From: Geodermatophilus pulveris
Lineage (GTDB): Bacteria > Actinomycetota > Actinomycetes > Mycobacteriales > Geodermatophilaceae
NCBI RefSeq assembly: GCF_900188375.1
Contig: NZ_FZOO01000001.1
Location: 434,001-498,000 of the forward strand
DNA length: 64,000 nt
Direction of reading: 5' to 3'
A model generated the notes under the pieces. The model was given only the letters and a program-made list of their open reading frames with translations. It was not told the origin of the DNA and ran no database searches. The position numbers were made by a program, and so were the translations under genes. Shown one piece after another: positions 1 to 64,000 of this stretch; positions within the stretch are counted from its first letter, which is position 1; each line of letters begins with the position of its first letter.

Positions 1-477
1 GCGGTGGACCCCCCCGGGGTGGCCGAGCGGCTGCTCGCCGTCGGCCTGCCCGAGGAGGTGGACCCGGACGACTGCACGGCCGGCGCGCCCACCGGCACGG
101 AGCTGCACCGCCTGGAGTGCCCCGCCGGCGACCGGGACGACCGCGGCGCCCCGGCCGCCACCTACGCCGTGTACGCCGGCGACGGCGCCGCCACCGGCCT
201 CGCCGGGTTCATCGAGTCCGAGGGCCTGTCCCGCCGGAACTCCGAGTACGAGTGCGGGTACGGCGAGGACCCGGAGGGCTGGGTGCAGCTGACCGGGTCC
301 GACGAGGACCCGGTGGGCCGGCTGGTCTGCGCGGTCGACGCCGAGGGGGACGCGCAGCTGCGCTGGACCTGGGACGACCTGGGCACCCTCGCCGTCGCGG
401 AGGTGCGCGGCGGCGGTGAGGACGCGCTGCCCGAGCTCGTCTCGTGGTGGGACCGGGCCGCCGACCGGCGGACCTAG
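1..477 (+). CDS. 3' part of an unidentified cysteine-containing protein
   Basis: The reading frame is open from the first base and ends at a TAG at 475-477. A GTG at 4 is the first start codon, but the gene may begin upstream of the window. The visible 157 residues are acidic, with Cys residues in a C...C...C...C spacing and a Trp-rich C-terminus (LRWTWDD, VSWWDR). This pattern recalls extracellular C-terminal domains of some actinobacterial serine/threonine kinases, but no kinase domain is visible, so this is a loose resemblance only. It is followed after 9 nt by the DUF2510 protein on the same strand. No function is assigned. Confidence 0.6.
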   Translation, partial: AVDPPGVAERLLAVGLPEEVDPDDCTAGAPTGTELHRLECPAGDRDDRGAPAATYAVYAGDGAATGLAGFIESEGLSRRNSEYECGYGEDPEGWVQLTGSDEDPVGRLVCAVDAEGDAQLRWTWDDLGTLAVAEVRGGGEDALPELVSWWDRAADRRT

Positions 478-480
478 GGT
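475..480 (+). promoter_or_regulatory. Putative leaderless -10 element for the DUF2510 gene
   Basis: TAGGGT ends 6 nt before the GTG at 487, and its first three bases are the stop codon of the preceding gene. This is the spacing expected for a transcript that starts at the start codon. There is no Shine-Dalgarno sequence. Confidence 0.45.
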
Positions 481-486
481 GGCGCC

Positions 487-1344
487 GTGAGTGGGCAGTC
501 GAGCGCGCCGGCGGGCTGGTACCCCGACCCGGACGGGGCGCCGGCGACGCTGCGCTGGTGGGACGGCGCCGGCTGGTCGGACGTGACCAGCTCCGCGGGT
601 CCCGGCGTGGCGGTGCAGGCGCCGGCCCCCGGCCCGCCGACCGGGACGCAGCCGCCCGCCCCGGGCCCGCCGCGGTCGGGGCGCACCCCCTGGGTGGTCG
701 GCCTGTCGGTCCTCGGGCTGGTCCTGGTCGTGCTCGTCGGGTTCCTCGTCGGCCGGCCGTCCACCGGCTCCGACCGCGACGAGGCGGGCGCCGCGGCGTC
801 GTCCCCCACCGGACCGGCGTTCCCGCCCGGCACGGTGCGGATCGTCGACGAGGCCGCCGGGATCGCCTACCCCCACCTCGGCGAGGGCTGGTTCGAGTAC
901 GACCTCGACGACGTCGCCGAGACCACCTCCACCGCCGGGCAGTACCTGGTCACCCAGGAGGTCACCCCGGACGGCGGGCCGTTCATCGCCCAGTGCACCT
1001 CCGGTCCGCTGGCCCCGGCGTTCGGCTGGTCCGGCCCGGACAGCCTGCGGTCGACCCTCGCGCAGGTCGCCACCACCGTGCGGCTGGACTACTACCCGCT
1101 GCCCAACGAGGTGGAGGTCCGGCGCGACGAGGCCCGCACGGTCGACGGCGCCCCGGCGCACCTGGTCGAGTTCGACCTGTCCTGGGACGTCGAGGGCTTC
1201 CAGGCCACCGGCGAGCGGGCCGCGCTGCTGCTCGTCGACGTCGGCCGGCCGGCCCCGGCGCTGCTGTACGTCTCGGTGCCCAACACCCACGCCGAGCTCT
1301 ACGGCGTCGTCGACCGGGTGATCGAGGCCGTCGAGGTGCTGTGA
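487..1344 (+). CDS. DUF2510 single-pass membrane protein
   Basis: The N-terminal ~35 residues carry the DUF2510 signature (WYPDPDG...LRWWDG..W), a short Trp-rich module common at the start of actinobacterial membrane proteins. A Pro/Ala/Gly-rich linker follows, then one hydrophobic transmembrane segment at about residues 75-95. The remaining ~190 residues are probably outside the cell and have no recognised fold. Length is 285 aa. The GTG start is preceded 6 nt upstream by TAGGGT rather than a ribosome binding site, so the message may be leaderless. The role is unknown; DUF2510 proteins are diverse and the outer domain probably determines function. Confidence 0.8.
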   Translation: MSGQSSAPAGWYPDPDGAPATLRWWDGAGWSDVTSSAGPGVAVQAPAPGPPTGTQPPAPGPPRSGRTPWVVGLSVLGLVLVVLVGFLVGRPSTGSDRDEAGAAASSPTGPAFPPGTVRIVDEAAGIAYPHLGEGWFEYDLDDVAETTSTAGQYLVTQEVTPDGGPFIAQCTSGPLAPAFGWSGPDSLRSTLAQVATTVRLDYYPLPNEVEVRRDEARTVDGAPAHLVEFDLSWDVEGFQATGERAALLLVDVGRPAPALLYVSVPNTHAELYGVVDRVIEAVEVL

Positions 1345-1428
1345 GGAGCGGACTCCGGAAGCCACCGAGGTCCTCACGGGCACGTGGCCGCGGTGCGGTC
1401 CGGTGGGACCGCGATGTCGACGCGCGGT

Positions 1429-1434
1429 TAGGGT
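1429..1434 (+). promoter_or_regulatory. Putative leaderless -10 element for the M16 operon
   Basis: TAGGGT lies 7 nt before the GTG at 1442, with no Shine-Dalgarno sequence between them. It is identical in sequence and nearly identical in spacing to the element before the DUF2510 gene. Confidence 0.45.
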
Positions 1435-1441
1435 CGGGTCC

Positions 1442-2752
1442 GTGACTGCAACTGGTGCCGACCTCACCCTCCGGCACCCGGTGGAGCGCTTCCGGCTGGA
1501 GAACGGGCTGCGCGTCGTGCTGGCGCCCGACCGCAGCGTCCCGGTGGTCGCCGTGACCGTCTCCTACGACGTCGGGATGCGCAACGAGCCCGAGGGCCGC
1601 ACCGGTTTCGCCCACCTCTTCGAGCACCTGATGTTCCAGGGCTCGGCGAACGTCCCGAAGATGGAGCACGCCCGCCTGGTCCAGGCCGCGGGCGGCACCT
1701 TCAACGGCTCGACCCACCAGGACTACACCAATTACTACGAGGCACTGCCTGCCGAGGCCCTCGAGCGCGCCCTGTTCCTCGAGGCCGACCGGATGGCCGC
1801 GCCGGCCATCACCGAGGAGAACCTCCGCAACCAGATCGACGTGGTGAAGGAGGAGATCCGGGTCAACGTGCTCAACCGCCCCTACGGGGCCTTCCCCTGG
1901 CTGCAGCTGCCGCAGATCGCCTTCGACGGCTTCGCCAACACCCACGACGGCTACGGCTCCTTCGTCGACCTGGAGTCCTCGACGGTCGACGACGCCGCGG
2001 ACTTCTTCCACCGCCACTACGCGCCGGGCAACGCCGTCCTGTGCCTGGGCGGCGACCTGGACGTCGACGAGGCCGAGCGGCTGGTGCGCCGGTGGTTCGA
2101 CCCGGTCCCCGCCCGCGAGGTGCCGCCGACGCCGCCCACCGGCGAGCCCTCGCCGACGTCGGTGCGCTCCGGCGTGGTCGAGGACCGGCTGGCCCCCGCG
2201 CCCGCGGTCGCCCTCGGCTGGCGCGTCCCCGACCCGGTCGGCGACCTCGACGGCTACCTGGGCACGGTGCTGCTCGCCGAGCTGCTCAGCGAGGGCGACG
2301 CCTCCCGGCTGGAGCGCCGGCTGGTGCACGACGACCAGCTCGCCATCGCGCAGAGCAGCTACGTCGGCCTGTTCGGCGACCCCTTCGACGTCCGGGACGC
2401 CACCCTGCTCACCACCCAGGTCCACCACCCCACGTCCGTCCCCGTCGAGAAGGTCGTCGCCGCAGTGCACGAGGAGGTCGGCCGGATCGCCGCCGAGGGC
2501 GTCGGTCCCGACGAGCTGGCCCGCGTACAGGCCCGCACCGAGGCCCAGCTGCTGCGCCAGGCCGACTCGGTGCTGGGCCGCACGCTGGGCTTCGCCACCG
2601 CCGAGCTGGTCCACGGCCGCGCCGAGCTGGCCGGCGAGCTCGCCGCCCGGCTGGCCGCCGTCCGCCCCGAGCAGGTGCAGGTCGCCGCCCGGGGCCTGGA
2701 CCCCGGCACCGTCGCGGTCCTGGAGCTGCGCGCCACGGGGGGACGTCGGTGA
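1442..2752 (+). CDS. M16-family zinc peptidase, catalytic subunit
   Basis: Insulinase/pitrilysin-type metallopeptidase of 436 aa. The inverted zinc motif HLFEH is at residues 58-62, and a Glu in VVKEEIR at about 137-138 sits 75-76 residues later, as expected for the third zinc ligand. A second M16-like half follows (GGDLDVDEAERLV). The GTG at 1442 is preferred over the upstream GTG at 1403 because conserved homology begins after it and a TANNNT element lies just upstream. The next gene starts inside its stop codon (GTGA overlap) and encodes a partner lacking the zinc motif, so the two probably form a heteromer that degrades peptides in the cytoplasm. Confidence 0.92.
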   Translation: MTATGADLTLRHPVERFRLENGLRVVLAPDRSVPVVAVTVSYDVGMRNEPEGRTGFAHLFEHLMFQGSANVPKMEHARLVQAAGGTFNGSTHQDYTNYYEALPAEALERALFLEADRMAAPAITEENLRNQIDVVKEEIRVNVLNRPYGAFPWLQLPQIAFDGFANTHDGYGSFVDLESSTVDDAADFFHRHYAPGNAVLCLGGDLDVDEAERLVRRWFDPVPAREVPPTPPTGEPSPTSVRSGVVEDRLAPAPAVALGWRVPDPVGDLDGYLGTVLLAELLSEGDASRLERRLVHDDQLAIAQSSYVGLFGDPFDVRDATLLTTQVHHPTSVPVEKVVAAVHEEVGRIAAEGVGPDELARVQARTEAQLLRQADSVLGRTLGFATAELVHGRAELAGELAARLAAVRPEQVQVAARGLDPGTVAVLELRATGGRR

Positions 2753-4092
2753 GCGCCCCCGTGCTCGTCCCGCCGCTGGGCGAGCCCCGGCCCCAGCCCG
2801 AGCTGGCCGTGACCGAGGAGACCCTCCCCAGCGGGCTGCGCCTGGTCGTCGTCCCGCGGCCGGGCGTGCCGCTGGTGGAGCTGCGGCTGCGGGTCCCCTT
2901 CGCCGCGCCCACCGCGCGCGCCGCCGGCCAGCACACCGCCCGCGCCGCGGTGCTCTCCGGCGCCGTCCTGCTGGGCACCGGCCGGCACGACGCCCCTGGC
3001 ATCGCCGAGGCCCTGCAGGCCCACGGCGGCGAGCTGTCGGTGTCCACCGACCCCGACCGGCTGCTGTTCGCGACCACGCTGCTCGCCGACGGCCTGGCGC
3101 CGGTGCTCGGCGTCGTGGCCGAGGTGCTCACCGACGCCACCTACCCCGCCGGCCAGGTGGAGGCCGAGCGGGCCCGGGTCGCCGAGCGGATCGCCATCGC
3201 CCGCTCCCAGCCCGGCGTCATCGCCCGCACCGCGCTGGCGTCCCGCCGCTACGGCGCCCACCCCTACGCCGAGCAGCTGCCCGAGGTGGACACGGTGGCC
3301 GCGGTGCGCAGCCAGGCGCTGCGCAAGCTGCACCGGGAGCGGGTGCTGCCCGCCGGCAGCACCCTGGTGCTGGTCGGCGACCTCGACCCGGCCGCCGCCG
3401 TCGACGCCGTCGGCAGCGCGCTGGGCGGGTGGGCCGGTGAGGGGACGGCGGTCGCCGCGCCGCCGGTGTCGCTGACCGCGCCCGGTGCGCTGCAGGTCGT
3501 CGACCGCCCCGGCGCGGTGCAGTCCAACCTGCGCCTCGGCGGACCCGCCCCCATGCGCACCGACCCCGACCTGCCCGCCGTCCGGCTGGCCAACATGGTC
3601 TACGGCGGCTACTTCTCCTCGCGGCTGGTGGAGAACATCCGCGAGCGGCGCGGCTACAGCTACAGCCCGCGCAGCTCGGTCGACCACCTGGCCGCCGCGT
3701 CGTCCTTCCTGGTGGAGGCCGACGTCGCCACCGAGGTCACCGGGCCGGCGTTCCTGGAGGCGTGGTACGAGCTGGGCCGCATCGCCCTCGCGCCGGTGAC
3801 CGCCGACGAGCTGGACGCTGCCCGGCGCTACGTGCTGGGCAGCATGGCGTTGTCCACCGCCACCCACGCCGGGCTGGCCAGCACCCTGTCGGCCCTCGCC
3901 GGCTCCGGCCTGCCGCCGCAGTGGCTGGCCGAGCACCAGCAGGCGCTGGCCCGGGTCACCGTCGAGGAGGTCCAGGACGCCGCCCGCCGGTTCCTGCAGC
4001 CGGCCGGGCTGACCGCCGTCGTCGTGGGCGACGCGGACCGGGTCACCGAGGACCTGCAGACCTTCGGGCCGGTCGAGGTCGTCCGGGCGTGA
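2749..4092 (+). CDS. M16-family partner subunit lacking the zinc motif
   Basis: 447-aa M16 homologue. At the position of the zinc-binding helix the sequence reads AGQHTARAAVL, so HxxEH is absent. The C-terminal half keeps the Arg/Tyr pair (RERRGYSYS) that contacts substrate in two-component M16 proteases such as mitochondrial processing peptidase and bacterial pairs. This suggests a non-hydrolytic subunit that completes the active site of the product of the gene before it. GTG start overlaps the previous stop by 4 nt, and its own TGA overlaps the nudC-like start the same way, implying translational coupling across all three genes. Confidence 0.9.
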   Translation: MSAPVLVPPLGEPRPQPELAVTEETLPSGLRLVVVPRPGVPLVELRLRVPFAAPTARAAGQHTARAAVLSGAVLLGTGRHDAPGIAEALQAHGGELSVSTDPDRLLFATTLLADGLAPVLGVVAEVLTDATYPAGQVEAERARVAERIAIARSQPGVIARTALASRRYGAHPYAEQLPEVDTVAAVRSQALRKLHRERVLPAGSTLVLVGDLDPAAAVDAVGSALGGWAGEGTAVAAPPVSLTAPGALQVVDRPGAVQSNLRLGGPAPMRTDPDLPAVRLANMVYGGYFSSRLVENIRERRGYSYSPRSSVDHLAAASSFLVEADVATEVTGPAFLEAWYELGRIALAPVTADELDAARRYVLGSMALSTATHAGLASTLSALAGSGLPPQWLAEHQQALARVTVEEVQDAARRFLQPAGLTAVVVGDADRVTEDLQTFGPVEVVRA

Positions 4093-5057
4093 CCGTCCCG
4101 GACGGGGGCAGCACCCCGGCGGACAACCCGCCGCCGTCCGGCGACGGCGTCACCTGGCCCGTCAGCAGCCCGTCGCCGGCCGGGACGGTGCCGGTGCTGT
4201 CGCGGTCCGCGCACGACCGCAGCCACCTGGCCCGCGCCCTGCCCGACCCGACCGGCGGACGCCCCGTGCAGGTGCTCACCGTCGACCCGCGGCGCACCGT
4301 GCCGGTCGAGGAGACCGACGCCGGGCCGCGGCTGCTGTGGGAGCGGCGCGACGGCCTGCCCGAGGGCGCGGTCTACCTCGGCGAGGCCGGCGGCGTCCCC
4401 TTCGCCGCGGTCCGCGGTGACCGGCGCACCGCCGTCGGCGGCCGGCCGGTGGACGCCTGGGCCGGCCTGCGCGACCTGGGGGCCGACCTCGACGACCTGG
4501 ATGCCGGCCTGCTCGCCGAGGCGATCGCCATGGTCGAGTGGCACGAGCGCAACCGGTACAGCCCGCTGTCCGGCGCGCGGACGACGGTCGAGCGGGCCGG
4601 CTGGGTGCAGCGGGACCCGGAGACCGGGGCGGAGCTGTTCCCCCGCACCGACCCGGCGGTGATCATGCTGGTCCACGACGGCGGCGACCGCTGCGTGCTG
4701 GGCCGCCAGGCGGTGTGGCCGCCGGGGCGCTTCTCCATCCTGGCCGGCTTCGTCGAGCCGGGTGAGTCCGCGGAGGGCGCGGTGGCCCGGGAGGTGGCCG
4801 AGGAGGTCGGGCTGCGGGTCACCGACATCCGCTACGTCGGCAGCCAGCCGTGGCCGTTCCCGCAGTCGCTGATGCTCGGCTACACCGCCCGCGCCGAGGG
4901 GGATCCCACGCTGCGGCTGGACCCCACCGAGATCGAGGAGGCGCGCTGGTTCAGCCGGGACGAGCTGCGCTCCGGCGCGGGCCCGGCGGCGCTGCCCCCG
5001 GCGGTGTCGATCGCCCGGCACATCATCGACCGCTGGCTGGAGGACGGGCTCGGCTGA
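4089..5057 (+). CDS. nudC: NudC-like NADH pyrophosphatase (Nudix hydrolase)
   Basis: 322-aa Nudix protein. The full Nudix box lies at about residues 220-242 (GFVEPGES...REVAEEVG), and the NudC hallmark SQPWPFPQS follows at 252-260. These features predict hydrolysis of NAD(H) or NAD-capped RNA to NMN(H) plus AMP. Oddly, the zinc-ribbon segment before the box (around residues 151-181) has Ser at 158 and 161 (RYSPLSG) and no cysteines, so no zinc site remains although LFPRTDPA is kept. GTG start overlaps the preceding gene by 4 nt. Homologues sit beside uvrD2/mrx/whiB7 in mycobacteria, matching the local order here. Confidence 0.9.
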   Translation: MTVPDGGSTPADNPPPSGDGVTWPVSSPSPAGTVPVLSRSAHDRSHLARALPDPTGGRPVQVLTVDPRRTVPVEETDAGPRLLWERRDGLPEGAVYLGEAGGVPFAAVRGDRRTAVGGRPVDAWAGLRDLGADLDDLDAGLLAEAIAMVEWHERNRYSPLSGARTTVERAGWVQRDPETGAELFPRTDPAVIMLVHDGGDRCVLGRQAVWPPGRFSILAGFVEPGESAEGAVAREVAEEVGLRVTDIRYVGSQPWPFPQSLMLGYTARAEGDPTLRLDPTEIEEARWFSRDELRSGAGPAALPPAVSIARHIIDRWLEDGLG

Positions 5058-5067
5058 GCCCCCGCCA

Positions 5068-5093
5068 GGTGCCTCCCGCGCGCGGGAGGCACC
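5068..5093. terminator. Perfect 26-nt palindrome between convergent genes
   Basis: Two 13-nt arms (GGTGCCTCCCGCG and its reverse complement) meet with no extra loop bases. The palindrome lies between the nudC-like stop and the stop of the convergent gene. It is the likely bidirectional terminator. Confidence 0.7.
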
Positions 5094-5097
5094 CTGC

Positions 5098-5826
5098 TCA
5101 CGCGAGGCGGCCCTGCAGGACGAGGGCTGGGTGGTCGGGGGAGTCGGCCAGCACCACGGCGTCGGCCAGGGACGCCGGGTCCACCTCGTCGTCGTAGCGG
5201 TCGAAGGCCGGCAGCTCCCAAGCCTGCTCGGCCGGGGTGCGCCGCCGGCGGGCGGCGGGCGTCACGCGCAGGTGGACGACGACGTCGAAGGCCAGCCCCA
5301 CGCCCTGCAGCAACGCGCCCGGGACGAGCAGCACCCCGCCCGCCGGCATCGGCCGGGGCGGGACGCGGGCGGCCCGGTCGCGCACGACGTCCCACAGCAC
5401 CGGCAGGTACTCGCCGGAGCCGCCGGGGCCCAGCGGACCGAGCACCTCGCGGGCCAGGGCACCGGAGTCGAGCCAGTCGGTGTACCGGGCGTCGGGGTCG
5501 GTCCGGCCGCGTTCGAGGCGCAGGGACGCCGGGCGCAGGAAGCCGCCGGCGGGGACGACGGCGGCCGGGCGGCCCAGCGGCGGCAGCCGGTCGGCGACCG
5601 CGGCCGCGAGGTGGTCGGGGCGGGCGACGTCGGGGCCGTCGACGGCCACCCTCACCGCGCGAGCCCCGGGCTCGGGGGCGGTGCCGGCCAGGACGGCGGC
5701 CAGCCGGTCGGCCAGCGCGCCCGGCGTCAGGGGCTGCGGACGGGTCAGGACCGACCCTCGGCCGGCCCCCGCCCGGTGCGGGACCGCGTCCGGGGCGCGC
5801 GGCCGGGCTCGCGGCCCGAGGTGCAC
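5098..5826 (-). CDS. Uridine-kinase-like protein with a degenerate P-loop
   Basis: The body resembles actinobacterial uridine-kinase-like P-loop proteins: VRVAVDGPD at the usual Walker A strand, a central GGFLRP...RYTDWLDSGAL...PLGPGG segment, and a C-terminal FDRYDDEVDP. However, where Gly-Lys-Thr/Ser should follow VDGPD the sequence is VARPDH, so the phosphate-binding Lys and Thr/Ser are absent. It may be a pseudokinase or a nucleotide-independent relative. The start is uncertain. The GTG at 5826 makes it overlap the upstream ANTAR gene by 82 nt, and no ATG, GTG or TTG is visible nearer the conserved N-terminus. It is convergent with the nudC-like gene. Confidence 0.65.
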   Translation of the reverse strand: MHLGPRARPRAPDAVPHRAGAGRGSVLTRPQPLTPGALADRLAAVLAGTAPEPGARAVRVAVDGPDVARPDHLAAAVADRLPPLGRPAAVVPAGGFLRPASLRLERGRTDPDARYTDWLDSGALAREVLGPLGPGGSGEYLPVLWDVVRDRAARVPPRPMPAGGVLLVPGALLQGVGLAFDVVVHLRVTPAARRRRTPAEQAWELPAFDRYDDEVDPASLADAVVLADSPDHPALVLQGRLA

Positions 5827-6389
5827 GGGGTGGTCCGCAGCCCGGCGGGTGACTCGGCGGCGGCGGAGGCCGCGCGGGCGGCCTGCCCGTCGAGCACCTC
5901 ACGGGCCAGTTCCGGCACCGGCCGCCCCTTCGAGCGGGCGTCACGGCGCAGCTGGTCGAAGGCCGCCTGCGGCGTGGTGATCTGACGCTCGGCGAGCACC
6001 CCGATGGCCCGCTCGGTGGAGACCCGGGCGGCCAGGGCGTGCTCGAGCTGGGCGACCGTGCGCTCCAGGGCGGCCACCCGGGCGTCCCGTGGATCGGTGT
6101 GCGGGTCGGCCGCGGTGCCGGCGCTCCGGGCCGCGCGGCGGGCGTCGCGGTCGGGCTCCACGAGTGCGCCGAGCTCCTCGCTGACCAGGTCGGCCAGGGT
6201 CATGCCCTCCACCAGGTCGTCGACGTCCTCGGCGCGGCCGGGGGCGAACACCGACCAGCCGCGGCCGGTGCGGGCGACCACCACGGTGGGCTGCTCGGCC
6301 CGGGCGGGCGGAGCCTGGGCCGCGTCGACCCGAGGCGCGTCCCACGCCAGGCCCGGTGAACGGTGCGCTGGGGTGGTGCGGTCACTCAC
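5745..6389 (-). CDS. ANTAR-domain protein
   Basis: 214 aa. The ANTAR helix bundle is at about residues 120-175 (ERAIGVLAERQ...AFDQLRRDAR). ANTAR domains bind paired RNA hexaloops and antagonise transcription termination. No receiver or GAF domain is obvious; the ~110 residues before it are Ala/Glu-rich and contain a short folded-looking stretch (TVVVARTGRGWSVFAP). GTG at 6389 is chosen because GGAGG lies 7-8 nt upstream; an in-frame start at 6467 has no such support. The C-terminal ~40 residues are Arg/Pro-rich and disordered. A second ANTAR protein is encoded at 20.3 kb. Confidence 0.8.
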   Translation of the reverse strand: MSDRTTPAHRSPGLAWDAPRVDAAQAPPARAEQPTVVVARTGRGWSVFAPGRAEDVDDLVEGMTLADLVSEELGALVEPDRDARRAARSAGTAADPHTDPRDARVAALERTVAQLEHALAARVSTERAIGVLAERQITTPQAAFDQLRRDARSKGRPVPELAREVLDGQAARAASAAAESPAGLRTTPCTSGREPGRAPRTRSRTGRGPAEGRS

Positions 6390-6504
6390 TGGGCGGCCTC
6401 CGTGAGGGCTGGGCCCGGCGGCAGCCGGGACGGGAGGCCCACCGTACGACCCGCCCGTCCCGGCCACGCGCCCTCGCTCACCGGAGCAGGCGCGTCACCC
6501 GCCG

Positions 6505-6768
6505 TCAGGCGTCGGCGGCCTGGGCGAGCTGCGCCTTGACCTGGTCGATGCTCGGGTTGGTCAGGGCGCTGCCGTCGCGGAAGAGCAGCGTCGGGACCGT
6601 GCGGTTGCCCCCGTTGGCCTGCATGACCAGGTCCGCGGCCGCCTGGTCGTGCTCGATGTCGACCTCGGCGTAGTCGATGCCCTCGCGCTGCATCAGCTTC
6701 TTCAGCCGCACGCAGTACCCGCACCAGGTGGTGGTGTACATCGTCACAGCGGCGGGGGCGGCGGTCAT
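6505..6768 (-). CDS. mrx1: Mycoredoxin (glutaredoxin-like mycothiol oxidoreductase)
   Basis: 87-aa glutaredoxin-fold protein with the active-site motif WCGYC near residues 15-19, the cis-Pro element TVPT at 57-60 and a GS.L motif near the C-terminus. Mycoredoxins use mycothiol as electron donor to reduce mycothiolated proteins in actinobacteria. ATG at 6768 has a strong AGGAGG upstream. It lies divergently from the UvrD2-like helicase, as in mycobacteria. A possible SigR/SigH-type promoter (GGGAAG-N18-GTT on this strand) sits 61-87 nt upstream, which would fit control by thiol stress. Confidence 0.92.
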   Translation of the reverse strand: MTAAPAAVTMYTTTWCGYCVRLKKLMQREGIDYAEVDIEHDQAAADLVMQANGGNRTVPTLLFRDGSALTNPSIDQVKAQLAQAADA

Positions 6769-6828
6769 CGAGGCGGTCCTCCTGTCGAGGGGCGGCTCGG
6801 CACGGCGTGCCGGGCGGTCACGGTCACC

Positions 6829-6855
6829 AACGCCGCGCCCCTGGGGATGCTTCCC
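6829..6855 (-). promoter_or_regulatory. Possible SigR/SigH-type promoter for mycoredoxin
   Basis: Read on the minus strand, GGGAAG (6855-6850) and GTT (6831-6829) are separated by 18 nt. The consensus for this ECF sigma group is GGGAAT/C with a 16-19 nt gap to GTT, so one base of the -35 deviates. The position, just upstream of a thiol-redox gene, supports the call. Confidence 0.4.
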
Positions 6856-6917
6856 CCGCCCGTCGGCAGCGGCTGGGAGGATGGGCGCCGGGCCATCGAC
6901 GGGAGACGGGGAGGCCG

Positions 6918-8942
6918 ATGTCGCAGACCACCGGTGCACCCGGGGACGTCCGGGTCGCGGGGGCCGAGGCGGTGCTGGCGCAGCTGGACGACGAGCAGCG
7001 CGCGGCCGCCTCGGCGGTGTCCGGGCCGGTCTGCATCCTCGCCGGTGCGGGGACGGGGAAGACCCGCACCATCACCCACCGCATCGCCTACGCCGTCCAC
7101 ACCGGTGCCGTCGTGCCCGAGCAGGTCCTGGCCGTCACCTTCACCGCCCGCGCCGCGGGCGAGCTGCGGTCGCGGCTGGCCTCGCTCGGCGTCGGCGGCG
7201 TCCAGGCCCGCACGTTCCACGCCGCCGCCATGCGCCAGCTGCGCTACTTCGCCCCCCGGGTGCTGGGCGGCCCGATGCCGCAGCTGGTCGAGAACAAGCT
7301 CCGGCTGGTCGCCGCGGCGGCCTCCCGCGCCCGGCTGTCCACCGACCGCACCAGCCTGCGCGACCTCGCCAGCGAGATCGAGTGGGCCAAGACCACCCTC
7401 GCCACCCCCGACGACTACCCGGCGCGGGCGCGGGCTGCGGGCCGCGAGCCGCCGTTCGAGCCGGCGGCCGTGGCCCGCGTCTACGCCGGCTACGAGTCGG
7501 CCAAGCAGCGGGACGGGGCGCTGGACTTCGAGGACCTGCTGCTGGTCACCGCCTTCGCCATCGAGGAGCACCCCGACGTCGCCCGGCAGGTGCGCGGGCA
7601 GTACCGGCACTTCGTCGTCGACGAGTACCAGGACGTCAACCCGCTGCAGCAGCGCCTGCTCGACGCCTGGCTGGGCGGGCGGGCCGACGTCTGCGTGGTC
7701 GGTGACCCGAACCAGACCATCTACTCCTTCACCGGCGCCGACCCCGACCACCTGCTCGGCTTCGCCGACCGCTACCCGGACGCCGAGGTGGTCAGGCTCG
7801 AGCGCGACTACCGGTCCACCCCGCAGGTCGTCGCGCTGGCCAACAAGCTCATCGGGCAGGCGCCGCCGCGCCGCGGCCTGCCCGGCCTGCGGCTGCTGGG
7901 CCAGCGCGCCGAGGGGCCCGCGCCGCGCTTCTCCGAGCACCCCGACGAGCCCACCGAGGCGGCCGCGGTCGCCCAGGCGTGCCGCGCGCTGGTGGACGCC
8001 GGGACGCCGGCCGCGGAGATCGCCGTCCTGTTCCGGATCAACGCCCAGTCCGAGGTCTACGAGAACGCGCTGGCCGCCGTCGGCGTGCCGTACGTGCTGC
8101 GCGGGGGCGAGCGGTTCTTCGAACGGCCCGAGGTGCGCGAGGCGGTGCTGCTGCTGCGCGGCGCCGCGGCCGGCGGCAGCGACCCGGGCGCGCTGGTGCC
8201 CACGGTGCGCGACGTGCTGGCCTCCACCGGCTGGGTGGAGCACCGCCCGCCGCCCGGGGGAGCGGCCCGCGACCGCTGGCAGTCCCTGGCCGCGCTGGTC
8301 GACCTCGCCGTCGACCTGGTGGCCGAGGACCCGACGATGGACCTCGCCGGCTTCGTCGCCCACCTGGCCGCCCGCGCCGACGCGCAGCACGCCCCGACGG
8401 TGCAGGGCGTCACGCTGGCCTCGATGCACGCGGCCAAGGGCCTGGAGTGGGACGCGGTCTTCGTCGTCGGCCTGGTCGACGGCGTCCTCCCCATCGCCCA
8501 GTCGCTGTCCCGCCCGGAGGCGGTGGAGGAGGAGCGGCGGCTGCTGTACGTGGCGGTCACCCGGGCCCGCGAGCAGCTGGCGCTGTCCTGGTCGCTGGCC
8601 CGCAACCCCGGCGGGCGGCGGGCCCGGCCGCGCAGCCGCTTCCTCGAGGGGCTGGTCCCGGGGTCCACGCCGAGTGCCGCGCCGGTGCAGCGCAGGCAGA
8701 AGCGCGCCAAGGTCGTCCTCGAGGGCGAGGCCGGGGAGCTGTTCGAGCGGCTGCGCGCTTGGCGCAGCGAGACGGCCGCCTCGGCGTCGGTGCCCGCCTA
8801 CGTGGTCTTCAGCGACGCGACCCTGCAGGCCATCGCGGAGAGCCGGCCGGCGTCCCTGCGCGAGCTGGCCGGCCTGCCCGGGGTCGGGGCCCGCAAGCTG
8901 GAGCTGTACGGCGAGGACGTCCTGGCCACCGTCGGCTCCTGA
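6918..8942 (+). CDS. uvrD2: UvrD2-like superfamily 1 DNA helicase
   Basis: 674 aa. The Q-motif region (LDDEQRAAA) is followed by Walker A GAGTGKT at residues 43-49, a Walker B DEYQDVN, VGDPNQTIYSF, and the C-terminal helicase motifs including SMHAAKGLEWDAVFVVGL and LLYVAVTRAREQL. The last ~70 residues form an HRDC domain (LRELAGLPGVGARKLELYGE). In mycobacterial UvrD2 a tetracysteine element joins helicase and HRDC; here the joint (QRRQKRAKVVLEGE) has no Cys. It is a 3'-to-5' DNA translocase for repair. ATG at 6918 follows a GGGGAGG site. It is divergent from mrx1 and upstream of whiB7. Confidence 0.93.
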   Translation: MSQTTGAPGDVRVAGAEAVLAQLDDEQRAAASAVSGPVCILAGAGTGKTRTITHRIAYAVHTGAVVPEQVLAVTFTARAAGELRSRLASLGVGGVQARTFHAAAMRQLRYFAPRVLGGPMPQLVENKLRLVAAAASRARLSTDRTSLRDLASEIEWAKTTLATPDDYPARARAAGREPPFEPAAVARVYAGYESAKQRDGALDFEDLLLVTAFAIEEHPDVARQVRGQYRHFVVDEYQDVNPLQQRLLDAWLGGRADVCVVGDPNQTIYSFTGADPDHLLGFADRYPDAEVVRLERDYRSTPQVVALANKLIGQAPPRRGLPGLRLLGQRAEGPAPRFSEHPDEPTEAAAVAQACRALVDAGTPAAEIAVLFRINAQSEVYENALAAVGVPYVLRGGERFFERPEVREAVLLLRGAAAGGSDPGALVPTVRDVLASTGWVEHRPPPGGAARDRWQSLAALVDLAVDLVAEDPTMDLAGFVAHLAARADAQHAPTVQGVTLASMHAAKGLEWDAVFVVGLVDGVLPIAQSLSRPEAVEEERRLLYVAVTRAREQLALSWSLARNPGGRRARPRSRFLEGLVPGSTPSAAPVQRRQKRAKVVLEGEAGELFERLRAWRSETAASASVPAYVVFSDATLQAIAESRPASLRELAGLPGVGARKLELYGEDVLATVGS

Positions 8943-9000
8943 TCGCTCACCCCGCGTGAGGGAGGTCCGGGGTCCGCGGACCGGCGCACCCGGGCCGGTC

Positions 9001-9037
9001 AATTGCGTTGACCGCCTCGCGGGCGTCCCCCTACTGT
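9001..9037 (+). promoter_or_regulatory. whiB7 promoter with AT patch next to the -35
   Basis: TTGACC (9008-9013) and TACTGT (9032-9037) are separated by 18 nt, a good housekeeping promoter predicting a start near 9044. AATT at 9001-9004 sits 3 nt upstream of the -35 in otherwise GC-rich DNA. In mycobacteria and Streptomyces, WhiB7/WblC bound to the principal sigma factor reads an AT-rich stretch at this place with its AT-hook, so the site fits autoregulation. Confidence 0.65.
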
Positions 9038-9123
9038 CCTGATCGCGCTCGGGGACACCCGAGTGCGCCAGACCCGGGACCGGCCGCACGGCCGCGCTCC
9101 GACCCCCGGAGGAGGTGGGCGAC

Positions 9124-9414
9124 GTGACCAGCAGCACCTGCACCCTCGCCCCCGCCGGGGCCCGTGGCCCGGTGGGCGCCGCCGTGCGCCCGGCCGCCCG
9201 GTTCGCCGGGTCGCCCGTCGCCGCGCGCCTGCGCGCCCTCCCGGCCCTCACCACGGGTCCGCGCCCCGGCGCGGCCGGCACCGCGTTCGGCCGCACGCCG
9301 GCGGTCGCGGTCTTCGGCACCACCGTCGCCGAGCAGCAGATCGGCATGCGCACCACCACCGAGCACAACGGCACCACCCTCGGGATCCCCTCCTCGAGGA
9401 GACCGTCGAGCTAG
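9124..9414 (+). CDS. Upstream ORF in the whiB7 leader
   Basis: 96-codon reading frame between the whiB7 promoter and whiB7, starting at GTG 9124 with GGAGG about 10 nt upstream; an in-frame ATG at 9346 would give a 22-codon version. No protein family is recognised and the sequence is low-complexity (Ala, Gly, Thr, Arg). Its last codons run through the 5' arm of an antiterminator-like hairpin and its TAG (9412-9414) lies in the loop. That arrangement points to a cis-acting translation sensor of the type known for mycobacterial whiB7 leaders, rather than to a functional protein. Whether the long or short form is translated is not decidable here. Confidence 0.55.
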   Translation: MTSSTCTLAPAGARGPVGAAVRPAARFAGSPVAARLRALPALTTGPRPGAAGTAFGRTPAVAVFGTTVAEQQIGMRTTTEHNGTTLGIPSSRRPSS

Positions 9415-9468
9415 CCCTCGACAGGACCTCCTCGAGGCCGCGGAACCCGAACCGGGATCCGCGGCCTC
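9392..9468 (+). promoter_or_regulatory. whiB7 attenuator: antiterminator and terminator hairpins
   Basis: A terminator hairpin pairs 9434-9444 (GAGGCCGCGGA) with 9458-9468, 11 perfect base pairs. A competing hairpin pairs 9392-9400 (CCTCGAGGA) with 9429-9437, enclosing an inner stem 9405-9410/9417-9422. Bases 9434-9437 are used by both, so the two structures exclude each other. Ribosomes completing the upstream ORF would cover the 5' arm of the antiterminator and favour termination; ribosomes slowed earlier would allow read-through into whiB7. The terminator lacks a T-run, which is usual in high-GC actinobacteria. Confidence 0.65.
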
Positions 9469-9554
9469 TGTCATCTCCTCCGCGGCACCCGGCCCCGACT
9501 CCCGGTCGGCGGGTCCCCGCCGGTCGACGACGACGAGTACGAGGAGGAACGGCA

Positions 9555-9893
9555 GTGCAGTCGACGGCCGACCGCCCGACGTCCCACCGCTGGGCCGGTC
9601 CACCCCGGACCGGCGGTGGCCCCCTTCCCCGACGGCCGGTGGCCCCCGTGGCCCCGGCACCGGTCCGGCGTCCCCTGCCGTGCCGGGCCGACCCGGACCT
9701 CTGGTTCGCCGAGACCCCGGCCGCGCTGGAGGAGGCCAAGGTGCGCTGCGCGGACTGCCCGGTCCGCGACGCCTGCCTGGCCGGCGCCCTGGACCGCGGC
9801 GAGCCCTGGGGCGTCTGGGGCGGGGAGATCTTCGAGCGGGGTGCGGTCATCCCGCGCAAGCGCCCCCGCGGCCGCCCGCGCAAGGTCGCCTGA
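9555..9893 (+). CDS. whiB7: WhiB7 transcriptional regulator
   Basis: 112 aa. Four Cys ligands for a [4Fe-4S] cluster are at residues 43, 65, 68 and 74 (C...CADC...C), the G(V/I)WGG turn is at 86-90, and a C-terminal AT-hook RGRPRK is at 105-110, the feature that separates WhiB7 from other Wbl proteins. WhiB7 binds the principal sigma factor and activates intrinsic antibiotic-resistance genes, including itself. The GTG start at 9555 has GAGGAGGAAC 5 nt upstream. A ~510-nt leader with upstream ORF and attenuator precedes it. The neighbours (uvrD2 upstream, ABC1 kinase downstream on the other strand) match the mycobacterial locus. Confidence 0.94.
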   Translation: MQSTADRPTSHRWAGPPRTGGGPLPRRPVAPVAPAPVRRPLPCRADPDLWFAETPAALEEAKVRCADCPVRDACLAGALDRGEPWGVWGGEIFERGAVIPRKRPRGRPRKVA

Positions 9894-9961
9894 CCGACGA
9901 CCCCCCCTGGACCCACGGCCCCGTCCCCGGACGGGTCCACCCCCGAACGTGAGGACCCGAC

Positions 9962-10126
9962 GTGCACACCCTCGAGTACGACCTGGCCATCGACCGGTTG
10001 CGCACCCTGCGCGACGAGGCCGGCGCCGACCGGCGCGTCCGCCGGCTGCGGGCCGCCCGGCGCTGGGCGCGCCGGGCGGAGTACGCCACCCGGCGGGCGG
10101 CGCGGGCCAGCGCCGCCGTCCGCTGA
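9962..10126 (+). CDS. Small basic protein downstream of whiB7
   Basis: 54-codon ORF, too short for most gene callers. GTG at 9962 is preceded by a GAGG site about 7 nt upstream. The product is strongly helical and Arg/Ala-rich (RRVRRLRAARRWARRAEYATRRAARA), suggesting an amphipathic helix that binds nucleic acid or membrane. It lies 68 nt after whiB7 on the same strand and before a strong terminator, so it would share the whiB7 transcript. I do not recognise the family, and composition bias means it could be non-coding. Confidence 0.45.
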   Translation: MHTLEYDLAIDRLRTLRDEAGADRRVRRLRAARRWARRAEYATRRAARASAAVR

Positions 10127-10128
10127 GG

Positions 10129-10176
10129 GAGGCCCGCTGCCCCCGCTCGCACTCGCGGTGGGGGGCAGCGGGCCTC
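10129..10176. terminator. 16-bp perfect hairpin between the whiB7 unit and ABC1 kinase
   Basis: GAGGCCCGCTGCCCCC at 10129-10144 pairs perfectly with 10161-10176 around a 16-nt loop. It starts 3 nt after the small ORF stop and touches the ABC1-kinase stop codon (10175-10177), so it probably terminates both convergent units. Confidence 0.8.
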
Positions 10177-11497
10177 AGCCGGTGAAGCCCGGCAGCCACT
10201 CCTCGACCACGCCGCGGTAGTCGTCGGCGGCGTCGAGCTGGCAGAGCACCCCGATCGACCCGATCGTCACCCGGTGGATGAGCAGGTAGGCCGGCGGCAG
10301 GTTGAGCATCCGGCCCAGCCGGTTGGCCTCCGAGCGGGGGTCGGCGATGCGGGCGGCCTGCTCCTGCATCCACGCCCGCGTGAAGTGGAACCGCCGCTGC
10401 CGGATGGGTTCCAGCAGCGGCAGCAGGTACTCCAGCACCGCCTGCGCGTCGACCTGCACGCCGGGCCGGATGAACCCCTCGCTGCGCAGGTCGGCCAGCA
10501 CGTCCTCGGCCCGCCCCTCCAGCGCCCAGCGCACCAGCCGGCCGATCGGCTCCGGGTGCCCGTCGGGCAGCCGCGCCGTGGCGCCGAAGTCGATGACCCC
10601 GAACCGGCCGTCGGGGGTCAGCCGGAAGTTCCCCGGGTGCGGGTCGGCGTGCAGCAGCCCGGCCCGCTGCGGACCGGAGAAGTGCAGCACGGTGAGCATG
10701 TGCCCGGCCCGGTCGCGCTCCTCCCGGGTGCCCGAGGCGATCACCTTCGACAGCGGCGTCCCCTCGAGCCACTCGGACACGATGACCTTCGGCGCGCTGG
10801 CCACCACCCGGGGGACGACGATCTGCGGGTCGTCCGCGTAGGCGGCGGCGAAGGCCCGCTGGGCGTCGGCCTCCATGCCGTAGTCCAGCTCCTCGACCAC
10901 GCGGGCCTTCAGCTCGGTGATCAGCGGCTTGACGTCCATGCCGGGGAAGAGCACGGCGAACATCCGGGCGAAGCGCGCCAGCTGGTTGAGGTCGGACATC
11001 AGGGCGGTGGCCGCGCCCGGGTACTGGATCTTCACGGCGACGTCCCGGCCGTCCCGCCAGGTGGCGCGGTGCACCTGCCCGATGCTCGCCGCGGCCGCCG
11101 GGGTGTCGTCGAAGTGCCGGAACCGCTCCCGCCACCTGCCCCCGAGCTGCTGGGCCAGCACGGCGTGCACGGTGCGCACCGGCATCGGCGGCGCCTCGGC
11201 CTGCAGCTTCACCAGCGCGTCCCGGTAGGGCGCGGCGACCTCCTCGGGCACGGCCGCCTCGAACACCGACAGGGTCTGGCCGAGCTTCATCGCCCCGCCC
11301 TTGAGCTGACCCAGGACGGCGAACAGCTGCTCGGCGGTGCGCTGCTGGAGCTCGGCGCTCACCGCGTCGGCGTCCTGGCCGGACAGCCGCTTGCCGATGC
11401 CGAGCGTGGCCCGCCCCGCGGCACCCAGCGGCAGGGACGCGAGCCGGGCGGTCCGGGAGACCGACCCCCGCGGCATCCCCCGGTCGGGATCGCTCAC
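10175..11497 (-). CDS. ABC1/UbiB-family atypical kinase
   Basis: 440 aa with all hallmarks of the ABC1 (ADCK/UbiB) family: KLGQ (KxGQ) at residues 71-74, the Ala-rich nucleotide loop PAAAASIGQ at 133-141, VAVK at 153-156, HADPHPGN at 283-290 and DFG at 303-305. No transmembrane tail is seen, unlike UbiB of E. coli. The mycobacterial homologue next to whiB7 (Rv3197) is reported to be linked to macrolide resistance; that role here is inference from position. GTG start overlaps the end of the ThiF-like gene by 4 nt, so the two are translationally coupled. Confidence 0.93.
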   Translation of the reverse strand: MSDPDRGMPRGSVSRTARLASLPLGAAGRATLGIGKRLSGQDADAVSAELQQRTAEQLFAVLGQLKGGAMKLGQTLSVFEAAVPEEVAAPYRDALVKLQAEAPPMPVRTVHAVLAQQLGGRWRERFRHFDDTPAAAASIGQVHRATWRDGRDVAVKIQYPGAATALMSDLNQLARFARMFAVLFPGMDVKPLITELKARVVEELDYGMEADAQRAFAAAYADDPQIVVPRVVASAPKVIVSEWLEGTPLSKVIASGTREERDRAGHMLTVLHFSGPQRAGLLHADPHPGNFRLTPDGRFGVIDFGATARLPDGHPEPIGRLVRWALEGRAEDVLADLRSEGFIRPGVQVDAQAVLEYLLPLLEPIRQRRFHFTRAWMQEQAARIADPRSEANRLGRMLNLPPAYLLIHRVTIGSIGVLCQLDAADDYRGVVEEWLPGFTG

Positions 11498-12843
11498 GCG
11501 TCCTCCTCGCCGGCGCTCGTCGTCCGCGCTCGCGGCGCTGCCGTGTCCGTGCGTGAGCTCGCGAGCTCGCTCACGTGGTCACCTCCCGGCCGGCGCCGGC
11601 CGGCCGGGTGCTCCTCGTCGGCGTGCTCCTGCGTGCGCTCGCAGGCTCGCTCACGTGTGTCCTCCTCGCTGGCGCCCGTCGGCCCCGGTCGCGGCGGCAC
11701 CTGGCCCGGTCCGGGCCCGGAGGCGCACTGGGGACCCATTGTCCCCCGATCCGCCGATCCGCCGCTGGCAGGAGGGCGGGCCACGCCGTCGATCCCGGGA
11801 ACGCAGCCGCAGGCGGGGTGCGCCGGCCAGCGGCGGGTGCGGGGGAGCAGGTCCGGCGGGCGCAGCTCCACCGTCGTCCCGAGGGTGGCCGGGGCGCCGC
11901 TGCCGTCGACCAGGGCCAGGACCTGCACGGCCGCCGTGACCGCGGTGGCCAGGCAGGTCACGGTGGCACCGCCGGGTGCCGCCGGGCCCGCGGCGAGCTG
12001 GGCGGCCAGCGCCGGCCACCGGGGGTCGGCGTCCCGGCGGTGCAGGTCCGCGCAGCGCAGGCAGCCGGTCGCGCCGGGCACCACCAGGGGTCCCACCACC
12101 CCGGTCTCCCCGCGGACGGTCGCCACCAGGTGCCGCACCCCGCGGCGCTGCAGGTCGGCGGCGAGGGGGTCGCAGGCCGCCCACGGCCGGGTGAGGACCA
12201 CCAGGTCCGGCGCCCTGCCGGGCGGGACGGGACGCAGGTCGGTCAGCGGGCTGGCCCGGCGGACGGCGTCGGCGGCGGCCACGGTGCGTGGGCGGCCCTC
12301 GTCCTCGGCGCCGAGCCCGCCGACGACGGCGTCCCCGGCGGCGGTGACCCCGTCGTCCCGCACGCTCACCCGGCCCACGCCGCTGGCGGCCAGGACCGCG
12401 GCCAGCGGTACCCCGACCCGGGTCGCGCCGTCGACGACCACGGTCGCCGCCCGCCGGGCGCGCCACCGCGCCCCCGCCGCGGGCGCCGTGGCGGTGGGCA
12501 GCTCGCTGCGGGTCCGGGCCTGCGCGGCCGGGCCCGCGTCGGCCGCCAGCAGGTCGGCGGGGTCCAGGTCGACCAGCAGGCCGGTCGAGCGCAGGCCGTC
12601 GAGCAGGGCGCTCACCGCGGCGGGGTCGTGCCCGTCCTCGGCGGCCTCGGCCACGACCGCGCGCTGGGTCCGCCGGCCGTCCAGGCCGCGCAGCAGGCTG
12701 GTCAGCCCGGCCGGGCCGGGGGAGACGCGCAGGCCGTCGCGGGAGTCGGCGCCCCCCACCTGCACGTCCTCGCCGCCCCCGGGCCGGGGCAGGTGCAGCA
12801 GCGGCACGCCGGGGGGCAGCAGCGGGTGCGCGGTGTCGGCCAC
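11494..12843 (-). CDS. E1/ThiF-like protein related to TOMM cyclodehydratase partner proteins
   Basis: 449 aa. Residues ~1-100 form a small alpha/beta domain; residues ~133-345 look like a degenerate E1/ThiF Rossmann domain (VVVDGATRVGVPLAAVLAASGVGRV). A probable structural zinc site is formed by CLRC (261-264) and CGC (345-347). The nucleotide-binding glycines and catalytic Asp/Arg are poorly kept, as in Ocin-ThiF proteins that bind leader peptides. The last ~90 residues are low-complexity and encoded by a dispersed DNA repeat. The start is placed at GTG 12843 rather than the upstream start at 12909; support for it is modest. It overlaps the ABC1 kinase start by 4 nt. No YcaO or precursor peptide is in the window. 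Confidence 0.75.
   Translation of the reverse strand: MADTAHPLLPPGVPLLHLPRPGGGEDVQVGGADSRDGLRVSPGPAGLTSLLRGLDGRRTQRAVVAEAAEDGHDPAAVSALLDGLRSTGLLVDLDPADLLAADAGPAAQARTRSELPTATAPAAGARWRARRAATVVVDGATRVGVPLAAVLAASGVGRVSVRDDGVTAAGDAVVGGLGAEDEGRPRTVAAADAVRRASPLTDLRPVPPGRAPDLVVLTRPWAACDPLAADLQRRGVRHLVATVRGETGVVGPLVVPGATGCLRCADLHRRDADPRWPALAAQLAAGPAAPGGATVTCLATAVTAAVQVLALVDGSGAPATLGTTVELRPPDLLPRTRRWPAHPACGCVPGIDGVARPPASGGSADRGTMGPQCASGPGPGQVPPRPGPTGASEEDTRERACERTQEHADEEHPAGRRRPGGDHVSELASSRTDTAAPRARTTSAGEEDA
11499..11680. repeat. Copies of a dispersed repeat inside the ThiF-like 3' end
   Basis: The stretch contains two related ends reading GCTCGCTCACGTG (ending near 11576 and 11657) and two TCCTCGC(C/T)GGCGC blocks (near 11503 and 11663). 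The same ~78-nt pattern recurs at 49312-49391. The terminal part is an imperfect palindrome (GTGAGCTCGCGAGCTCGCTCAC). The repeat stays open in the ThiF-like frame and has added a tail to that protein. Confidence 0.55.
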
Positions 12844-13006
12844 CCGGGCAGGGTGCCAGCGCCGCGCGCCGGCCCGCTGGCGCCCTCCACAGGCCCGGGA
12901 CGGCGGCACCCGGTGGCTGCCGCCGCCGTGACGACGCCCTGGGACGGCCGCGCTCCCGGGGCCCGCGCCGAGCTCGCGAGGCGTGGGGAGGAGGGCGGTC
13001 CTCCCG

Positions 13007-13159
13007 CTACGCCTTGCCGAGGATCCGGTTCATCTTGGTGCCGCACACCGGGCAGGTGCCCTGTGCCATGCGGCGGCCGGACTCGCTGACCTTGACCTCG
13101 CCGTCGAAGTCCCGCTTCTCCTTGCACTTCACGCAGTAGCCGTTGTAGCTCTCCGCCAC
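13007..13159 (-). CDS. DUF5679-type zinc-ribbon protein
   Basis: 50 aa with two CxxC pairs (YCVKC and CPVCG) spaced about 28 residues apart, a treble-clef/zinc-ribbon layout, plus a basic C-terminus (TKMNRILGKA). The family DUF5679 is small and conserved in actinobacteria with no known function; a nucleic-acid-binding role is possible from the fold. GTG at 13159 has GAGGAGAG 3-10 nt upstream. It lies upstream of the ThiF-like and ABC1 genes on the same strand, but 163 nt apart. Confidence 0.8.
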   Translation of the reverse strand: MAESYNGYCVKCKEKRDFDGEVKVSESGRRMAQGTCPVCGTKMNRILGKA

Positions 13160-13530
13160 GGTCTCTCCTCGTCTCCGGTCCGCCGTCCTCCGGCGGGGCG
13201 CCGTCGGCGGAACGCTACCCGCGGTGGCCGCCACCTCCGGTGCACCGCCGGGCGGTCCCCGAAGCGCCGCCCACAGCCTGTGGACAACCCTGTGGACCGG
13301 GTGGGGAGCCGGCGGCGTGTCGCTGTGCGTGGCCGGGGGACAGCGCTCTGCTGATCATGGTGCGGCACCCCCGCGATACCCCGTCCGACCTGCGGGAACA
13401 CCGCCGGAGCGGGTGTGGACGGGGCCCGTCCCCGGACCGGGCGGGCTCGTGTCCACCGTCCGTGCGACATGCCTCCCGTGGCGGCGTGCCCGCCGGAGCG
13501 CGGGCTGGACGCGGCAACTACGGTGCCCCC
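13160..13530. other. 371-nt divergent intergenic region
   Basis: Separates the zinc-ribbon gene (minus) from the metallopeptidase gene (plus). It contains TGTGGACAA at 13279-13287, the reverse complement of the actinobacterial DnaA-box form TTGTCCACA, and a second near match TGTGGACCG at 13291-13299. No convincing ORF or RNA is visible; the 3' end carries the -10-like element of the next gene. Confidence 0.5.
13519..13524 (+). promoter_or_regulatory. Putative leaderless -10 element
   Basis: TACGGT is followed by six bases and then the GTG at 13531. No Shine-Dalgarno sequence is present, which supports this start for the metallopeptidase gene and a leaderless message. Confidence 0.45.
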
Positions 13531-14181
13531 GTGCCTGGAACGCCTCCCGACACCCCGCGCTGCCCTGCCTCCTCTGCGCGAGAGGACCTGCGGTGCTCCC
13601 GCGCCGTGCCCGCCGACCGGTCGGCGGGGGCGACGCTGTCCGGGGAGGACGTCGAGGTCCGGCGCAGCAGCAGGCGGCGCCGGACGGTGACCGCCTACCG
13701 GGAGTCCGGGCGCACGGTGGTGCTCATCCCGGCGGCGTTCAGCCCCGCCGAGGAGCAGCGCTGGGTGGCGCAGATGGTGGCCAAGCTGCAGACCCGCGAG
13801 GAGCGCCGCCGCCGGTCCCTGGGTGGGGACGACGAGCTGATGGCCCGCGCCCGCGCGCTGTCCGCCGCCCACCTGGACGGCGTGCCGCAGCCGGCCAGCG
13901 TCCGGTGGGTGGACAACCAGAACCGCCGCTGGGGGTCGTGCACGCCGGCCGACCGCACCATCCGGCTGTCCAGCAGGCTGCGGTCGATGCCGGAGTACGT
14001 CGTGGAGTACGTGCTCGTGCACGAGCTGGTGCACCTGGTCGAGCCCAGCCACGACGCGCGCTTCTGGTCACTGGTGGCGCGCTACCCCCGGGCGGAGCGG
14101 GCACGGGGGTTCCTCGAGGGCGTCGACTCCGGCGCCGGGCACGGCCGCCCGCCCGCCGGGGACGACGACCTCGTCGACTAG
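13531..14181 (+). CDS. YgjP/WLM-type zinc metallopeptidase
   Basis: 216 aa. The zinc motif HELVH at residues 164-168 is followed by a third His at 174 (PSHDARFW), and NRRWGSC at about 131-137 is typical of the YgjP/DUF45 group. These gluzincin-like proteins are distantly related to SprT/M48 enzymes; the substrate is unknown. The N-terminal ~45 residues are low-complexity and an internal GTG near 13606 could be the true start, giving ~191 aa. The following gene is convergent. A homologue occupies the same place in mycobacterial clusters around Rv3195, by recollection. Confidence 0.82.
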   Translation: MPGTPPDTPRCPASSAREDLRCSRAVPADRSAGATLSGEDVEVRRSSRRRRTVTAYRESGRTVVLIPAAFSPAEEQRWVAQMVAKLQTREERRRRSLGGDDELMARARALSAAHLDGVPQPASVRWVDNQNRRWGSCTPADRTIRLSSRLRSMPEYVVEYVLVHELVHLVEPSHDARFWSLVARYPRAERARGFLEGVDSGAGHGRPPAGDDDLVD

Positions 14182-14266
14182 GGGAGCCACCCCGCGCCCC
14201 GTCCCGCCGACTGCGGGGAGGTGGGGTCGGCGCCCGCGTCCGTGCCCGACCACCCCGCAGGCGCGC

Positions 14267-15616
14267 TCAGGCGCCGTCCTCGCCGTCCTCGCCCTCCCGG
14301 GGCCGCTCGGCGTCGTCGGCGGTGAGGGCGCGCAGCTCCTCGTCGGCACCCTGCCGGGCGACGAAGTCCAGCGGCTCGTCGAGGTCCTCCGACGTGGGCA
14401 GCAGGTCCGGGTGCGACCACAGCCGGTCGCGCTCGGCGCTGCCGTGCTGCTGGGTCATGGCGCCCCACACGGTGGCCGCGTCGCGCAGCCGCCGCGGCCG
14501 CAGCTCCAGGCCGACCAGGGTGGCGAAGGTCTGCTCGGCGGGGCCGCCGGAGGCGCGCCGGCGGCGCATGGTCTCGGCCAGCGCCCCGTGCCCGGGCAGC
14601 CGGTCACCGGCGGCCGCGGCCACGACGCTGTCCACCCAGCCCTCGACGAGGGCGAGCAGCGTCTCCAGCCGGCGCAGGGCGGCCCGCTGCTCGGGGGTCT
14701 CCTCGGGCTCCAGCAGGCCGCTGCCCAGCAGCGCCTGGATGCCCTCGGGGTTGGTCGGGTCGATCCCGCCCATCGAGCCCATCGCCTCGGTGATGCCGCG
14801 CTCGATGGCCTCCCGGTCCACGTGGATGCCGCGGGCGTAGGCGTGCACGGCGTCGTGCAGCTGCTGGCGCAGCCACGGCACGTGGCCGAACAGCCGCTGG
14901 GTGGCGGCCTCCCGCAGCGCGAGGAACAGCCGCACCTCGTCGGCCGGGCGGTCGAGGCCGGCGGCGAACTCGGCGACGTTCTGGGGGAGCAGCACGCCGG
15001 CGCCCGCCGGGGCCAGCGGGATGCCGATCTCGCCGCTGGTCAGCACCTCGCCGGAGAGCCGGCCGAGGGCCTGGCCGACCTGGGCGCCGAACATCAGCCC
15101 GCCCATGCGGCCCATGATCCCGCCGAGCGGGCCGGCCATCGCGGCCGCCTCGGCGGGCAGCGCGCTGGTCATCGCACCGACCACCCGCTCGGCCAGCGGG
15201 TCGATCAGGCTGCTCCAGGCGGGCAGCGTCTGCTCCACCCACTCCACCCGGGACCAGGCCAGGGGCCGGTCCACGCCGGAGGGCAGCTCGGTGACCGGGT
15301 CCAGCCACAGGTCGGCCAGGCGCAGGGCGTCGGCGACCTCGGCGCGCTCGGCGTCGGACGTCGGCTGCGACCCGGCGGCCAGCGAGCTGATCGCGCCCTG
15401 CCGCGCGAGGTCCCAGTTGACCGGGCCGCCGGACCAGTTCATGAGCTTCTGCAGCTCGGCGAACAGCGGCATCTTGGCCAGCAGGTCCTCCGGCGTCCCA
15501 CCGCCGGCGCCGCCGAAGAGGGCGCCGAACCCGAAGGGGTCGTTCCCGGCGCCGGACGGGTCCCGGCGCTCGGGGTCGCGGTCGGGCATGCCGAAGCCGA
15601 ACGGGACGTCGCTCAT
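14267..15616 (-). CDS. DUF2342 / zincin-like metallopeptidase family protein
   Basis: 449 aa matching the actinobacterial DUF2342 (zincin-like) family: an N-terminal FGFG-rich stretch, a Trp/Leu-rich helical region (NWDLARQGA...), then AQVGQALGRLSGEVLTSGEIGIPL and the core REAATQRLFGHVPWLRQQLH. In relatives I recall a His where this protein has Thr in REAATQRLF, so metal binding should be checked. The function is unknown; it resembles Rv3195. The C-terminal 20 residues are acidic. ATG at 15616 lies 6 nt after a TACCGT element on this strand, and is divergent from the PDZ-Lon gene. Confidence 0.82.
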   Translation of the reverse strand: MSDVPFGFGMPDRDPERRDPSGAGNDPFGFGALFGGAGGGTPEDLLAKMPLFAELQKLMNWSGGPVNWDLARQGAISSLAAGSQPTSDAERAEVADALRLADLWLDPVTELPSGVDRPLAWSRVEWVEQTLPAWSSLIDPLAERVVGAMTSALPAEAAAMAGPLGGIMGRMGGLMFGAQVGQALGRLSGEVLTSGEIGIPLAPAGAGVLLPQNVAEFAAGLDRPADEVRLFLALREAATQRLFGHVPWLRQQLHDAVHAYARGIHVDREAIERGITEAMGSMGGIDPTNPEGIQALLGSGLLEPEETPEQRAALRRLETLLALVEGWVDSVVAAAAGDRLPGHGALAETMRRRRASGGPAEQTFATLVGLELRPRRLRDAATVWGAMTQQHGSAERDRLWSHPDLLPTSEDLDEPLDFVARQGADEELRALTADDAERPREGEDGEDGA

Positions 15617-15622
15617 GCCCCC

Positions 15623-15628
15623 ACGGTA
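15623..15628 (-). promoter_or_regulatory. Putative leaderless -10 element for the DUF2342 gene
   Basis: On the minus strand TACCGT is followed by six bases and ATG (15616). No Shine-Dalgarno sequence is seen. Confidence 0.45.
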
Positions 15629-15708
15629 GCCGCGGGGCACCCCGGTGCACGGCCCGTCCGCCGGGAGCTGGACGGGCCCGGACGCGCCGGGCCGTGCGGC
15701 CGGGACCA

Positions 15709-15714
15709 TAAGCT
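15709..15714 (+). promoter_or_regulatory. Putative leaderless -10 element for the PDZ-Lon gene
   Basis: TAAGCT lies 8 nt before the GTG at 15723, with no ribosome binding site between. Confidence 0.4.
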
Positions 15715-15722
15715 GGCCGGTC

Positions 15723-16796
15723 GTGACCCGTCGGATGGCCGTCCTCAGCGTCGGTGTCGTGCTGCTGGTGGTCTTCGGCGTGCTCGGCGCGGCGGTGCCG
15801 GTGCCCTACGTGGCCCAGGTCCCTGGGCCGACGTTCAACACCCTGGGGGAGATCGACGGAGAGCCGATCATCACCGTCGAGGGCCGCGAGCGCACCGAGA
15901 CCGAGGGGGAGCTGACCCTCACCACCGTCGGGGTCAGCCGCGCCGGGCTCAGCCTGGTGGAGGCGGTGCAGGGCTGGTTCGACGACGAGGTCAGCGTCGT
16001 CCCCGAGGAGACCGTGTACCCCCCGGGCCGGTCGGAGGAAGAGACCCGCGAGGCCAACCGGCGGGCCTTCCTCACCTCCGAGGAGGCCGCCGAGGCCGCC
16101 GCGCTGGCCGAGCTGGGGTACCCGGTGAAGGTCGTCGTCCGCGGGCTGTCGGAGGACTCGCCCGCCGAGGGCCGGCTGCAGGAGGGCGACGCGGTCGAGT
16201 CCGTCGGCGGCCGGCCGACCCCGGACCTGGAGACGCTGGACGCCGTCCTGCGCGCCATCCCCGGCGGCACCGAGGTGACCGTGGCCTACACCCGGCTCGG
16301 CCGGCCGGGGACCGCGACGGTCACGACCCGGTCGGCCGCCGAGCTGACCGACGGCGGGGCGACCGGCGGTGACGCCGCCGCGGAGGCCGAGCGCCGCGAG
16401 GGCTCGCTGCTGGGCGTGCTCGTCCTCGAGCAGCCCGCGGCACCGTTCGACGTGGACATCGCCGTGGAGGACGTGGGCGGTCCGTCGGCGGGCCTGGTGC
16501 TCGCCCTCGGCATCCTCGAGCTGGTCGGCGGCACCGACCTGACCGGCGGTTCCACGGTGGCCGGCACCGGCACGATCGGCCCGGACGGACGCGTCGGCCC
16601 GATCGGCGGCATCCAGCTGAAGATGATCGCGGCCACCGAGGTCGGCGCCGAGCTGTTCCTGGTCCCGGCCGACAACTGCGCCGAGGCCCTCGCCGCCCCG
16701 CAGCCGCAGCCGCCCCTGGCGCGGGTGGCCACCCTGGACGACGCGCTCACCGCGCTGGCCGACCTGCGCGCCGGGCGCACACCGGTGCCCTGCTGA
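15723..16796 (+). CDS. Membrane-anchored PDZ-domain Lon-type (S16) protease
   Basis: 357 aa. One N-terminal membrane anchor (residues ~6-27), a PDZ domain (~130-200; VVVRGLSEDSPAEGRLQEGD), and a Lon proteolytic domain with catalytic Ser255 in GGPSAGL and Lys300 in GIQLKM, 45 residues apart as expected for the Ser-Lys dyad. There is no AAA+ module, so it cleaves without ATP-driven unfolding, probably on the outer face of the membrane. It is the counterpart of mycobacterial Rv3194c and lies next to UPF0182 as there. The GTG start is probably leaderless. Confidence 0.93.
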   Translation: MTRRMAVLSVGVVLLVVFGVLGAAVPVPYVAQVPGPTFNTLGEIDGEPIITVEGRERTETEGELTLTTVGVSRAGLSLVEAVQGWFDDEVSVVPEETVYPPGRSEEETREANRRAFLTSEEAAEAAALAELGYPVKVVVRGLSEDSPAEGRLQEGDAVESVGGRPTPDLETLDAVLRAIPGGTEVTVAYTRLGRPGTATVTTRSAAELTDGGATGGDAAAEAERREGSLLGVLVLEQPAAPFDVDIAVEDVGGPSAGLVLALGILELVGGTDLTGGSTVAGTGTIGPDGRVGPIGGIQLKMIAATEVGAELFLVPADNCAEALAAPQPQPPLARVATLDDALTALADLRAGRTPVPC

Positions 16797-16858
16797 CGAC
16801 GCCCCGCCGACACGGGCCCGCCCCGGTGGGGGAAGCTGGCGGGCGGGACGGCACGGCG

Positions 16859-16884
16859 GGGAACCCCGGACCGCCCCGAGCGTT
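16859..16884 (+). promoter_or_regulatory. Possible ECF-sigma promoter upstream of UPF0182
   Basis: GGGAAC (16859-16864) and GTT (16882-16884, in CGTTGG) are 17 nt apart, matching the general ECF pattern GGAAC-N16-18-CGTT. The predicted start near 16891 would give a ~105-nt leader to the GTG at 16996. Confidence 0.4.
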
Positions 16885-16995
16885 GGTCTGGGCGACCGGA
16901 TCGGCGCCCGCGGGGACCGAACCGCACCGGCCCCACCGCCCGTGGCCGGCACCGTCCGTGGCGATCCGCCACGACCGCGACTAAAGGAGACCCTC

Positions 16996-19989
16996 GTGGC
17001 CATGCGGCCCCCCGTGTCCGTGCCGGCACTGTCGCGGCGCGCCAAGGTGGTCATCGGGGCCATCGCCGTCCTGCTGGTGCTCTTCACGGCCATCGGGACG
17101 CTCACCAACGTCTACGTCGACTACCTGTGGTTCGACGAGACCGGGTACACCGAGGTCTTCTGGACCGAGCTGCAGACCCGTGCCCTGCTGTTCGCCGTGG
17201 CCGGGGTGGCCACCGGCGGGCTGACCGCCCTGGCCATCCACCTGGCCTACCGCTTCCGCCCCACGTTCCGGCCGATGTCGCTGGAGCAGCAGAACCTCGA
17301 GCGCTACCGGCAGTCGATCGAGCCGCGCCGCACGCTGGTGACCGCCGCGGTCGCCGTCGTGCTCGGCCTGTTCGCCGGGGCCACCGCGCAGGGCAGCTGG
17401 GAGACCTGGCTGCAGTTCCGCAACAGCACCCCGTTCGGGCGGACCGACCCGGAGTTCGGGCTGGACATCTCGTTCTTCGTCTTCGACTACCCCTTCTACC
17501 GGCTGCTGCTGAGCTTCGGGTTCGCCATCGTGATCCTGGCGCTGATCGGCTCGCTGCTGACCCACTACGTGTTCGGCGGCCTGCGGCTGCAGACCCCGGG
17601 GCAGAAGCTGACCACCGCGGCGATGATCCAGCTGTCGGTGCTCCTGGGCCTGTTCGTCGCGCTCAAGGCGGTCGCCTACTGGCTGGACCGCTACGCGCTG
17701 GCCTTCTCCGACCGCGGCGACCTGTTCACCGGCGCCAGCTACACCGACGTCAACGCGCTGCTGCCGGCCAAGACGATCCTGGTCTTCGCGGCCATCGTCT
17801 GCGCGGTGGCGTTCTTCGCCAACGTCGTCGTCCGCAACTTCCAGCTGCCGGCCGCGGCGCTGGTGCTGCTGCTCATCTCCAGCCTGGTGATCGGGGTGGC
17901 CTGGCCGGCGATCGTGCAGCAGTTCGTCGTGCGGCCCAGCGCCAACGAGCGCGAGGCGGACTTCATCGAGCGCGCCATCGCCTCGACCCGGGACGCCTAC
18001 GGCCTCCTCGGCGTCGACTACGTGAACTACGCCCAGCAGGAGACCGGCGAGGAGGTCGACGCCACCGCGGCGCTGGCCGAGCTGCGCGCCGACACCGAGA
18101 CCATCCCCAACGCCCGGCTGCTGGACCCCAACGTGCTGGCCGACACGTTCACCGCCCGCCAGCAGATCCGCAACGTCTACGGCTTCCCGGAGAAGCTCGA
18201 CATCGACCGCTACACCATCGGCGGGGACACCCAGGACTACGTGGTCGCCGTCCGCGAGCTCAACAGCCAGGGCCTCAGCGAGAACCAGGACACCTGGATC
18301 AACCGGCACACCGTGTACACGCACGGCAACGGGTTCGTGGCCGCCCCGGCCAACGAGGTGGTCGCCGGCCAGGAGGGCGGCGAGCCGGACTTCACCACCC
18401 GCGACCTGCCCACCCGGGGCACCATCGAGGTCAGCGAGGACGGCGCGCGGATCTACTACGGCGAGCTCATGCAGGACTACTCCGTCGTGGGTGCGCCGGA
18501 GGGTGCCGAGTCGCGCGAGTTCGACCTCCCGGAGGGCAGCGACGGCGAGGGGCAGATCAACAACACCTACGACGGCCGGGGCGGCGTCGAGATGGGCAGC
18601 TTCTTCCGGCAGCTGGTCTTCGCGATCTTCTACCGGGAGCGGAACTTCCTGCTCTCCAGCGCCGTCAACGAGGCCTCGAAGGTGCTGTACGTGCGCGACC
18701 CGATGGACCGGGTGGAGAAGGCCGCGCCGTTCCTCACCGTGGACGGCGACCCGTATCCCGCGGTGATCGACGGCCGGGTGGTGTGGATGCTCGACGGCTA
18801 CACCACGTCGGAGTCCTTCCCGTACTCCGAGCAGATGGAGCTCGGCGAGGCCGCCACCGACGCCATCACCGGCCAGGGGACGACGGCGCTGCCGGACGAG
18901 ACGTTCAACTACATCCGCAACTCGGTGAAGGCCACCGTCGACGCCTACGACGGCTCGGTCACCCTCTACGAGTGGGACCGCGAGGACCCGGTGCTGCAGA
19001 CCTACATGAAGGCCTTCCCCGGCCTGGTCGAGTCGCGTGACTCGATGCCGGCGGAGCTGGTCAGCCACGTGCGGTACCCCGAGGACCTGTTCAAGGTGCA
19101 GCGGGACATCCTGACCCGCTACCACGTCAGCGACCCCGGTGACTTCTACAGCGGCAACGACCGCTGGGCGGTCCCGGCCGACCCGACGGTGGACACGCAG
19201 GAGCCGCAGCCGCCGTACTACATCCTGGCCGCCCGGCCGGGCGAGGAGGGCGCGACGTTCCAGCTCACCAGCGCGCTGAACGCCTTCCGCCGGGAGAACC
19301 TGTCGGCGTTCGTGTCGGCGTCCAGCGCGCCGGAGACCTACGGCCAGATCCAGGTGCTGACCCTGCCGGGGAACACGCCGTTCCGCGGCCCGCAGCAGGT
19401 GCAGCAGTCGTTCAACACCAACGACGAGGTCGCCCGCGACCTGACGCTGTTCAACAGCCAGGACTCGCAGGCCGTCTTCGGCAACCTGCTCACCCTGCCG
19501 ATCGGCGACGACGGGCTGCTCTACGTGCAGCCCCTCTACGTCGAGGGCACCGGGGAGAACTCCTTCCCGCTGCTGCGGAAGGTGCTGGTCAACTACGGCG
19601 ACCGGGTGGGATACGCCGACACCCTGGCGCAGGCCCTGGACCAGGTCTTCGGTGCCGGCGCCGGCGAGGCGGCCACCGACAGCGGCGACATCCCCGACAC
19701 GGCCGAGGACGCCGCCGGGCCGGCCGACGACCCTGCCGCGCCCACGACCCCGGCGCCCGCGCCGGCCCCCGCGCCCGACGGCACGACCGGCACGCCGGAC
19801 CTGCAGAGCGCGGTGGACGCGATCAACGGGGCGCTGGCCGCGCTGGAGGCCGCCCAGCGCGCCGGTGACTTCGCCGCGCAGGGGCAGGCGCTGGAGGACC
19901 TGCAGGCCGCCGTGGAGGCCTACCAGGCCGCGCAGGCCCAGGCCGCCGAGGCGCCGGCCGCCCCGGCGGCGGTCAGCCCGGGCGGCTGA
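16996..19989 (+). CDS. UPF0182 multi-pass membrane protein
   Basis: 997 aa. About seven transmembrane segments occupy residues ~15-340 (e.g. AKVVIGAIAVLLVLFTAIG, TILVFAAIVCAVAFFANVVV). A large extracytoplasmic region follows with conserved stretches such as NDRWAVPADPT and YYILAARPGEE. The C-terminus is an Ala/Pro-rich linker and a helical Gln/Ala segment. UPF0182 is conserved across actinobacteria and some other phyla, with no settled function. GTG at 16996 is chosen because AAAGGAG lies 6-7 nt upstream; an ATG two codons on is the alternative. A strong hairpin follows the stop. Confidence 0.93.
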   Translation: MAMRPPVSVPALSRRAKVVIGAIAVLLVLFTAIGTLTNVYVDYLWFDETGYTEVFWTELQTRALLFAVAGVATGGLTALAIHLAYRFRPTFRPMSLEQQNLERYRQSIEPRRTLVTAAVAVVLGLFAGATAQGSWETWLQFRNSTPFGRTDPEFGLDISFFVFDYPFYRLLLSFGFAIVILALIGSLLTHYVFGGLRLQTPGQKLTTAAMIQLSVLLGLFVALKAVAYWLDRYALAFSDRGDLFTGASYTDVNALLPAKTILVFAAIVCAVAFFANVVVRNFQLPAAALVLLLISSLVIGVAWPAIVQQFVVRPSANEREADFIERAIASTRDAYGLLGVDYVNYAQQETGEEVDATAALAELRADTETIPNARLLDPNVLADTFTARQQIRNVYGFPEKLDIDRYTIGGDTQDYVVAVRELNSQGLSENQDTWINRHTVYTHGNGFVAAPANEVVAGQEGGEPDFTTRDLPTRGTIEVSEDGARIYYGELMQDYSVVGAPEGAESREFDLPEGSDGEGQINNTYDGRGGVEMGSFFRQLVFAIFYRERNFLLSSAVNEASKVLYVRDPMDRVEKAAPFLTVDGDPYPAVIDGRVVWMLDGYTTSESFPYSEQMELGEAATDAITGQGTTALPDETFNYIRNSVKATVDAYDGSVTLYEWDREDPVLQTYMKAFPGLVESRDSMPAELVSHVRYPEDLFKVQRDILTRYHVSDPGDFYSGNDRWAVPADPTVDTQEPQPPYYILAARPGEEGATFQLTSALNAFRRENLSAFVSASSAPETYGQIQVLTLPGNTPFRGPQQVQQSFNTNDEVARDLTLFNSQDSQAVFGNLLTLPIGDDGLLYVQPLYVEGTGENSFPLLRKVLVNYGDRVGYADTLAQALDQVFGAGAGEAATDSGDIPDTAEDAAGPADDPAAPTTPAPAPAPAPDGTTGTPDLQSAVDAINGALAALEAAQRAGDFAAQGQALEDLQAAVEAYQAAQAQAAEAPAAPAAVSPGG

Positions 19990-19994
19990 GCGCG

Positions 19995-20031
19995 GTCCGG
20001 CGTGGGCCCTGTGGCAGGGCCCACGCCGGAC
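19995..20031 (+). terminator. Terminator of the UPF0182 gene
   Basis: A perfect 16-bp stem (GTCCGGCGTGGGCCCT at 19995-20010 with 20016-20031) encloses a 5-nt loop. It starts 6 nt after the UPF0182 stop codon. Confidence 0.85.
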
Positions 20032-20059
20032 CCCGCTGCGGGCGGCGGCGCCGGCCCGG

Positions 20060-20065
20060 TAGAGT
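20060..20065 (+). promoter_or_regulatory. -10 element of the first initiator tRNA
   Basis: TAGAGT lies 13 nt before the 5' end of the tRNA gene. No good -35 is evident in the GC-rich DNA upstream. Confidence 0.4.
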
Positions 20066-20078
20066 AGGGACACACCGA

Positions 20079-20152
20079 CGCGGGGTGGAGCAGCTCGGTA
20101 GCTCGCTGGGCTCATAACCCAGAGGTCGCAGGTTCGAATCCTGCCCCCGCTA
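20079..20152 (+). tRNA. Initiator tRNA-fMet (CAT), copy 1
   Basis: 74 nt without an encoded CCA. The cloverleaf is complete: acceptor CGCGGGG, D-arm AGCTC..GAGC-type, anticodon stem-loop GGG-CTCATAA-CCC, T-arm GCAGG-TTCGAAT-CCTGC. Three consecutive G:C pairs in the anticodon stem and an unpaired first acceptor position (C1 opposite T72) identify an initiator rather than elongator tRNA-Met. A nearly identical copy lies 724 nt downstream. Confidence 0.96.
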
Positions 20153-20159
20153 CGCCGAC

Positions 20160-20194
20160 GAGACCCCGGTCCCTCCTGCAGGGACCGGGGTCTC
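20160..20194 (+). terminator. Terminator of the first initiator tRNA
   Basis: A perfect 15-bp stem (GAGACCCCGGTCCCT at 20160-20174 with 20180-20194) around a 5-nt loop, 7 nt after the tRNA end. Confidence 0.85.
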
Positions 20195-20332
20195 GTGGCG
20201 TCGGCCCCTTCCGCGGCCGGTCGGCGGGGTCGGCACCGGACCACGACCGCGCGGCATACTGGAGTCACTACAGCCGGACGGTTCACCCCACGTGCCACCG
20301 GCCCCTCGTCGCAGGAGGCCCACGACCCAGCG

Positions 20333-20755
20333 ATGACCGACAGCACGGACAGCAAGCACCGGCCGGCCGACCAGCCGCCGGCCACCGTGGACGTCGAGGC
20401 GGCACGGTCCACCGGGCGTTCGGGGCGCACCCGCGGCGCCGCGGTGCACGGCCCGCTCGACGCCCGACGGTGGCCGCACCGGCAGCCGGCCGCCGGCGGC
20501 GAGCACACCACCGGGCCGGCGGCCGAGGAGACCGCCGAGCTGTGCGCGCGGGTGGCGGCCGCCGAGGACCGCGCGGACAACCTCGAGCGGGCACTGGCCA
20601 GCAACCGGCGCATCGGCGTGGCCATCGGCGTCCTGATGACCCGGCTGCGCTGCACCGAGGACCAGGCGTTCGCCCTGCTGCGGCAGGAGAGCATGCGCCG
20701 CAACGTCAAGGTCGCCGACCTCGCCGAGCAGGTCGTCTACACCGGGACGCTGTGA
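20333..20755 (+). CDS. Small ANTAR-domain protein between the tRNA genes
   Basis: 140 aa. The C-terminal ~55 residues are an ANTAR module (NRRIGVAIGVLMTRLRC...AFALLRQESMRRNVKVADLAEQVV) preceded by a short coiled-coil-like helix (AEDRADNLERALA). The N-terminal 80 residues are disordered. There is no sensor or receiver domain, so any signal input must come from another protein. ATG at 20333 has GGAGG about 14 nt upstream, longer than usual, so the start is moderately certain. It sits between two direct copies of the initiator tRNA gene. Confidence 0.82.
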   Translation: MTDSTDSKHRPADQPPATVDVEAARSTGRSGRTRGAAVHGPLDARRWPHRQPAAGGEHTTGPAAEETAELCARVAAAEDRADNLERALASNRRIGVAIGVLMTRLRCTEDQAFALLRQESMRRNVKVADLAEQVVYTGTL

Positions 20756-20785
20756 CCCCCGGGCCGCACCCGGCCCGGGGCCGTG

Positions 20786-20791
20786 TATGGT
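20786..20791 (+). promoter_or_regulatory. -10 element of the second initiator tRNA
   Basis: TATGGT lies 11 nt before the 5' end of the tRNA gene, comparable to the element before copy 1. Confidence 0.35.
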
Positions 20792-20802
20792 GGTGTCACC
20801 GC

Positions 20803-20876
20803 CGCGGGGTGGAGCAGCTCGGTAGCTCGCTGGGCTCATAACCCAGAGGTCACAGGTTCGAATCCTGTCCCCGCTA
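20803..20876 (+). tRNA. Initiator tRNA-fMet (CAT), copy 2
   Basis: 74 nt, differing from copy 1 only in the T stem: the outer pair is A:T (ACAGG/CCTGT) instead of G:C (GCAGG/CCTGC). The two changes compensate each other, so the fold is kept and both copies are probably functional. It has the same C1:T72 mismatch and GGG/CCC anticodon stem. Confidence 0.96.
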
Positions 20877-20883
20877 CTCAGCA

Positions 20884-20917
20884 CGAGGGCCTGGTCACCA
20901 CGGTGACCGGGCCCTCG
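20884..20917 (+). terminator. Terminator of the second initiator tRNA
   Basis: An 8-bp outer and 6- to 7-bp inner stem (CGAGGGCC, GGTCAC with their complements) interrupted by one T:G wobble, 8 nt after the tRNA. Confidence 0.75.
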
Positions 20918-20965
20918 TCGTCTCCGGGGTGGAACAGTCCCGGGGCCGGCGGGGTTGGCGGCGGC

Positions 20966-21253
20966 ATGGACCTGACGGTCATCGACGTCCCTGAGGCCGG
21001 CCGCTACGAGGCCCGCGAGGGCGACCGGGTGCTGGGCCTGGCCGCCTACCGGCGCCACGGCGAGCGGGTCGTGTTCACGCACACCGAGGTCGACCCCGCC
21101 GCGGGCGGTCGGGGCGTGGGCGGCACGCTGGTCCGCGGCGCGCTGGACGACGTCCGGGCCCGCGGCCTGCGGGCGGTCCCGCTCTGCCCGTTCGTCCGCG
21201 CCTGGCTGGACCGCCACCCCGACTACGCCGACCTCGTGGAGCACCAGGTCTGA
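20966..21253 (+). CDS. YjdJ-type GNAT-fold N-acetyltransferase
   Basis: 95 aa, the short GNAT-like form (YjdJ/GATL1 group). The acetyl-CoA loop is GGRGVGGTLVRGAL at about residues 47-60, preceded by the beta-strand FTHTEVDP and followed by LCPFVRAWLDRHPDY, characteristic of this group. The substrate is unknown. ATG at 20966 has a weak GGCGG upstream; the extension upstream of it falls in the second tRNA gene and is not coding. Confidence 0.88.
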   Translation: MDLTVIDVPEAGRYEAREGDRVLGLAAYRRHGERVVFTHTEVDPAAGGRGVGGTLVRGALDDVRARGLRAVPLCPFVRAWLDRHPDYADLVEHQV

Positions 21254-21274
21254 CGAGCCGGCAGGGGTGCCCGC

Positions 21275-21784
21275 TCAGAGCACCCGGTGGCCGTACATCT
21301 CGCCGAGCGGGTCGGCGATGAGCTCGATGCGGGCGCCGTCGGGGTCGCGGAAGTAGACCGAGACGCCGCTGTGCACCTCGTGCGGGACGCCCGCGTCGGT
21401 CAGCCGCCGCACCAGCTCCTCCCACCGCTCGGGGTCGACGCTGATCGCCATGTGGTGCAGGCCGCCGAGCACCTCGGCGTACGGGCCCACGTCCAGTCCG
21501 GGGAAGTCGAAGAAGGCCAGCAGGTTGCCGTGGCCGATGTCGAAGAAGAAGTGCGAGGAGCCGGGGTAGTCGCGGTTCTCGATCAGCTCGGTCAGCGGGA
21601 AGCCCAGGACGTCCTGGTAGAAGCGGACGGTCCGCTCGACGTCGCTGCTGATCAGCGCGGTGTGGTGCAGCCCGCGGGCCGTGGAGGCGGGGCGCTCGCC
21701 GGCGGGCCGCAGGTGCGCCGCCCGGATGCGGTCGCGCTCCTGCTCGATGGCGGCGGGGTCGAGGGCGCTGTCGGTGCTGCTCAC
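21275..21784 (-). CDS. VOC-superfamily (glyoxalase-like) protein
   Basis: 169 aa with two beta-alpha-beta-beta-beta modules: LHHTALISSDVERTVRFYQDVLGFPL and LHHMAISVDPERWEELVRRL...VYFRDPDGARIELI. His in each HH strand and Glu in RIELI are the usual metal ligands of glyoxalase I/dioxygenase relatives. The first ~35 residues form a helical extension (EQERDRIRAAHLRPAGERP). Substrate cannot be inferred. GTG at 21784 has AGGAGG 8 nt upstream. It is convergent with the small acetyltransferase gene. Confidence 0.88.
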   Translation of the reverse strand: MSSTDSALDPAAIEQERDRIRAAHLRPAGERPASTARGLHHTALISSDVERTVRFYQDVLGFPLTELIENRDYPGSSHFFFDIGHGNLLAFFDFPGLDVGPYAEVLGGLHHMAISVDPERWEELVRRLTDAGVPHEVHSGVSVYFRDPDGARIELIADPLGEMYGHRVL

Positions 21785-21888
21785 GGGACGTCCTCCTCGT
21801 GGGGCGGTGGTGCCTGCGTCAACCGCTGCGACGCAGATCTCGTTCCCCGGACGTGTCCCCGTCACCTGCCGGTGCGAGTGTGGCGTGC

Positions 21889-22758
21889 ATGCGCGTCCTG
21901 CTCGCCGGGTGGTTCAGCTTCGACGAGGTGATCGCCACCGTGGGCGACGAGCTCGGCGCCGACGTGGTGGCCGGCTGGCTCACCGGCCTGGGCGTGGACC
22001 ACGACGTCGCCTGGGCGCCCTACCTGGATCGCGGCGTGGACTGGCGGGACGTGGACCCGGGCGACTACACGCACCTGGTCTTCGTGAGCGGTCCGCTGGC
22101 CGACCGGCCGCTGCTGCGCGAGCTCACCGGCGCCTTCGCCGGCGCGCAGCGCTGGGCGGTCAACGTCTCGGTGGTGCAGGAGTCCGCGCGGGGGCTGTTC
22201 CACCGGGTGTGGGAGCGCGACGCGGCCGGCCTGGCCCGCCCCGACCTCGCCGTCGAGGGCCCGGACCCGGACGCCCCGGTGCTCGCCGTGGCGTTCACGC
22301 CGGCGCAGGGCGAGTACGGGGAGCGCAGCCGGGCCGAGCGGGTCCGCGGGGCGATCGAGGAGTGGCTGGCCGACCGGGCGCTGCCCTGGTTCGAGCTGGA
22401 CATGGACCTCTACGAGAAGCCGCACGCCCGCCGCCCGGCCCAGGTCGAGGCGCTCGTCCGGCGGGCCGACGTCGTGGTGAGCATGCGGCTGCACGCGCTC
22501 GTCCTCGGGCTCAAGCACGGCCGGCCGGTGGTGGCCTGCGACCCGATCGCCGGTGGCGCGAAGGTGACCAGCCAGGCGGCGGCGCTGAACTGGCCCCTGG
22601 TGCTGCCCGCCGAGGAGCTCACCCCCGAGGCGCTGGACGCCGCCCTGCAGCGGGCCCTGTCCGGGGCGCTGGACGGGCGGGTGCGCGCGGCGGCCGGGCG
22701 CGGCCGGGAGGGCAACGCCCGCGCCCGCGCCTGGTTCGAGCAGCAGCTGGCCGGCTAG
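21889..22758 (+). CDS. Polysaccharide pyruvyl transferase-like protein
   Basis: 289 aa. The N-terminus (MRVLLAGWFSFDEVIATVGDELGADVV) and the C-terminal segment ADVVVSMRLHALVLGLKHGRPVVACD resemble the CsaB/WcaK polysaccharide pyruvyl transferase family, whose HxLH-type loop and Lys/Arg pocket bind PEP and nucleotide-sugar acceptors. Such enzymes add ketal-linked pyruvate to cell-wall polymers. No carbohydrate genes flank it, so the acceptor is unknown. ATG at 21889. Its TAG overlaps the metB stop codon on the other strand by 2 nt. Confidence 0.72.
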   Translation: MRVLLAGWFSFDEVIATVGDELGADVVAGWLTGLGVDHDVAWAPYLDRGVDWRDVDPGDYTHLVFVSGPLADRPLLRELTGAFAGAQRWAVNVSVVQESARGLFHRVWERDAAGLARPDLAVEGPDPDAPVLAVAFTPAQGEYGERSRAERVRGAIEEWLADRALPWFELDMDLYEKPHARRPAQVEALVRRADVVVSMRLHALVLGLKHGRPVVACDPIAGGAKVTSQAAALNWPLVLPAEELTPEALDAALQRALSGALDGRVRAAAGRGREGNARARAWFEQQLAG

Positions 22759-23891
22759 GTGAGGGCCTGATCGAGATCGAGGATGAGGTCCTCGGCGTCC
22801 TCGATGCCCACCGACAGCCGCACCAGGTCGCCCGGCACCTCCAGCGGCGAGCCCGCGGCGCTGGCGTGGGTCATCCGCGCCGGGTGCTCGATCAGCGACT
22901 CCACCCCGCCCAGCGACTCGGCGAGGGTGAACAGCCGGGCCCGCTCGCACACCCGCAGCGCGGCGTCCTCCCCGGCGGCCAGCCGGAACGACAGCATCCC
23001 GCCGAACCCGGACATCTGCTTCGCGGCGATCTCGTGCCCCGGGTGGTCGGGGAGGCCCGGGTACCGCACCGAGGCGACCGCCGGGTGGCCGAGCAGGTAC
23101 TCCGCCACGCGGGCGGCGTTGGCCTGGTGCCGGTCCATCCGGACGCCGAGGGTCTTGAGCCCGCGCAGCACCAGCCAGTCCGACAGCGGCCCGGACACCG
23201 CGCCCATCGCGTTCTGGTGGTAGGCCAGGCGCTCGGCGAGCTCGTCGTCGTCCACCACGAGCGCGCCGCCGACCACGTCGGAGTGCCCACCCAGGTACTT
23301 GGTCGTCGAGTGGACGACGACGTCGGCGCCCAGCGTCAGGGGCTGCTGCAGGTAGGGGGAGGCGAAGGTGTTGTCGACGACGAGCAGCGCCCCGGCCTCG
23401 TGTGCCACCGAGGCGGTCAGCGCGATGTCTGCGACGTTGAGCAGCGGGTTGGTCGGCGTCTCGCACCAGACCACCCGGGTGCTCGGCCGGATCGCGGCCC
23501 GCAGCGCGTCGACGTCGTTGAGGTCGGCCGGCGTGTGCTCGACCCCCCAGCGGGCGGCCACCCGCGAGATGAGCCGGAAGGTGCCGCCGTAGGCGTCCCC
23601 GCCCAGGACGACGTGGCTGCCCGGCTCGCACACCGCCCGCAGCAGGGTGTCCTCGGCGGCCAGGCCAGAGGCGAAGGCCAGCGCGGTGCGCCCCTGCTCG
23701 AGCGCCGCGAGCGCCTCCTGCAGCGCCGTCCGGGTGGGGTTGGCGCTGCGGGCGTACTCGTAGCCGCCGCGCAGCCCGCCGACACCGTCCTGCTTGAAGG
23801 TGGTGGCCAGGTGCAGCGGGACGACGACGTCGCCGGTCGCCGGGGTGGGGTCCTGCCCGGCGTGGATGGCGCGCGTGTTGAAACCGGTCAT
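22755..23891 (-). CDS. metB: Cystathionine gamma-synthase
   Basis: 378-aa Cys/Met-metabolism PLP enzyme (fold type I). The PLP lysine is in HSTTKYLGGHSD; the Tyr/Arg pair in YEYARSANPTR and VVDNTFASPYLQ are also present. It joins O-acyl-homoserine with cysteine to give cystathionine, or works in the reverse transsulfuration direction as gamma-lyase; the two cannot be separated by sequence alone. The ATG overlaps the cbs stop (ATGA), so it is translated with cbs and the pair forms a transsulfuration operon. Confidence 0.9.
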   Translation of the reverse strand: MTGFNTRAIHAGQDPTPATGDVVVPLHLATTFKQDGVGGLRGGYEYARSANPTRTALQEALAALEQGRTALAFASGLAAEDTLLRAVCEPGSHVVLGGDAYGGTFRLISRVAARWGVEHTPADLNDVDALRAAIRPSTRVVWCETPTNPLLNVADIALTASVAHEAGALLVVDNTFASPYLQQPLTLGADVVVHSTTKYLGGHSDVVGGALVVDDDELAERLAYHQNAMGAVSGPLSDWLVLRGLKTLGVRMDRHQANAARVAEYLLGHPAVASVRYPGLPDHPGHEIAAKQMSGFGGMLSFRLAAGEDAALRVCERARLFTLAESLGGVESLIEHPARMTHASAAGSPLEVPGDLVRLSVGIEDAEDLILDLDQALT

Positions 23892-25297
23892 GCGTCGACC
23901 GTAGGAGCCGAGCCGGCAGTCGACACGGACGCGAGGTGGCCGAGCACGTCCTGGCGGGTGACCACGCCGGCCGGCTTGCCCTCCTCGTGCACCAGCAGCG
24001 CGTCGGCCGTCCCGAGCGCCGACACCGCGGCGCTGACCGGCTCGCCGGCGCCGATGATCGGCAGCGGCGGCGACATGTGCCGCTCCACCCGGTCGGACAG
24101 GCTGGCCCGCCCGGTGAACAGTGCGTCCAGCAACGCCTTCTCCTCCACCGACCCGACCACCTCGCCCGCGGTCACCGGGGGCTCGGCGCGCACGACCGGC
24201 AGCTGGCTGACGCCGTACTCCCGCAGGATGTCGATCGCCTCGCGCACCGTCTCGTTGGGGTGGGTGTGCACCAGCTCCGGGGTGGCCCCGCCCTTCTCCC
24301 CGAGCAGCTCCCCGACGGTGCCCTGGGTGGCCTGCTCGAGGAAGCCGTAGTCGGCCATCCACTCGTCGTTGTAGATCTTGCCGAGGTAGCCGCGGCCGCC
24401 GTCGGGCAGCAGCACCACCAGGACGTCGTCCTTCGTCAGCCGGCGGGCCGCGCGCAGCGCCCCGGCGACCGCCATGCCGCACGAGCCGCCGACCAGCAGG
24501 CCCTCCTCGCGGGCCAGCCGCCGGGTCATCGTGAACGAGTCGCCGTCGCTGACGGCGACGATCTCGTCGGCGACGGTGCGGTCGTAGGCCTCGGGCCAGA
24601 AGTCCTCGCCGACGCCCTCGACCAGGTAGGGGCGGCCGGTGCCGCCGGAGTACACCGAGCCCTCCGGGTCGACGCCGACCACGCGGACCCGCCCGCCGGA
24701 GGCCTCCTTGAGGTAGCGGCCGGTGCCGCTGATCGTGCCGCCGGTGCCCACGCCGGTGACGAAGCAGGTGATCCGCCCCTCGGTCTGCGCCCAGATCTCC
24801 GGGCCGGTGGACTCGTAGTGCGAGCGCGGGTTGGCCGGGTTGGCGTACTGGTCGGGCTTCCACCCGCCGGGCGTCTCGCGGGCCAGCCGGTCGGACACCG
24901 AGTAGTAGGACCGCGGGTCCAGCGGGTCCACGGCCGTCGGGCAGACGTGCACCTCGGCGCCGTAGGCCTTGAGGACGTCGATCTTCTCCTTGCCCACCTT
25001 GTCGGGGCAGACGAACACGCAGCGGTACCCGCGCTGCTGGGCGACCAGGGCCAGCCCGATGCCGGTGTTGCCGCTCGTGGGCTCCACGATCGTCCCGCCC
25101 GGCTGCAGCGCCCCGCTGGCCTCGGCCGCGTCCACCATCCGCACGGCGATGCGGTCCTTCACCGACCCGCCGGGGTTGAGGTACTCGACCTTGGCCAGGA
25201 CCAGGGGCGCGTCCGGCCCCAGGTCGCGGGTCACCGACGTCAGCCGGACCAGCGGGGTGTCGCCCACCAGCTCGATGACGTTCTCGACGTACTGCAC
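23888..25297 (-). CDS. cbs: Cystathionine beta-synthase with CBS-domain tail
   Basis: 469 aa. Fold type II PLP domain with Lys47 in NPGGSVKDR, the substrate loop TSGNTGIG and the phosphate loop GTGGTISG. The C-terminal ~125 residues are a CBS pair (VREAIDILREYGVSQLPV and VSAAVSALGTADALLV), likely regulatory. There is no heme-binding N-terminal extension. It condenses serine (or O-acetylserine) with homocysteine. GTG at 25297 has GGAGG 7-8 nt upstream. It is the mycobacterial Rv1077-type enzyme, followed by metB with a 4-nt overlap. Confidence 0.92.
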   Translation of the reverse strand: MQYVENVIELVGDTPLVRLTSVTRDLGPDAPLVLAKVEYLNPGGSVKDRIAVRMVDAAEASGALQPGGTIVEPTSGNTGIGLALVAQQRGYRCVFVCPDKVGKEKIDVLKAYGAEVHVCPTAVDPLDPRSYYSVSDRLARETPGGWKPDQYANPANPRSHYESTGPEIWAQTEGRITCFVTGVGTGGTISGTGRYLKEASGGRVRVVGVDPEGSVYSGGTGRPYLVEGVGEDFWPEAYDRTVADEIVAVSDGDSFTMTRRLAREEGLLVGGSCGMAVAGALRAARRLTKDDVLVVLLPDGGRGYLGKIYNDEWMADYGFLEQATQGTVGELLGEKGGATPELVHTHPNETVREAIDILREYGVSQLPVVRAEPPVTAGEVVGSVEEKALLDALFTGRASLSDRVERHMSPPLPIIGAGEPVSAAVSALGTADALLVHEEGKPAGVVTRQDVLGHLASVSTAGSAPTVDA

Positions 25298-25407
25298 GGC
25301 CGCGCCCTCCTCGGTGGGCCGGCCGGTCGCCGCCCGCACGGAACCATCCTCCCCGACGGGACGCCGTGCCGGGTGTCGGGCGGCCGGGCCGCGGGCACCC
25401 GACCGGC

Positions 25408-26187
25408 ATGACCCCGACCGTCCCCACCGTGCCGCTCCGTGACGGAGGCGCCATGCCGCTGCTGGGCTTCGGCACCTGGCAGATCGCCGGCACCGACTGC
25501 TACGACGCCGTCCGCACCGCACTGGACGCCGGGTACCGGCACCTGGACACCGCGACGATGTACCGCAACGAGGCCGAGGTCGGCCGGGCGCTGCGCGACT
25601 CCCGCGTGGACCGCGACGAGGTCTTCGTGACCACCAAGCTGCCGCCGCGCGAGGCCGGCCGGGCCGAGCAGACGCTGGCCGCCTCGCTGGACGCGCTGGG
25701 CGTGGACGCCGTCGACCTGTGGCTGGTGCACTGGCCGCCCGGCGGTGCCGGCGAGGAGCTGTGGGAGCGCTTCGTCGCCGCCCGCGAGGCCGGCCGCGCC
25801 CGCGCCATCGGCGTCAGCAACTACGTCCTCGGCCAGGTCGACCGGCTCACCGAGGCCACCGGCGTCACCCCGCAGGTCAACCAGGTGAGCTGGGCGCCGG
25901 CGAGGTACGACGCGGCCGTGGAGGCCGGGCACCGGGAGCGCGGCGTCGTCCTCGAGGGGTACAGCCCGTTCAAGAACACTGACCTGGCCGACCCGGTGCT
26001 GCGGGAGGTCGCCGACGCGCACGGCGTCACCCCCGCCCAGGTGGTGCTGCGCTGGCACGTCGAGCACGAGGTCGTCGTCATCCCCAAGTCCGCGACCCCG
26101 GAGCGGATCCGGGCCAACCTGGCGGTCGGCGACCTCTCGCTGTCCGCCGAGGAGGTCGCCCGGATCGACGGCCTGGCGCAGGTCTGA
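25408..26187 (+). CDS. Aldo/keto reductase (AKR5-like)
   Basis: 259 aa TIM-barrel NADPH oxidoreductase. The catalytic tetrad is visible: Asp and Tyr in DTATMYRNE, Lys in VTTKLPP, His in VHWPP. The phosphate-binding IPKSATPERI segment is near the C-terminus. The short length and DTATMY motif fit the AKR5 (2,5-diketo-gluconate reductase-like) group. ATG at 25408. It is divergent from cbs with 110 nt between them. Confidence 0.92.
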   Translation: MTPTVPTVPLRDGGAMPLLGFGTWQIAGTDCYDAVRTALDAGYRHLDTATMYRNEAEVGRALRDSRVDRDEVFVTTKLPPREAGRAEQTLAASLDALGVDAVDLWLVHWPPGGAGEELWERFVAAREAGRARAIGVSNYVLGQVDRLTEATGVTPQVNQVSWAPARYDAAVEAGHRERGVVLEGYSPFKNTDLADPVLREVADAHGVTPAQVVLRWHVEHEVVVIPKSATPERIRANLAVGDLSLSAEEVARIDGLAQV

Positions 26188-26331
26188 CCTGCGGCGGTGG
26201 GTGCCGTCGTCGGCGTCGGACGGCGGCGCCACGCTCCGCCCGGGCTCGTCACCGGTGCGCCCGGCTGCGGGGGACGGCTCCGCGGAGCCGGCCGGTGGCG
26301 GGCCCGGCCGGGGCGGGACGAGGATGCCGGG

Positions 26332-27348
26332 GTGACCTCTCCCGCTCCCGTCGGAACCCGCACGCTCGGCCGCGACGGCCTGGTCGTCTCCACCCTGGGC
26401 CTGGGCTGCATGGGCATGAGCCAGTCCTACGGCGCCGCCGACCGCGACGAGTCGATCGCGACCATCCACCGGGCGCTCGACCTCGGCGTGACCTTCCTCG
26501 ACACCTCCGACGTCTACGGCGACGGCCACAACGAGGAGCTGGTCGCCGAGGCGATCGCCGGACGGCGCGCCGAGGTGCAGCTGGCCACCAAGTTCTCCCT
26601 GTCGCGCAACGACCGCGGGGGCATGGACATCGACGGCCGCCCGGAGAACGTGCGGGCCCGCGCCGAGGCCAGCCTGCGCCGGCTCCGCGTCGAGGTGATC
26701 GACCTCTACTACCAGCACCGGGTCGACCCGCGGGTGCCGATCGAGGACACCGTCGGCGCGATGGCCGAACTCGTGCAGCAGGGCAAGGTCCGCCACCTCG
26801 GGCTGTCGGAGGCCTCGGCCGCCTCGATCCGCCGCGCCGCCACCGTCCACCCGATCGCCGCGCTGCAGAGCGAGTGGTCGCTGTGGACCCGCGACCTGGA
26901 AGGGGAGGTCCTGGGCGTGGCCCGCGAGCACGGCATCGGCATCGTGCCGTTCAGCCCGCTGGGCCGCGGCTTCCTCACCGGCGCCATCCGCGGCCCGGAG
27001 GACTTCGCCGAGGACGACTGGCGCCGCGGCCACCCGCGCTTCACCGGCGAGGCCCTCACGGCCAACCTGCGGCTGGTGGACGCCGTCCGGGCGATGGCCG
27101 GGGAGAAGGGCTGCACGCCCGGTCAGCTGGCGCTGGCGTGGGTCCTCGCGCAGGGGGGCGACGTCGTGCCGATCCCCGGCACCAAGCGGCGCCGCTACCT
27201 CGAGGAGAACGTCACGGCCGCCGCCGTCGAGCTGTCGGGCGACGACCTCGCACGGCTGGCGCAGATCGCCCCGCCCGGGGTGGCGCAGGGCGGGCGCTAC
27301 GTCGACTCCTCCTACACCTACGGCGACAGCCCGGAGCGCGCCGCGTGA
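26332..27348 (+). CDS. Aldo/keto reductase (AKR13-like), first gene of a four-gene operon
   Basis: 338 aa. Begins with [21 protein letters not shown], typical of the AKR13/IolS group; the tetrad residues appear in DTSDVYG, LATKFS and YQHRVDP. Members reduce diverse aldehydes and ketones with NADPH. GTG at 26332 was chosen as the start just before the conserved beta-strand. The next gene begins within its stop (GTGA), and three overlapping genes follow: hydrolase, XdhC-like and xylulokinase. Confidence 0.92.
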
Positions 27349-28133
27349 CCGTGCCGGCGACGAGGCTGCGGGTGCCCGGGGCCGACGGCGTCGAGGTCGC
27401 CGTGCACCGCTGGGGCGCCCCCGGTGACCTGCCGCCGGTGTACCTCCAGCACGGCTTCGTCGCCGACACACGGCTGAACTGGGTCGGCACCGGGACCGTC
27501 GGCGTCCTGCTGTCGGCCGGGCGGGAGGTCGTCGGCGTCGACGCCCGCGGGCACGGGCACTCGGACAAGCCGCACGACCCTGCCGCCTACGGGGAGCGCC
27601 GGATGGCCGACGACCTGCGGCGGGTGGCCGACGCCCTCGGCCACGACTCCTTCGACCTGGCGGGCTACTCGATGGGTGCGACGGTCGCGATGCTGACCGC
27701 GGCCACCGACCGGAGGGTGCGCCGGCTGGTCGTCGGCGGTGCCGGCGCCCCGTTCGTCGAGCCCGGTGGTGCCGAGCGCCACACCGCCCTGATGGCCCGG
27801 CTGGCCGCCGCACTGGAGGCGGCCGACGCCGCCGACGTGCGCGACCCCGCCACCGTCGACTTCCGCCGGATGGCCGACGCCCTCGCCGCCGACCGGCAGG
27901 CCCTGGCCGCGCACGCCCGTGCGGTGCCCACCCGTGAGGTGGACCTGGCCGTGATCACCGCACCCACGCTCGTCCTCGCCGGCGAGGCCGATCCGCTGGC
28001 GGTCCGCCCCGAGGCGCTCGCCGCGGCCATCCCCGGAGCCCGGGTGGCCGTCGTCCCCGGCGACCACTCGACCGCGCTGCGGACGCCCGCCTTCGCCGCG
28101 GCGCTGGCCGGCTTCCTCGGGGAGGCGGCGTGA
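27345..28133 (+). CDS. Alpha/beta hydrolase
   Basis: 262 aa. Oxyanion strand LQHGFVAD, nucleophile elbow GYSMGA (Ser), acid in LAGEADPLA and His in PGDHSTAL complete a Ser-Asp-His triad of the epoxide-hydrolase/lipase-like fold. GTG start overlaps the reductase stop by 4 nt, and its TGA overlaps the XdhC-like start. The substrate is unknown; co-translation with an aldo/keto reductase and a sugar kinase could suggest a small catabolic module, but this is inference. Confidence 0.9.
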
Positions 28134-28693
28134 CCGAGCTCGCGGGGTCGCCCACGAGCGAGGTCACCCGTGAGCACAGCACCGCTGGACACGTGACCGA
28201 TCCGGGCTGCGGCGTCGCGCACGGCGCCACGGCCCCCGAGGTCGCCGACCGGGTGCTGGTCGCCGTGTTCGCCTCGCCGGTGGCCGAGGTGCTGCTGCGC
28301 TGGGCACCCGAGCTCGGCTACCGGACGGTGCTGCTCGACCCGGACCCCGCCCGCGGCACGGGGGCGCTCTCCCTGGCCGACCTGGTCGAGGACCTCGCCG
28401 ACGCCGACGTCGTCGTCACCGACCACCACCGGCCCGAGCTCGGCGAGGTGCTGCGCGGGGCGCTGGCCCGGCCGGTGCGCTGGGTGGGCGTGCTGGGCAA
28501 CCCGCGGCACGAGGGCCCGCACGTGGCGGCGCTGGCCGCGCTGGGGGTGCCGCCGGAGGAGGTGGCCCGGGTGCACCGCCCGATCGGGCTGGACATCGGC
28601 TCGCGCACCCCGGCGGAGATCGCGCTGAGCACCCTGGCCGGGCTGCTGGCCGACCGCAACGGCCGCGGCGGCGGCCCGCACCGGCCCCGGTGA
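28130..28693 (+). CDS. XdhC-family Rossmann-domain protein
   Basis: 187 aa. The C-terminal ~140 residues form the XdhC Rossmann domain: VAVFASPVAEVLLRWAPELGY, then VVTDHHRPELGEVL, WVGVLGNPRHEGPH and HRPIGLDIGSRTPAEIALS, the family signature. XdhC proteins help load the molybdenum cofactor into xanthine dehydrogenase, but no such enzyme is encoded here, and the N-terminal CxxG domain of classic XdhC is missing. The first ~45 residues ([17 protein letters not shown]) resemble a dispersed repeat of this genome. GTG start overlaps the preceding stop; the xylulokinase start overlaps its own. Confidence 0.8.
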   Translation: MTELAGSPTSEVTREHSTAGHVTDPGCGVAHGATAPEVADRVLVAVFASPVAEVLLRWAPELGYRTVLLDPDPARGTGALSLADLVEDLADADVVVTDHHRPELGEVLRGALARPVRWVGVLGNPRHEGPHVAALAALGVPPEEVARVHRPIGLDIGSRTPAEIALSTLAGLLADRNGRGGGPHRPR

Positions 28694-30090
28694 GCGACCT
28701 CCTGCTCGGCGCCGACGTCGGCACGAGCGGGCTCAAGCTGGTCGCGCTCGACGGGGCCGGCGCCGTCGTCGCCGAGGCGGAGGCCGGCTACGCCGTCGAC
28801 TCCCCGCACCCCGGCTGGGCGCAGACCGAACCGGCCGCGTGGCGGGTGGCCTTCGACGACGCGCTGGTCCGGATCACGCCCGCCGTGGCCGGGCGCCGGG
28901 TCGCCGGGCTCGGCCTGTCCGGGCAGATGCACGGCACCGTGCTGGTCGACGCCGCCGGCGCCCCGCTGGCCCCCGCGGTGCTGTGGCCGGACGGCCGGGC
29001 CGCCGCCGAGGTGGCCCGCTGGCGGGCCCTGCCGGACGGCGCCCGCGCGGCGCTGGCCAACCCGCTGGTGCCCGGGATGACCGGGCCGGTGCTGGCCTGG
29101 CTGGCCGCGCACCGGCCGGAGCTGGTGGCCCGGGCGGCCGCGGTCCTGCTGCCCAAGGACGCGCTGCGCGCCGCGCTCGTGCCCGGCGCCGACCCGCGGG
29201 TCACCGACCGCAGCGACGCCTCGGCCACCCTGCTCTGGGACGTCGTCGCCGACGGCTGGTCGACGCCCGCCGTCGGGGCCGCGGGCGTCGACCCGGGGCT
29301 GCTGCCCACGGTGCGGCCGTCGGCCGAGGTCGTGGGCACCGCCGCGCTGCCCGTGGGCGAGGTGCCGGTGGTCGTCGGCGGGGCGGACACCCCGCTGGCC
29401 CTGCTCGCCGCCGGGACGCGCACCGGCCGGCAGGTCAACCTGGGCACCGGCGCGCAGGTGCTGCGGCCCGGGTGGACGCCGGTGCCGGCCGACGACCCGC
29501 CGGTGCACGGCTACGCCGACGTCGGGGACGGCTGGTACGCGATGGCCGCGCTGCAGAACGGCGGGCTGGCCTGGTCCTGGGTGTGCGGCGTGCTCGGCCT
29601 GACCCCCGAGGAGCTCTTCGGCGCCGCCGTGTCCGCCCCGCCCGGTGCCGGGGGCGTGGTGTTCCGGCCGTTCCTCACCGGTGAGCGCGGCGGCGTCGCC
29701 GGGCCCGCCGACCGCGGCGCGTGGACGGGGTTGTCCGCGGGCACGACCCGCGCCGAGCTGGCCCGCGCCGCGGTGGAGGGCGTCGTCCTGGCGGTCGGTG
29801 CGGCCGCCGACCTGCTCGGCGGGGACGGGTCGGTCGTGCTCACCGGCGGGGGCGGGCGGCCGGCCGTCGTCCGGCAGCTGCTGGCCGACGTGCTCGCCGT
29901 CCCCGTGCGGTACCTGCCGCTGCGCAGCGCCTCCGCGGTCGGCGCGGCGCTGCTGGCCGCCCGCGGGGCGGGCGTCCCGGTGCCGGTGCGGCCGGGGGCC
30001 GGCGAGCCGGCCGAGCCCCGGGCGGTACCGGAGCTCGCCGCGGTCCGGGAGCGCTGGCGGGCGGAACGGGCGGCGTCCCGGCCGCGTTGA
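28690..30090 (+). CDS. xylB: Xylulokinase (FGGY carbohydrate kinase)
   Basis: 466 aa. The FGGY fold starts with LLGADVGTSGLKLVALD (phosphate-1), then LGLSGQMHGTVLVD typical of xylulokinases, RSDASATLLWDV, GGADTPLALLAAG and the C-terminal adenosine loop LTGGGGRPAVVRQLLAD. It phosphorylates D-xylulose to the 5-phosphate for the pentose phosphate pathway. No xylose isomerase or transporter lies nearby, so its physiological sugar is not certain. GTG start overlaps the XdhC-like stop by 4 nt; it ends the operon that began at 26332. Confidence 0.9.
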   Translation: MSDLLLGADVGTSGLKLVALDGAGAVVAEAEAGYAVDSPHPGWAQTEPAAWRVAFDDALVRITPAVAGRRVAGLGLSGQMHGTVLVDAAGAPLAPAVLWPDGRAAAEVARWRALPDGARAALANPLVPGMTGPVLAWLAAHRPELVARAAAVLLPKDALRAALVPGADPRVTDRSDASATLLWDVVADGWSTPAVGAAGVDPGLLPTVRPSAEVVGTAALPVGEVPVVVGGADTPLALLAAGTRTGRQVNLGTGAQVLRPGWTPVPADDPPVHGYADVGDGWYAMAALQNGGLAWSWVCGVLGLTPEELFGAAVSAPPGAGGVVFRPFLTGERGGVAGPADRGAWTGLSAGTTRAELARAAVEGVVLAVGAAADLLGGDGSVVLTGGGGRPAVVRQLLADVLAVPVRYLPLRSASAVGAALLAARGAGVPVPVRPGAGEPAEPRAVPELAAVRERWRAERAASRPR

Positions 30091-30139
30091 CCGGGCAGGC
30101 GGGCGGAGCAGCCGCCCCGACGACGTGAGGAGCACCGAC

Positions 30140-30304
30140 GTGGCGTCGCTGTTCACCAAGCTGGTCCAGTTCGCCAACACCCCGAAGGGCCGCCAGGTCA
30201 TCGACCAGGCGACCGATCGGGCCCAGCAGCTGGCCAAGGACCCGAAGACCCGGGCGAGGATCGACGACGCCCGCCGCCGCTTCCAGGGCGGCCGCGGCCG
30301 TTAG
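30140..30304 (+). CDS. Small conserved helical protein
   Basis: 54 aa, rich in Lys, Arg and Gln (FTKLVQFANTPKGRQVIDQATDRAQQLAKDPKTRARIDDARRRF). It looks like an amphipathic helical protein of a type common in actinobacteria with no assigned role. GTG at 30140 has GAGGAG about 8 nt upstream. It follows the xylulokinase operon after 49 nt and may have its own ribosome loading. It is convergent with hisN, 18 nt apart. Confidence 0.7.
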   Translation: MASLFTKLVQFANTPKGRQVIDQATDRAQQLAKDPKTRARIDDARRRFQGGRGR

Positions 30305-30322
30305 GGGCAGGGAGGTCCCTCC

Positions 30323-31129
30323 TCAGGCCGCCTCGGGTGGAGGCCTGAGCACGGCCAGCGCGGCGTCGTGCAGCAGGCCGTTGCTGGCCAGCGCGCTGCC
30401 GCCGGTCGGGCCCGGTGTCCCGGACAGGTCGGTGAACGCCCCGCCGGCCTCGCGCACGATGACGTCCAGGGCGGCGAGGTCCCAGACGGAGACCTCGGGC
30501 TCGCAGGCGAGGTCCACCGCGCCCTCGGCGAGCAGCACGTAGCTCCAGAAGTCGCCGTAGGCGCGGGTCCGCCACGCCGACCGGGTGAGGTCCAGGAAGC
30601 CGTCGAGCAGGCCGCGCTCCTCCCAGCCGGACAGGCTGGAGTAGGACAGGCTCGCGTCGCCCAGCGCCCCGACCGCCGACACCGTGCAGCGGGCGGCGGA
30701 CTCCAGCCGCCGGCCGGTCCAGGCGCCGACGCCCTTGGCCGCCCACCAGCGGCGGTTGAGCGCCGGCGCCGAGACCAGCCCGACGACCGGCTCGTCACCG
30801 TCGAACAGGGCGATGAGTGTGGCCCACACGGGCACGCCGCGGACGAAGTTCTTGGTGCCGTCGATCGGGTCGAGCACCCACCGCCGCGGGCCGTGGCCGG
30901 TCGCCCCCAGCTCCTCGCCGAGCACCGCGTCCCGGGTGCGGGCCCGGGCCAGGGTGATCCGCAGCTGCTCCTCCACGGCCCGGTCGGCGTCGGTGACCGG
31001 CGTGAGGTCCGGCTTGGTGTCCACCCGGAGGTCCTGCGCGCGGAACCGGTCGAGGCTGATCGAGTCCGCCTGGTCGGCCAGCACGTGCGCCAGGTGCATG
31101 TCCCCCGTGTAGTCCCGGCCCGGTGTCAT
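30323..31129 (-). CDS. hisN: Histidinol-phosphatase / inositol-monophosphatase family (HisN)
   Basis: 268 aa. Metal-binding motifs of the IMPase superfamily are intact: [23 protein letters not shown] and [17 protein letters not shown]. The size and motif details match actinobacterial HisN, which removes phosphate from L-histidinol phosphate; other inositol phosphatases are the alternative. ATG at 31129 is preferred over the GTG two codons upstream. TAGGTT lies 8 nt upstream without a ribosome binding site, so the message may be leaderless. Confidence 0.88.
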
Positions 31130-31137
31130 GGGCACCG

Positions 31138-31143
31138 AACCTA
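31138..31143 (-). promoter_or_regulatory. Putative leaderless -10 element for hisN
   Basis: TAGGTT on the minus strand, 8 nt before ATG 31129. Confidence 0.4.
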
Positions 31144-31151
31144 GCGGGCGC

Positions 31152-31328
31152 TCAGTCGAAGACCGCGGCGCTCACCCCGCTGGGCCCGTCGTACTCCCGG
31201 TCCTCGATCTTCTGCAGGGCGTCCACGACGTCGGAGTCGCTGCCCTTCGCGTGCTCCAGGATCTGTTGCTTGCTGGCCGGGTAGTCCATGCCCTTGAGGG
31301 CCTTCTGGATCTCGATGGGGCTCACCAT
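31152..31328 (-). CDS. DUF2795-family small protein
   Basis: 58 aa. The sequence [25 protein letters not shown] followed by ...[23 protein letters not shown] matches DUF2795, whose members are ~60-70 residues with a conserved DYPA(S/T)K.(D/E)L...A turn. The role is unknown. ATG at 31328 with GTG as second codon; either could start. It lies 22 nt upstream of the hisN start on the same strand, but hisN appears to have its own promoter. Confidence 0.85.
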
Positions 31329-31369
31329 GGGCCCGGGCTACCCGCGACCGCGGCGACCGATGCGCGGAT

Positions 31370-31375
31370 TACGGT
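31370..31375 (+). promoter_or_regulatory. Putative leaderless -10 element for the DUF2087 gene
   Basis: TACGGT followed by six bases and GTG 31382; no Shine-Dalgarno sequence. Confidence 0.45.
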
Positions 31376-31381
31376 CGGGGA

Positions 31382-31918
31382 GTGGACGCCGCGACGATCG
31401 CCGGGCTGCTGGCCGACCCGGCCCGCCTCCGCGTCGTCGCCGCGCTCGCCCTGGGCGCCGGCACCCTGGAGCGGGTCGCGGAGGTCACCGGCCTGCCGCT
31501 GAAGGACGTCGTCGTGGCCGCGCGCCGGCTGGGGCGGGCCGGCCTGGTCCGCCGCGACCGGCACCAGCTGGAACTCCTCACCGAGCACTTCGGCGCCGCG
31601 GCCCGGGCCGCCGCCGAGGCCGCGCCGCCGCCGGAGCCGCTGTCGGCCGACCCGGCGGAGGACGCCGTGCTGTCCGCCTTCGTCCGCGACGGCCGGCTGG
31701 TGTCCATCCCCGCGCAGCACAGCAAGCGGCGTGTCGTCCTGGAGCACCTGGTGCGGGTCTTCGACGCCGGCGTCCGCTACCCGGAGCGGGAGGTCAACGC
31801 GCTGCTCGCCGTCTGGCACCCGGACACCGCCGCCCTGCGCCGCTACCTGGTCGACGAGGGCCTGCTCACCCGCGAGGCCGGCCTCTACTGGCGGATCGGC
31901 GGCTGGGTCGACGTCTGA
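31382..31918 (+). CDS. ArsR-like helix-turn-helix protein with DUF2087 domain
   Basis: 178 aa. Residues ~3-70 form a winged-helix resembling ArsR/DprA-type regulators (LLADPARLRVVAALA...LERVAEVTGLPLKDVVVAARRLGRAGLV). Residues ~95-178 are DUF2087 (QHSKRRVVLEHLVRVFDAGVRYPEREVNALLAVWHPDTAALRRYLVDEGLL), a domain often fused to HTH or found alone. No Cys pair for metal sensing is present. It is probably a transcriptional regulator with an unknown signal. Confidence 0.88.
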   Translation: MDAATIAGLLADPARLRVVAALALGAGTLERVAEVTGLPLKDVVVAARRLGRAGLVRRDRHQLELLTEHFGAAARAAAEAAPPPEPLSADPAEDAVLSAFVRDGRLVSIPAQHSKRRVVLEHLVRVFDAGVRYPEREVNALLAVWHPDTAALRRYLVDEGLLTREAGLYWRIGGWVDV

Positions 31919-32263
31919 GGCTCCCCGCGATCATGGCGCCGTGACCACCGGGGGAGCCTTCGGAGCGGTCGCCGCGCCATGATCGCGGAGCGCACACTCG
32001 GACGCTGTGCTCCATCGTGCGGCGGCGCACCGGGTGGCCGCCTGCGACGGCCGGTGACCCGACACGTCCCCGCGGGGACGTCCGTGGACGACCGATACCG
32101 CATGTGCTCCGGCCGGCCACCGGGTGTCCGTCCACGCCACGGACGTCCCCGGAGGAAGGCGCGTCACGTCCTCGCCTCCACGCGTCACCGCGGGGACGTC
32201 TCGGCGTCCCGCGGCTACGGCGCCCCACCGTCGGCGGCACGGGGGACGACCGGGCCGTCGGCG
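31919..32263. other. 345-nt intergenic region rich in palindromes
   Basis: Between convergent genes. It holds the 64-nt inverted repeat at 31925-31988, an 18-nt perfect palindrome at 32064-32081 (ACGTCCCCGCGGGGACGT), and a 14-bp inverted repeat GGGGACGTCCGTGG (32074-32087 with 32137-32150). GGGGACGT recurs again near 32202. No ORF with plausible coding bias or start site is visible. Confidence 0.6.
31925..31988. repeat. Dispersed palindromic repeat, copy 1
   Basis: Perfect 15-nt inverted ends (CCGCGATCATGGCGC and complement) flank a 34-nt centre. A second copy with the same ends and a related centre is at 39488-39547. It lies 7 nt after the DUF2087 stop and could also act as terminator. Confidence 0.75.
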
Positions 32264-33163
32264 TCAGCCGTCGAGGACGCGGGCCATCAGCCGCCGCGCC
32301 CGTCGCCCCTCCGGCACTGGCAGGAGGGGGTGCACGTGGACCAGGCCCGGCTCCTCGTGGTGGTCGACCTGCACCCCGGCGGCACGGGCGCGGCCGACCA
32401 GCAGCCGGGTGTCCGGGCTGGTGATGTCCCGGGTCCCGCTGAACACGGTCAGCGGGCCGAGCCCGGCCAGGTCGCCGAACAGGGGGCTGACCCGCGGGTC
32501 CTCCAGCGGCAGGTCGCCCCGCCACAGCTCGATCGCCGCCCGCGTGCCGGGCCGGGCGAGCCACGGGTCGTGTGGCTCGACGAGGTCGATCTCGGGGTTG
32601 GCCAGGGTCAGGTCCACCGCGGGTGAGATGAGCACCGTCCGGTGCAGCGGCGGCACGCCCCGGTCGCGCAGGAGCATCGCCGCGGACAGCGCGATCTGCC
32701 CGCCGGCGGAGTCACCCAGGACGGCGACCTGCCCGGCGCCGTGCCGGTCGACCAGCGCGGCGATCAGGTCGGCGACGGGAGGGACGACCGTCGCCGCGGT
32801 GCCCACGGGCGCCAGCGGGTAGATCGGGACGGTGAACGCGGTGCCGGTGCGGGCGGCGAGACCGGCGACGAGCCGCCAGTGCAGGGGGTGGACCTGGTTG
32901 ACCCAGGCGCCCCCGTGCACGTACACGGCGGCCCGGATCGGCGTCCGGGAACGCGGCAGGACGCGGTAGACCGGCCAGCCGGTGTCGTGGCGGACGTCCA
33001 CCTCGACCCGGACCGGGCGCAGTCCCCGCGGCGGCCCGTACGGGACCGGCCGCACCTGGCGGTCCTGTACGCCGCGCAGCATGGCCGCCGGGTCCTCGAA
33101 CTCCCGCCGGAGACCGAGGAGGCGGAACAGCGGGGGCAGCAGGCGGCTGGCGGGGCTCGGCAT
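32264..33163 (-). CDS. HSL-family (alpha/beta hydrolase fold 3) esterase
   Basis: 299 aa. Oxyanion motif VHGGAW, nucleophile elbow GDSAGG, Asp in SGTRDITSP and His in PGLVHVHPLL make the hormone-sensitive-lipase-type triad. The N-terminal cap is short (RLLPPLFRLLGLRREF). It is likely a cytoplasmic short-chain carboxylesterase. ATG at 33163 with GAGAGG upstream. The downstream gap contains palindromic repeats. Confidence 0.9.
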   Translation of the reverse strand: MPSPASRLLPPLFRLLGLRREFEDPAAMLRGVQDRQVRPVPYGPPRGLRPVRVEVDVRHDTGWPVYRVLPRSRTPIRAAVYVHGGAWVNQVHPLHWRLVAGLAARTGTAFTVPIYPLAPVGTAATVVPPVADLIAALVDRHGAGQVAVLGDSAGGQIALSAAMLLRDRGVPPLHRTVLISPAVDLTLANPEIDLVEPHDPWLARPGTRAAIELWRGDLPLEDPRVSPLFGDLAGLGPLTVFSGTRDITSPDTRLLVGRARAAGVQVDHHEEPGLVHVHPLLPVPEGRRARRLMARVLDG

Positions 33164-33241
33164 GGGGCCTCTCTACCCGAGCCGGACCGTGCCGCCGGGG
33201 TCGACCCGACCACCTCCCGTGGTCGGGGTCGTCGCGGGAGC

Positions 33242-34261
33242 TCAGTACCCCGGGCCCAGCTGGCCGACCGCGTCGAGCAGCCGGCGCAGGCTCTCCAGCC
33301 GCTCCCTCCGGGCGGGCGGGCCGGCGGCGGCCCAGGCGTCGAGCGCGCAGTCGGGGTCCTCGGCGGTGTGCCCGCAGCCGGGCGGGCAGTCGACCGCGGC
33401 CTCGGCCACGTCGTCGAACGCGGCGACGACGTCCTCGGCGGTCACGTGGGCCAGGCCGAACGAGCGGATGCCCGGGGTGTCGATGACCGTGCCCCCGCCG
33501 GGCAGGTCCAGCAGCACCGCCGAGGACGACGTGTGCCGGCCCTTGCCCACCTTGCTCACGTCGCCGGTCGCCCGGAAGGCATCCGGCACCAGCCGGTTGA
33601 CCAGCGTGGACTTGCCGACGCCGGACTGCCCGACGAGCACGCTCATCCGCCCGGCCAGCCGTGCCAGCAGCGCGTCCAGCGGCGCCTCCCGCGACATCGG
33701 GACGGCGTCGACGTCCAGGCCGGCGTAGCGGTCGAGCAGCGGCTGCGGGCTGGCCAGGTCGGTCTTGGTGAGGCAGAGCAGCGGCTCCAGCCCGCCGGCG
33801 TACGCGGCCACCACGCAGCGGTCGAGGAAGCCCAGCGCCGGGTCGGGGTCGGTGACCGAGGTGACGACGACCAGCTGGTCGGCGTTGGCCACCACCACCC
33901 GCTCGGCCGGGTCGGTGTCGTCGGCCGTGCGCCGCAGCGAGGTGGTGCGGTCCTCGATGGCGACGATGCGGGCCAGCGAGTCGGTGCGCCCGCTCGTGTC
34001 GCCGACCAGCCGCACCCGGTCGCCGACGACGACGCCGTGCTTGCCGAGCTCGCGGGCGCGCATCGCGGTGACCTCCACCGGCGCGCCGTCCGGGCCGCCC
34101 ACCCGCACGGTCATGCGGCCGCGGTCGACCGCGACCACCAGCCCCGGGACGGCGTCGGAGTGACTCGGCCGGGTCCGGGTGCGCGGCCGGGAGCCGCGCC
34201 GGCCGGGCCGGACCCGGACGTCGTCCTCGTCCGACCGCTTGTCGTGCCGGCGCGGACTCAG
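33242..34261 (-). CDS. rsgA: RsgA ribosome-small-subunit GTPase
   Basis: 339 aa. Circularly permuted GTPase: the OB-fold domain (VVAVDRGRMTVRVGG...VVGDRVRL) is followed by G4 LTKTD, then G1 GQSGVGKST and G3 DTPG, and a C-terminal zinc knuckle CPPGCGH...C. It assists late 30S maturation. No ATG, GTG or TTG lies near the expected N-terminus SPRRHDKRSDEDD. The codon preceding it is CTG at 34261-34259, overlapping the aroA stop as CTGA. An internal GTG/ATG near residues 45-55 would cut the N-terminal region. Confidence 0.88.
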   Translation of the reverse strand: MSPRRHDKRSDEDDVRVRPGRRGSRPRTRTRPSHSDAVPGLVVAVDRGRMTVRVGGPDGAPVEVTAMRARELGKHGVVVGDRVRLVGDTSGRTDSLARIVAIEDRTTSLRRTADDTDPAERVVVANADQLVVVTSVTDPDPALGFLDRCVVAAYAGGLEPLLCLTKTDLASPQPLLDRYAGLDVDAVPMSREAPLDALLARLAGRMSVLVGQSGVGKSTLVNRLVPDAFRATGDVSKVGKGRHTSSSAVLLDLPGGGTVIDTPGIRSFGLAHVTAEDVVAAFDDVAEAAVDCPPGCGHTAEDPDCALDAWAAAGPPARRERLESLRRLLDAVGQLGPGY

Positions 34262-35526
34262 TGCCCGGCCCCCAGCATCGCGTCCCACCGCTCGACGAAG
34301 TCCGGCAGCGTCTTGCCGACCGCCCCCGGGTCGCGCACCTCGACGCCCTCGACGGCCAGCCCGAGGACGGCGGCGGCGTGCACCATCCGGTGGTCGGCGT
34401 AGGAGTCCAGCACCGCCGGCCGGCGCGCCCCCGGGGTGACCACCAGCCCGTCCGGCAGCTGCTCGACGGTCGCGCCGACCGCGCCGAGCACCTCGGCGAG
34501 GGCCTGCAGGCGGTCGGTCTCGTGGCCGCGCAGGTGGCCGATGCCGGTCAGCCGGGAGGTGCCGTCGGCCAGCGCGCACAGCGCCGCGAGCACCGGCGTC
34601 AGCTCGCCCACCTCGCCGAGGTCGGCGACCAGCGGGCGGACCACCGGACCGCCGGTCACCCGCAGGCCCTCGTCGGTGCGCGCCACGGCCGCGCCCATGG
34701 CACCCAGCAGGTCGTCCAGCCGGCCGCCGGGCTGGGTGGTGGACGCCGGCCAGCCGGGCACCGTCACCCGCCCGCCGGTGACCAGCGCGGCCGCGAGGAA
34801 GGGGGCGGCGTTGGACAGGTCGGGCTCGAGCACCTCGTCGCGCGCCGCGACCGGGCCGGGGGCCACCCGCCAGCCCCGCTCGGTGCCGGCGACGTCGACG
34901 CCCCGCTCGCGCAGCGACGCCACGGTCATCTCCACGTGCGGCATCGAGGGCACCCCGCCGGCGAGGGCGAGGTCGAGCCCCTCGTCGAAGCGGGCGGCGG
35001 CCAGCAGCAGCCCGGAGACGATCTGCGAGGACTCGCGCGCGTCGACGGTCACCGCCCCGCCGCGCACCCGCCCGGTGCCGTGCACGGTGAACGGCGCCCG
35101 GCCGCGGCCGCCGTCGTCCACCGGCACGCCGAGGTCGCGCAGCGCCGCGAGCAGGCCCGCGTTGGGCCGCTCGTGCAACCGCGGGTCACCGTCCACCCGC
35201 ACCGGGCCGTCGGCCAGGGCGGCCACCGGCGGGAGGAACCGCAGCACGGTGCCGGCCAGGCCGGCGTCGACCTCGGCCGGCCCGCGCAGCGGCCCGGGCG
35301 TGACCACCCAGTCGGGGCCGTCGTCCTCGATGCGCACCCCGAGGGCGCGCAGCGCGGCGGCCATCAGGTCGGTGTCGCGGGCCCGCAGCGGCCGGACCAG
35401 CCGGCCGGGCCCGTCGGCCAGCGCGGCCAGGACCAGCCCCCGGGCGGTCAGCGACTTCGACCCCGGCAGCGGCACGACGGCGTCCACCGGGGTGGCGCGG
35501 TGCGGCGTCGCCCAGACCTGGCTCAC
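34258..35526 (-). CDS. aroA: 3-phosphoshikimate 1-carboxyvinyltransferase (EPSP synthase)
   Basis: 422 aa. PLPGSKSLTARGLVLAAL holds the Lys/Ser/Arg that bind shikimate-3-phosphate; GLAGTVLRF is the actinobacterial form of the NAGTA loop; DLSNAAPFLAAAL and DSYADHRMVHAAAVLGL with the PEP-site residues complete the fold. It makes EPSP in the aromatic amino acid pathway. GTG at 35526. It is followed by rsgA with a 4-nt overlap, the arrangement seen in mycobacteria (Rv3227-Rv3228). Confidence 0.94.
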   Translation of the reverse strand: MSQVWATPHRATPVDAVVPLPGSKSLTARGLVLAALADGPGRLVRPLRARDTDLMAAALRALGVRIEDDGPDWVVTPGPLRGPAEVDAGLAGTVLRFLPPVAALADGPVRVDGDPRLHERPNAGLLAALRDLGVPVDDGGRGRAPFTVHGTGRVRGGAVTVDARESSQIVSGLLLAAARFDEGLDLALAGGVPSMPHVEMTVASLRERGVDVAGTERGWRVAPGPVAARDEVLEPDLSNAAPFLAAALVTGGRVTVPGWPASTTQPGGRLDDLLGAMGAAVARTDEGLRVTGGPVVRPLVADLGEVGELTPVLAALCALADGTSRLTGIGHLRGHETDRLQALAEVLGAVGATVEQLPDGLVVTPGARRPAVLDSYADHRMVHAAAVLGLAVEGVEVRDPGAVGKTLPDFVERWDAMLGAGH

Positions 35527-35574
35527 GGGCCCATCCTGCCCAGGTGGCCGGGCCGGGGCGACGGCCACACCCGC

Positions 35575-37038
35575 TCAGCCCCCGGCCGGCTTGGTCGCCT
35601 TCTTGACGGGCACGGTCCGCACCAGCCGCCGGTTGGCGAACTCGAACATCGCCAGCTCGGAGAGCTCGCGGCCGTAGCCGGAGCGCTTCACGCCGCCGAA
35701 CGGCAGCTCGGGGGAGGAGCCGGTCGGCTGGTTGATCCACACCATGCCGGCCTCGAGCCGCTCGGCCACCGACCGGGCGCGGTCCAGGTCGCTGCTCATC
35801 ACGGTGGCGCCCAGGCCGAAGTCGCTGTCGTTGGCCAGCTGCACCGCCTCGTCGGCGTCCCGGACCCGGTAGACGACGGCCGCCGGGCCGAAGAGCTCCT
35901 CGCGGTAGGCCCGCATCTCGGGGGTGACGTCGGTGAGGATGGTGGCCTCGACGAAGGCGCCCGGGTGCTCGGGGCGCGTGCCGCCGGCGACGACGGTCGC
36001 GCCCTTGTCGATGGCGTCCTGGATCTGCGCGTGCAGGTCCTGGGCCGCCCGCTCGCTGGACAGCGGGGCCAGCGAGGTCGACGGGTCGGCGGGGTCGCCG
36101 GGGGCGAAGGTGGCGAACGCCTGCTTGAGGCCCTCGACGAACGGCTCGAAGAGCTCCTCGGTGACGATCAGCCGCTTGGACGCGGTGCACGCCTGGCCGG
36201 TGTTCTGCATCCGGCCCATCGTGGCGGCCTTCACGGTCGCGCCCAGGTCCTCGGCGTCGAGCACGATGAACGGGTCGCTGCCGCCCAGCTCGAGCACCGA
36301 CTTCTTCAGGTGCTTGCCGGCCAGGGCGCCGACGGCGCTGCCGGCGCGCTCGCTGCCGGTCAGGGTGACGCCCTGGATGCGCGGGTCGGCGATGACCTGC
36401 TCGACGTCGGCGATGCGCAGGAAGGTGTTGGTGAAGACGCCCGCGGGCGCCCCGGCGTCCAGGAACAGCCGCTCGATGGCCACCGCGCACTGCGGCACGT
36501 TCTCGGCGTGCTTGAGGATGACGGTGTTGCCCAGCACCAGGTTGGGGCCGGCGACCCGGACCACCTGGTAGAAGGGGTAGTTCCACGGCTCGATGGCCAG
36601 CAGGACGCCGACCGGCCGGGTCTCGACGACGGCCTCGCCCCCGCCGAACATCGGCTGGATGGACGTCGGCTCCAGGAAGCCGGGGCCCTTGTCGGCGTAG
36701 TACTTCAGGATCATCGAGCAGAGCTTCAGCTCACCGATCGCCTCGTCCCGCCGCTTGCCCATCTCCGTGGTGATGAGGGCGGCGAGGTCGTCCCGGCGCT
36801 CGTCCATCAGCTTGGCGGCGCGGGCCACGACGGCGGCGCGGTCCGCGACGGGCCGCTGCCGCCACTCCTGGTAGGCGGCGTGTGCGCGCCCGACGATGCC
36901 GTCGATCTCCTCGGTGGGGGTGTGGTCGAACTCCTGCTCGGTCTCGCCGGTGAAGGGGTTGACCGTCGCGTAGCGGCGCTCGCCGGACTCGCTGGCGGTC
37001 TTCGGGTGCTCGGTCGGGGGGTGCTGGGTCGCGGTCAC
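35575..37038 (-). CDS. gabD: NADP-dependent succinate-semialdehyde dehydrogenase-like enzyme
   Basis: 487-aa aldehyde dehydrogenase. Catalytic Cys284 in [11 protein letters not shown] and general-base Glu250 in LELGGSDPF are present, as are EPWNYPFYQ and [12 protein letters not shown] for NADP binding. YNPFTGE-type start and [15 protein letters not shown] near the end match the SSADH (GabD1) group. It oxidises succinate semialdehyde to succinate; with a Kgd-type oxoglutarate decarboxylase elsewhere in this window, it could close an alternative TCA route, which is inference. GTG at 37038 with GAGG about 10 nt upstream. Confidence 0.88.
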
Positions 37039-37170
37039 GCGGGTGATCCTCGTCGCTCCGCGGCGGGACGTCGAACGCCGATCCGCCGGTCTCCGCCGCC
37101 GGGGACCGTCCCCGGCCCCGCCTAGAGTCGAGGGCGACCGCATCGTCCGGCCTGACCGGGAGGTACCACC

Positions 37171-37917
37171 GTGTGTGGCCGCTACGCCGCCAGCCGCCGT
37201 CCCGAGGACCTCGTCCTGGAGTTCGAGGCGGTCCCCGCCGAGGGGCAGGCCCCGCTGCCGGCCGACTACAACGTGGCGCCCACCAAGGACGTCCACGTCG
37301 TCCGGCACAAGCGGGAGCGCGACGCCGAGGGCGCGCCCACCGGCGCGGGGCACCGCGAGCTGCGCGCCGTCCGCTGGGGGCTGGTCCCGTCGTGGGCCAA
37401 GGACGCGTCCATCGGCAACCGGATGCTCAACGCCCGCGTCGAGTCGCTCACCGAGAAGCCGGCCTTCCGGCGCGCCGCCCGCTCCCGGCGCTGCCTGGTG
37501 CCGGCCGACGGCTGGTACGAGTGGGCCCAGCGGCTCGACGGCCCCGGCAAGCAGCCGTACTACATGACCCCGCGGGACGGCTCGGTGCTCGCCTTCGCCG
37601 GCCTGTGGGAGGTGTGGGGCGAGGGCGAGGACCGGCTCTACACCTGCACGGTCGTCACGGCGCCGGCCGTCGGCGCGCTCGCCGAGATCCACGACCGGAT
37701 GCCGCTGGTGCTGCCCCGCGACCGCTGGGCGGCCTGGCTGGACCCGGCCCGCGACGACGTCGCCGAGCTGGCCCCGCCCACCCCGCCGGAGCTGGTCGAG
37801 GGCCTGGAGCTGCGGCCGGTCAGCCCCCGGGTCAACAGCGTGAAGAACAACGGCGCCGAGCTGACCGCCCGCGTCGAGTCGGTCGCCGCGCCGGCCGACC
37901 AGCCCGCCCTCTTCTGA
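37171..37917 (+). CDS. SRAP-family abasic-site protein (YedK/HMCES)
   Basis: 248 aa. The mature N-terminus is Cys2 (MCGRY), the nucleophile that crosslinks to abasic sites in single-stranded DNA. Also present are NVAPT (Asn), [17 protein letters not shown] (Glu) and HDRMPLVL (His), completing the active site. It protects abasic sites during replication. GTG at 37171 has GGGAGG about 8 nt upstream; TAGAGT at 37123-37128 is a possible -10. Mycobacterial Rv3226c is the counterpart next to aroA. Confidence 0.94.
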
Positions 37918-37918
37918 G

Positions 37919-39469
37919 GTGACCGGCACCGAGGAGGCCCTGACCGGCGCCGGGCCCCGGGCCGGCGGAGCCGCCCTGCCCGACCGGGTGGCCGCCGCCG
38001 TCACCTTCCTGTCCTCCGGCGCGGTGCTCGTGCTGGAGATCGCCGGGCTGCGGCTGATCGCCCCCTACGTCGGCATCACGCTGCAGACCAACACCGCGGT
38101 CATCGGCTTCGCGCTGGCCGCGATCGCCGTGGGCGCCTGGATGGGCGGTGCGCTGGCCGACCGCACCGACCCGCGCCGGCTCATCGCGCCGCTGCTGGTC
38201 GCCGGCGGTGCGCTGGTCGTGGCCGTCCTGCCGCTGGTGCGCTTCGCCGGGTCGCTGTTCACCGGCGCCGACGCCGGCAGCGTGCTGCTGCTGGCCGCGG
38301 TCGCCGTCGTCGTCCCCGCGGCGCTGCTGTCGGCGGTGCCGCCCATGGTGGTGAAGCTGCAGCTGGCCAGCCTGGCCGAGACCGGCTCGGTGGTCGGCCG
38401 GCTGTCCGGCATCGGCACCCTGGGCGGGATCGCCGCCACCTTCCTGACCGGCTTCCTGCTCGTCGCGTTCTTCCCGACCAGCGGCATCCTCGTGGGCACC
38501 GGGCTGCTCACCGTGCTCACCGGCGTGGCGGTCGGCGTGCTGCTGCGGCGGCGGACCGGTGGTGCGGCCGGCCGGGTGCCGGCGGCCCTGCTGCTGCTGG
38601 CGCTGGCCGGCACGCTGCTCGCGGCGGTCGCGCCGAGCCGCTGCCAGGCCGAGACCGCCTACCACTGCGCGCGGGTGGTGGCCGACCCGGAGCGGGAGAC
38701 CGGCCGGGTGCTGCTGCTGGACACCCTGCGGCACTCCTACGTCGACCTGGCCGACCCGACGTACCTGGAGTTCGACTACGTCCGGGCGATCGCCGCCGTG
38801 ACCGACGTGACCGCGCCCGCGGGCGACCCGGTGTCGGCGCTGCACCTCGGCGGCGGCGGGGCCACGCTCCCGCGCTACCTGGCCGCGGTCCGGCCGGGCA
38901 CCGAGAGCCTGGTGGTGGAGGTCGACCCCGGCGTGGTGGAGCTGGACCGCGAGCAGCTCGGGCTCACCGAGACCGGCGGGCTGCGGGTCGAGGTGGCCGA
39001 CGCCCGCGTGGCGCTGGGCCAGGAGCCGGCGGGGGAGCGCGACCTCGTCGTCGGGGACGCCTTCGGCGGGCTGTCGGTGCCCTGGCAGCTGACCACGGTC
39101 GAGGCCATGGGGCTGGTGGACCGCGCGCTGGCCGACGACGGCGTCTACGTGGCCAACCTCATCGACCACCCGCCGCTGGACTTCGTCCGCGCCGAGCTCG
39201 CCACGCTGCACGCGGTCTTCCCGCACGTCGCGCTGCTGGCCCGGGACGCCCTCCTCGCCGGGGAGGACGGCGGCAACGTCGTCGTCGTGGCCTCCCGGCA
39301 GCCGCTGCCGCTCGACGCGGTCGCCGGCGCGCTGGGCGACCGCGGCCTGGACTGGCAGGTGGCCTCCGGCGAGCGGCTGGCCGGGTTCGTCGGGGACGCC
39401 GGGGTGCTCACCGACGACCACGCGCCGGTCGACCAGCTGCTCACCCCCTACGCGACGGCGGCGCGCTGA
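37919..39469 (+). CDS. Membrane-fused spermidine synthase-like protein
   Basis: 516 aa. Residues ~20-240 contain about seven to eight transmembrane helices resembling a half-MFS module. Residues ~270-510 form a spermidine-synthase/methyltransferase domain ([57 protein letters not shown]). The polyamine-site residues are not clearly conserved, so it may be an aminopropyltransferase or a methyltransferase. GTG at 37919 lies 1 nt after the SRAP stop. Confidence 0.85.
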
Positions 39470-39487
39470 GGTTCGCCTCCTCGCCGG

Positions 39488-39547
39488 CGATCACGGCGCC
39501 GGGGCCACCCATCGGCGTCCCGGAGTGGTCGTGGCGCCATGATCGCG
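39488..39547. repeat. Dispersed palindromic repeat, copy 2
   Basis: GCGATCACGGCGCC (39488-39501) and GGCGCCATGATCGC (39534-39547) pair with one mismatch. Ends match copy 1 at 31925-31988, and the centres share short blocks (CCACC, CGGAG.GGTCG). It lies between convergent genes, where it may terminate both. Confidence 0.7.
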
Positions 39548-39552
39548 GGGGC

Positions 39553-40026
39553 TCAGCGGGCGATGGGCGCGGTCCGGGCCCTCGTCAGCCGCACCAGGTC
39601 CGCGGGCGCCAGCTCCACCTGCACGCCCCGCCGTCCGGCGCTGACCAGCACGGTGGCGAAGCCCAGCGCCGACGCGTCGAGGACGGTGGGCAGCGCCCTC
39701 CGCTGGCCGAGCGGGCTGATGCCGCCGACCACGTAACCGGTCGCCCGCTCCGCGTCGGCCGGCTCGGCCATCGCCGCCCGCCGCCCGCCGGTGGCCGCGG
39801 CCAGCGCCTTGAGGTCCAGGCTGCCGGCCACCGGGACGACGGCGACGGTGAGGGCGCCGTCCACCCGGGTGACCAGCGTCTTGAGCACCTGCCGCGGGTC
39901 CGTGCCGAGCGCGGCGACCGCGGCCTCCCCGTGCCCCTGCCCGGCGGCGTGGTCGGGGTCGTAGGAGTGCAGGACGTGGGCGACCCGGGCCCGCTCCAGG
40001 GCCCGCACCGCGGGGGTCGCCGCCAC
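39553..40026 (-). CDS. ybaK: YbaK-type Cys-tRNA(Pro) deacylase
   Basis: 157 aa of the YbaK/ProX editing-domain family: [35 protein letters not shown] with the catalytic Lys, [23 protein letters not shown] with the GxxSPxG loop. It hydrolyses Cys-tRNA mischarged on tRNA-Pro in trans. GTG at 40026 preceded 8 nt upstream by TAGGCT on this strand and no ribosome binding site. It is divergent from sigR. Confidence 0.92.
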
Positions 40027-40034
40027 GGCGCCGG

Positions 40035-40040
40035 AGCCTA
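40035..40040 (-). promoter_or_regulatory. Putative leaderless -10 element for ybaK
   Basis: TAGGCT on the minus strand, 8 nt before GTG 40026. Confidence 0.4.
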
Positions 40041-40056
40041 GTGGCCGGGGCGGGCG

Positions 40057-40084
40057 GGGAATGGCGACCCCGGCCCGTGCGGTT
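40057..40084 (+). promoter_or_regulatory. SigR-type autoregulatory promoter (P2) of sigR
   Basis: GGGAAT (40057-40062) and GTT (40082-40084) are 19 nt apart, close to the SigR/SigH consensus. The predicted start near 40091 lies just before an in-frame GTG at 40094 that would give an N-terminally extended sigma factor. Confidence 0.6.
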
Positions 40085-40171
40085 GATCCCCCCGTGAGCA
40101 GCACCCTCTCCACCAGCGCCCGCCAGCGCGCAGCGCTCCGGCGGCCCCCGGGCCACCCCGGGGCCGCGCGG

Positions 40172-40177
40172 CTAGGA
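40172..40177 (+). promoter_or_regulatory. -10 element of a downstream sigR promoter (P1)
   Basis: TAGGAT lies 48 nt before the GTG at 40226 and downstream of the extended start at 40094. A transcript from here could make only the short sigma factor. Confidence 0.4.
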
Positions 40178-40225
40178 TCGTCGGAGGCGGTGGCCCGCGC
40201 CCGGGCGCCGCAGAGAGGACGGTCG

Positions 40226-40936
40226 GTGCCTGAGGAGTCCGCGGACCGCACGCCCGAGACGACGACCGCCGGGACCGTCGAGGCGACCGCGCCGGTCGAG
40301 GTGCCGGAGGCCCGCGAGGGCGGCAGCCGCACGGAGGTCGACGAGACCCGAGCCGCGCGCGACGCCCGCTTCGAGCGCGACGCGCTGCCCTACCTCGACC
40401 AGCTGTACCCGGCCGCCCTGCGGATGACCCGCAACCCGGCCGACGCCGAGGACCTGGTCCAGGAGACGTTCGTGAAGGCCTACTCGGCCTTCCACCAGTT
40501 CGCCGAGGGCACCAACCTCAAGGCCTGGCTGTACCGCATCCTGACCAACACCTACATCAACAGCTACCGCAAGAAGCAGCGGCAGCCGCAGCAGTACCCC
40601 ACCGACCAGGTGCAGGACTGGCAGCTGTACGCCGCCGAGGAGCACAGCTCCAGCGGCCTGCGGTCGGCGGAGATCGAGGCGCTGGACCACCTGCCGGACT
40701 CCGACATCAAGGAGGCCCTCCAGCAGCTGCCGGAGGACTTCCGGCTGGCGGTCTACCTCGCCGACGTGGAGGGGTTCGCCTACAAGGAGATCGCCGAGAT
40801 CATGGGCACGCCCATCGGCACGGTGATGTCCCGCCTGCACCGCGGCCGCCGCGGCCTGCAGAAGCTGCTGGCCGACTACGCCCGCGAGCGTGGCTTCGTC
40901 CGGGCCGGAGCCGGGGAGGAGGCGAGCCGTCCGTGA
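40226..40936 (+). CDS. sigR: ECF sigma factor of the SigR/SigH redox group
   Basis: 236 aa from GTG 40226, which has AGAGAGGA about 6 nt upstream. Region 2 covers residues ~53-120 ([61 protein letters not shown]) and region 4 about 170-225 ([45 protein letters not shown]). The frame stays open upstream to a GTG at 40094, allowing a 44-residue extension. SigR/SigH directs thiol-oxidative and heat stress genes. Its GTGA overlap with the ZAS anti-sigma gene fits that group. Confidence 0.94.
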
Positions 40937-41268
40937 CCAGCGACCCGCGTCCGCACGCCGGCGAGCCGATCGAGGTGCACTCCTGCGACGACGTGCTGTC
41001 CCACGTGTTCGAGTTCCTCGACCACGAGACGGAGCCGGCCCGCCGCCAGGTCATCGCCGAGCACCTCGAGGAGTGCTCGCCCTGCCTGCGCCAGTTCGGC
41101 ATCGAGCAGGAGTTCAAGGCTTTGGTGCGCCGCCGGTGCGGGGGCGACAGCCCGCCCCCCGGGCTGAGGGACCGGATCAAGCTGCAGCTGACCACCGTCT
41201 CCTTCGAGGAGGACGGCACCCAGGTGAGCGTGGAGCGGATCACCGTGCAGCGCACGCAGGAGCACTAG
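40933..41268 (+). CDS. rsrA: Redox-sensing ZAS anti-sigma factor (RsrA/RshA)
   Basis: 111 aa. The zinc-binding residues are Cys18, His44, Cys48 and Cys51 (HLEECSPC), with the same 26-4-3 spacing as Cys11, His37, Cys41, Cys44 of Streptomyces RsrA. In RsrA, disulfide stress expels zinc and releases the sigma factor through a Cys11-Cys44 bond, corresponding to Cys18-Cys51 here. An additional Cys is at 69. GTG overlaps the sigR stop by 4 nt. A 23-bp hairpin follows 36 nt later. Confidence 0.93.
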
Positions 41269-41303
41269 GCGGCGCACGCAGGGGCACCCCATCCCCTGCA
41301 CCG

Positions 41304-41353
41304 CCGGATGCGAGCGGCCCAGGACCACCCGGTCCTGGGCCGCTCGCATCCGG
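41304..41353. terminator. 23-bp perfect hairpin between rsrA and bL37 gene
   Basis: 41304-41326 and 41331-41353 are perfect complements around a 4-nt loop (ACCC), the strongest hairpin in the window. It lies between the converging rsrA and bL37 genes and should stop transcription in both directions. Confidence 0.9.
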
Positions 41354-41365
41354 TGCGCCTGGCGC

Positions 41366-41440
41366 TCAGGCGTTGGGGCGCTTGCCGTGGTTGGCCTTGT
41401 TCCCCTTGCGGGAGCGCCGCTTGCGTCCACGCTTCGACAT
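41366..41440 (-). CDS. Ribosomal protein bL37
   Basis: 24-residue basic peptide: MSKRGRKRRSRKGN followed by KANHGKRPNA. It matches the actinobacterial 50S protein bL37 first seen in mycobacterial ribosome structures, whose C-terminal KANHGKRPN is nearly invariant. Gene callers usually miss it. ATG at 41440 has GAGAGG about 7 nt upstream. It lies convergent to rsrA, downstream of the strong hairpin. Confidence 0.85.
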   Translation of the reverse strand: MSKRGRKRRSRKGNKANHGKRPNA

Positions 41441-41661
41441 CGCTGCCCTCCTCTCGCGACTGCGGTGGGCCCGGTGCAGGCCCCTGGACACCTCCGGGTG
41501 ACCCGGGCCGCGTGGTGGACGCGGGATGTCGGTGGGACCCGTCAGGCTGGGCGCCCAGCCTCTCACGGGCCGGATCGGCACCGTGCCCCTGTGGCGGTGC
41601 GGGCCGCCGACGGGTCAGGCTGGACCGGGACGGCGCAGGTCGGGGGAAGGCGGTTCGGGAC

Positions 41662-42702
41662 GTGGCACCCGTCGGGATCGAGAGCGTGCTGGTGGCCGGC
41701 CGAGGGCCGGCCGCGTGTGCCGTGGTGGCGGCCTGCTCCCGCCTGGACGTGAAGACGGTCGCCGTCCACTCCGAGGCCGACCGCGCCGCCCGGCACGTGC
41801 GCCTGGCCGACGAGGCGATCCTGCTGGGCCCCGCGCCGGCCACGGAGTCCTACCTCGCGGTGGACCGCATCGTGGAGGCCGCCCGCCGCACCGGCGTGCA
41901 GGCGGTCCTGCCGGTCCCCCCGGCGCTGGCCGGCAACGCCCGGCTCGCCGGCGCGGTGGTCGCCGCCGGCCTGACCTGGGTCGGCCCGTCCGCGGCGGTG
42001 TTGGAACGGCTGGGCGGCGACGGCGTGGAGCCGGCCAGCGAGCGCGGCTTCCTCGCCCTGGTCACCGACGGGGGGCTGCGCTGCACCACCCCGGTGTCCC
42101 GCGACCGCGCCGCCGGCATCGCCCGCGTCTCCTGGACCCCCGACGAGCCGGTCGAGCTGCCCCCGGCCGCCAAGCGGCTGCCCGAGGTGGGCTGGCGCGG
42201 GCTGGTCACGGTCGGCATCGCCCCGGACGGCGAGCTCGCCGAGGTGGCCGCCGGCTTCTCCCTCGACCTCACGGTGCTGGAGCGGGCGCACGGCGTGGAC
42301 GCCGTCGAGCTGGCGCTGCGCAGCGCCTCGGGCGGGTCGGCCGCCGACGCCGGCACGGGTGCCCCGCCGCGGCGGGCGGTGAGCGTGCAGCTCCGGTCCA
42401 CCCTCCCGCCGGGCCAGGGCGGCCGGGTCACCGGCCGGCTGCCCCGGTCGGGCCGGCACACCGCCGGCGCGCCCGGCGCGGAGGTCGTGGCGGTCAGCGG
42501 CTACGACCCGGGCGACCGGCTGGACCGCTGGTACGACGCGCTGCTGGCGACGGTCAGCGCGGGTGCGCCGGACACCGCCACCGCCGCCCGGGCCGCCAGC
42601 GAGGTGCTGAACGCGGTGTCGGAGGTCGGCGTCCCGCACGACGGCCCGGAGGTCTGCGCCGTGCTCGAGCGGCTCGCGTCGGGCAGCCCCGCACCCGCCT
42701 GA
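41662..42702 (+). CDS. Biotin-carboxylase N-domain-like protein without ATP-grasp
   Basis: 346 aa. Residues ~1-105 resemble the N-terminal Rossmann domain of biotin carboxylases (ESVLVAGRGPAACAVVAACSRLDVKTVAVHSEAD..ARHVRLADEAILLGPAPATESYLAVDRIVEAAR...VLPVPPALAGNARLAGAVVAAGLTWVGPS). The ATP-grasp region (Gly-rich loop, metal-binding Glu/Asn) is not recognisable; residues ~150-340 instead contain scattered carboxylase-like pieces. Carboxylation activity is therefore unlikely. GTG at 41662. The next gene encodes a free biotin-carrier domain, so the two may work together. Confidence 0.7.
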   Translation: MAPVGIESVLVAGRGPAACAVVAACSRLDVKTVAVHSEADRAARHVRLADEAILLGPAPATESYLAVDRIVEAARRTGVQAVLPVPPALAGNARLAGAVVAAGLTWVGPSAAVLERLGGDGVEPASERGFLALVTDGGLRCTTPVSRDRAAGIARVSWTPDEPVELPPAAKRLPEVGWRGLVTVGIAPDGELAEVAAGFSLDLTVLERAHGVDAVELALRSASGGSAADAGTGAPPRRAVSVQLRSTLPPGQGGRVTGRLPRSGRHTAGAPGAEVVAVSGYDPGDRLDRWYDALLATVSAGAPDTATAARAASEVLNAVSEVGVPHDGPEVCAVLERLASGSPAPA

Positions 42703-42756
42703 GCGGTGGGCCGGGCCGTGCCAGGATGGACGTCCGGACACGCAGGGGAGGGACCG

Positions 42757-42981
42757 GTGGCGGTCGAGGAGATCCACGCCGAGATGGTGTCGAGCGTGTG
42801 GAAGGTGCTGGTGCAGCCGGGCAGCGAGGTGGACGCCGGCGACACCCTCGTCGTCCTCGAGTCGATGAAGATGGAGATCCCCGTGCTCACCGAGCGGGCC
42901 GGCACCGTCCGCGAGCTGCACGTCGTGGAGGGCGAGGTCCTGCAGGAGGGCGACCTCATCGCCACCGTCGCCGACGGCTGA
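42757..42981 (+). CDS. Free-standing biotin carrier protein
   Basis: 74 aa, a single biotinyl/lipoyl hammerhead domain with the biotinylation motif ESMKME (Lys38). The fold is complete: EEIHAEMVSSVWKVLVQPGSEVDAGDTLVVLES..., then AGTVRELHVVEGEVLQEGDLIATV. The Met-Lys-Met triplet favours biotin over lipoate. M. tuberculosis has a similar small biotinylated protein, TB7.3 (Rv3221c), near whiB1. GTG at 42757 with GGGGAGGG upstream. It follows the carboxylase-like gene by 54 nt. Confidence 0.92.
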   Translation: MAVEEIHAEMVSSVWKVLVQPGSEVDAGDTLVVLESMKMEIPVLTERAGTVRELHVVEGEVLQEGDLIATVADG

Positions 42982-42987
42982 GAAAGG

Positions 42988-43036
42988 ACCCCGTCCTCCC
43001 CGCCCTCCGCACGCTCAGGGCGGGACCCGGGACGGG
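42988..43036. terminator. Imperfect hairpin between convergent genes
   Basis: CCCCGTCC and CGCCCT pair with AGGGCG and GGACGGGG-like blocks across a 10-nt loop. The stem has unpaired bases but lies exactly between the biotin-carrier and GNAT stops. Confidence 0.45.
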
Positions 43037-43042
43037 GCCGCG

Positions 43043-43549
43043 TCAGAGGTCGAGGGCGTAGACGAGCAGGTCGATGCCCGGGCGCGGGGACCAGTCCCGC
43101 TCCGGCAGCCGGGCGAAGCCCATCCGCGCGTAGAGCCGCTGCGCGGTCCGCATGCGCCGGTCGGTCGACAGCACCACCCGCCGCTTGCCGGCCGACCGGG
43201 CCCGCTCCACGCAGGCGGCCACCAGCAGCGCGCCGAGCCCCCGGCCCTGTACGGCGGGGTCGACGACGAGCATCCGGAACGCCGCCTCGGCGTCGGACTC
43301 GGTCACCTCGCCGAAGTCCCCGGCCAGCACCAGCGCCACGCTGCCGACGACGCGGCCGGCGTCGTCCCGGGCGACGAGCAGCTCGGCACGGTCGGCCCGG
43401 CCGGCCACGTCGCGCAACTCCTCCCCGTACTCGGGCGCCGCCAGCCCGCCGCCCAGGTAGACGTCGGAGGTGAGCTGCGCGATCCGCGGCCAGTCGGCGG
43501 AGCGGGCGGGCCCGACCGTCACGGCCGGCGCTCCGGGCGACGAGGACAC
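43043..43549 (-). CDS. GNAT-family N-acetyltransferase
   Basis: 168 aa. Motif A is intact at MLVVDPAVQGRGLGALLVAACVERARSAG (R/Q-x-x-G-x-G), with strand FGEVTESDAEAAFR before it and the C-terminal LYARMGFARLPERDW. It transfers acetyl from acetyl-CoA to an unknown amine. GTG at 43549; TAGGCT lies 7 nt upstream on this strand, suggesting a leaderless message. Confidence 0.9.
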   Translation of the reverse strand: MSSSPGAPAVTVGPARSADWPRIAQLTSDVYLGGGLAAPEYGEELRDVAGRADRAELLVARDDAGRVVGSVALVLAGDFGEVTESDAEAAFRMLVVDPAVQGRGLGALLVAACVERARSAGKRRVVLSTDRRMRTAQRLYARMGFARLPERDWSPRPGIDLLVYALDL

Positions 43550-43556
43550 GGTGGGG

Positions 43557-43562
43557 AGCCTA
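43557..43562 (-). promoter_or_regulatory. Putative leaderless -10 element for the GNAT gene
   Basis: TAGGCT on the minus strand, 7 nt before GTG 43549. Confidence 0.4.
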
Positions 43563-43627
43563 GGCGGCGCCGGTGCAGGTGCCCGCCGCGAGCCTGCGAG
43601 GGGCAGGGGGCAGGGGGGTCCTTTCTC

Positions 43628-43633
43628 TAGGCT
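43628..43633 (+). promoter_or_regulatory. Putative leaderless -10 element for pdtaS
   Basis: TAGGCT, 9 nt before ATG 43643; the same hexamer as the divergent GNAT promoter 66 nt away. Confidence 0.4.
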
Positions 43634-43642
43634 CGGGCCACC

Positions 43643-45136
43643 ATGAACAGCCTCTCCGAACGCCTCACCCAGGGCTCGGCCTCCGCGCCGGCCCAGGTCG
43701 ACCACGCCCGCCGGCTGGTGGCCGACTGGCAGCTGCTGGCCGACCTGTCGTTCGCCGACCTGACGCTGTGGGTGCCGCTGCGCACCGGCGCGTGGTGGTG
43801 CGTGGCCCAGGTGCGCCCGCTGACTGCCCCGACCAGCCAGCCCGACGACCTGGTGGGCTCGGAGGTGGAGGGGGCGGACGCGGCGCCCTTCGTGGTGGCA
43901 CACCGGGAGGGCCGCCCGGTGACCGAGGGCGAGCCGGACTGGTCGGGCAGCACCCCGCGGCGGAGGGAGGTGGTGCCGGTGCGGCACGACGACGTGGTCG
44001 TCGCCGTCCTGGCGCGGGACACCAACCTGGCCGTGACCCGGTCGCCGTCCACCCTGGAGCTCACCTACCTCGACATCGCCGCCGACCTGTGCCTCATGGT
44101 CTCGGCCGGCACCTTCCCGCCGCGCAAGCCGCTGGACGGCGAGCTGAGCCCGCGGGTGGGCGACGGCCTGGTGCGGCTGGACGCCGCCGGGCGCGCGGTC
44201 TACGCCAGCCCGAACGCGCTGTCGGCCTACCGCCGGCTGGGCGTGACCGGCGACGTCGTCGGTGCCGACCTGGCCCGCCTGACCCGGGACGCCGCGGTGG
44301 ACCGGGTGGCCGGTGAGGCGGTCGCGGCGGGCATCCGGGCCGCGGTGACCGGGCGCTTCCCCGACCCGATGGACGTGGAGAGCGTCGCGGCCACCCTGCT
44401 GGTGCGGGCGCTGCCCCTGCAGGCGCCCGGCGCCGAGGAGGGCGCGCTGGTGCTGGTCCGCGACGTGACCGACCTGCGCCGCCGGGACCGCGCGCTGCTG
44501 ACCAAGGACGCGACGATCCGGGAGATCCACCACCGGGTGAAGAACAACCTGCAGACCGTGGCGGCGTTGCTGCGGCTGCAGGCGCGGCGGATGACCGAGC
44601 CCGCCGCGCGCGAGGCGCTGGAGGAGTCGGTGCGGCGGGTGTCGTCGATCGCCGTGGTGCACGAGACGCTGGCCGGCAGCCGCGAGGACGTGGTCGACGT
44701 CGACGACGTCCTCGACCGGGTCCTGCCGATGCTCGGCGACCTCACCTCGGTGGGCCCGGCGGCCCGGACCCGGCGGGCCGGCCGGTTCGGCGAGCTGCCG
44801 GCCGAGGTCGCGACCCCGCTGGTGCTGGCGGTCACCGAGCTGCTGCACAACGCCGCCGAGCACGCCTTCCCCGACGGCAGCCCGGGCTGCATCGACCTGG
44901 TGGCAGCGCGGGACGGCGACGACCTCGTCGTCCGGGTCGTGGACGACGGGCGCGGCCTGCCCGCGGGCTTCGACCCGTCGGCCAGCGAGGGGCTGGGCCT
45001 GCAGATCGTGCGCACCCTCGTGACCAGCGAGCTGGGCGGCAGCCTGGCGATGAGCAGCCCGCCGTCCGCTCCTGCGGACGGCGGCGGCACCGAGGTGGTG
45101 CTCACCCTCCCCGGTGCCGGGAGGGTCCGGCGCTGA
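43643..45136 (+). CDS. pdtaS: PdtaS-type sensor histidine kinase
   Basis: 497 aa soluble kinase. An N-terminal GAF domain (~10-150), a PAS-like domain (~160-285), then HisKA_2 with the phospho-acceptor His in EIHHRVKNNLQTVAALLRLQARR, and an HATPase domain with N-box ELLHNAAEHAF and G-box DDGRGLP. In M. tuberculosis PdtaS phosphorylates PdtaR, an ANTAR protein controlling RNA-level expression; no receiver-ANTAR partner is in this window. Mycobacterial Rv3220c sits next to whiB1, as here. Confidence 0.92.
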   Translation: MNSLSERLTQGSASAPAQVDHARRLVADWQLLADLSFADLTLWVPLRTGAWWCVAQVRPLTAPTSQPDDLVGSEVEGADAAPFVVAHREGRPVTEGEPDWSGSTPRRREVVPVRHDDVVVAVLARDTNLAVTRSPSTLELTYLDIAADLCLMVSAGTFPPRKPLDGELSPRVGDGLVRLDAAGRAVYASPNALSAYRRLGVTGDVVGADLARLTRDAAVDRVAGEAVAAGIRAAVTGRFPDPMDVESVAATLLVRALPLQAPGAEEGALVLVRDVTDLRRRDRALLTKDATIREIHHRVKNNLQTVAALLRLQARRMTEPAAREALEESVRRVSSIAVVHETLAGSREDVVDVDDVLDRVLPMLGDLTSVGPAARTRRAGRFGELPAEVATPLVLAVTELLHNAAEHAFPDGSPGCIDLVAARDGDDLVVRVVDDGRGLPAGFDPSASEGLGLQIVRTLVTSELGGSLAMSSPPSAPADGGGTEVVLTLPGAGRVRR

Positions 45137-45150
45137 CCGGCACCCGCACG

Positions 45151-45189
45151 CCACGAGGCCGGCCCGGGCATCCCGGACCGGCCTCGTGG
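45151..45189. terminator. Hairpin between pdtaS and whiB1
   Basis: 18-bp stem with one mismatch (CCACGAGGCCGGCCCGGG at 45151-45168 against 45172-45189), 15 nt after the pdtaS stop and upstream of the convergent whiB1 stop. Confidence 0.75.
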
Positions 45190-45241
45190 GCGGTGCTGTG
45201 CGGCGTCCGGGGTCGAGCCCGGTGCCGGCGGTGCGGTGTGC

Positions 45242-45493
45242 TCAGGCGGTGCGGACGCGGGTGCGCGCCTGACGGCGCTTGAGTGCGCGCCGTTCGTCCT
45301 CGGACAGCCCACCCCAGACACCGGAGTCCTGCCCCGCGCGCAGTGCCCAGTCCAGGCACGACTCGACGACGGGGCAGCGCCGGCACACGGCCTTGGCCTG
45401 CTCGATCTGCCCGAGGGCGGGGCCGGTCGTCCCGATGGGGAAGAACAGCTCCGGGTCCTCGTCGCGGCACAGGGCGCGGTGGCGCCAGTCCAT
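45242..45493 (-). CDS. whiB1: WhiB1-type iron-sulfur regulator
   Basis: 83 aa, nearly the 84 aa of M. tuberculosis WhiB1. Starts MDWRHRALCRDEDPELFFP with Cys9, then CRRC...C (Cys37, 40, 46) for the [4Fe-4S] cluster, GVWGG turn and a basic C-terminus (RRALKRRQARTRVRT). WhiB1 binds the principal sigma factor and is essential and NO-sensitive in mycobacteria. ATG at 45493 has GAGGAG about 9-14 nt upstream. A ~330-nt upstream gap suggests a complex promoter. Confidence 0.94.
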   Translation of the reverse strand: MDWRHRALCRDEDPELFFPIGTTGPALGQIEQAKAVCRRCPVVESCLDWALRAGQDSGVWGGLSEDERRALKRRQARTRVRTA

Positions 45494-45821
45494 GGCCGTG
45501 TTCTCCTCGATGTCGTCTACGGTGGTGTGCAGTCGTCGCCGGCCTCGGACCGATCCGCAGGCCGGCACCGGGGTGACCAGCGCCATGGCACAGCGACTTC
45601 ATGCAGGTGTTACCGACAGGTTGCTTTGCTCCCGCGATGTTTTCACGGCGAGGGGACCTGTCAAGGAGAACCGGGTGATCGGTCGAGCCCTCGTGAGCAA
45701 GCTCACCACGGGCGTGGTAGGGCCGCCACTCGACCGGTCGGCGCTCCCGCGCGCTGCGGTGACAGCGCGTCCACTCCGTGAGAAGTCGCAGGTCACGGGC
45801 CGGTAGCGGAACCGGCCGGTG
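45494..45821 (-). promoter_or_regulatory. whiB1 upstream region (328 nt)
   Basis: The least GC-rich stretch in this part of the window. On the minus strand TTGACA lies at 45664-45659, but no matching TANNNT is found 16-18 nt later (AACATC is the best), so the promoter type is unclear. No ORF with coding character is seen. The distance implies a 5' leader of roughly 130 nt or more for whiB1. Confidence 0.45.
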
Positions 45822-46844
45822 TCAGACGACGACGGTGAGCGCGTCGGGCACGCTGACCACCCGCAGCCCGGTCGCCGTCCCCAGGTGGTCGCCGTCCAGC
45901 TGCCAGCCCTGCGGGCGGCGGGCGGTGAGCGTCAGCTCGGGCAGGTCGTGCCAGCGGTGGACGCCGTCGCCGCGGACGTCCGGCCGCGCGGCGAACGCCG
46001 CCCGCACGTGGCGGACCATCCGCAGGACGCCGGTGCGGCCGAGCGCGAAGACGTCCAGGCCGGAGTCGAAGGAGGCGTCCGGGGTCGGGTTGACCGCGCG
46101 GGCCCCCAGGTAGGTCCACGGCGAGACGTTGGAGACCAGGCACAGGAACAGCCCGTCGACGGCCGGCTCGCCGGGCAGCTGGGCCGTCATCGCGGGGTCC
46201 CGGCGCTCGCGGCCGAGCACGAACGCGCCGGTCGCCTCCTGGACGTAGAGCAGCCCGGTCGAGCGGCGCCCGCGGGCGCGGTGGGCCTCCACCCGGCCGA
46301 TGACGTCGGCGTCGAAGCCGAGGCCGGCGGAGAAGACGAACCAGCGTGGCTCGGTCCACCCCGGGGACGCCGCGGCCCCCGCGTCGGCGGCCGCCCGGGC
46401 CAGCGCCGGGTCCGGCAGCCGGGCCGGTGCCGTGCTGACGCCGCGGGCGCTGGCCGTCGCCAGCGAGATCCGCCGGGTCCGGCCGGCGCCCAGCGAGTCC
46501 AGCACCTCGGTGGCCGCGGCCAGCGGGTCCCGGGCGCGGCCGAGCGCGCGGGCGAACACGTTGGTCGACCCGCCCGGCACCACGGCCAGCGGCGGGACGT
46601 CGGCGCCCGGCCCGTCGTGCAGCAGGCCGTTGACCACCTCGTTGACCGTGCCGTCGCCGCCCAGGGTGACCACGACGTCGACGCCGTCCACGCAGGCCTT
46701 CCGGGCGAGCTCCGCGCCGTGCCCGCGGTGCGTGGTCTCGGCGAGCTGGACGTCGAGCCGGCCGGCCAGGGTGGCCAGCACGCGGTCGCGCACCCCGCGG
46801 CTGGTCGTGGTCGCCACCGGGTTGGCCACCACGAGCGCACGCAT
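45822..46844 (-). CDS. Diacylglycerol-kinase-family lipid kinase
   Basis: 340 aa. Begins ALVVANPVATTTSRGVRDRV; the nucleotide-binding signature is VVTLGGDGTVNEVVNGLL, followed by VVPGGSTNVFARALGR. These define the DagK/YegS/sphingosine-kinase-like family, which phosphorylates diacylglycerol or related lipids. The mycobacterial counterpart next to whiB1 is Rv3218. ATG at 46844, with TAGCCT 7 nt upstream on this strand. Confidence 0.9.
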   Translation of the reverse strand: MRALVVANPVATTTSRGVRDRVLATLAGRLDVQLAETTHRGHGAELARKACVDGVDVVVTLGGDGTVNEVVNGLLHDGPGADVPPLAVVPGGSTNVFARALGRARDPLAAATEVLDSLGAGRTRRISLATASARGVSTAPARLPDPALARAAADAGAAASPGWTEPRWFVFSAGLGFDADVIGRVEAHRARGRRSTGLLYVQEATGAFVLGRERRDPAMTAQLPGEPAVDGLFLCLVSNVSPWTYLGARAVNPTPDASFDSGLDVFALGRTGVLRMVRHVRAAFAARPDVRGDGVHRWHDLPELTLTARRPQGWQLDGDHLGTATGLRVVSVPDALTVVV

Positions 46845-46851
46845 GCCCGCC

Positions 46852-46857
46852 AGGCTA
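46852..46857 (-). promoter_or_regulatory. Putative leaderless -10 element for the lipid-kinase gene
   Basis: TAGCCT on the minus strand, 7 nt before ATG 46844. Confidence 0.4.
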
Positions 46858-46940
46858 GCCAGCGCGGCGGCCCGCCTCGGCGTCGGCGGATGCGGGCTGC
46901 GGGGCCCGCGGGACGGCGGCCCGCCGGGGTGCCGCGCGCG

Positions 46941-46946
46941 TACCCT
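46941..46946 (+). promoter_or_regulatory. Putative leaderless -10 element for the membrane-protein gene
   Basis: TACCCT, 7 nt before GTG 46954. Together with the divergent element 85 nt away, this intergenic region seems to carry two leaderless promoters. Confidence 0.4.
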
Positions 46947-46953
46947 CCCGACC

Positions 46954-47436
46954 GTGAGCGAGCAGTCCGGAGCCAGGCCGCCGCGGGACCGCCGGCGGGC
47001 CGAGCGGCTGCTCGGGGGCGCCGCCGAGCCGGCCGCGCCGCGCCCGCGCCGGGAGCGCCCCGAGGCTCCCCCCGCCGTCCGCCGGGCCGCGCTGGTCGCC
47101 GGGGTGGAGGCGGCCGCGATCGCCGCGGTCGCGCTCTGGCTGCTCGTGCTCACGGTGACCTCCACGCCCGACAGCGTGTCGCGCGCGCTGGCCGAGGTCG
47201 TCTACGTCGGCTTCTTCGCCGTGCTGCTGGGCTCGGCGGCCGTCGGGTTGTGGCGGCTGTCGCCGTGGTCCCGCGGCCCGGTGGTCTTCCTGCAGCTGCT
47301 GCTCGGCCTGTTCGGCTGGTACTCGGTCGCCGAGTGGGGCGGGGCCTGGGTCGGCGTCCCCGTCCTGGTGCTGGTGGCCACCGAGCTGTACCTGCTGGCG
47401 ACCCCGGAGGCCCGGCTGGCGTTCCTCGAGCGCTGA
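46954..47436 (+). CDS. Four-helix membrane protein (Rv3217c-like)
   Basis: 160 aa. A basic, Pro-rich N-terminal ~40 residues is followed by four predicted transmembrane helices (ALVAGVEAAAIAAVALWLLVL, VVYVGFFAVLLGSAAVGLW, VVFLQLLLGLFGWYSVAEWG, GVPVLVLVATELYLLA). No catalytic motif is visible. Its place beside the lipid kinase and whiB1 matches Rv3217c. The function is unknown. Confidence 0.82.
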   Translation: MSEQSGARPPRDRRRAERLLGGAAEPAAPRPRRERPEAPPAVRRAALVAGVEAAAIAAVALWLLVLTVTSTPDSVSRALAEVVYVGFFAVLLGSAAVGLWRLSPWSRGPVVFLQLLLGLFGWYSVAEWGGAWVGVPVLVLVATELYLLATPEARLAFLER

Positions 47437-47445
47437 GCGGGGGCC

Positions 47446-47907
47446 TCAGAGGCGCAGCTTGAACCCCTCGTGGGTGGCGGTGAACCCGTGCCGGGCGTAG
47501 AAGCGGTGTGCGGCGCGGCGGGACTTGTCGCTGGTCAGCTGCACCCGGTAGCAGCCCCACGCGCGGGCCTGCTCGACGGCGGCCCGGAGCAGCACCGAGC
47601 CCGCGCCGCGGCCGCGCGCGTCGGGGTGCACGTGCACGGACTCGACCTCGGCGCACAGCCCCCCGCGCTCCTGCAGGTGCCGGACGGCGAAGACCTGGCA
47701 GACGCCGACGACCTCCCCGCCGTCGACGGCCACCAGCACCTCGTTGCGCGCGGCCGCGTCGATCTCCGCGAGCGCCCGCCGGTAGCCGGCCTCGTCGGTG
47801 CGGTCCTCCTTGCCGGGCCGGCTCGCGCCGAGGGTGAGCAGCTCGACCAGGCGGGGGACGTCGCCGGGGGCCGCCCGCCGCACGGTCACCCCCGGCTGCG
47901 GTGCCAC
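47446..47907 (-). CDS. GNAT-family N-acetyltransferase
   Basis: 153 aa. Motif A is VESVHVHPDARGRGAGSVLLRAAVEQARAWGC, and the C-terminal YRVQLTSDKSRRAAHRFYARHGF is the usual signature of small GNATs. The acyl acceptor is unknown. GTG at 47907 lies 4 nt after the stop of the HAD gene, so both are probably in one transcript. It is convergent with the four-helix membrane protein gene, 9 nt apart. Confidence 0.9.
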   Translation of the reverse strand: MAPQPGVTVRRAAPGDVPRLVELLTLGASRPGKEDRTDEAGYRRALAEIDAAARNEVLVAVDGGEVVGVCQVFAVRHLQERGGLCAEVESVHVHPDARGRGAGSVLLRAAVEQARAWGCYRVQLTSDKSRRAAHRFYARHGFTATHEGFKLRL

Positions 47908-47911
47908 CCGG

Positions 47912-48694
47912 CTACACCAGGTCGACGACGTCGGCGATGGAGTGCAGCACCCGGCCCGGCCGGAAGGGGAAGCGCGCCACGTCGGCGGCCCGCGTCGAGC
48001 CGGTGAGCACCAGGATCGTGTCCAGGCCGGCCTCGATGCCGGCGACGACGTCGGTGTCCATCCGGTCACCGATCATGACCGTGGTCTCCGAGTGCGCCTC
48101 GATGCGGTTCATGGCGCTGCGGAACATCATCGGGTTGGGCTTGCCGACGAAGTAGGGCTCGGAGCCGGTGGCCCGGGTGATCATCGCCGCGACCGACCCG
48201 GTGGCCGGCAGCGGGCCCTCGGGGGAGGGGCCGGTGACGTCGGGGTTGGTGGCGATGAACCGCGCCCCGGCGCCGATCAGGCGGACCGCCCGGGTGATCG
48301 CCTCGAACGAGTAGGTCCGGGTCTCGCCGAGGACCACGTAGTCCGGGTCGGTGTCGGTCAGCGTGTACCCGGCCTCGTGCAGCGCGGTGGTCAGGCCCGC
48401 CTCGCCCACCACGAAGGCCGAGCCGCCGGGCAGCTGGGCGGACAGGAAGTCCGCGGTGGCCAGCGCGGAGGTCCAGATCGACTCCTCGGGCACCTGCAGG
48501 CCGGAGCGGGCCAACCGGGCGGAGAGGTCGCGCGGCGTGAAGATCGAGTTGTTGGTGAGGACGAGGAACCGCCGGCCGGCCTCGGTCAGCCGCTGCAGGA
48601 AGTCCGCGGCGCCCGGCAGCGCCAGCCCCTCGTGCACCAGGACGCCGTCCATGTCGGTCAGCCAGCACTCCGCCGGCTTGCGGTCGGTCGTCAT
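47912..48694 (-). CDS. HAD-IIA (NagD-like) phosphatase
   Basis: 260 aa. HAD motif I is LTDMDGVLV, motif II LTNNS, the capping C2 domain lies between, motif III is in [11 protein letters not shown] and motif IV is [17 protein letters not shown]. It belongs with NagD/p-nitrophenyl-phosphatase-like sugar or nucleotide phosphatases. ATG at 48694 with a weak GAGGA upstream. A GNAT gene follows 4 nt downstream. Confidence 0.92.
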
Positions 48695-48828
48695 CGCGTC
48701 GTCGTCCTCGGGTGGGGGGTGGGCGTCTGCTGCATTCTGCCCGGGGGCCTCGGGACCGGCCGTGCGGCTCGGTGCCCTCGGTGACGGCGATGGCGTGGAC
48801 GGCCAGCTCCCCGTCGGTGCCCCACCCG

Positions 48829-49311
48829 TCAGCGGCGGCGGTCGGCGGCGAAGGAGGTCAGGGCGTCGTCGGTGAGCCGGAAGACCGTCCACCCGTCCAT
48901 CGGCACCGCTCCGGCGGCCCGGTAGAAGTCGATGGAGGGGGTGTTCCAGTCCAGCACCGACCACTCCAGCCGGGAGTACCCGCGCTGCACGCACACCTCG
49001 GCCAGGGCGCGCAGCAGCTCCCGGCCCAGCCCGCGGCCGCGGTGGGCCGGCTGGACGTAGAGGTCCTCGAGGTACAGGCCGTGGGTCCCCCGCCAGGTGG
49101 AGAAGTTGCGGAACCACAGCGCCACGCCGACGACGTCGTCGCCGACCACGGCGACGTGGCCGAACAGCGCCGGCGCCTCGCCGAACAGGGCCCCGTGCAG
49201 CTGCGCCTCGGTCATCCGCGCCTCGTCGGGCGCCTGCTCGTACTCGGCCAGCTCGCGCACCAGGGCCACGATGGCGGGCACGTCGTCCGCCCGGGCGGGA
49301 CGCACGCTCAC
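48829..49311 (-). CDS. Diamine-acetyltransferase-like GNAT protein
   Basis: 160 aa. [23 protein letters not shown] at the start, motif [29 protein letters not shown], and [33 protein letters not shown] at the end closely follow the spermidine/spermine acetyltransferase (SAT1-like) pattern, including the Asn-Thr-Pro substrate-side loop. Substrates may be polyamines or thialysine. GTG at 49311. Repeat DNA lies immediately upstream. Confidence 0.9.
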
Positions 49312-49391
49312 GTCGGCTCCTCGCTGGCGCTCGTCGCCACCGTGAGCGACGCTGCCCTGCTTTCTCGTGACCTCGCCTGCTCGGTCACGTG
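49312..49391. repeat. Copy of the dispersed 78-nt repeat
   Basis: Shares TCCTCGCTGGCGCTCGTCG, a CGCTGCC block and the terminal CTCGCCTGCTCGGTCACGTG-like end with 11499-11576. It fills the gap between pssA and the GNAT start, and its end runs into the last codons of pssA. Confidence 0.55.
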
Positions 49392-50227
49392 AGCAACTCC
49401 TTGAGCCGGGCCGGCACCAGGCGGTTGAGCGGGGAGACGACCGGCACGAGGACCGGTGCCAGCAGGTAGCCGTAGGCCAGCACGCAGCCGGTCACCACCG
49501 GGGCCAGCGCGAGCCCGGCGACGACGGCGGCGACGGCAGCCAGCAGCCCGTAGGGGCGGCCGCTCCGCGGGCTGACCAGCGAGCGGAACGAGCGGAACCG
49601 GACCGTGCTGACCATCAGCAGCGCCGGGACGGCGACGATGAGCAGCACCCACAGCCGGTCGCGGCCCTGCATCTGCTCGCCGAACGCGGACACCGAGGCC
49701 AGCACGACGCCGGCCGCCCCGGGGCTGGGCAGGCCGGTGAAGTACCGCTTGTCGGCGGTCGGGTCGATCGTGGTGTTGAAGCGGGCCAGGCGGATGGCGG
49801 CGCAGGCCACCCACAGGCCGCAGGCCACCCAGCCCAGCGGGTCCCAGGCGTCGCGGCCCTCGGAGAACAGGGTGAACGCCAGCAGCGCCGGGGCCAGGCC
49901 GAAGGACACCAGGTCGGCCAGCGAGTCGAACTGCAGGCCGAACGGGGTGACCGCGCCGACCAGCCGGGCGACCGCGCCGTCGGCGATGTCGAACACCACC
50001 GACAACCCGATCAGGACCGCGGCCAGCGTGTACTGGCCCCGGATGGAGACCAGGATCGCCACGAAGCCGCACATCATGTTGGCCAGCGTGAACAGGCTGG
50101 GCAGGGTGGCCAGCGCCCGCCGGCGGGTGCCGCGCACCGAGCCGCGGACGAACTCGACGGTCGCCGTGCGCCGGGTCTGCGGCGCTCGGGCCCCGGAGGC
50201 CGAGCTGGGCACCGTCGTCCCCCTCAC
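49385..50227 (-). CDS. pssA: CDP-diacylglycerol-serine O-phosphatidyltransferase
   Basis: 280 aa multi-pass protein. The CDP-alcohol phosphotransferase motif is complete: DGAVAR, eight residues, G, three residues, D, three residues, D (DGAVARLVGAVTPFG...D...D). About seven hydrophobic helices follow (e.g. LFTLANMMCGFVAILVSI). It makes phosphatidylserine from CDP-diacylglycerol and serine. GTG at 50227 overlaps the psd stop by 4 nt; psd and pssA therefore form one phosphatidylethanolamine operon. Confidence 0.93.
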   Translation of the reverse strand: MRGTTVPSSASGARAPQTRRTATVEFVRGSVRGTRRRALATLPSLFTLANMMCGFVAILVSIRGQYTLAAVLIGLSVVFDIADGAVARLVGAVTPFGLQFDSLADLVSFGLAPALLAFTLFSEGRDAWDPLGWVACGLWVACAAIRLARFNTTIDPTADKRYFTGLPSPGAAGVVLASVSAFGEQMQGRDRLWVLLIVAVPALLMVSTVRFRSFRSLVSPRSGRPYGLLAAVAAVVAGLALAPVVTGCVLAYGYLLAPVLVPVVSPLNRLVPARLKELLT

Positions 50228-50901
50228 CCGGCGTCGGACCAGCGGGCGATGACGGTCTCACCGCCGCGCACCCGCTGGCCGACGCGCACGAGCACCGCGC
50301 AGTCCCGGGGGAGGAACACGTCCATTCGGGAGCCGAACTTCATCAGGCCCATGCGCTCGCCGGTGGCCAGCCGCCGGCCCACGCCGGTGCGGGTGACGAT
50401 GCGCCGGGCCAGCACGCCGACCAGCTGGCGGAACACCACGGTGCGCTCGCCGTCGCGCAGCCACAGCTCGCGGCGCTCGTTGCGGTGCGCGGACTCCTTG
50501 CGGTAGGCGGCCAGGAAGCTGCCCGGGCGGTAGGAGCTCTGCACGACCTCACCGTGGTACGGCGAGCGGTTGACGTGCACGTCGACGACGGACAGGAACA
50601 CGCTGACCTGCTGCCAGCCGCCCTCGGGGGCGGGCTCGGGCGCGACGCCGTCCTGCGCCGGGCCGGCGACCATCACCATCCCGTCGGCGGGGGAGAGGAC
50701 GTCGTCGGCGGCGGGTGGCTCGACGTCGCAGCGGCGGTCCGGGTCGCGGAAGAACAGCAGCATGTAGGCCGACAGGAGCGCGAAGGGCCAGGCCGCGAGC
50801 CGGAGGCCGCGCCGGCCGGCGGCCCGCCCCGCGGCAGCGAGCAGCGCGGCGGGCGCGAGGGGTCCGGTGACGAACGGCCAGCCGGCCGGGTCGATACGCA
50901 T
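50224..50901 (-). CDS. psd: Phosphatidylserine decarboxylase
   Basis: 225 aa from ATG 50901 (a GTG at 50937 would add 12 residues). Two hydrophobic segments lie at the N-terminus, then SPADGMVM, FLSVVDVHVNRSPYHGEV and the self-cleavage site MKFGSRMD, where Ser becomes the pyruvoyl group. The GSR form and short length fit the archaetidylserine/PSD-A group. It converts phosphatidylserine to phosphatidylethanolamine, using the product of pssA, which follows with a 4-nt overlap. Confidence 0.93.
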   Translation of the reverse strand: MRIDPAGWPFVTGPLAPAALLAAAGRAAGRRGLRLAAWPFALLSAYMLLFFRDPDRRCDVEPPAADDVLSPADGMVMVAGPAQDGVAPEPAPEGGWQQVSVFLSVVDVHVNRSPYHGEVVQSSYRPGSFLAAYRKESAHRNERRELWLRDGERTVVFRQLVGVLARRIVTRTGVGRRLATGERMGLMKFGSRMDVFLPRDCAVLVRVGQRVRGGETVIARWSDAG

Positions 50902-50967
50902 CGAGGTCAGACGGTACCGGGGAGCAGTCGCCGTCACCGACGCCGTCCGCCGCCCGGCCCGGGGACG

Positions 50968-51003
50968 CCGACGGCCGGCGAGCGGGTGCTCGCCGGCCGT
51001 CGG
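50968..51003 (-). terminator. Terminator of sodN
   Basis: A perfect 16-bp stem (CCGACGGCCGGCGAGC with complement) around a GGGT loop, 24 nt beyond the sodN stop and before the psd start. Confidence 0.85.
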
Positions 51004-51026
51004 CGGGGTGCAGGGGAGACCCGTGA

Positions 51027-51428
51027 TCAGGCCGCGGCCTTGGTCTCCCAGAAGATCTTGTCGATCTCGGCGATGTGGTCGAGCAGCTTCTGGCCCTCGG
51101 CGGGGTCCATGCTGCCCTTGCCGCCGGCGGCGCCGGCCTGCTTGGTCGCCTTGTTGAACAGCTCGTGCAGCTGCGGGTACTTCTCGAAGTGCGGCGGCTT
51201 GAAGTAGTCCGTCCACAGCACCCACAGGTGGTGCTTGACCAGGTCCGCCCGCTGCTCCTTGATCAAGATCGCGCGGGTGCGGAAGGCCGGGTCCTCGTTG
51301 GCCTGGTACTTCTCCTGGATCGCCTTGACGGACTCCGCTTCGATGCGGGCCTGGGCCGGGTCGTAGACGCCGCAGGGGAGGTCGCAGTGAGCGGTGGCCT
51401 CCACGGCGGAGAAAATGCGCAGACGCAT
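51027..51428 (-). CDS. sodN: Nickel superoxide dismutase precursor
   Basis: 133 aa. A 13-residue leader (MRLRIFSAVEATA) precedes HCDLPCGVY; after its removal His1, Cys2 and Cys6 form the nickel hook. The remainder is the four-helix bundle of NiSOD (KYQANEDPAFRTRAILIKEQRADLVKHHLWVLWTDYF). It disproportionates superoxide in the cytoplasm. ATG at 51428 with GGAGG about 10 nt upstream; a -10-like TAGGGT is present further up on this strand. The maturation protease gene is divergent, 51 nt away. Confidence 0.96.
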   Translation of the reverse strand: MRLRIFSAVEATAHCDLPCGVYDPAQARIEAESVKAIQEKYQANEDPAFRTRAILIKEQRADLVKHHLWVLWTDYFKPPHFEKYPQLHELFNKATKQAGAAGGKGSMDPAEGQKLLDHIAEIDKIFWETKAAA

Positions 51429-51479
51429 TGGGCTGAGCCTCCGGTTCTGAGGGGTCGGTCGTCTGCGACCCTACTCCCG

Positions 51480-51854
51480 GTGAGCAGCGGGGACACGGCC
51501 GAGCCGGGGGGCCGGGCAGCGGTCCCGCCGCTGGTCACACCGTGGGTGCTGGCCCGGGTGCGCGGCCCCTCGATGACGCCCACGGTGCGCTCCGGTGACC
51601 GGCTGCTGGTCCGCCGGGCCGGTCCGGGACGCCGGGTCGCCGACGGCGACGTGGTGCTGGCCCGGTTCCCGGCCCGGCCGGGGCTGCTGGTCGTCAAGCG
51701 GGTGCGCCGGGCGGTCCCGGGCGGGTACTGGGTCGAGGGCGACAACCCGTTCGTCACCGACGACAGCCGGGCGTTCGGGCCCGCCGTCGTCGTCGGGCGG
51801 GTGGTCGCCCGGCTGTGGCCGCGGCCGGGCCGCCTGCCCCGCCCTCAGGGCTGA
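51480..51854 (+). CDS. sodX: NiSOD maturation protease SodX (S26 family)
   Basis: 124 aa, a small soluble member of the S26 signal-peptidase family. Catalytic Ser31 lies in RGPSMTPTVRSGD and Lys73 in LLVVKRVRR, followed by GYWVEGDNP. No transmembrane anchor is seen, in line with a cytoplasmic protease that trims the NiSOD leader. Divergent pairing with sodN is the usual arrangement. GTG at 51480; its 3' end overlaps rmlC (on the other strand) by 10 nt. Confidence 0.92.
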   Translation: MSSGDTAEPGGRAAVPPLVTPWVLARVRGPSMTPTVRSGDRLLVRRAGPGRRVADGDVVLARFPARPGLLVVKRVRRAVPGGYWVEGDNPFVTDDSRAFGPAVVVGRVVARLWPRPGRLPRPQG

Positions 51855-52456
51855 CCGGACGCGCGCAGCTGCGCGTAGCGGGCCCGGCACTCCTCGAACG
51901 TCGGCAGCAGGCCCTGCTCGCGGGCCTCCGCCAGCGTGGGGGCCGCCCGGTCCTTGGCCGACAGCTCGAAGGGGACGTCGCTCGGCCACGGCAGGCCCAG
52001 CGCCGGGTCCACCGGGGAGATGCCGAACTCCCGGGCCGGGTCGTAGCCGCTGGACACCAGGTAGGTGACCGAGCTGCCGTCGGCCAGCGAGAGGAAGGCG
52101 TGGCCGAGGCCCTCGGCCAGGTACACCGCCCGCGGCTGCTCGCTGTCGAGGACCACGGCGTCGTGCGCGCCGAAGGTGGGGGAGCCGACCCGGACGTCGA
52201 CGACCACGTCGAGCACCCGCCCGGCCGGGCAGTAGACGTACTTGGCCTGGCCGGGGGGCACCAGCGCGAAGTGCACGCCGCGGAGCACCCCGCGCGCGGA
52301 CACGCTGTGGTTGGCCTGGGCCAGCGGCAGGCCGTGGCCGACCGCGTCGGCGAGCACGTCGGCGCGGTACCACTCGGTGAAGCGGCCGCGGGCGTCACCG
52401 TGCGGCACGAGGTCGATGACGTGGGCGTCGCCGACGGCGAGCGGGCGGGTCTGCAC
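51845..52456 (-). CDS. rmlC: dTDP-4-dehydrorhamnose 3,5-epimerase-like protein
   Basis: 203-aa cupin. RGVLRGVHF carries the catalytic His, and GQAKYVYCPAGRVLDVVVDVRVGSPTFG and PRAVYLAEGLGHAFLSLAD are standard RmlC motifs (Lys, Asp and GxGHxF loop). It acts in dTDP-rhamnose synthesis for the cell wall; no rmlA, B or D is nearby. GTG at 52456 with TACGGT 6 nt upstream on this strand, so it is probably leaderless. Confidence 0.88.
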   Translation of the reverse strand: MQTRPLAVGDAHVIDLVPHGDARGRFTEWYRADVLADAVGHGLPLAQANHSVSARGVLRGVHFALVPPGQAKYVYCPAGRVLDVVVDVRVGSPTFGAHDAVVLDSEQPRAVYLAEGLGHAFLSLADGSSVTYLVSSGYDPAREFGISPVDPALGLPWPSDVPFELSAKDRAAPTLAEAREQGLLPTFEECRARYAQLRASGQP

Positions 52457-52462
52457 GCATGG

Positions 52463-52468
52463 ACCGTA
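52463..52468 (-). promoter_or_regulatory. Putative leaderless -10 element for rmlC
   Basis: TACGGT on the minus strand, 6 nt before GTG 52456. Confidence 0.45.
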
Positions 52469-52565
52469 GCCAGCGCCGGCCCGGCCCGAGCGCAGCCGCC
52501 GCCCACCGGACCGGCCGTGTCCGCGGCTCCGGTGGTCCGGGGACGTGCCCGTGTCACGATTCGGT

Positions 52566-52571
52566 TACGCT
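52566..52571 (+). promoter_or_regulatory. Putative leaderless -10 element for the malic enzyme gene
   Basis: TACGCT, 9 nt before ATG 52581; no Shine-Dalgarno sequence. Confidence 0.4.
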
Positions 52572-52580
52572 CCCGGGCCC

Positions 52581-53768
52581 ATGAGCGCGCAGCAGCTGCA
52601 CGGAACGGCCGACCGGTTCGCCGACGACCCGGCGTTCGCGGTGCACGAGGGCGGCAAGCTGGTCGTGCGGCCCACCCGCGCGATCGAGACGGTGGCCGAC
52701 CTGGCCCTGACCTACACCCCGGGGGTCGCCCGGGTGTCCAGCGCGATCGCGGCCGAGCCCGCCCTCGCCGACCGGTTCACCTGGGCGCCCCGCGTGGTCG
52801 CGGTCGTCTCCGACGGCACCGCCGTGCTCGGGCTCGGCGACATCGGGCCCGCCGCGGCGCTGCCGGTCATGGAGGGCAAGGCCTGCCTGTTCAGCGAGTT
52901 CGCCGGGCTGTCGTCGGTGCCGGTGGTGCTGTCGACGACCGACGTGGACGCCATCGTGGAGACGGTCGTGGCGATCGCGCCGTCCTTCGGGGGCATCAAC
53001 CTCGAGGACATCAGCGCCCCGCGGTGCTTCGAGATCGAGGACCGGCTGCGCGAGCGGCTGGACATCCCGGTCATGCACGACGACCAGCACGGGACGGCGA
53101 TCGTCGTCCTGGCCGCGCTGCGCAACGCCGCGCGGGTGGTCGGGCGGGAGCTGGCCGACCTGCGGGTCGTCGTCTCCGGCGCCGGCGCGGCCGGCGTCGC
53201 GTGCACCAAGATCCTGCTGGAGGCCGGTGTCGGGGGCCTGGCCGTGGCCGACTCCCGGGGCGTGCTGCACACCGGCCGAGAGGACCTCACGCCGGTGAAG
53301 CGCTGGCTCGCCGAGAACACCAACCGCAGCGGCTACGCCGGCACGATGGTCGGCGCGCTCGAGGGTGCCGACGTCTACCTCGGGCTGTCCGGCGGCTCGG
53401 TGCCCGAGTCGGCGATCGCCGCGATGGCCGACGACTGCATCGTGTTCTCGCTGGCCAACCCGATCCCCGAGGTCGACCCGGAGATGGCGGCCCGCCACGC
53501 GGCCGTCGTGGCCACCGGGCGCAGCGGCGAGCCCAACCAGATCAACAACGTGCTCGCGTTCCCCGGCGTCTTCCGCGGCGCGATCGACGCCGGCGCCACC
53601 GGCATCACCGAGGAGATGAAGCTGGCCGCGGCCACCGCGATCGCCGACGTCGTGGGTGACGAGGTGCGCGCGGACTACGTGGTGCCCAGCCCGCTGGACC
53701 GCCGCGTGGCCGAGGCCGTCGCGGCCGCGGTCGCCGACCGCGCCCGGGAGCAGGGCGTCACCCGCTGA
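52581..53768 (+). CDS. NAD(P)-dependent malic enzyme
   Basis: 395 aa, the short bacterial form. TYTPGVA with the catalytic Tyr, [12 protein letters not shown] with the Lys, [30 protein letters not shown] for the metal, and the nucleotide loop [12 protein letters not shown]-terminal ANPIPEV and [11 protein letters not shown] are also conserved. It decarboxylates malate to pyruvate. No phosphotransacetylase fusion is present. Its last 11 nt overlap the convergent membrane-protein gene. Confidence 0.93.
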
Positions 53769-54480
53769 GGCCGGGGAGGGCCTGCAGCAGGGGGTCGACG
53801 GCCCCGCGGACGTCGGTGTTGAGGTAGACGCACCACAGCGTGGCGAGCACGAAGGCCGGCACCAGCACGCCCTTCTCCAGCGCGGTGCCGGTGCGCATCG
53901 GCGTCAGCGTCAGCCGCGCGCGCCTGACCACCCACAGCACCGGCACCGGCACGCCCTGCGTGGTGATCGCGTCGCCGGCGATGTGGGTGAGCACGCCGAG
54001 CGCGACCGCCCACGGCAGCCACCCGGGCTGCGGGGTGTGCCCCAGCAGCAGCCAGGCGCCGCCCCAGGAGAGCACCAGGTTCCCCACCACGGTGTTCTCC
54101 GCCCGCCCCGGGATGACGAAGTGCAGGGCGCGCAGCGCCAGCCCGATCGCCAGGCTCAGCAGCAGCAGGCTGGACCAGAACGCGTCGGCCGCGGCCAGCG
54201 CCAGCGCGCCGAAGGCCAGCGGCGCCAGGACGGCGTCGTGGGTGCCCCAGCGGTGCCCCTGGGCCAGTCGGCCGATCGCTCCGGACGGGACGTCGGTGAG
54301 CGGCCCCCACATGTCCGAGACGGTGGAGCCGCTGTGGTCCAGGTCGGGCAGCATGGCCATCCCGCCGACCGCGGCGATCCAGGCGACCTGGCCGAGGGTG
54401 CCCCCGACCGGGGCCCAGGGCAGCGTGGCGGCGCCGGTGGCGAGCCCGGACAGCGCGTGCGAGTGACCGAGCACCGACAC
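53758..54480 (-). CDS. YdjM/DUF457-type membrane hydrolase-like protein
   Basis: 240 aa with about five transmembrane helices. SHALSGLATG near the N-terminus, MLPDLDHSGSTV, GHRWGTHD and LTHIAGDAITTQGV follow the YdjM/DUF457 pattern of His/Asp metal ligands facing the membrane. The activity is unproven; some relatives are induced by DNA damage. GTG at 54480. It converges on the malic enzyme gene with an 11-nt overlap. Confidence 0.88.
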   Translation of the reverse strand: MSVLGHSHALSGLATGAATLPWAPVGGTLGQVAWIAAVGGMAMLPDLDHSGSTVSDMWGPLTDVPSGAIGRLAQGHRWGTHDAVLAPLAFGALALAAADAFWSSLLLLSLAIGLALRALHFVIPGRAENTVVGNLVLSWGGAWLLLGHTPQPGWLPWAVALGVLTHIAGDAITTQGVPVPVLWVVRRARLTLTPMRTGTALEKGVLVPAFVLATLWCVYLNTDVRGAVDPLLQALPGLSG

Positions 54481-54530
54481 AGCGTGCCGTCACCCGGCCC
54501 GCTGCCCACGCAGGCGCGCCCGCGGGGCCC

Positions 54531-54719
54531 CTAGTCCTCCGGGTCGTCCTCGTCGGTGCCGCCGCGGGCCAGCCAGGTGGCCAGCCGCTCGATCGGCACC
54601 TCGAAGTCCGGGTGCTGGTCGACGAAGGCCTGCAGCTGGCCGGCCAGCCAGGCGAGGGTCACCTGCTCCCCGCCCCGCCGGTCGGCCAGCTCCTCCAGGC
54701 CGCGGTCGGTGAAGTACAC
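54531..54719 (-). CDS. DUF6104-family small protein
   Basis: 62 aa. MYFTDRGLEELADRRGGEQVTLAWLAGQLQAFVD continuing to ...FEVPIERLATWLAR is the DUF6104 pattern common in actinobacteria directly downstream of kgd/sucA. It is acidic at the C-terminus. The function is unknown, but constant linkage to kgd suggests an accessory role. GTG at 54719 lies 5 nt after the kgd stop codon, so the two are co-transcribed. Confidence 0.85.
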   Translation of the reverse strand: MYFTDRGLEELADRRGGEQVTLAWLAGQLQAFVDQHPDFEVPIERLATWLARGGTDEDDPED

Positions 54720-54724
54720 GGGCG

Positions 54725-57700
54725 TCAGTCGGCGAAGGCCTGCGCGACCAGCTGCTTCTGCTCGGCCTCGTGCACCTTCGCCGAGCCGACGGCCGGGCTG
54801 GCCGAGGCGCGGCGGGTGACGGGCCGCAGCCGGCGGCCGGCCGGCAGGTGCTCGGGCAGGTTGACGGCCATGAACTGCCAGGCGCCCATGTTGGCCGGTT
54901 CCTCCTGCACCCAGACGACGTCCTCGGCCGACGGGTAGCGCTCCAGCTGCCGAACGACCTCCTCGGCGGGCAGCGGGTAGAGCTGCTCGACGCGGACCAC
55001 CGCGGTGTCGGCCGTGCCGGTGGCCTCCCGCTGGGCCAGCAGGTCGTAGGCGACCTTGCCGCTGCACAGCAGGACCCGGCGCACCGCGCCGTCGTCCAGC
55101 GGCTCGCCGCCCACGCCCGGGTCGGGCAGCACCGGGCGGAAGGACTCGTCGGTGAAGTCCGAGACCGGACTGACCGCGGCCTTGGCCCGCAGCAGCGACT
55201 TCGGGGTGAACACGACCAGCGGCCGGTGCACGTCCGACAGCGCCTGGCGGCGCAGCAGGTGGAAGTAGTTGCCCGGCGTCGAGCAGTTGGCGACGGTCAT
55301 GTTGTTCTCCGCCGACAGCTGCAGGAACCGCTCGATCCGGCCGCTGGAGTGGTCGGGGCCCTGCCCCTCGAGGCCGTGCGGCAGCAGCAGGACGACGCCG
55401 GAGCGCTGCCCCCACTTCGCCTCGCCGGAGCTGATGAACTCGTCGATGACCATCTGGGCGCCGTTGACGAAGTCGCCGAACTGCGCCTCCCACAGCACCA
55501 GCGCCCTCGGGTTGCCCACCGAGTAGCCGTACTCGAAGCCGACCGCGGCGTACTCCGAGAGCAGCGAGTCGTAGACGAAGAACTTCGCCTGGTCCTCGGC
55601 CAGGTGCGCCAGCGGGGTGAACTCCGACCCGTTCTGACGGTCGATGAGCACCGAGTGCCGCTGCACGAACGTGCCGCGGCGGGAGTCCTGACCGGCCAGC
55701 CGCACCGGGACGCCCTGCACGAGCAGCGACCCGAAGGCGAGCAGCTCGCCCATCGCCCAGTCGATGCCACCCTCGCTGACCATCGCCGCGCGCCGCTCCA
55801 GCATCCGCTGCAGCTTGGGGTGCGGTGCGAAGTGCTCGGGGAAGGACACGTGCGCGTCGCCGATGGCCTTCATGGCCTCGGGCGTGATCGCGGTCGCGAC
55901 CGTGGACTGCTGCGCCGTGCGGGGGTCCATGACCGGCTCGGGCTTGCTGGTGTCCTGCGCGTCGTGGGTCTCGGCGAAGGCCCGCTCGAGCTGGTCGCGG
56001 TAGTCCCGGAGGGCCTCCTCGGCCTCCTGCAGCGTGATGTCGCCGCGGCCGATGAGCGACTCGGTGTACAGCTTCCGGACCGAGCGCTTGCGGTCGATGA
56101 TGTCGTACATCAGCGGCTGGGTCATCGAGGGGTCGTCGCCCTCGTTGTGGCCGCGCCGGCGGTAGCAGACCAGGTCGACGACGACGTCCTTCTTGAACGC
56201 CTGCCGGTAGTCCACAGCCAGCCGGGCCACCCGCACGCACGCCTCGGGGTCGTCGCCGTTGACGTGGAAGATCGGTGCGTTGACCATCCGGGCGACGTCG
56301 GTCGAGTAGAGGCTCGAGCGGGACTGCGCCGGGCTGGTGGTGAAGCCGACCTGGTTGTTGACGACGACGTGCACCGTGCCGCCGGTGCGGTAGCCGCGCA
56401 GCTGCGACAGGTTGAGCGTCTCGGCGACCACGCCCTGACCGGCGAAAGCCGCGTCGCCGTGCAGCAGGACCGGCAGGACGGTGAAGCCGCCCTCGCCCTT
56501 GTCGATCATGTCCTGCTTGGCGCGGGCGATCCCCTCCAGGACGGGGTTCACCGTCTCCAGGTGCGAGGGGTTGCTGGCCAGCGAGACCGCGATCTCGGCA
56601 CCGGGCTTGAACGGGTTCTCGAAGGTGCCCTCGGCGCCGAGGTGGTATTTGACGTCACCGGAGCCCTGGACGGTGCCGGGGTCGATGTTGCCCTCGAACT
56701 CGCCGAAGATCTTCGCGTAGCTCTTGCCGAGGACGTTGGCCAGCACGTTGAGCCGGCCGCGGTGCGGCATGCCGATCGCGACCTCGTCCAGGCCGTGGTC
56801 GGTGCCGGCGAGGAGGACCTCGTCGAGCACCGGGATCAACGACTCCCCGCCCTCCAGGCTGAACCGCTTCTGGCCGACGTACTTGGTCTGCAGGAAGGTC
56901 TCGAACGCCTCAGCGGCGTTGAGCCGGCCCAGCACGTGCTTCTGCTTCTCCCGGTCGGGCTGCTCGGCCTTGAGCTCGACCCGCTGCTGGATCCACTCCC
57001 GCTCTTCGGGGTCGGTGATGTGCATGTACTCCACGCCGACGGTGCGGCAGTAGGAGTTGCGCAGCACCCCGAGGACGTCGCGCAGCGCCATCAGCTTCTC
57101 GCCGGCGAACCCGCCGACGGGGAACCTGCGGTCGAGGTCCCACAGCGTCAGGCCGTGCTGCAGGATGTCCAGGTCCGGGTGGCTGCGGACCTTGAACTCC
57201 AGCGGGTCGGTGTCGGCCATGAGGTGGCCGTTGCGCCGGTAGGAGTCGATGACCTCGATGACCCGGGCTTCCTTGTCGATCTGCCCCTCGCGGCTGACCC
57301 GCACGTCGGGCATCCAGCGCACCGGCTCGTAGGGGATGCGCAGCGACCGGAAGACGCCGTCGTAGAAGCCGTCCTCGCCGAGCAGCAGCTGGTGCAGGCG
57401 GCGCAGGAAGTCGCCGGACTCCGCACCCTGGATGATCCGGTGGTCGTAGGTCGAGGTCAGCGTGATGATCTTGCTGACCGCCATGTCGGTGAGCGCCTCG
57501 GGGCTCATCCCCTGGAACTCGGCCGGGTACTCCATGGCGCCGACGCCGATGATCGCGCCCTGGCCGGCGGTCAGCCGCGGCACAGAGTGGACGGTGCCGA
57601 TGGTGCCGGGGTTGGTGAGGCTGATCGTGGTGCCGGAGAAGTCCTCCAGCGTCAGCTTGCCCGCGCGGGCACGGCGGATCACGTCCTCGTAGGCGCCCCA

Positions 57701-58594
57701 GAACTGGGCGAAGTCCATCTGCTCGGCCGACTTGATCGAGGCGACCACGAGCGAGCGGGAGCCGTCGCGCTTGGGCAGGTCGATGGCCAGGCCGAAGTTG
57801 ACGTGCTCGGGCTGCACCAGGGTCGGCTTGCCGTCGACCTCGGCGAAGGCGCTGTTCATGTTCGGGAAGTCGTCGAGCGCCCGGACCAGCGCGTAGCCGA
57901 TCAGGTGGGTGAAGGAGACCTTCCCGCCGCGGGAGCGGGCGAGGTGGTTGTTGACGACGATGCGGTTGTCGGCCAACAGCTTGGCCGGCACGGCGCGCAC
58001 GCTGGTGGCCGTCGGCACGGTCAGCGAGGCGTTCATGTTCTTGACGACGCTGGCCGCCGCCCCGCGCAGCGGCACCCGCCGGGGGCCCTCGCCGGCCGGC
58101 TTGCCGGCCTTGGCGGCGGCCTTCTCAGCGGGCCTGGCGGCGGGCCTGGCGGCGGGCTCGGCGGTGGGCTCGGCCGCCGCGGCCGCCTTGGCGGCCGGCT
58201 GCTGGGCCTCGGCCCGGTCGGCGGCCCGGCCCACCACGGTGTCCTCGGTGCGCTCCGGGACGGGTGTGGCCCGCGACGGGGCGGTGACCTCGCCGGGCTC
58301 CGGCTGACGCTCGGCCTGCGCCGGGGCCGACGGCGCCGGCTCGGCGGCAGCCGGGGGGGCGGGAGCGGCGGCAGGCTCCGGCGCCGCGGCGGCCGGGGCG
58401 TCCCGGTCGTCGCTGGCGGCCACCGGGCTGCCCGGCCGGTAGTCGGCGAAGAACTCGTGCCACGCCTGGTCCACGCTGGCGGGATCGGCGAGGTACTGCT
58501 GGTACATCTCCTCGACCAGCCACTCGTTGGTGCCGAACCCCGCCACCGAGGAGGAGGAGGTGGCGGACGGCCGGGATGAGCTCACGCTTGACAC
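54725..58594 (-). CDS. kgd: Multifunctional 2-oxoglutarate dehydrogenase/decarboxylase
   Basis: 1289 aa. Residues ~20-55 are the E1 N-terminal motif ([30 protein letters not shown]); a long Ala/Pro/Glu-rich linker runs to ~180. An E2-type acyltransferase domain is at ~180-415, with the His motif [11 protein letters not shown]. The thiamine-diphosphate E1 part follows ([46 protein letters not shown]). It is the actinobacterial Kgd/OdhA architecture, which lacks a lipoyl domain and pairs with DlaT and Lpd. GTG at 58594. The DUF6104 gene follows directly. Confidence 0.95.
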
Positions 58595-58736
58595 GGGGTC
58601 GGGTGCCTTCTTCGTCGTCGGTGGACGTCTCTGGACCGGGGATGGAGTCTACGCCCGCACCTCCGTGCGGACCGGGTGCACGCGGCGGCCGCGTCCCCGC
58701 CGGTCCGCGGGTCCGGGACGGGTCGGCAGGAGGGCC

Positions 58737-59546
58737 TCACTCCGTGGCGCCCCGGGACACCAGCAGCTCGGCGAGGGCGTCGTGCGCGGTCGCCCGGCCG
58801 GCGTCGTCGCGGCGGCTGCGGGCGGCGGCCACCCGGCTGATGTCCAGCGCGCTGGCCCCGTCGGCGGTCGTCGCGTCCACGTCGGCGCCCGCGTCGAGCA
58901 GCGCGCACACCAGCTCCCGCACGTCCCCGTCCCCGCCGGCGGCGACGGCGGCGTGCAGGGGGCACCGGCCGGTGTCGGGGTCGCGCCGGTTGACGTCGGC
59001 GCCGGCAGCCAGCAGCAGGTGGACCAGCTCCAGCCGGGCGCCGGCGGCGGCGGCGTGCAGGGCGCCGCCGCCGGCGTCGGCCCCCCGGCCCAGCAGCACC
59101 CGGGCGGTGCCGGCCGCGCCCCCGGCCGCGGCGAGCACCAGCAGGTCCACCCCGGTCACCGGGTCGACCAGCGGGGCGCCGCCGTCCAGCTCGGCGTCCA
59201 GCCGCTCGACGTCGTCGAGGTAGGCGGCGCTGGCGGCGTCCACCGGCGCGCCCAGCTCGCGCAGCAGCGGGACGAGGTCGGGGGCGGACTCCAGCGCGGT
59301 GTGCAGCGGGTCCCGGCCGTGCTCGGTGCGCGCGCCGAGGTCCGCGCCGGCCTCGACGAGCAGCCGCACGACCTCGGCCCGCCCCTCCGCGACCGCCAGG
59401 TGCAGCGGCGTCCAGCCGCCCTGGCCGTCGCGCTCGACCGTGGCCGCCAGCAGCCGCGGGGCCTCCCGGACGGCGGTGCCGACGGCGGTGGCGTCGCCGT
59501 CGGCGATCAGCCGGCCGAGCCGGGGGGCGGTCATGCGCGTGGTCAT
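58737..59546 (-). CDS. Ankyrin-repeat protein
   Basis: 269 aa made of about six ankyrin repeats, e.g. GWTPLHLAVAEGRAEVVRLLVEAGADL, ALHAAAAGARLELVHLLLAAGADVN and CPLHAAVAAGGDGDVRELVCALLDAGADVD. No signal peptide or other domain is present, so it is likely a cytoplasmic protein-protein interaction module with unknown partner. ATG at 59546 with GAGGAT upstream; a second ATG lies four codons on. Confidence 0.9.
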   Translation of the reverse strand: MTTRMTAPRLGRLIADGDATAVGTAVREAPRLLAATVERDGQGGWTPLHLAVAEGRAEVVRLLVEAGADLGARTEHGRDPLHTALESAPDLVPLLRELGAPVDAASAAYLDDVERLDAELDGGAPLVDPVTGVDLLVLAAAGGAAGTARVLLGRGADAGGGALHAAAAGARLELVHLLLAAGADVNRRDPDTGRCPLHAAVAAGGDGDVRELVCALLDAGADVDATTADGASALDISRVAAARSRRDDAGRATAHDALAELLVSRGATE

Positions 59547-59616
59547 CGGGATCCTCGTTCAGGTCGGGGGACGGCCGGTGGCGGGCCGGTGGGAGTGCGG
59601 TGGAGGAGCGGGCGCG

Positions 59617-60398
59617 CTAGACGACGTCGCGGCGGACGGCGAGCAACGTCCCCAGCACGGCCGCCACGATCCCGTAGCCGAGCAGCACCAGCCCGCCCTG
59701 CCAGGGCTCGAGCAGCTCGGTCAGCCCGATCGTGGCCGTCATCGCCTCCAGCGCGCCGCCGGGCAGCCACTTGTAGGCGTCGGACAGGGCCGGGACCAGC
59801 TGCACGATCGCCTCGACGACGAACAGGTAGACCAGAGCGCCCACGATGGCGCCCACCTGGTTGCGCACCAGCGCGCCCACCCCGACGCCGATCACCGTGT
59901 AGACGACCAGCGCCGCCCCGACCCCGGCGAGCACGCGCAGGTTGTCCCCGGACAGCTCCGGGGCGTCCCCGCGGGCGCCGGCGTAGACCAGCACGACGGC
60001 GACGTTGACGGCGATGACCACCACGGCCAGCGGCACCGCGGCCAGCGCGTAGGCGAGCAGCTTGGCGGTGATGACCCGCCCGCGCCGCGGCGTGGTGAGG
60101 AAGGTCGGGGTGGCGGTGCGGTGCCGGAACTCCTGGGTGGTCCCGATGATGCCGAGGATGAGGAAGAGCACCGTGACGTTGGCGCCGGTCGCCAGGGCCA
60201 GCTGCTCGTACTCCGGGGTGCCCACCGGGGGCAGCGGCGGGCCGCCCCCGCCGGGGCCGCCCCCGCCGTCGTCGGCACTGCCGGCGAAGGCGGTGAACAG
60301 CGCGGTGAAGCCGGCGACCAGGACGCACGCGCCGAGCAGCAGCCCGATCCAGACGCGGGTGGTGAACAGCTTGGTCCACTCGGCACGGACCAGGGCGG

Positions 60399-60402
<4 letters not shown>
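59617..60402 (-). CDS. ABC-2 type transporter permease
   Basis: 261 aa with six transmembrane helices, a Gly/Pro-rich outer loop between helices 1 and 2 (GSADDGGGGPGGGGPPLPP), and the ABC-2 coupling segment (EFRHRTATPTFLTTPRRGRVITAKLLAY). It forms an exporter with the ATPase encoded just upstream; GTG at 60402 overlaps that gene's stop by 4 nt. The substrate is unknown. Confidence 0.9.
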
Positions 60403-61421
<1,019 letters not shown>

Positions 61422-61554
61422 CCCCGCGGCCGTCCCGGGAGCGGCCGGCGGGCGTGTCGCGGCGTGACCCCGGGCACACCGCTGACCGGTACTTCGATAG
61501 CTTGGGCCGGCCGGTGCCGCCCCGGGGCGGCGGGACGACGAGCGAGGGGGGGCC

Positions 61555-62019
61555 GTGAGCGCCTACCGCACGGTCGTCGTCGGGACCGACGGGTCGCGGT
61601 CCTCGCTGATCGCCGTCGAGCGCGCCGGCGCGCTCGCCGGGGCCTGCGGTGCCCGGCTGGTCATCGTCTGCGCCTATCTGCCCTCCCGGAGCGACGAGCG
61701 CGAGGCCCGCCGGGCCCGGGCGGAGATCGGCGAGGAGGTCCGGCCGGTCGTCGGGCCGGCGCCGGCGGAGCAGACCGTGCGCGCCGCGGCGGAGGCGGCC
61801 GTCGCCGCCGGCGCCGGCGCGGGGGACGTCGACGAGCTCGCCGTCGTCGGCTCACCGGTGGAGACGCTCATCGACGTGGTCACCCGGACGCAGGCGGACC
61901 TGCTCGTCGTCGGCAACCGCGGGATGGACGGCACCAAGGGCCGGCTGGTGGGGTCGGTGCCCGGCGACGTGACCCGCCGCTCGTCGGTCGACGTCCTGGT
62001 CGTGCACACCACCGACTGA
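61555..62019 (+). CDS. Universal stress protein (UspA family)
   Basis: 154 aa, a single Usp domain. TVVVGTDGSRSS with the nucleotide Asp at the start, and the ATP-binding signature GNRGMDGTKGRLVGSVPGDV (G-x2-G-x9-G-S) near the end. ATP-binding Usp proteins act in dormancy and stress physiology. GTG at 61555 with GAGGGGGG upstream. The cyclase gene follows after 35 nt on the same strand. Confidence 0.93.
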   Translation: MSAYRTVVVGTDGSRSSLIAVERAGALAGACGARLVIVCAYLPSRSDEREARRARAEIGEEVRPVVGPAPAEQTVRAAAEAAVAAGAGAGDVDELAVVGSPVETLIDVVTRTQADLLVVGNRGMDGTKGRLVGSVPGDVTRRSSVDVLVVHTTD

Positions 62020-62054
62020 CCCCGCTGCCGGCCGCACCCCGGGACCCCGACGCC

Positions 62055-63107
62055 GTGACCGACCCCGACGACCCCCGCGAGGCGCTGCTGCGCGTGCTCC
62101 TGGGCGGTCCGCGCCGGTACACCCGCCTGCAGGTCGGCGCGATGGCGGGCATGCCCCCCGAGCGCACCCGTCGGCTGTGGCGGGCGCTGGGCTTCCCGGA
62201 CGCCGCCGACGACGACCAGGTCTTCACCGACGCGGACGTGCAGGCGCTCGCCCTGCTCTCGGCACTGATCGACACCGGCTTCGTCGACGAGGACTTCGAG
62301 GCGTCGATCATCCGGGCGATGGCGCAGTCGCTGTCCCGTCTCGCCGACTGGCAGACCGACCTGCTCGCCGACGTGCTCGCCCGCGACGACGCGAGAGGGG
62401 AGACCCCGATCGACCCGCAGCGGGCGGTGGAGGGCACCCGCCGGCTGCTGCCGCTGCTGCGGGCGCTGCAGGACTACGTGTGGCGGCGCCACCTGGCCGC
62501 CAACGCCGAGCGGCTGCTGGCCAGCGCCGGCGGCGACCGCCGCGAGCTGGCCGTGGGCTTCGCCGACCTGGTCGGCTACACCAGCCGCAGCCGCGGCATG
62601 GCCGGCCGCGAGCTCGGCGCGATGGTGGAGGACTTCGAGGGCACGGCCGCCGAGGTCATCGCCCGGCACCGCGGGCGGGTCGTCAAGACGGTGGGGGACG
62701 GCGTCCTCTACACCGCCGTCTCGGCGATCGACGCCGTCGAGATCGGGCTGGAGCTGCCGGAGACCTGGCAGACCGGCGACCGGCCGCCGCTGCGGGTCGG
62801 CGCGGCCTACGGCACCGTGCTCACCCACCTCGGCGACGTCTACTCGCCGGTGGTGAACCTGGCCAGCCGGCTGACCTCGCTCGGCCGGCCGGGGGCGCTG
62901 CTCGTCGACCGCGAGCTGGCCCGGCGGCTGCGCGGGCTGCCCCGCTACCGGGTGCGGCCGCTGCGCCGGGTGTCGGTGCGCGGCTACGACGAGCTGCAGC
63001 CCTGGCTGGTGCGCCGCCGGCCGGCGGGGGAGGCCGACCTGGCGCTGGAGGGCATGCTCGACGAGATGGCCGACGACGTCCTGGAGGACGACCTCGACGA
63101 CGGATGA
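62055..63107 (+). CDS. Class III adenylate cyclase with N-terminal regulatory domain
   Basis: 350 aa. Residues ~1-150 are an alpha-helical regulatory domain like those of mycobacterial Rv1264/Rv2212 cyclases; ~160-335 form the catalytic domain. Metal Asp171 (FADLVGYT) and Asp215, purine-selecting Lys211 (KTVGDGV) and a nearby Asp261, and the transition-state Asn268 and Arg272 (VNLASR) are all present, so a homodimer should make cAMP from ATP. No membrane segment. GTG at 62055, weak ribosome binding site. It follows the universal stress protein gene. Confidence 0.92.
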   Translation: MTDPDDPREALLRVLLGGPRRYTRLQVGAMAGMPPERTRRLWRALGFPDAADDDQVFTDADVQALALLSALIDTGFVDEDFEASIIRAMAQSLSRLADWQTDLLADVLARDDARGETPIDPQRAVEGTRRLLPLLRALQDYVWRRHLAANAERLLASAGGDRRELAVGFADLVGYTSRSRGMAGRELGAMVEDFEGTAAEVIARHRGRVVKTVGDGVLYTAVSAIDAVEIGLELPETWQTGDRPPLRVGAAYGTVLTHLGDVYSPVVNLASRLTSLGRPGALLVDRELARRLRGLPRYRVRPLRRVSVRGYDELQPWLVRRRPAGEADLALEGMLDEMADDVLEDDLDDG

Positions 63108-63137
63108 GGGAACCCGGTCGCGCCGGCCCGGGCCGGG

Positions 63138-63155
63138 GAGGCACCCTGGTGCCTC
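63138..63155 (+). promoter_or_regulatory. Hairpin abutting the ABC-F start codon
   Basis: GAGGCAC and GTGCCTC pair (7 bp, 4-nt loop) and end at the base before the GTG at 63156. The left arm includes the only Shine-Dalgarno-like GGGGAGG, so pairing would mask it. It could serve as terminator of the cyclase gene, translational control of the ABC-F gene, or both. Confidence 0.4.

Positions 63156-64000
<845 letters not shown>

Follow-up and report, generated by a model that had tools for sequence, protein, structure and literature searches.

A putative ribosome-mediated transcription attenuator in the whiB7 leader of Geodermatophilus

The leader of whiB7 in Geodermatophilus pulveris is very probably a ribosome-mediated transcription attenuator, in which the position of a ribosome on an upstream open reading frame (uORF) would decide between an antiterminator and a terminator placed ahead of the gene. 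The leader lies in a window of 64,000 nucleotides (the whole stretch of DNA analyzed, to which all positions refer), and its anatomy, its conservation across 26 genomes of the genus and the order in which its hairpins fold by energy were established by computation. Ribosome-mediated transcription attenuation of whiB7/wblC is established in mycobacteria and Streptomyces, and the mechanism is described in published reports (PMC11550727, PMC13236596, PMC4128351, PMC10727445, PMC9618640, and PMC13393426). No description of a Geodermatophilus whiB7 leader was found in the open literature.

Anatomy and genomic setting of the leader

The leader and its gene comprise the following features, with strand in parentheses:

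9008–9037 (+), promoter: −35 box TTGACC at 9008–9013, 18-nt spacer, −10 box TACTGT at 9032–9037
9108–9115 (+), Shine-Dalgarno (SD) sequence GGAGGAGG of the uORF; an SD-like sequence precedes an in-frame start in 26/26 genomes
9124–9414 (+), uORF: GTG start, 96 codons plus a TAG stop
9380–9388 (+), outer 5′ arm of the antiterminator, inside the uORF, pairing with 9442–9450 with one A-A mismatch
9392–9401 (+), 5′ arm of the core antiterminator, inside the uORF
9403–9410 (+), 5′ side of the antiterminator inner helix
9412–9414 (+), uORF stop codon, in the antiterminator loop; same place in 26/26 genomes
9417–9425 (+), 3′ side of the antiterminator inner helix, with 9423 bulged
9428–9437 (+), 3′ arm of the core antiterminator; 9434–9437 common to the terminator
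9434–9444 (+), 5′ arm of the terminator
9442–9450 (+), outer 3′ arm of the antiterminator, overlapping the upper part of the terminator 5′ side
9446–9456 (+), upper terminator stem, 9446–9449 paired with 9453–9456
9458–9468 (+), 3′ arm of the terminator
9469–9480 (+), weak, interrupted U-tract TGTCATCTCCTC
9542–9547 (+), whiB7 Shine-Dalgarno sequence AGGAGG
9555–9893 (+), whiB7: GTG start, 112 amino acids, WhiB domain, C-terminal AT hook RGRPRK

The gene directly downstream of the leader encodes a WhiB7-type protein, with a WhiB domain (Pfam Whib, E 5.5e-14) and, read from the sequence near the C terminus, the AT hook; a search against NCBIfam with E up to 0.001 gave no match to it. Counterparts occur in all 25 other genus genomes searched, at 73–91% identity (26/26 with its own). 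Upstream lie a gene for a UvrD-type helicase with an HRDC domain (6807–8942, +, by profile search) and a mycoredoxin gene (6505–6732 as scanned, −), and downstream lies an ABC1 kinase gene (10175–11497, −) related to the macrolide-binding ATPase MABP-1, below the cut-off of that model. The resulting order of mycoredoxin, UvrD/HRDC helicase, whiB7 and MABP-1-related ABC1 kinase (6505–11497) presumably resembles the mycobacterial, M. tuberculosis whiB7 neighborhood. Directly 3′ of whiB7 there is also a 54-codon GTG open reading frame (9962–10126), rich in Arg and Ala and without a Pfam or NCBIfam match. In one genus genome (G001), a second, shorter whiB7-like match (L033; 62% identity over query residues 31–111) lies beside the main whiB7. 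Rfam 15 at the gathering score gave two tRNAs only for the whole window, leaving the leader without a family match.

The initial annotation had placed a promoter at 9008–9037, where both hexamers are indeed present and conserved in the genus. The −35 box is TTGACC in 16/26 genomes and TTGCGC or TTGCGG in the other 10, these variants having been sought only together with TACTGT-like −10 boxes; the −10 box is TACTGT in 25/26 and TACCGT in the remaining one (L013). A simple sigma-70 scan did not list this promoter. Leader transcription probably starts near 9043–9045. The sequence CAATTGCG precedes the −35 box; an AT-rich element ahead of the −35 box presumably serves WhiB7 self-activation.

Conservation was assessed at two depths. 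The leader layout is the same in the own genome and the 25 others of the genus. Beyond this genus set, at least 61 comparison loci were drawn from titled genome records and searched with a terminator core pattern, allowing one mismatch per arm. The core was found in 52 of 61 among the matches listed; by this pattern seven loci have none (L058, L081, L082, L087, L093, L095, and L096), and L076 and L097 were removed because their pattern matches lay inside coding sequence. Two of the 52, L037 (Geodermatophilus aquaeductus) and L038 (G. amargosae), have the same uORF peptides as two of the genus genomes (L027 and L031) and thus duplicate members of the genus set. The whiB7/wblC-type attenuator first suggested for this leader is upheld by these counts, together with the WhiB protein, the stop codon in the antiterminator and the terminator downstream of it.

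The two hairpins and their competition

The terminator stem 9434–9444/9458–9468, sharing 9434–9437 with the antiterminator, is present as originally placed and carries an upper stem in addition. It folds at −32.2 kcal/mol (z −7.4; 0/200 shuffles as good), and 14 of its 15 pairs never vary in the genus, across the 24 distinct sequences left after duplicates among the 26 are collapsed. This hairpin, between the uORF and whiB7, contains the core sequence common to other whiB7 loci. The pattern GGCCGCGGA-N8-20-TCCGCGGCC, which is its own reverse complement so that every site appears on both strands, occurs at one place in the own genome, at whiB7. It is likewise confined to a single place in 21/26 genus genomes, the own one included, with one or two further places in G013, G014, G017, G020, and G021.

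The tract that follows the stem is less regular. The best 8-base window after it contains 4 T in 17/26 genus leaders (including the own, where they are interrupted), 5 in 8/26 and 6 in 1/26, whereas 31/52 other leaders have 6 or more among the matches listed. With so weak a U-tract in this genus, the attenuator could operate with a stop near 9470 that is not a plain intrinsic terminator, either requiring a Rho/NusG helper or involving a hairpin that mainly pauses polymerase. A simple intrinsic-terminator scan, in which no terminator passed, points in the same direction as the T counts. The stem, however, is nearly invariant and very stable, and poor U-tracts are frequent among the terminators of high-GC actinobacteria; overall, a dependence on a helper or a pause appears rather unlikely, albeit with some standing.

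Upstream of the terminator, the antiterminator-like stem reported at 9392–9400/9429–9437, with a nested stem, proved to be one pair longer: 9392–9401 pairs with 9428–9437 over 10 bp and encloses 9403–9410/9417–9425, with the stop codon in the loop. The location of the stop (9412–9414) inside the antiterminator, also part of the initial annotation, recurs in 26/26 genomes. This core was correctly recognized, while a second arm was missed. In folds from 9360 or 9375 to 9451–9452, TCGGGATCC (9380–9388) pairs with GGAACCCGA (9442–9450), and the extended antiterminator reaches −42.6 kcal/mol, compared to −29.4 kcal/mol for the core (explicit structures; for the core fold, z −3.7 and 0/200 shuffles as good). 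The outer arm is similar to the 3′ side of the terminator itself, and its seven pairs are formed in 97.0% of cells over 24 distinct genus sequences, versus at most 54.8% for slid versions. On the basis of these predicted folds, it is proposed that the antiterminator has two parts.

The competing antiterminator overlaps the terminator 5′ arm, and the two hairpins had been described as mutually exclusive. This appears to be the case only with the outer arm 9380–9388; with the 4-base overlap alone, they come close to coexisting, as the explicit state with a truncated antiterminator and full terminator has −52.4 and that with the full core antiterminator and truncated terminator −50.0 to −50.1. 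In the minimum-energy fold of 9378–9470 (−55.0), the full terminator is formed and six outer antiterminator pairs are retained alongside it. When the RNA was grown base by base from 9360, as a ladder of minimum-energy equilibrium folds rather than kinetics and with RNA before 9360 excluded, the terminator 5′ arm stayed in the antiterminator until 9463, began moving at 9464 and was fully moved by 9469. Folding of the leader, one of the checks initially suggested, thus recovers both hairpins, with the antiterminator first and the terminator taking over after 9463 in the lowest-energy folds. The RNA 3′ of a ribosome on the stop codon (9428–9470) folds as the terminator alone. Without a ribosome the terminator also wins in folds of the finished leader, so that the choice between the hairpins, and with it the ON state, must be kinetic.

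The holding of the terminator arm by upstream RNA was compared with shuffled sequence, using the upstream RNA together with the terminator 5′ arm and 60 shuffles per leader. Native upstream RNA was more stable than shuffled, with z below −2, in 24/26 genus leaders and in 47/52 others among the matches listed; the five others that missed this value come from Mycobacterium (three loci) and Herbidospora (two loci), namely L041, L045, L056, L079, and L083. In the genus, 9–12 of 16 terminator-arm bases are held, versus a shuffled mean of 7.8–9.2, and the number held is no better than shuffled in L032 within the genus (9 versus 8.9) and in L053, L066, L074, and L092 outside it.

Covariation in both stems, also initially suggested as a check, is weak within the genus, the stems being almost free of variation. 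Like the near-invariant terminator, the outer antiterminator arm has 6 of 7 pairs that never vary, and it lacks covariation among the 24 distinct sequences. For the core antiterminator, the covariation score was reached by 3/500 shuffles, the percentage paired by 18/500 and the number of pairs with changes in both partners by 197/500; one pair (columns 14–56) is lost in 14/24 distinct sequences. Between families, the inner helix differs yet still pairs: GTCGAG/CTCGAC in the genus, CTGAGC/GCTCAG in L019, L039, and L043, and mostly GGTCTG/CAGACC in Micromonosporaceae. Support for the predicted attenuator comes from conservation, folding order and the differing inner helices between families.

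Part of the antiterminator may have a further partner. Its 3′ arm CCTCCTCG (9427–9434) is unchanged in 26/26 genus genomes even though its 5′ partner varies, and CGAGGAGG (9540–9547), over the whiB7 Shine-Dalgarno sequence, is its complement; both CCTCCTCGAGGCCGCGG and CGAGGAGGA occur at the 9427–9434 and 9540–9547 places in 24/26 genomes. A second lock in the genus is conceivable from this complementarity, though improbable: were the terminator to form and polymerase to leak through, the freed arm 9427–9434 would mask the whiB7 ribosome site, and a single element would control both termination and translation. Another candidate, in which TCTCCTCC, directly behind the terminator, would pair with the whiB7 Shine-Dalgarno sequence, was rejected, being possible in only part of the genus. 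Between the terminator and whiB7 (window 9490–9530) there is also a conserved inverted repeat, CGGTCGGCGGG...CCCGCCGGYCG, with similar sequence in L037–L039, L042, and L043. A conserved second switch at about 9490–9530 was rejected, since the predicted folds differ between genomes despite the conserved repeat, which may act as an RNA hairpin or an operator.

Start, length and constraint of the uORF

Two open reading frames ending at 9414, of 96 or 22 codons, had been offered initially, of which the 96-codon frame from GTG 9124 was retained. An SD-preceded start (GTG in 17 genomes, ATG in 9) lies in frame with the stop in 26/26, these starts having been sought in the frame of the stop only and taken as one same start because their SD context is alike. 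The stop, inside the antiterminator, is TAG in 19 genomes, TAA in 5 and TGA in 2. The reading-frame check in relatives is accordingly positive: the uORFs have 20 different lengths (85–132 codons) with the start always in frame with the stop, indicating that length changes by insertion or deletion preserved the reading frame. At such G+C, an open frame by itself is little evidence, and in many genomes the frame is open well upstream of the start. The 22-codon alternative (ATG 9346) was discarded, as 1/26 genomes has an ATG at exactly that distance from the stop and 3/26 have any in-frame ATG 15–31 codons before it. A start at GTG 9115 (99 codons), inside the Shine-Dalgarno sequence and with a counterpart listed in 10/26 genomes, is less likely than 9124.

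The uORF was initially considered unusually long, a view that the comparison loci overturn. Some SD-started uORF occurs in 52/52 terminator-bearing loci among the matches listed. With a stricter Shine-Dalgarno definition, 50/52 (among the matches listed) have a uORF of 37–124 codons, median 87, ending 17–37 nt before the core, under limits (37–140 codons, 17–37 nt) that were set after seeing the uORFs of these loci and whose lower bound of 37 is the filter's own. At random anchors, a matching SD-started uORF was found in 15/1958.

The beginning of the uORF peptide (about ISTMWTLAPAG) and its end (about TLGIHSxGRPxS) are recognizable in most of the genus, as they would be if the uORF encoded a functional peptide, or a motif for specific ribosome arrest, with its ends conserved through peptide constraint. 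The middle, by contrast, is highly variable in both sequence and length, the uORFs of other families share length and not sequence, and the peptide has no Pfam match. Variability by codon position argues in the same direction. In the last 14 codon columns (13 counted) it is 0.142, 0.092, and 0.030 at positions 1, 2, and 3, compared to 0.368, 0.267, and 0.142 just before them and 0.180, 0.235, and 0.165 in codons 2–26. The third-position drop is thus steepest at the 3′ end, where residues do change, which is the opposite of peptide constraint and suggests that this end of the uORF is constrained at the RNA level; as third positions are lowest elsewhere in the uORF too, G+C bias explains part of the signal. 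A functional peptide consequently appears highly improbable. An amino-acid-specific sensor was also sought in the composition of the uORF, and nothing definite emerged: relative to two window proteins, Thr, Gly, and Pro are abundant in the 26 genus uORFs, and the share of Ala is no higher (14.9% versus 15.6%), standing at 18.8% in the uORF of the window itself.

A reading without any switch, in which the hairpins either always terminate transcription of the upstream helicase gene or are passive structure at the 5′ end of the mRNA, would agree with the terminator form being the overall energy minimum. It is nevertheless extremely improbable, given that a promoter and a frame-keeping uORF precede the hairpin in 26/26 genomes and that in other families, too, upstream RNA pairs with the terminator arm.

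Related leaders and proposed order of events

Reports on mycobacterial whiB7 leaders (M. marinum, M. bovis, M. abscessus, and M. smegmatis) likewise describe a Shine-Dalgarno sequence and uORF, a conserved stem-loop terminator at the uORF 3′ end and attenuation before whiB7 (PMC4128351, PMC10727445, and PMC13393426). Among the matches listed, seven Mycobacterium/Mycolicibacterium loci share the layout of the terminator core, GGCCACGGA...TCCGTGGCC, and have shorter uORFs than here (49–65 codons). Most of their folds (L045 excepted) pair a CCGTG-type antiterminator arm with CCACGG in the terminator, whereas in Geodermatophilus CCTCGAGG pairs with CCTCGAGG. The latter core is shared by Micromonosporaceae and Frankiales-type leaders (within L050–L094), which also have the same terminator core, a stop inside the inner hairpin and an inner helix that is mostly GGTCTG/CAGACC. 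The extending arm is CCGCGG in several Micromonosporaceae folds and, in Geodermatophilus and some Frankiales records (L090 and L091), of a CGGG type against ACCCG; U-tracts are mostly better in Micromonosporaceae than in Geodermatophilus. Streptomyces is represented by a single locus (L096), a distant Wbl relative that lacks the terminator core. Likeness to the Streptomyces coelicolor wblC leader is drawn from its published description, in which uORF translation favors the terminator and its interruption favors the antiterminator (PMC11550727).

From the leader anatomy and the published whiB7/wblC work, the following order of events is proposed for the attenuator. Transcription would begin near 9044, and a ribosome would start the 96-codon uORF at 9124. 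Upon reaching the stop at 9412–9414, the ribosome, given the footprint size assumed for termination, would cover the antiterminator core; once 9458–9468 is made, the terminator would form and RNA polymerase would stop near 9470, before whiB7. Conversely, a ribosome that stalled earlier (due to an antibiotic or amino acid shortage) or never started would leave 9380–9401 free. The two-part antiterminator would then form first and hold the terminator 5′ arm, allowing polymerase to read on into whiB7, and the WhiB7 made would activate its own promoter. Stalling as the signal, premature transcript ends and self-activation by WhiB7 are ascribed to this leader by analogy with its relatives.

The Geodermatophilus whiB7 leader is very probably an ordinary, well-conserved whiB7/wblC attenuator and not a new class of regulation. 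These results extend the whiB7/wblC attenuator to Geodermatophilus, with its anatomy at base resolution, and the comparison reveals that long uORFs are common in whiB7 leaders. The poorly conserved middle of the uORF would fit a sensor of ribosome trouble anywhere along about 80 codons, as opposed to one stall site.
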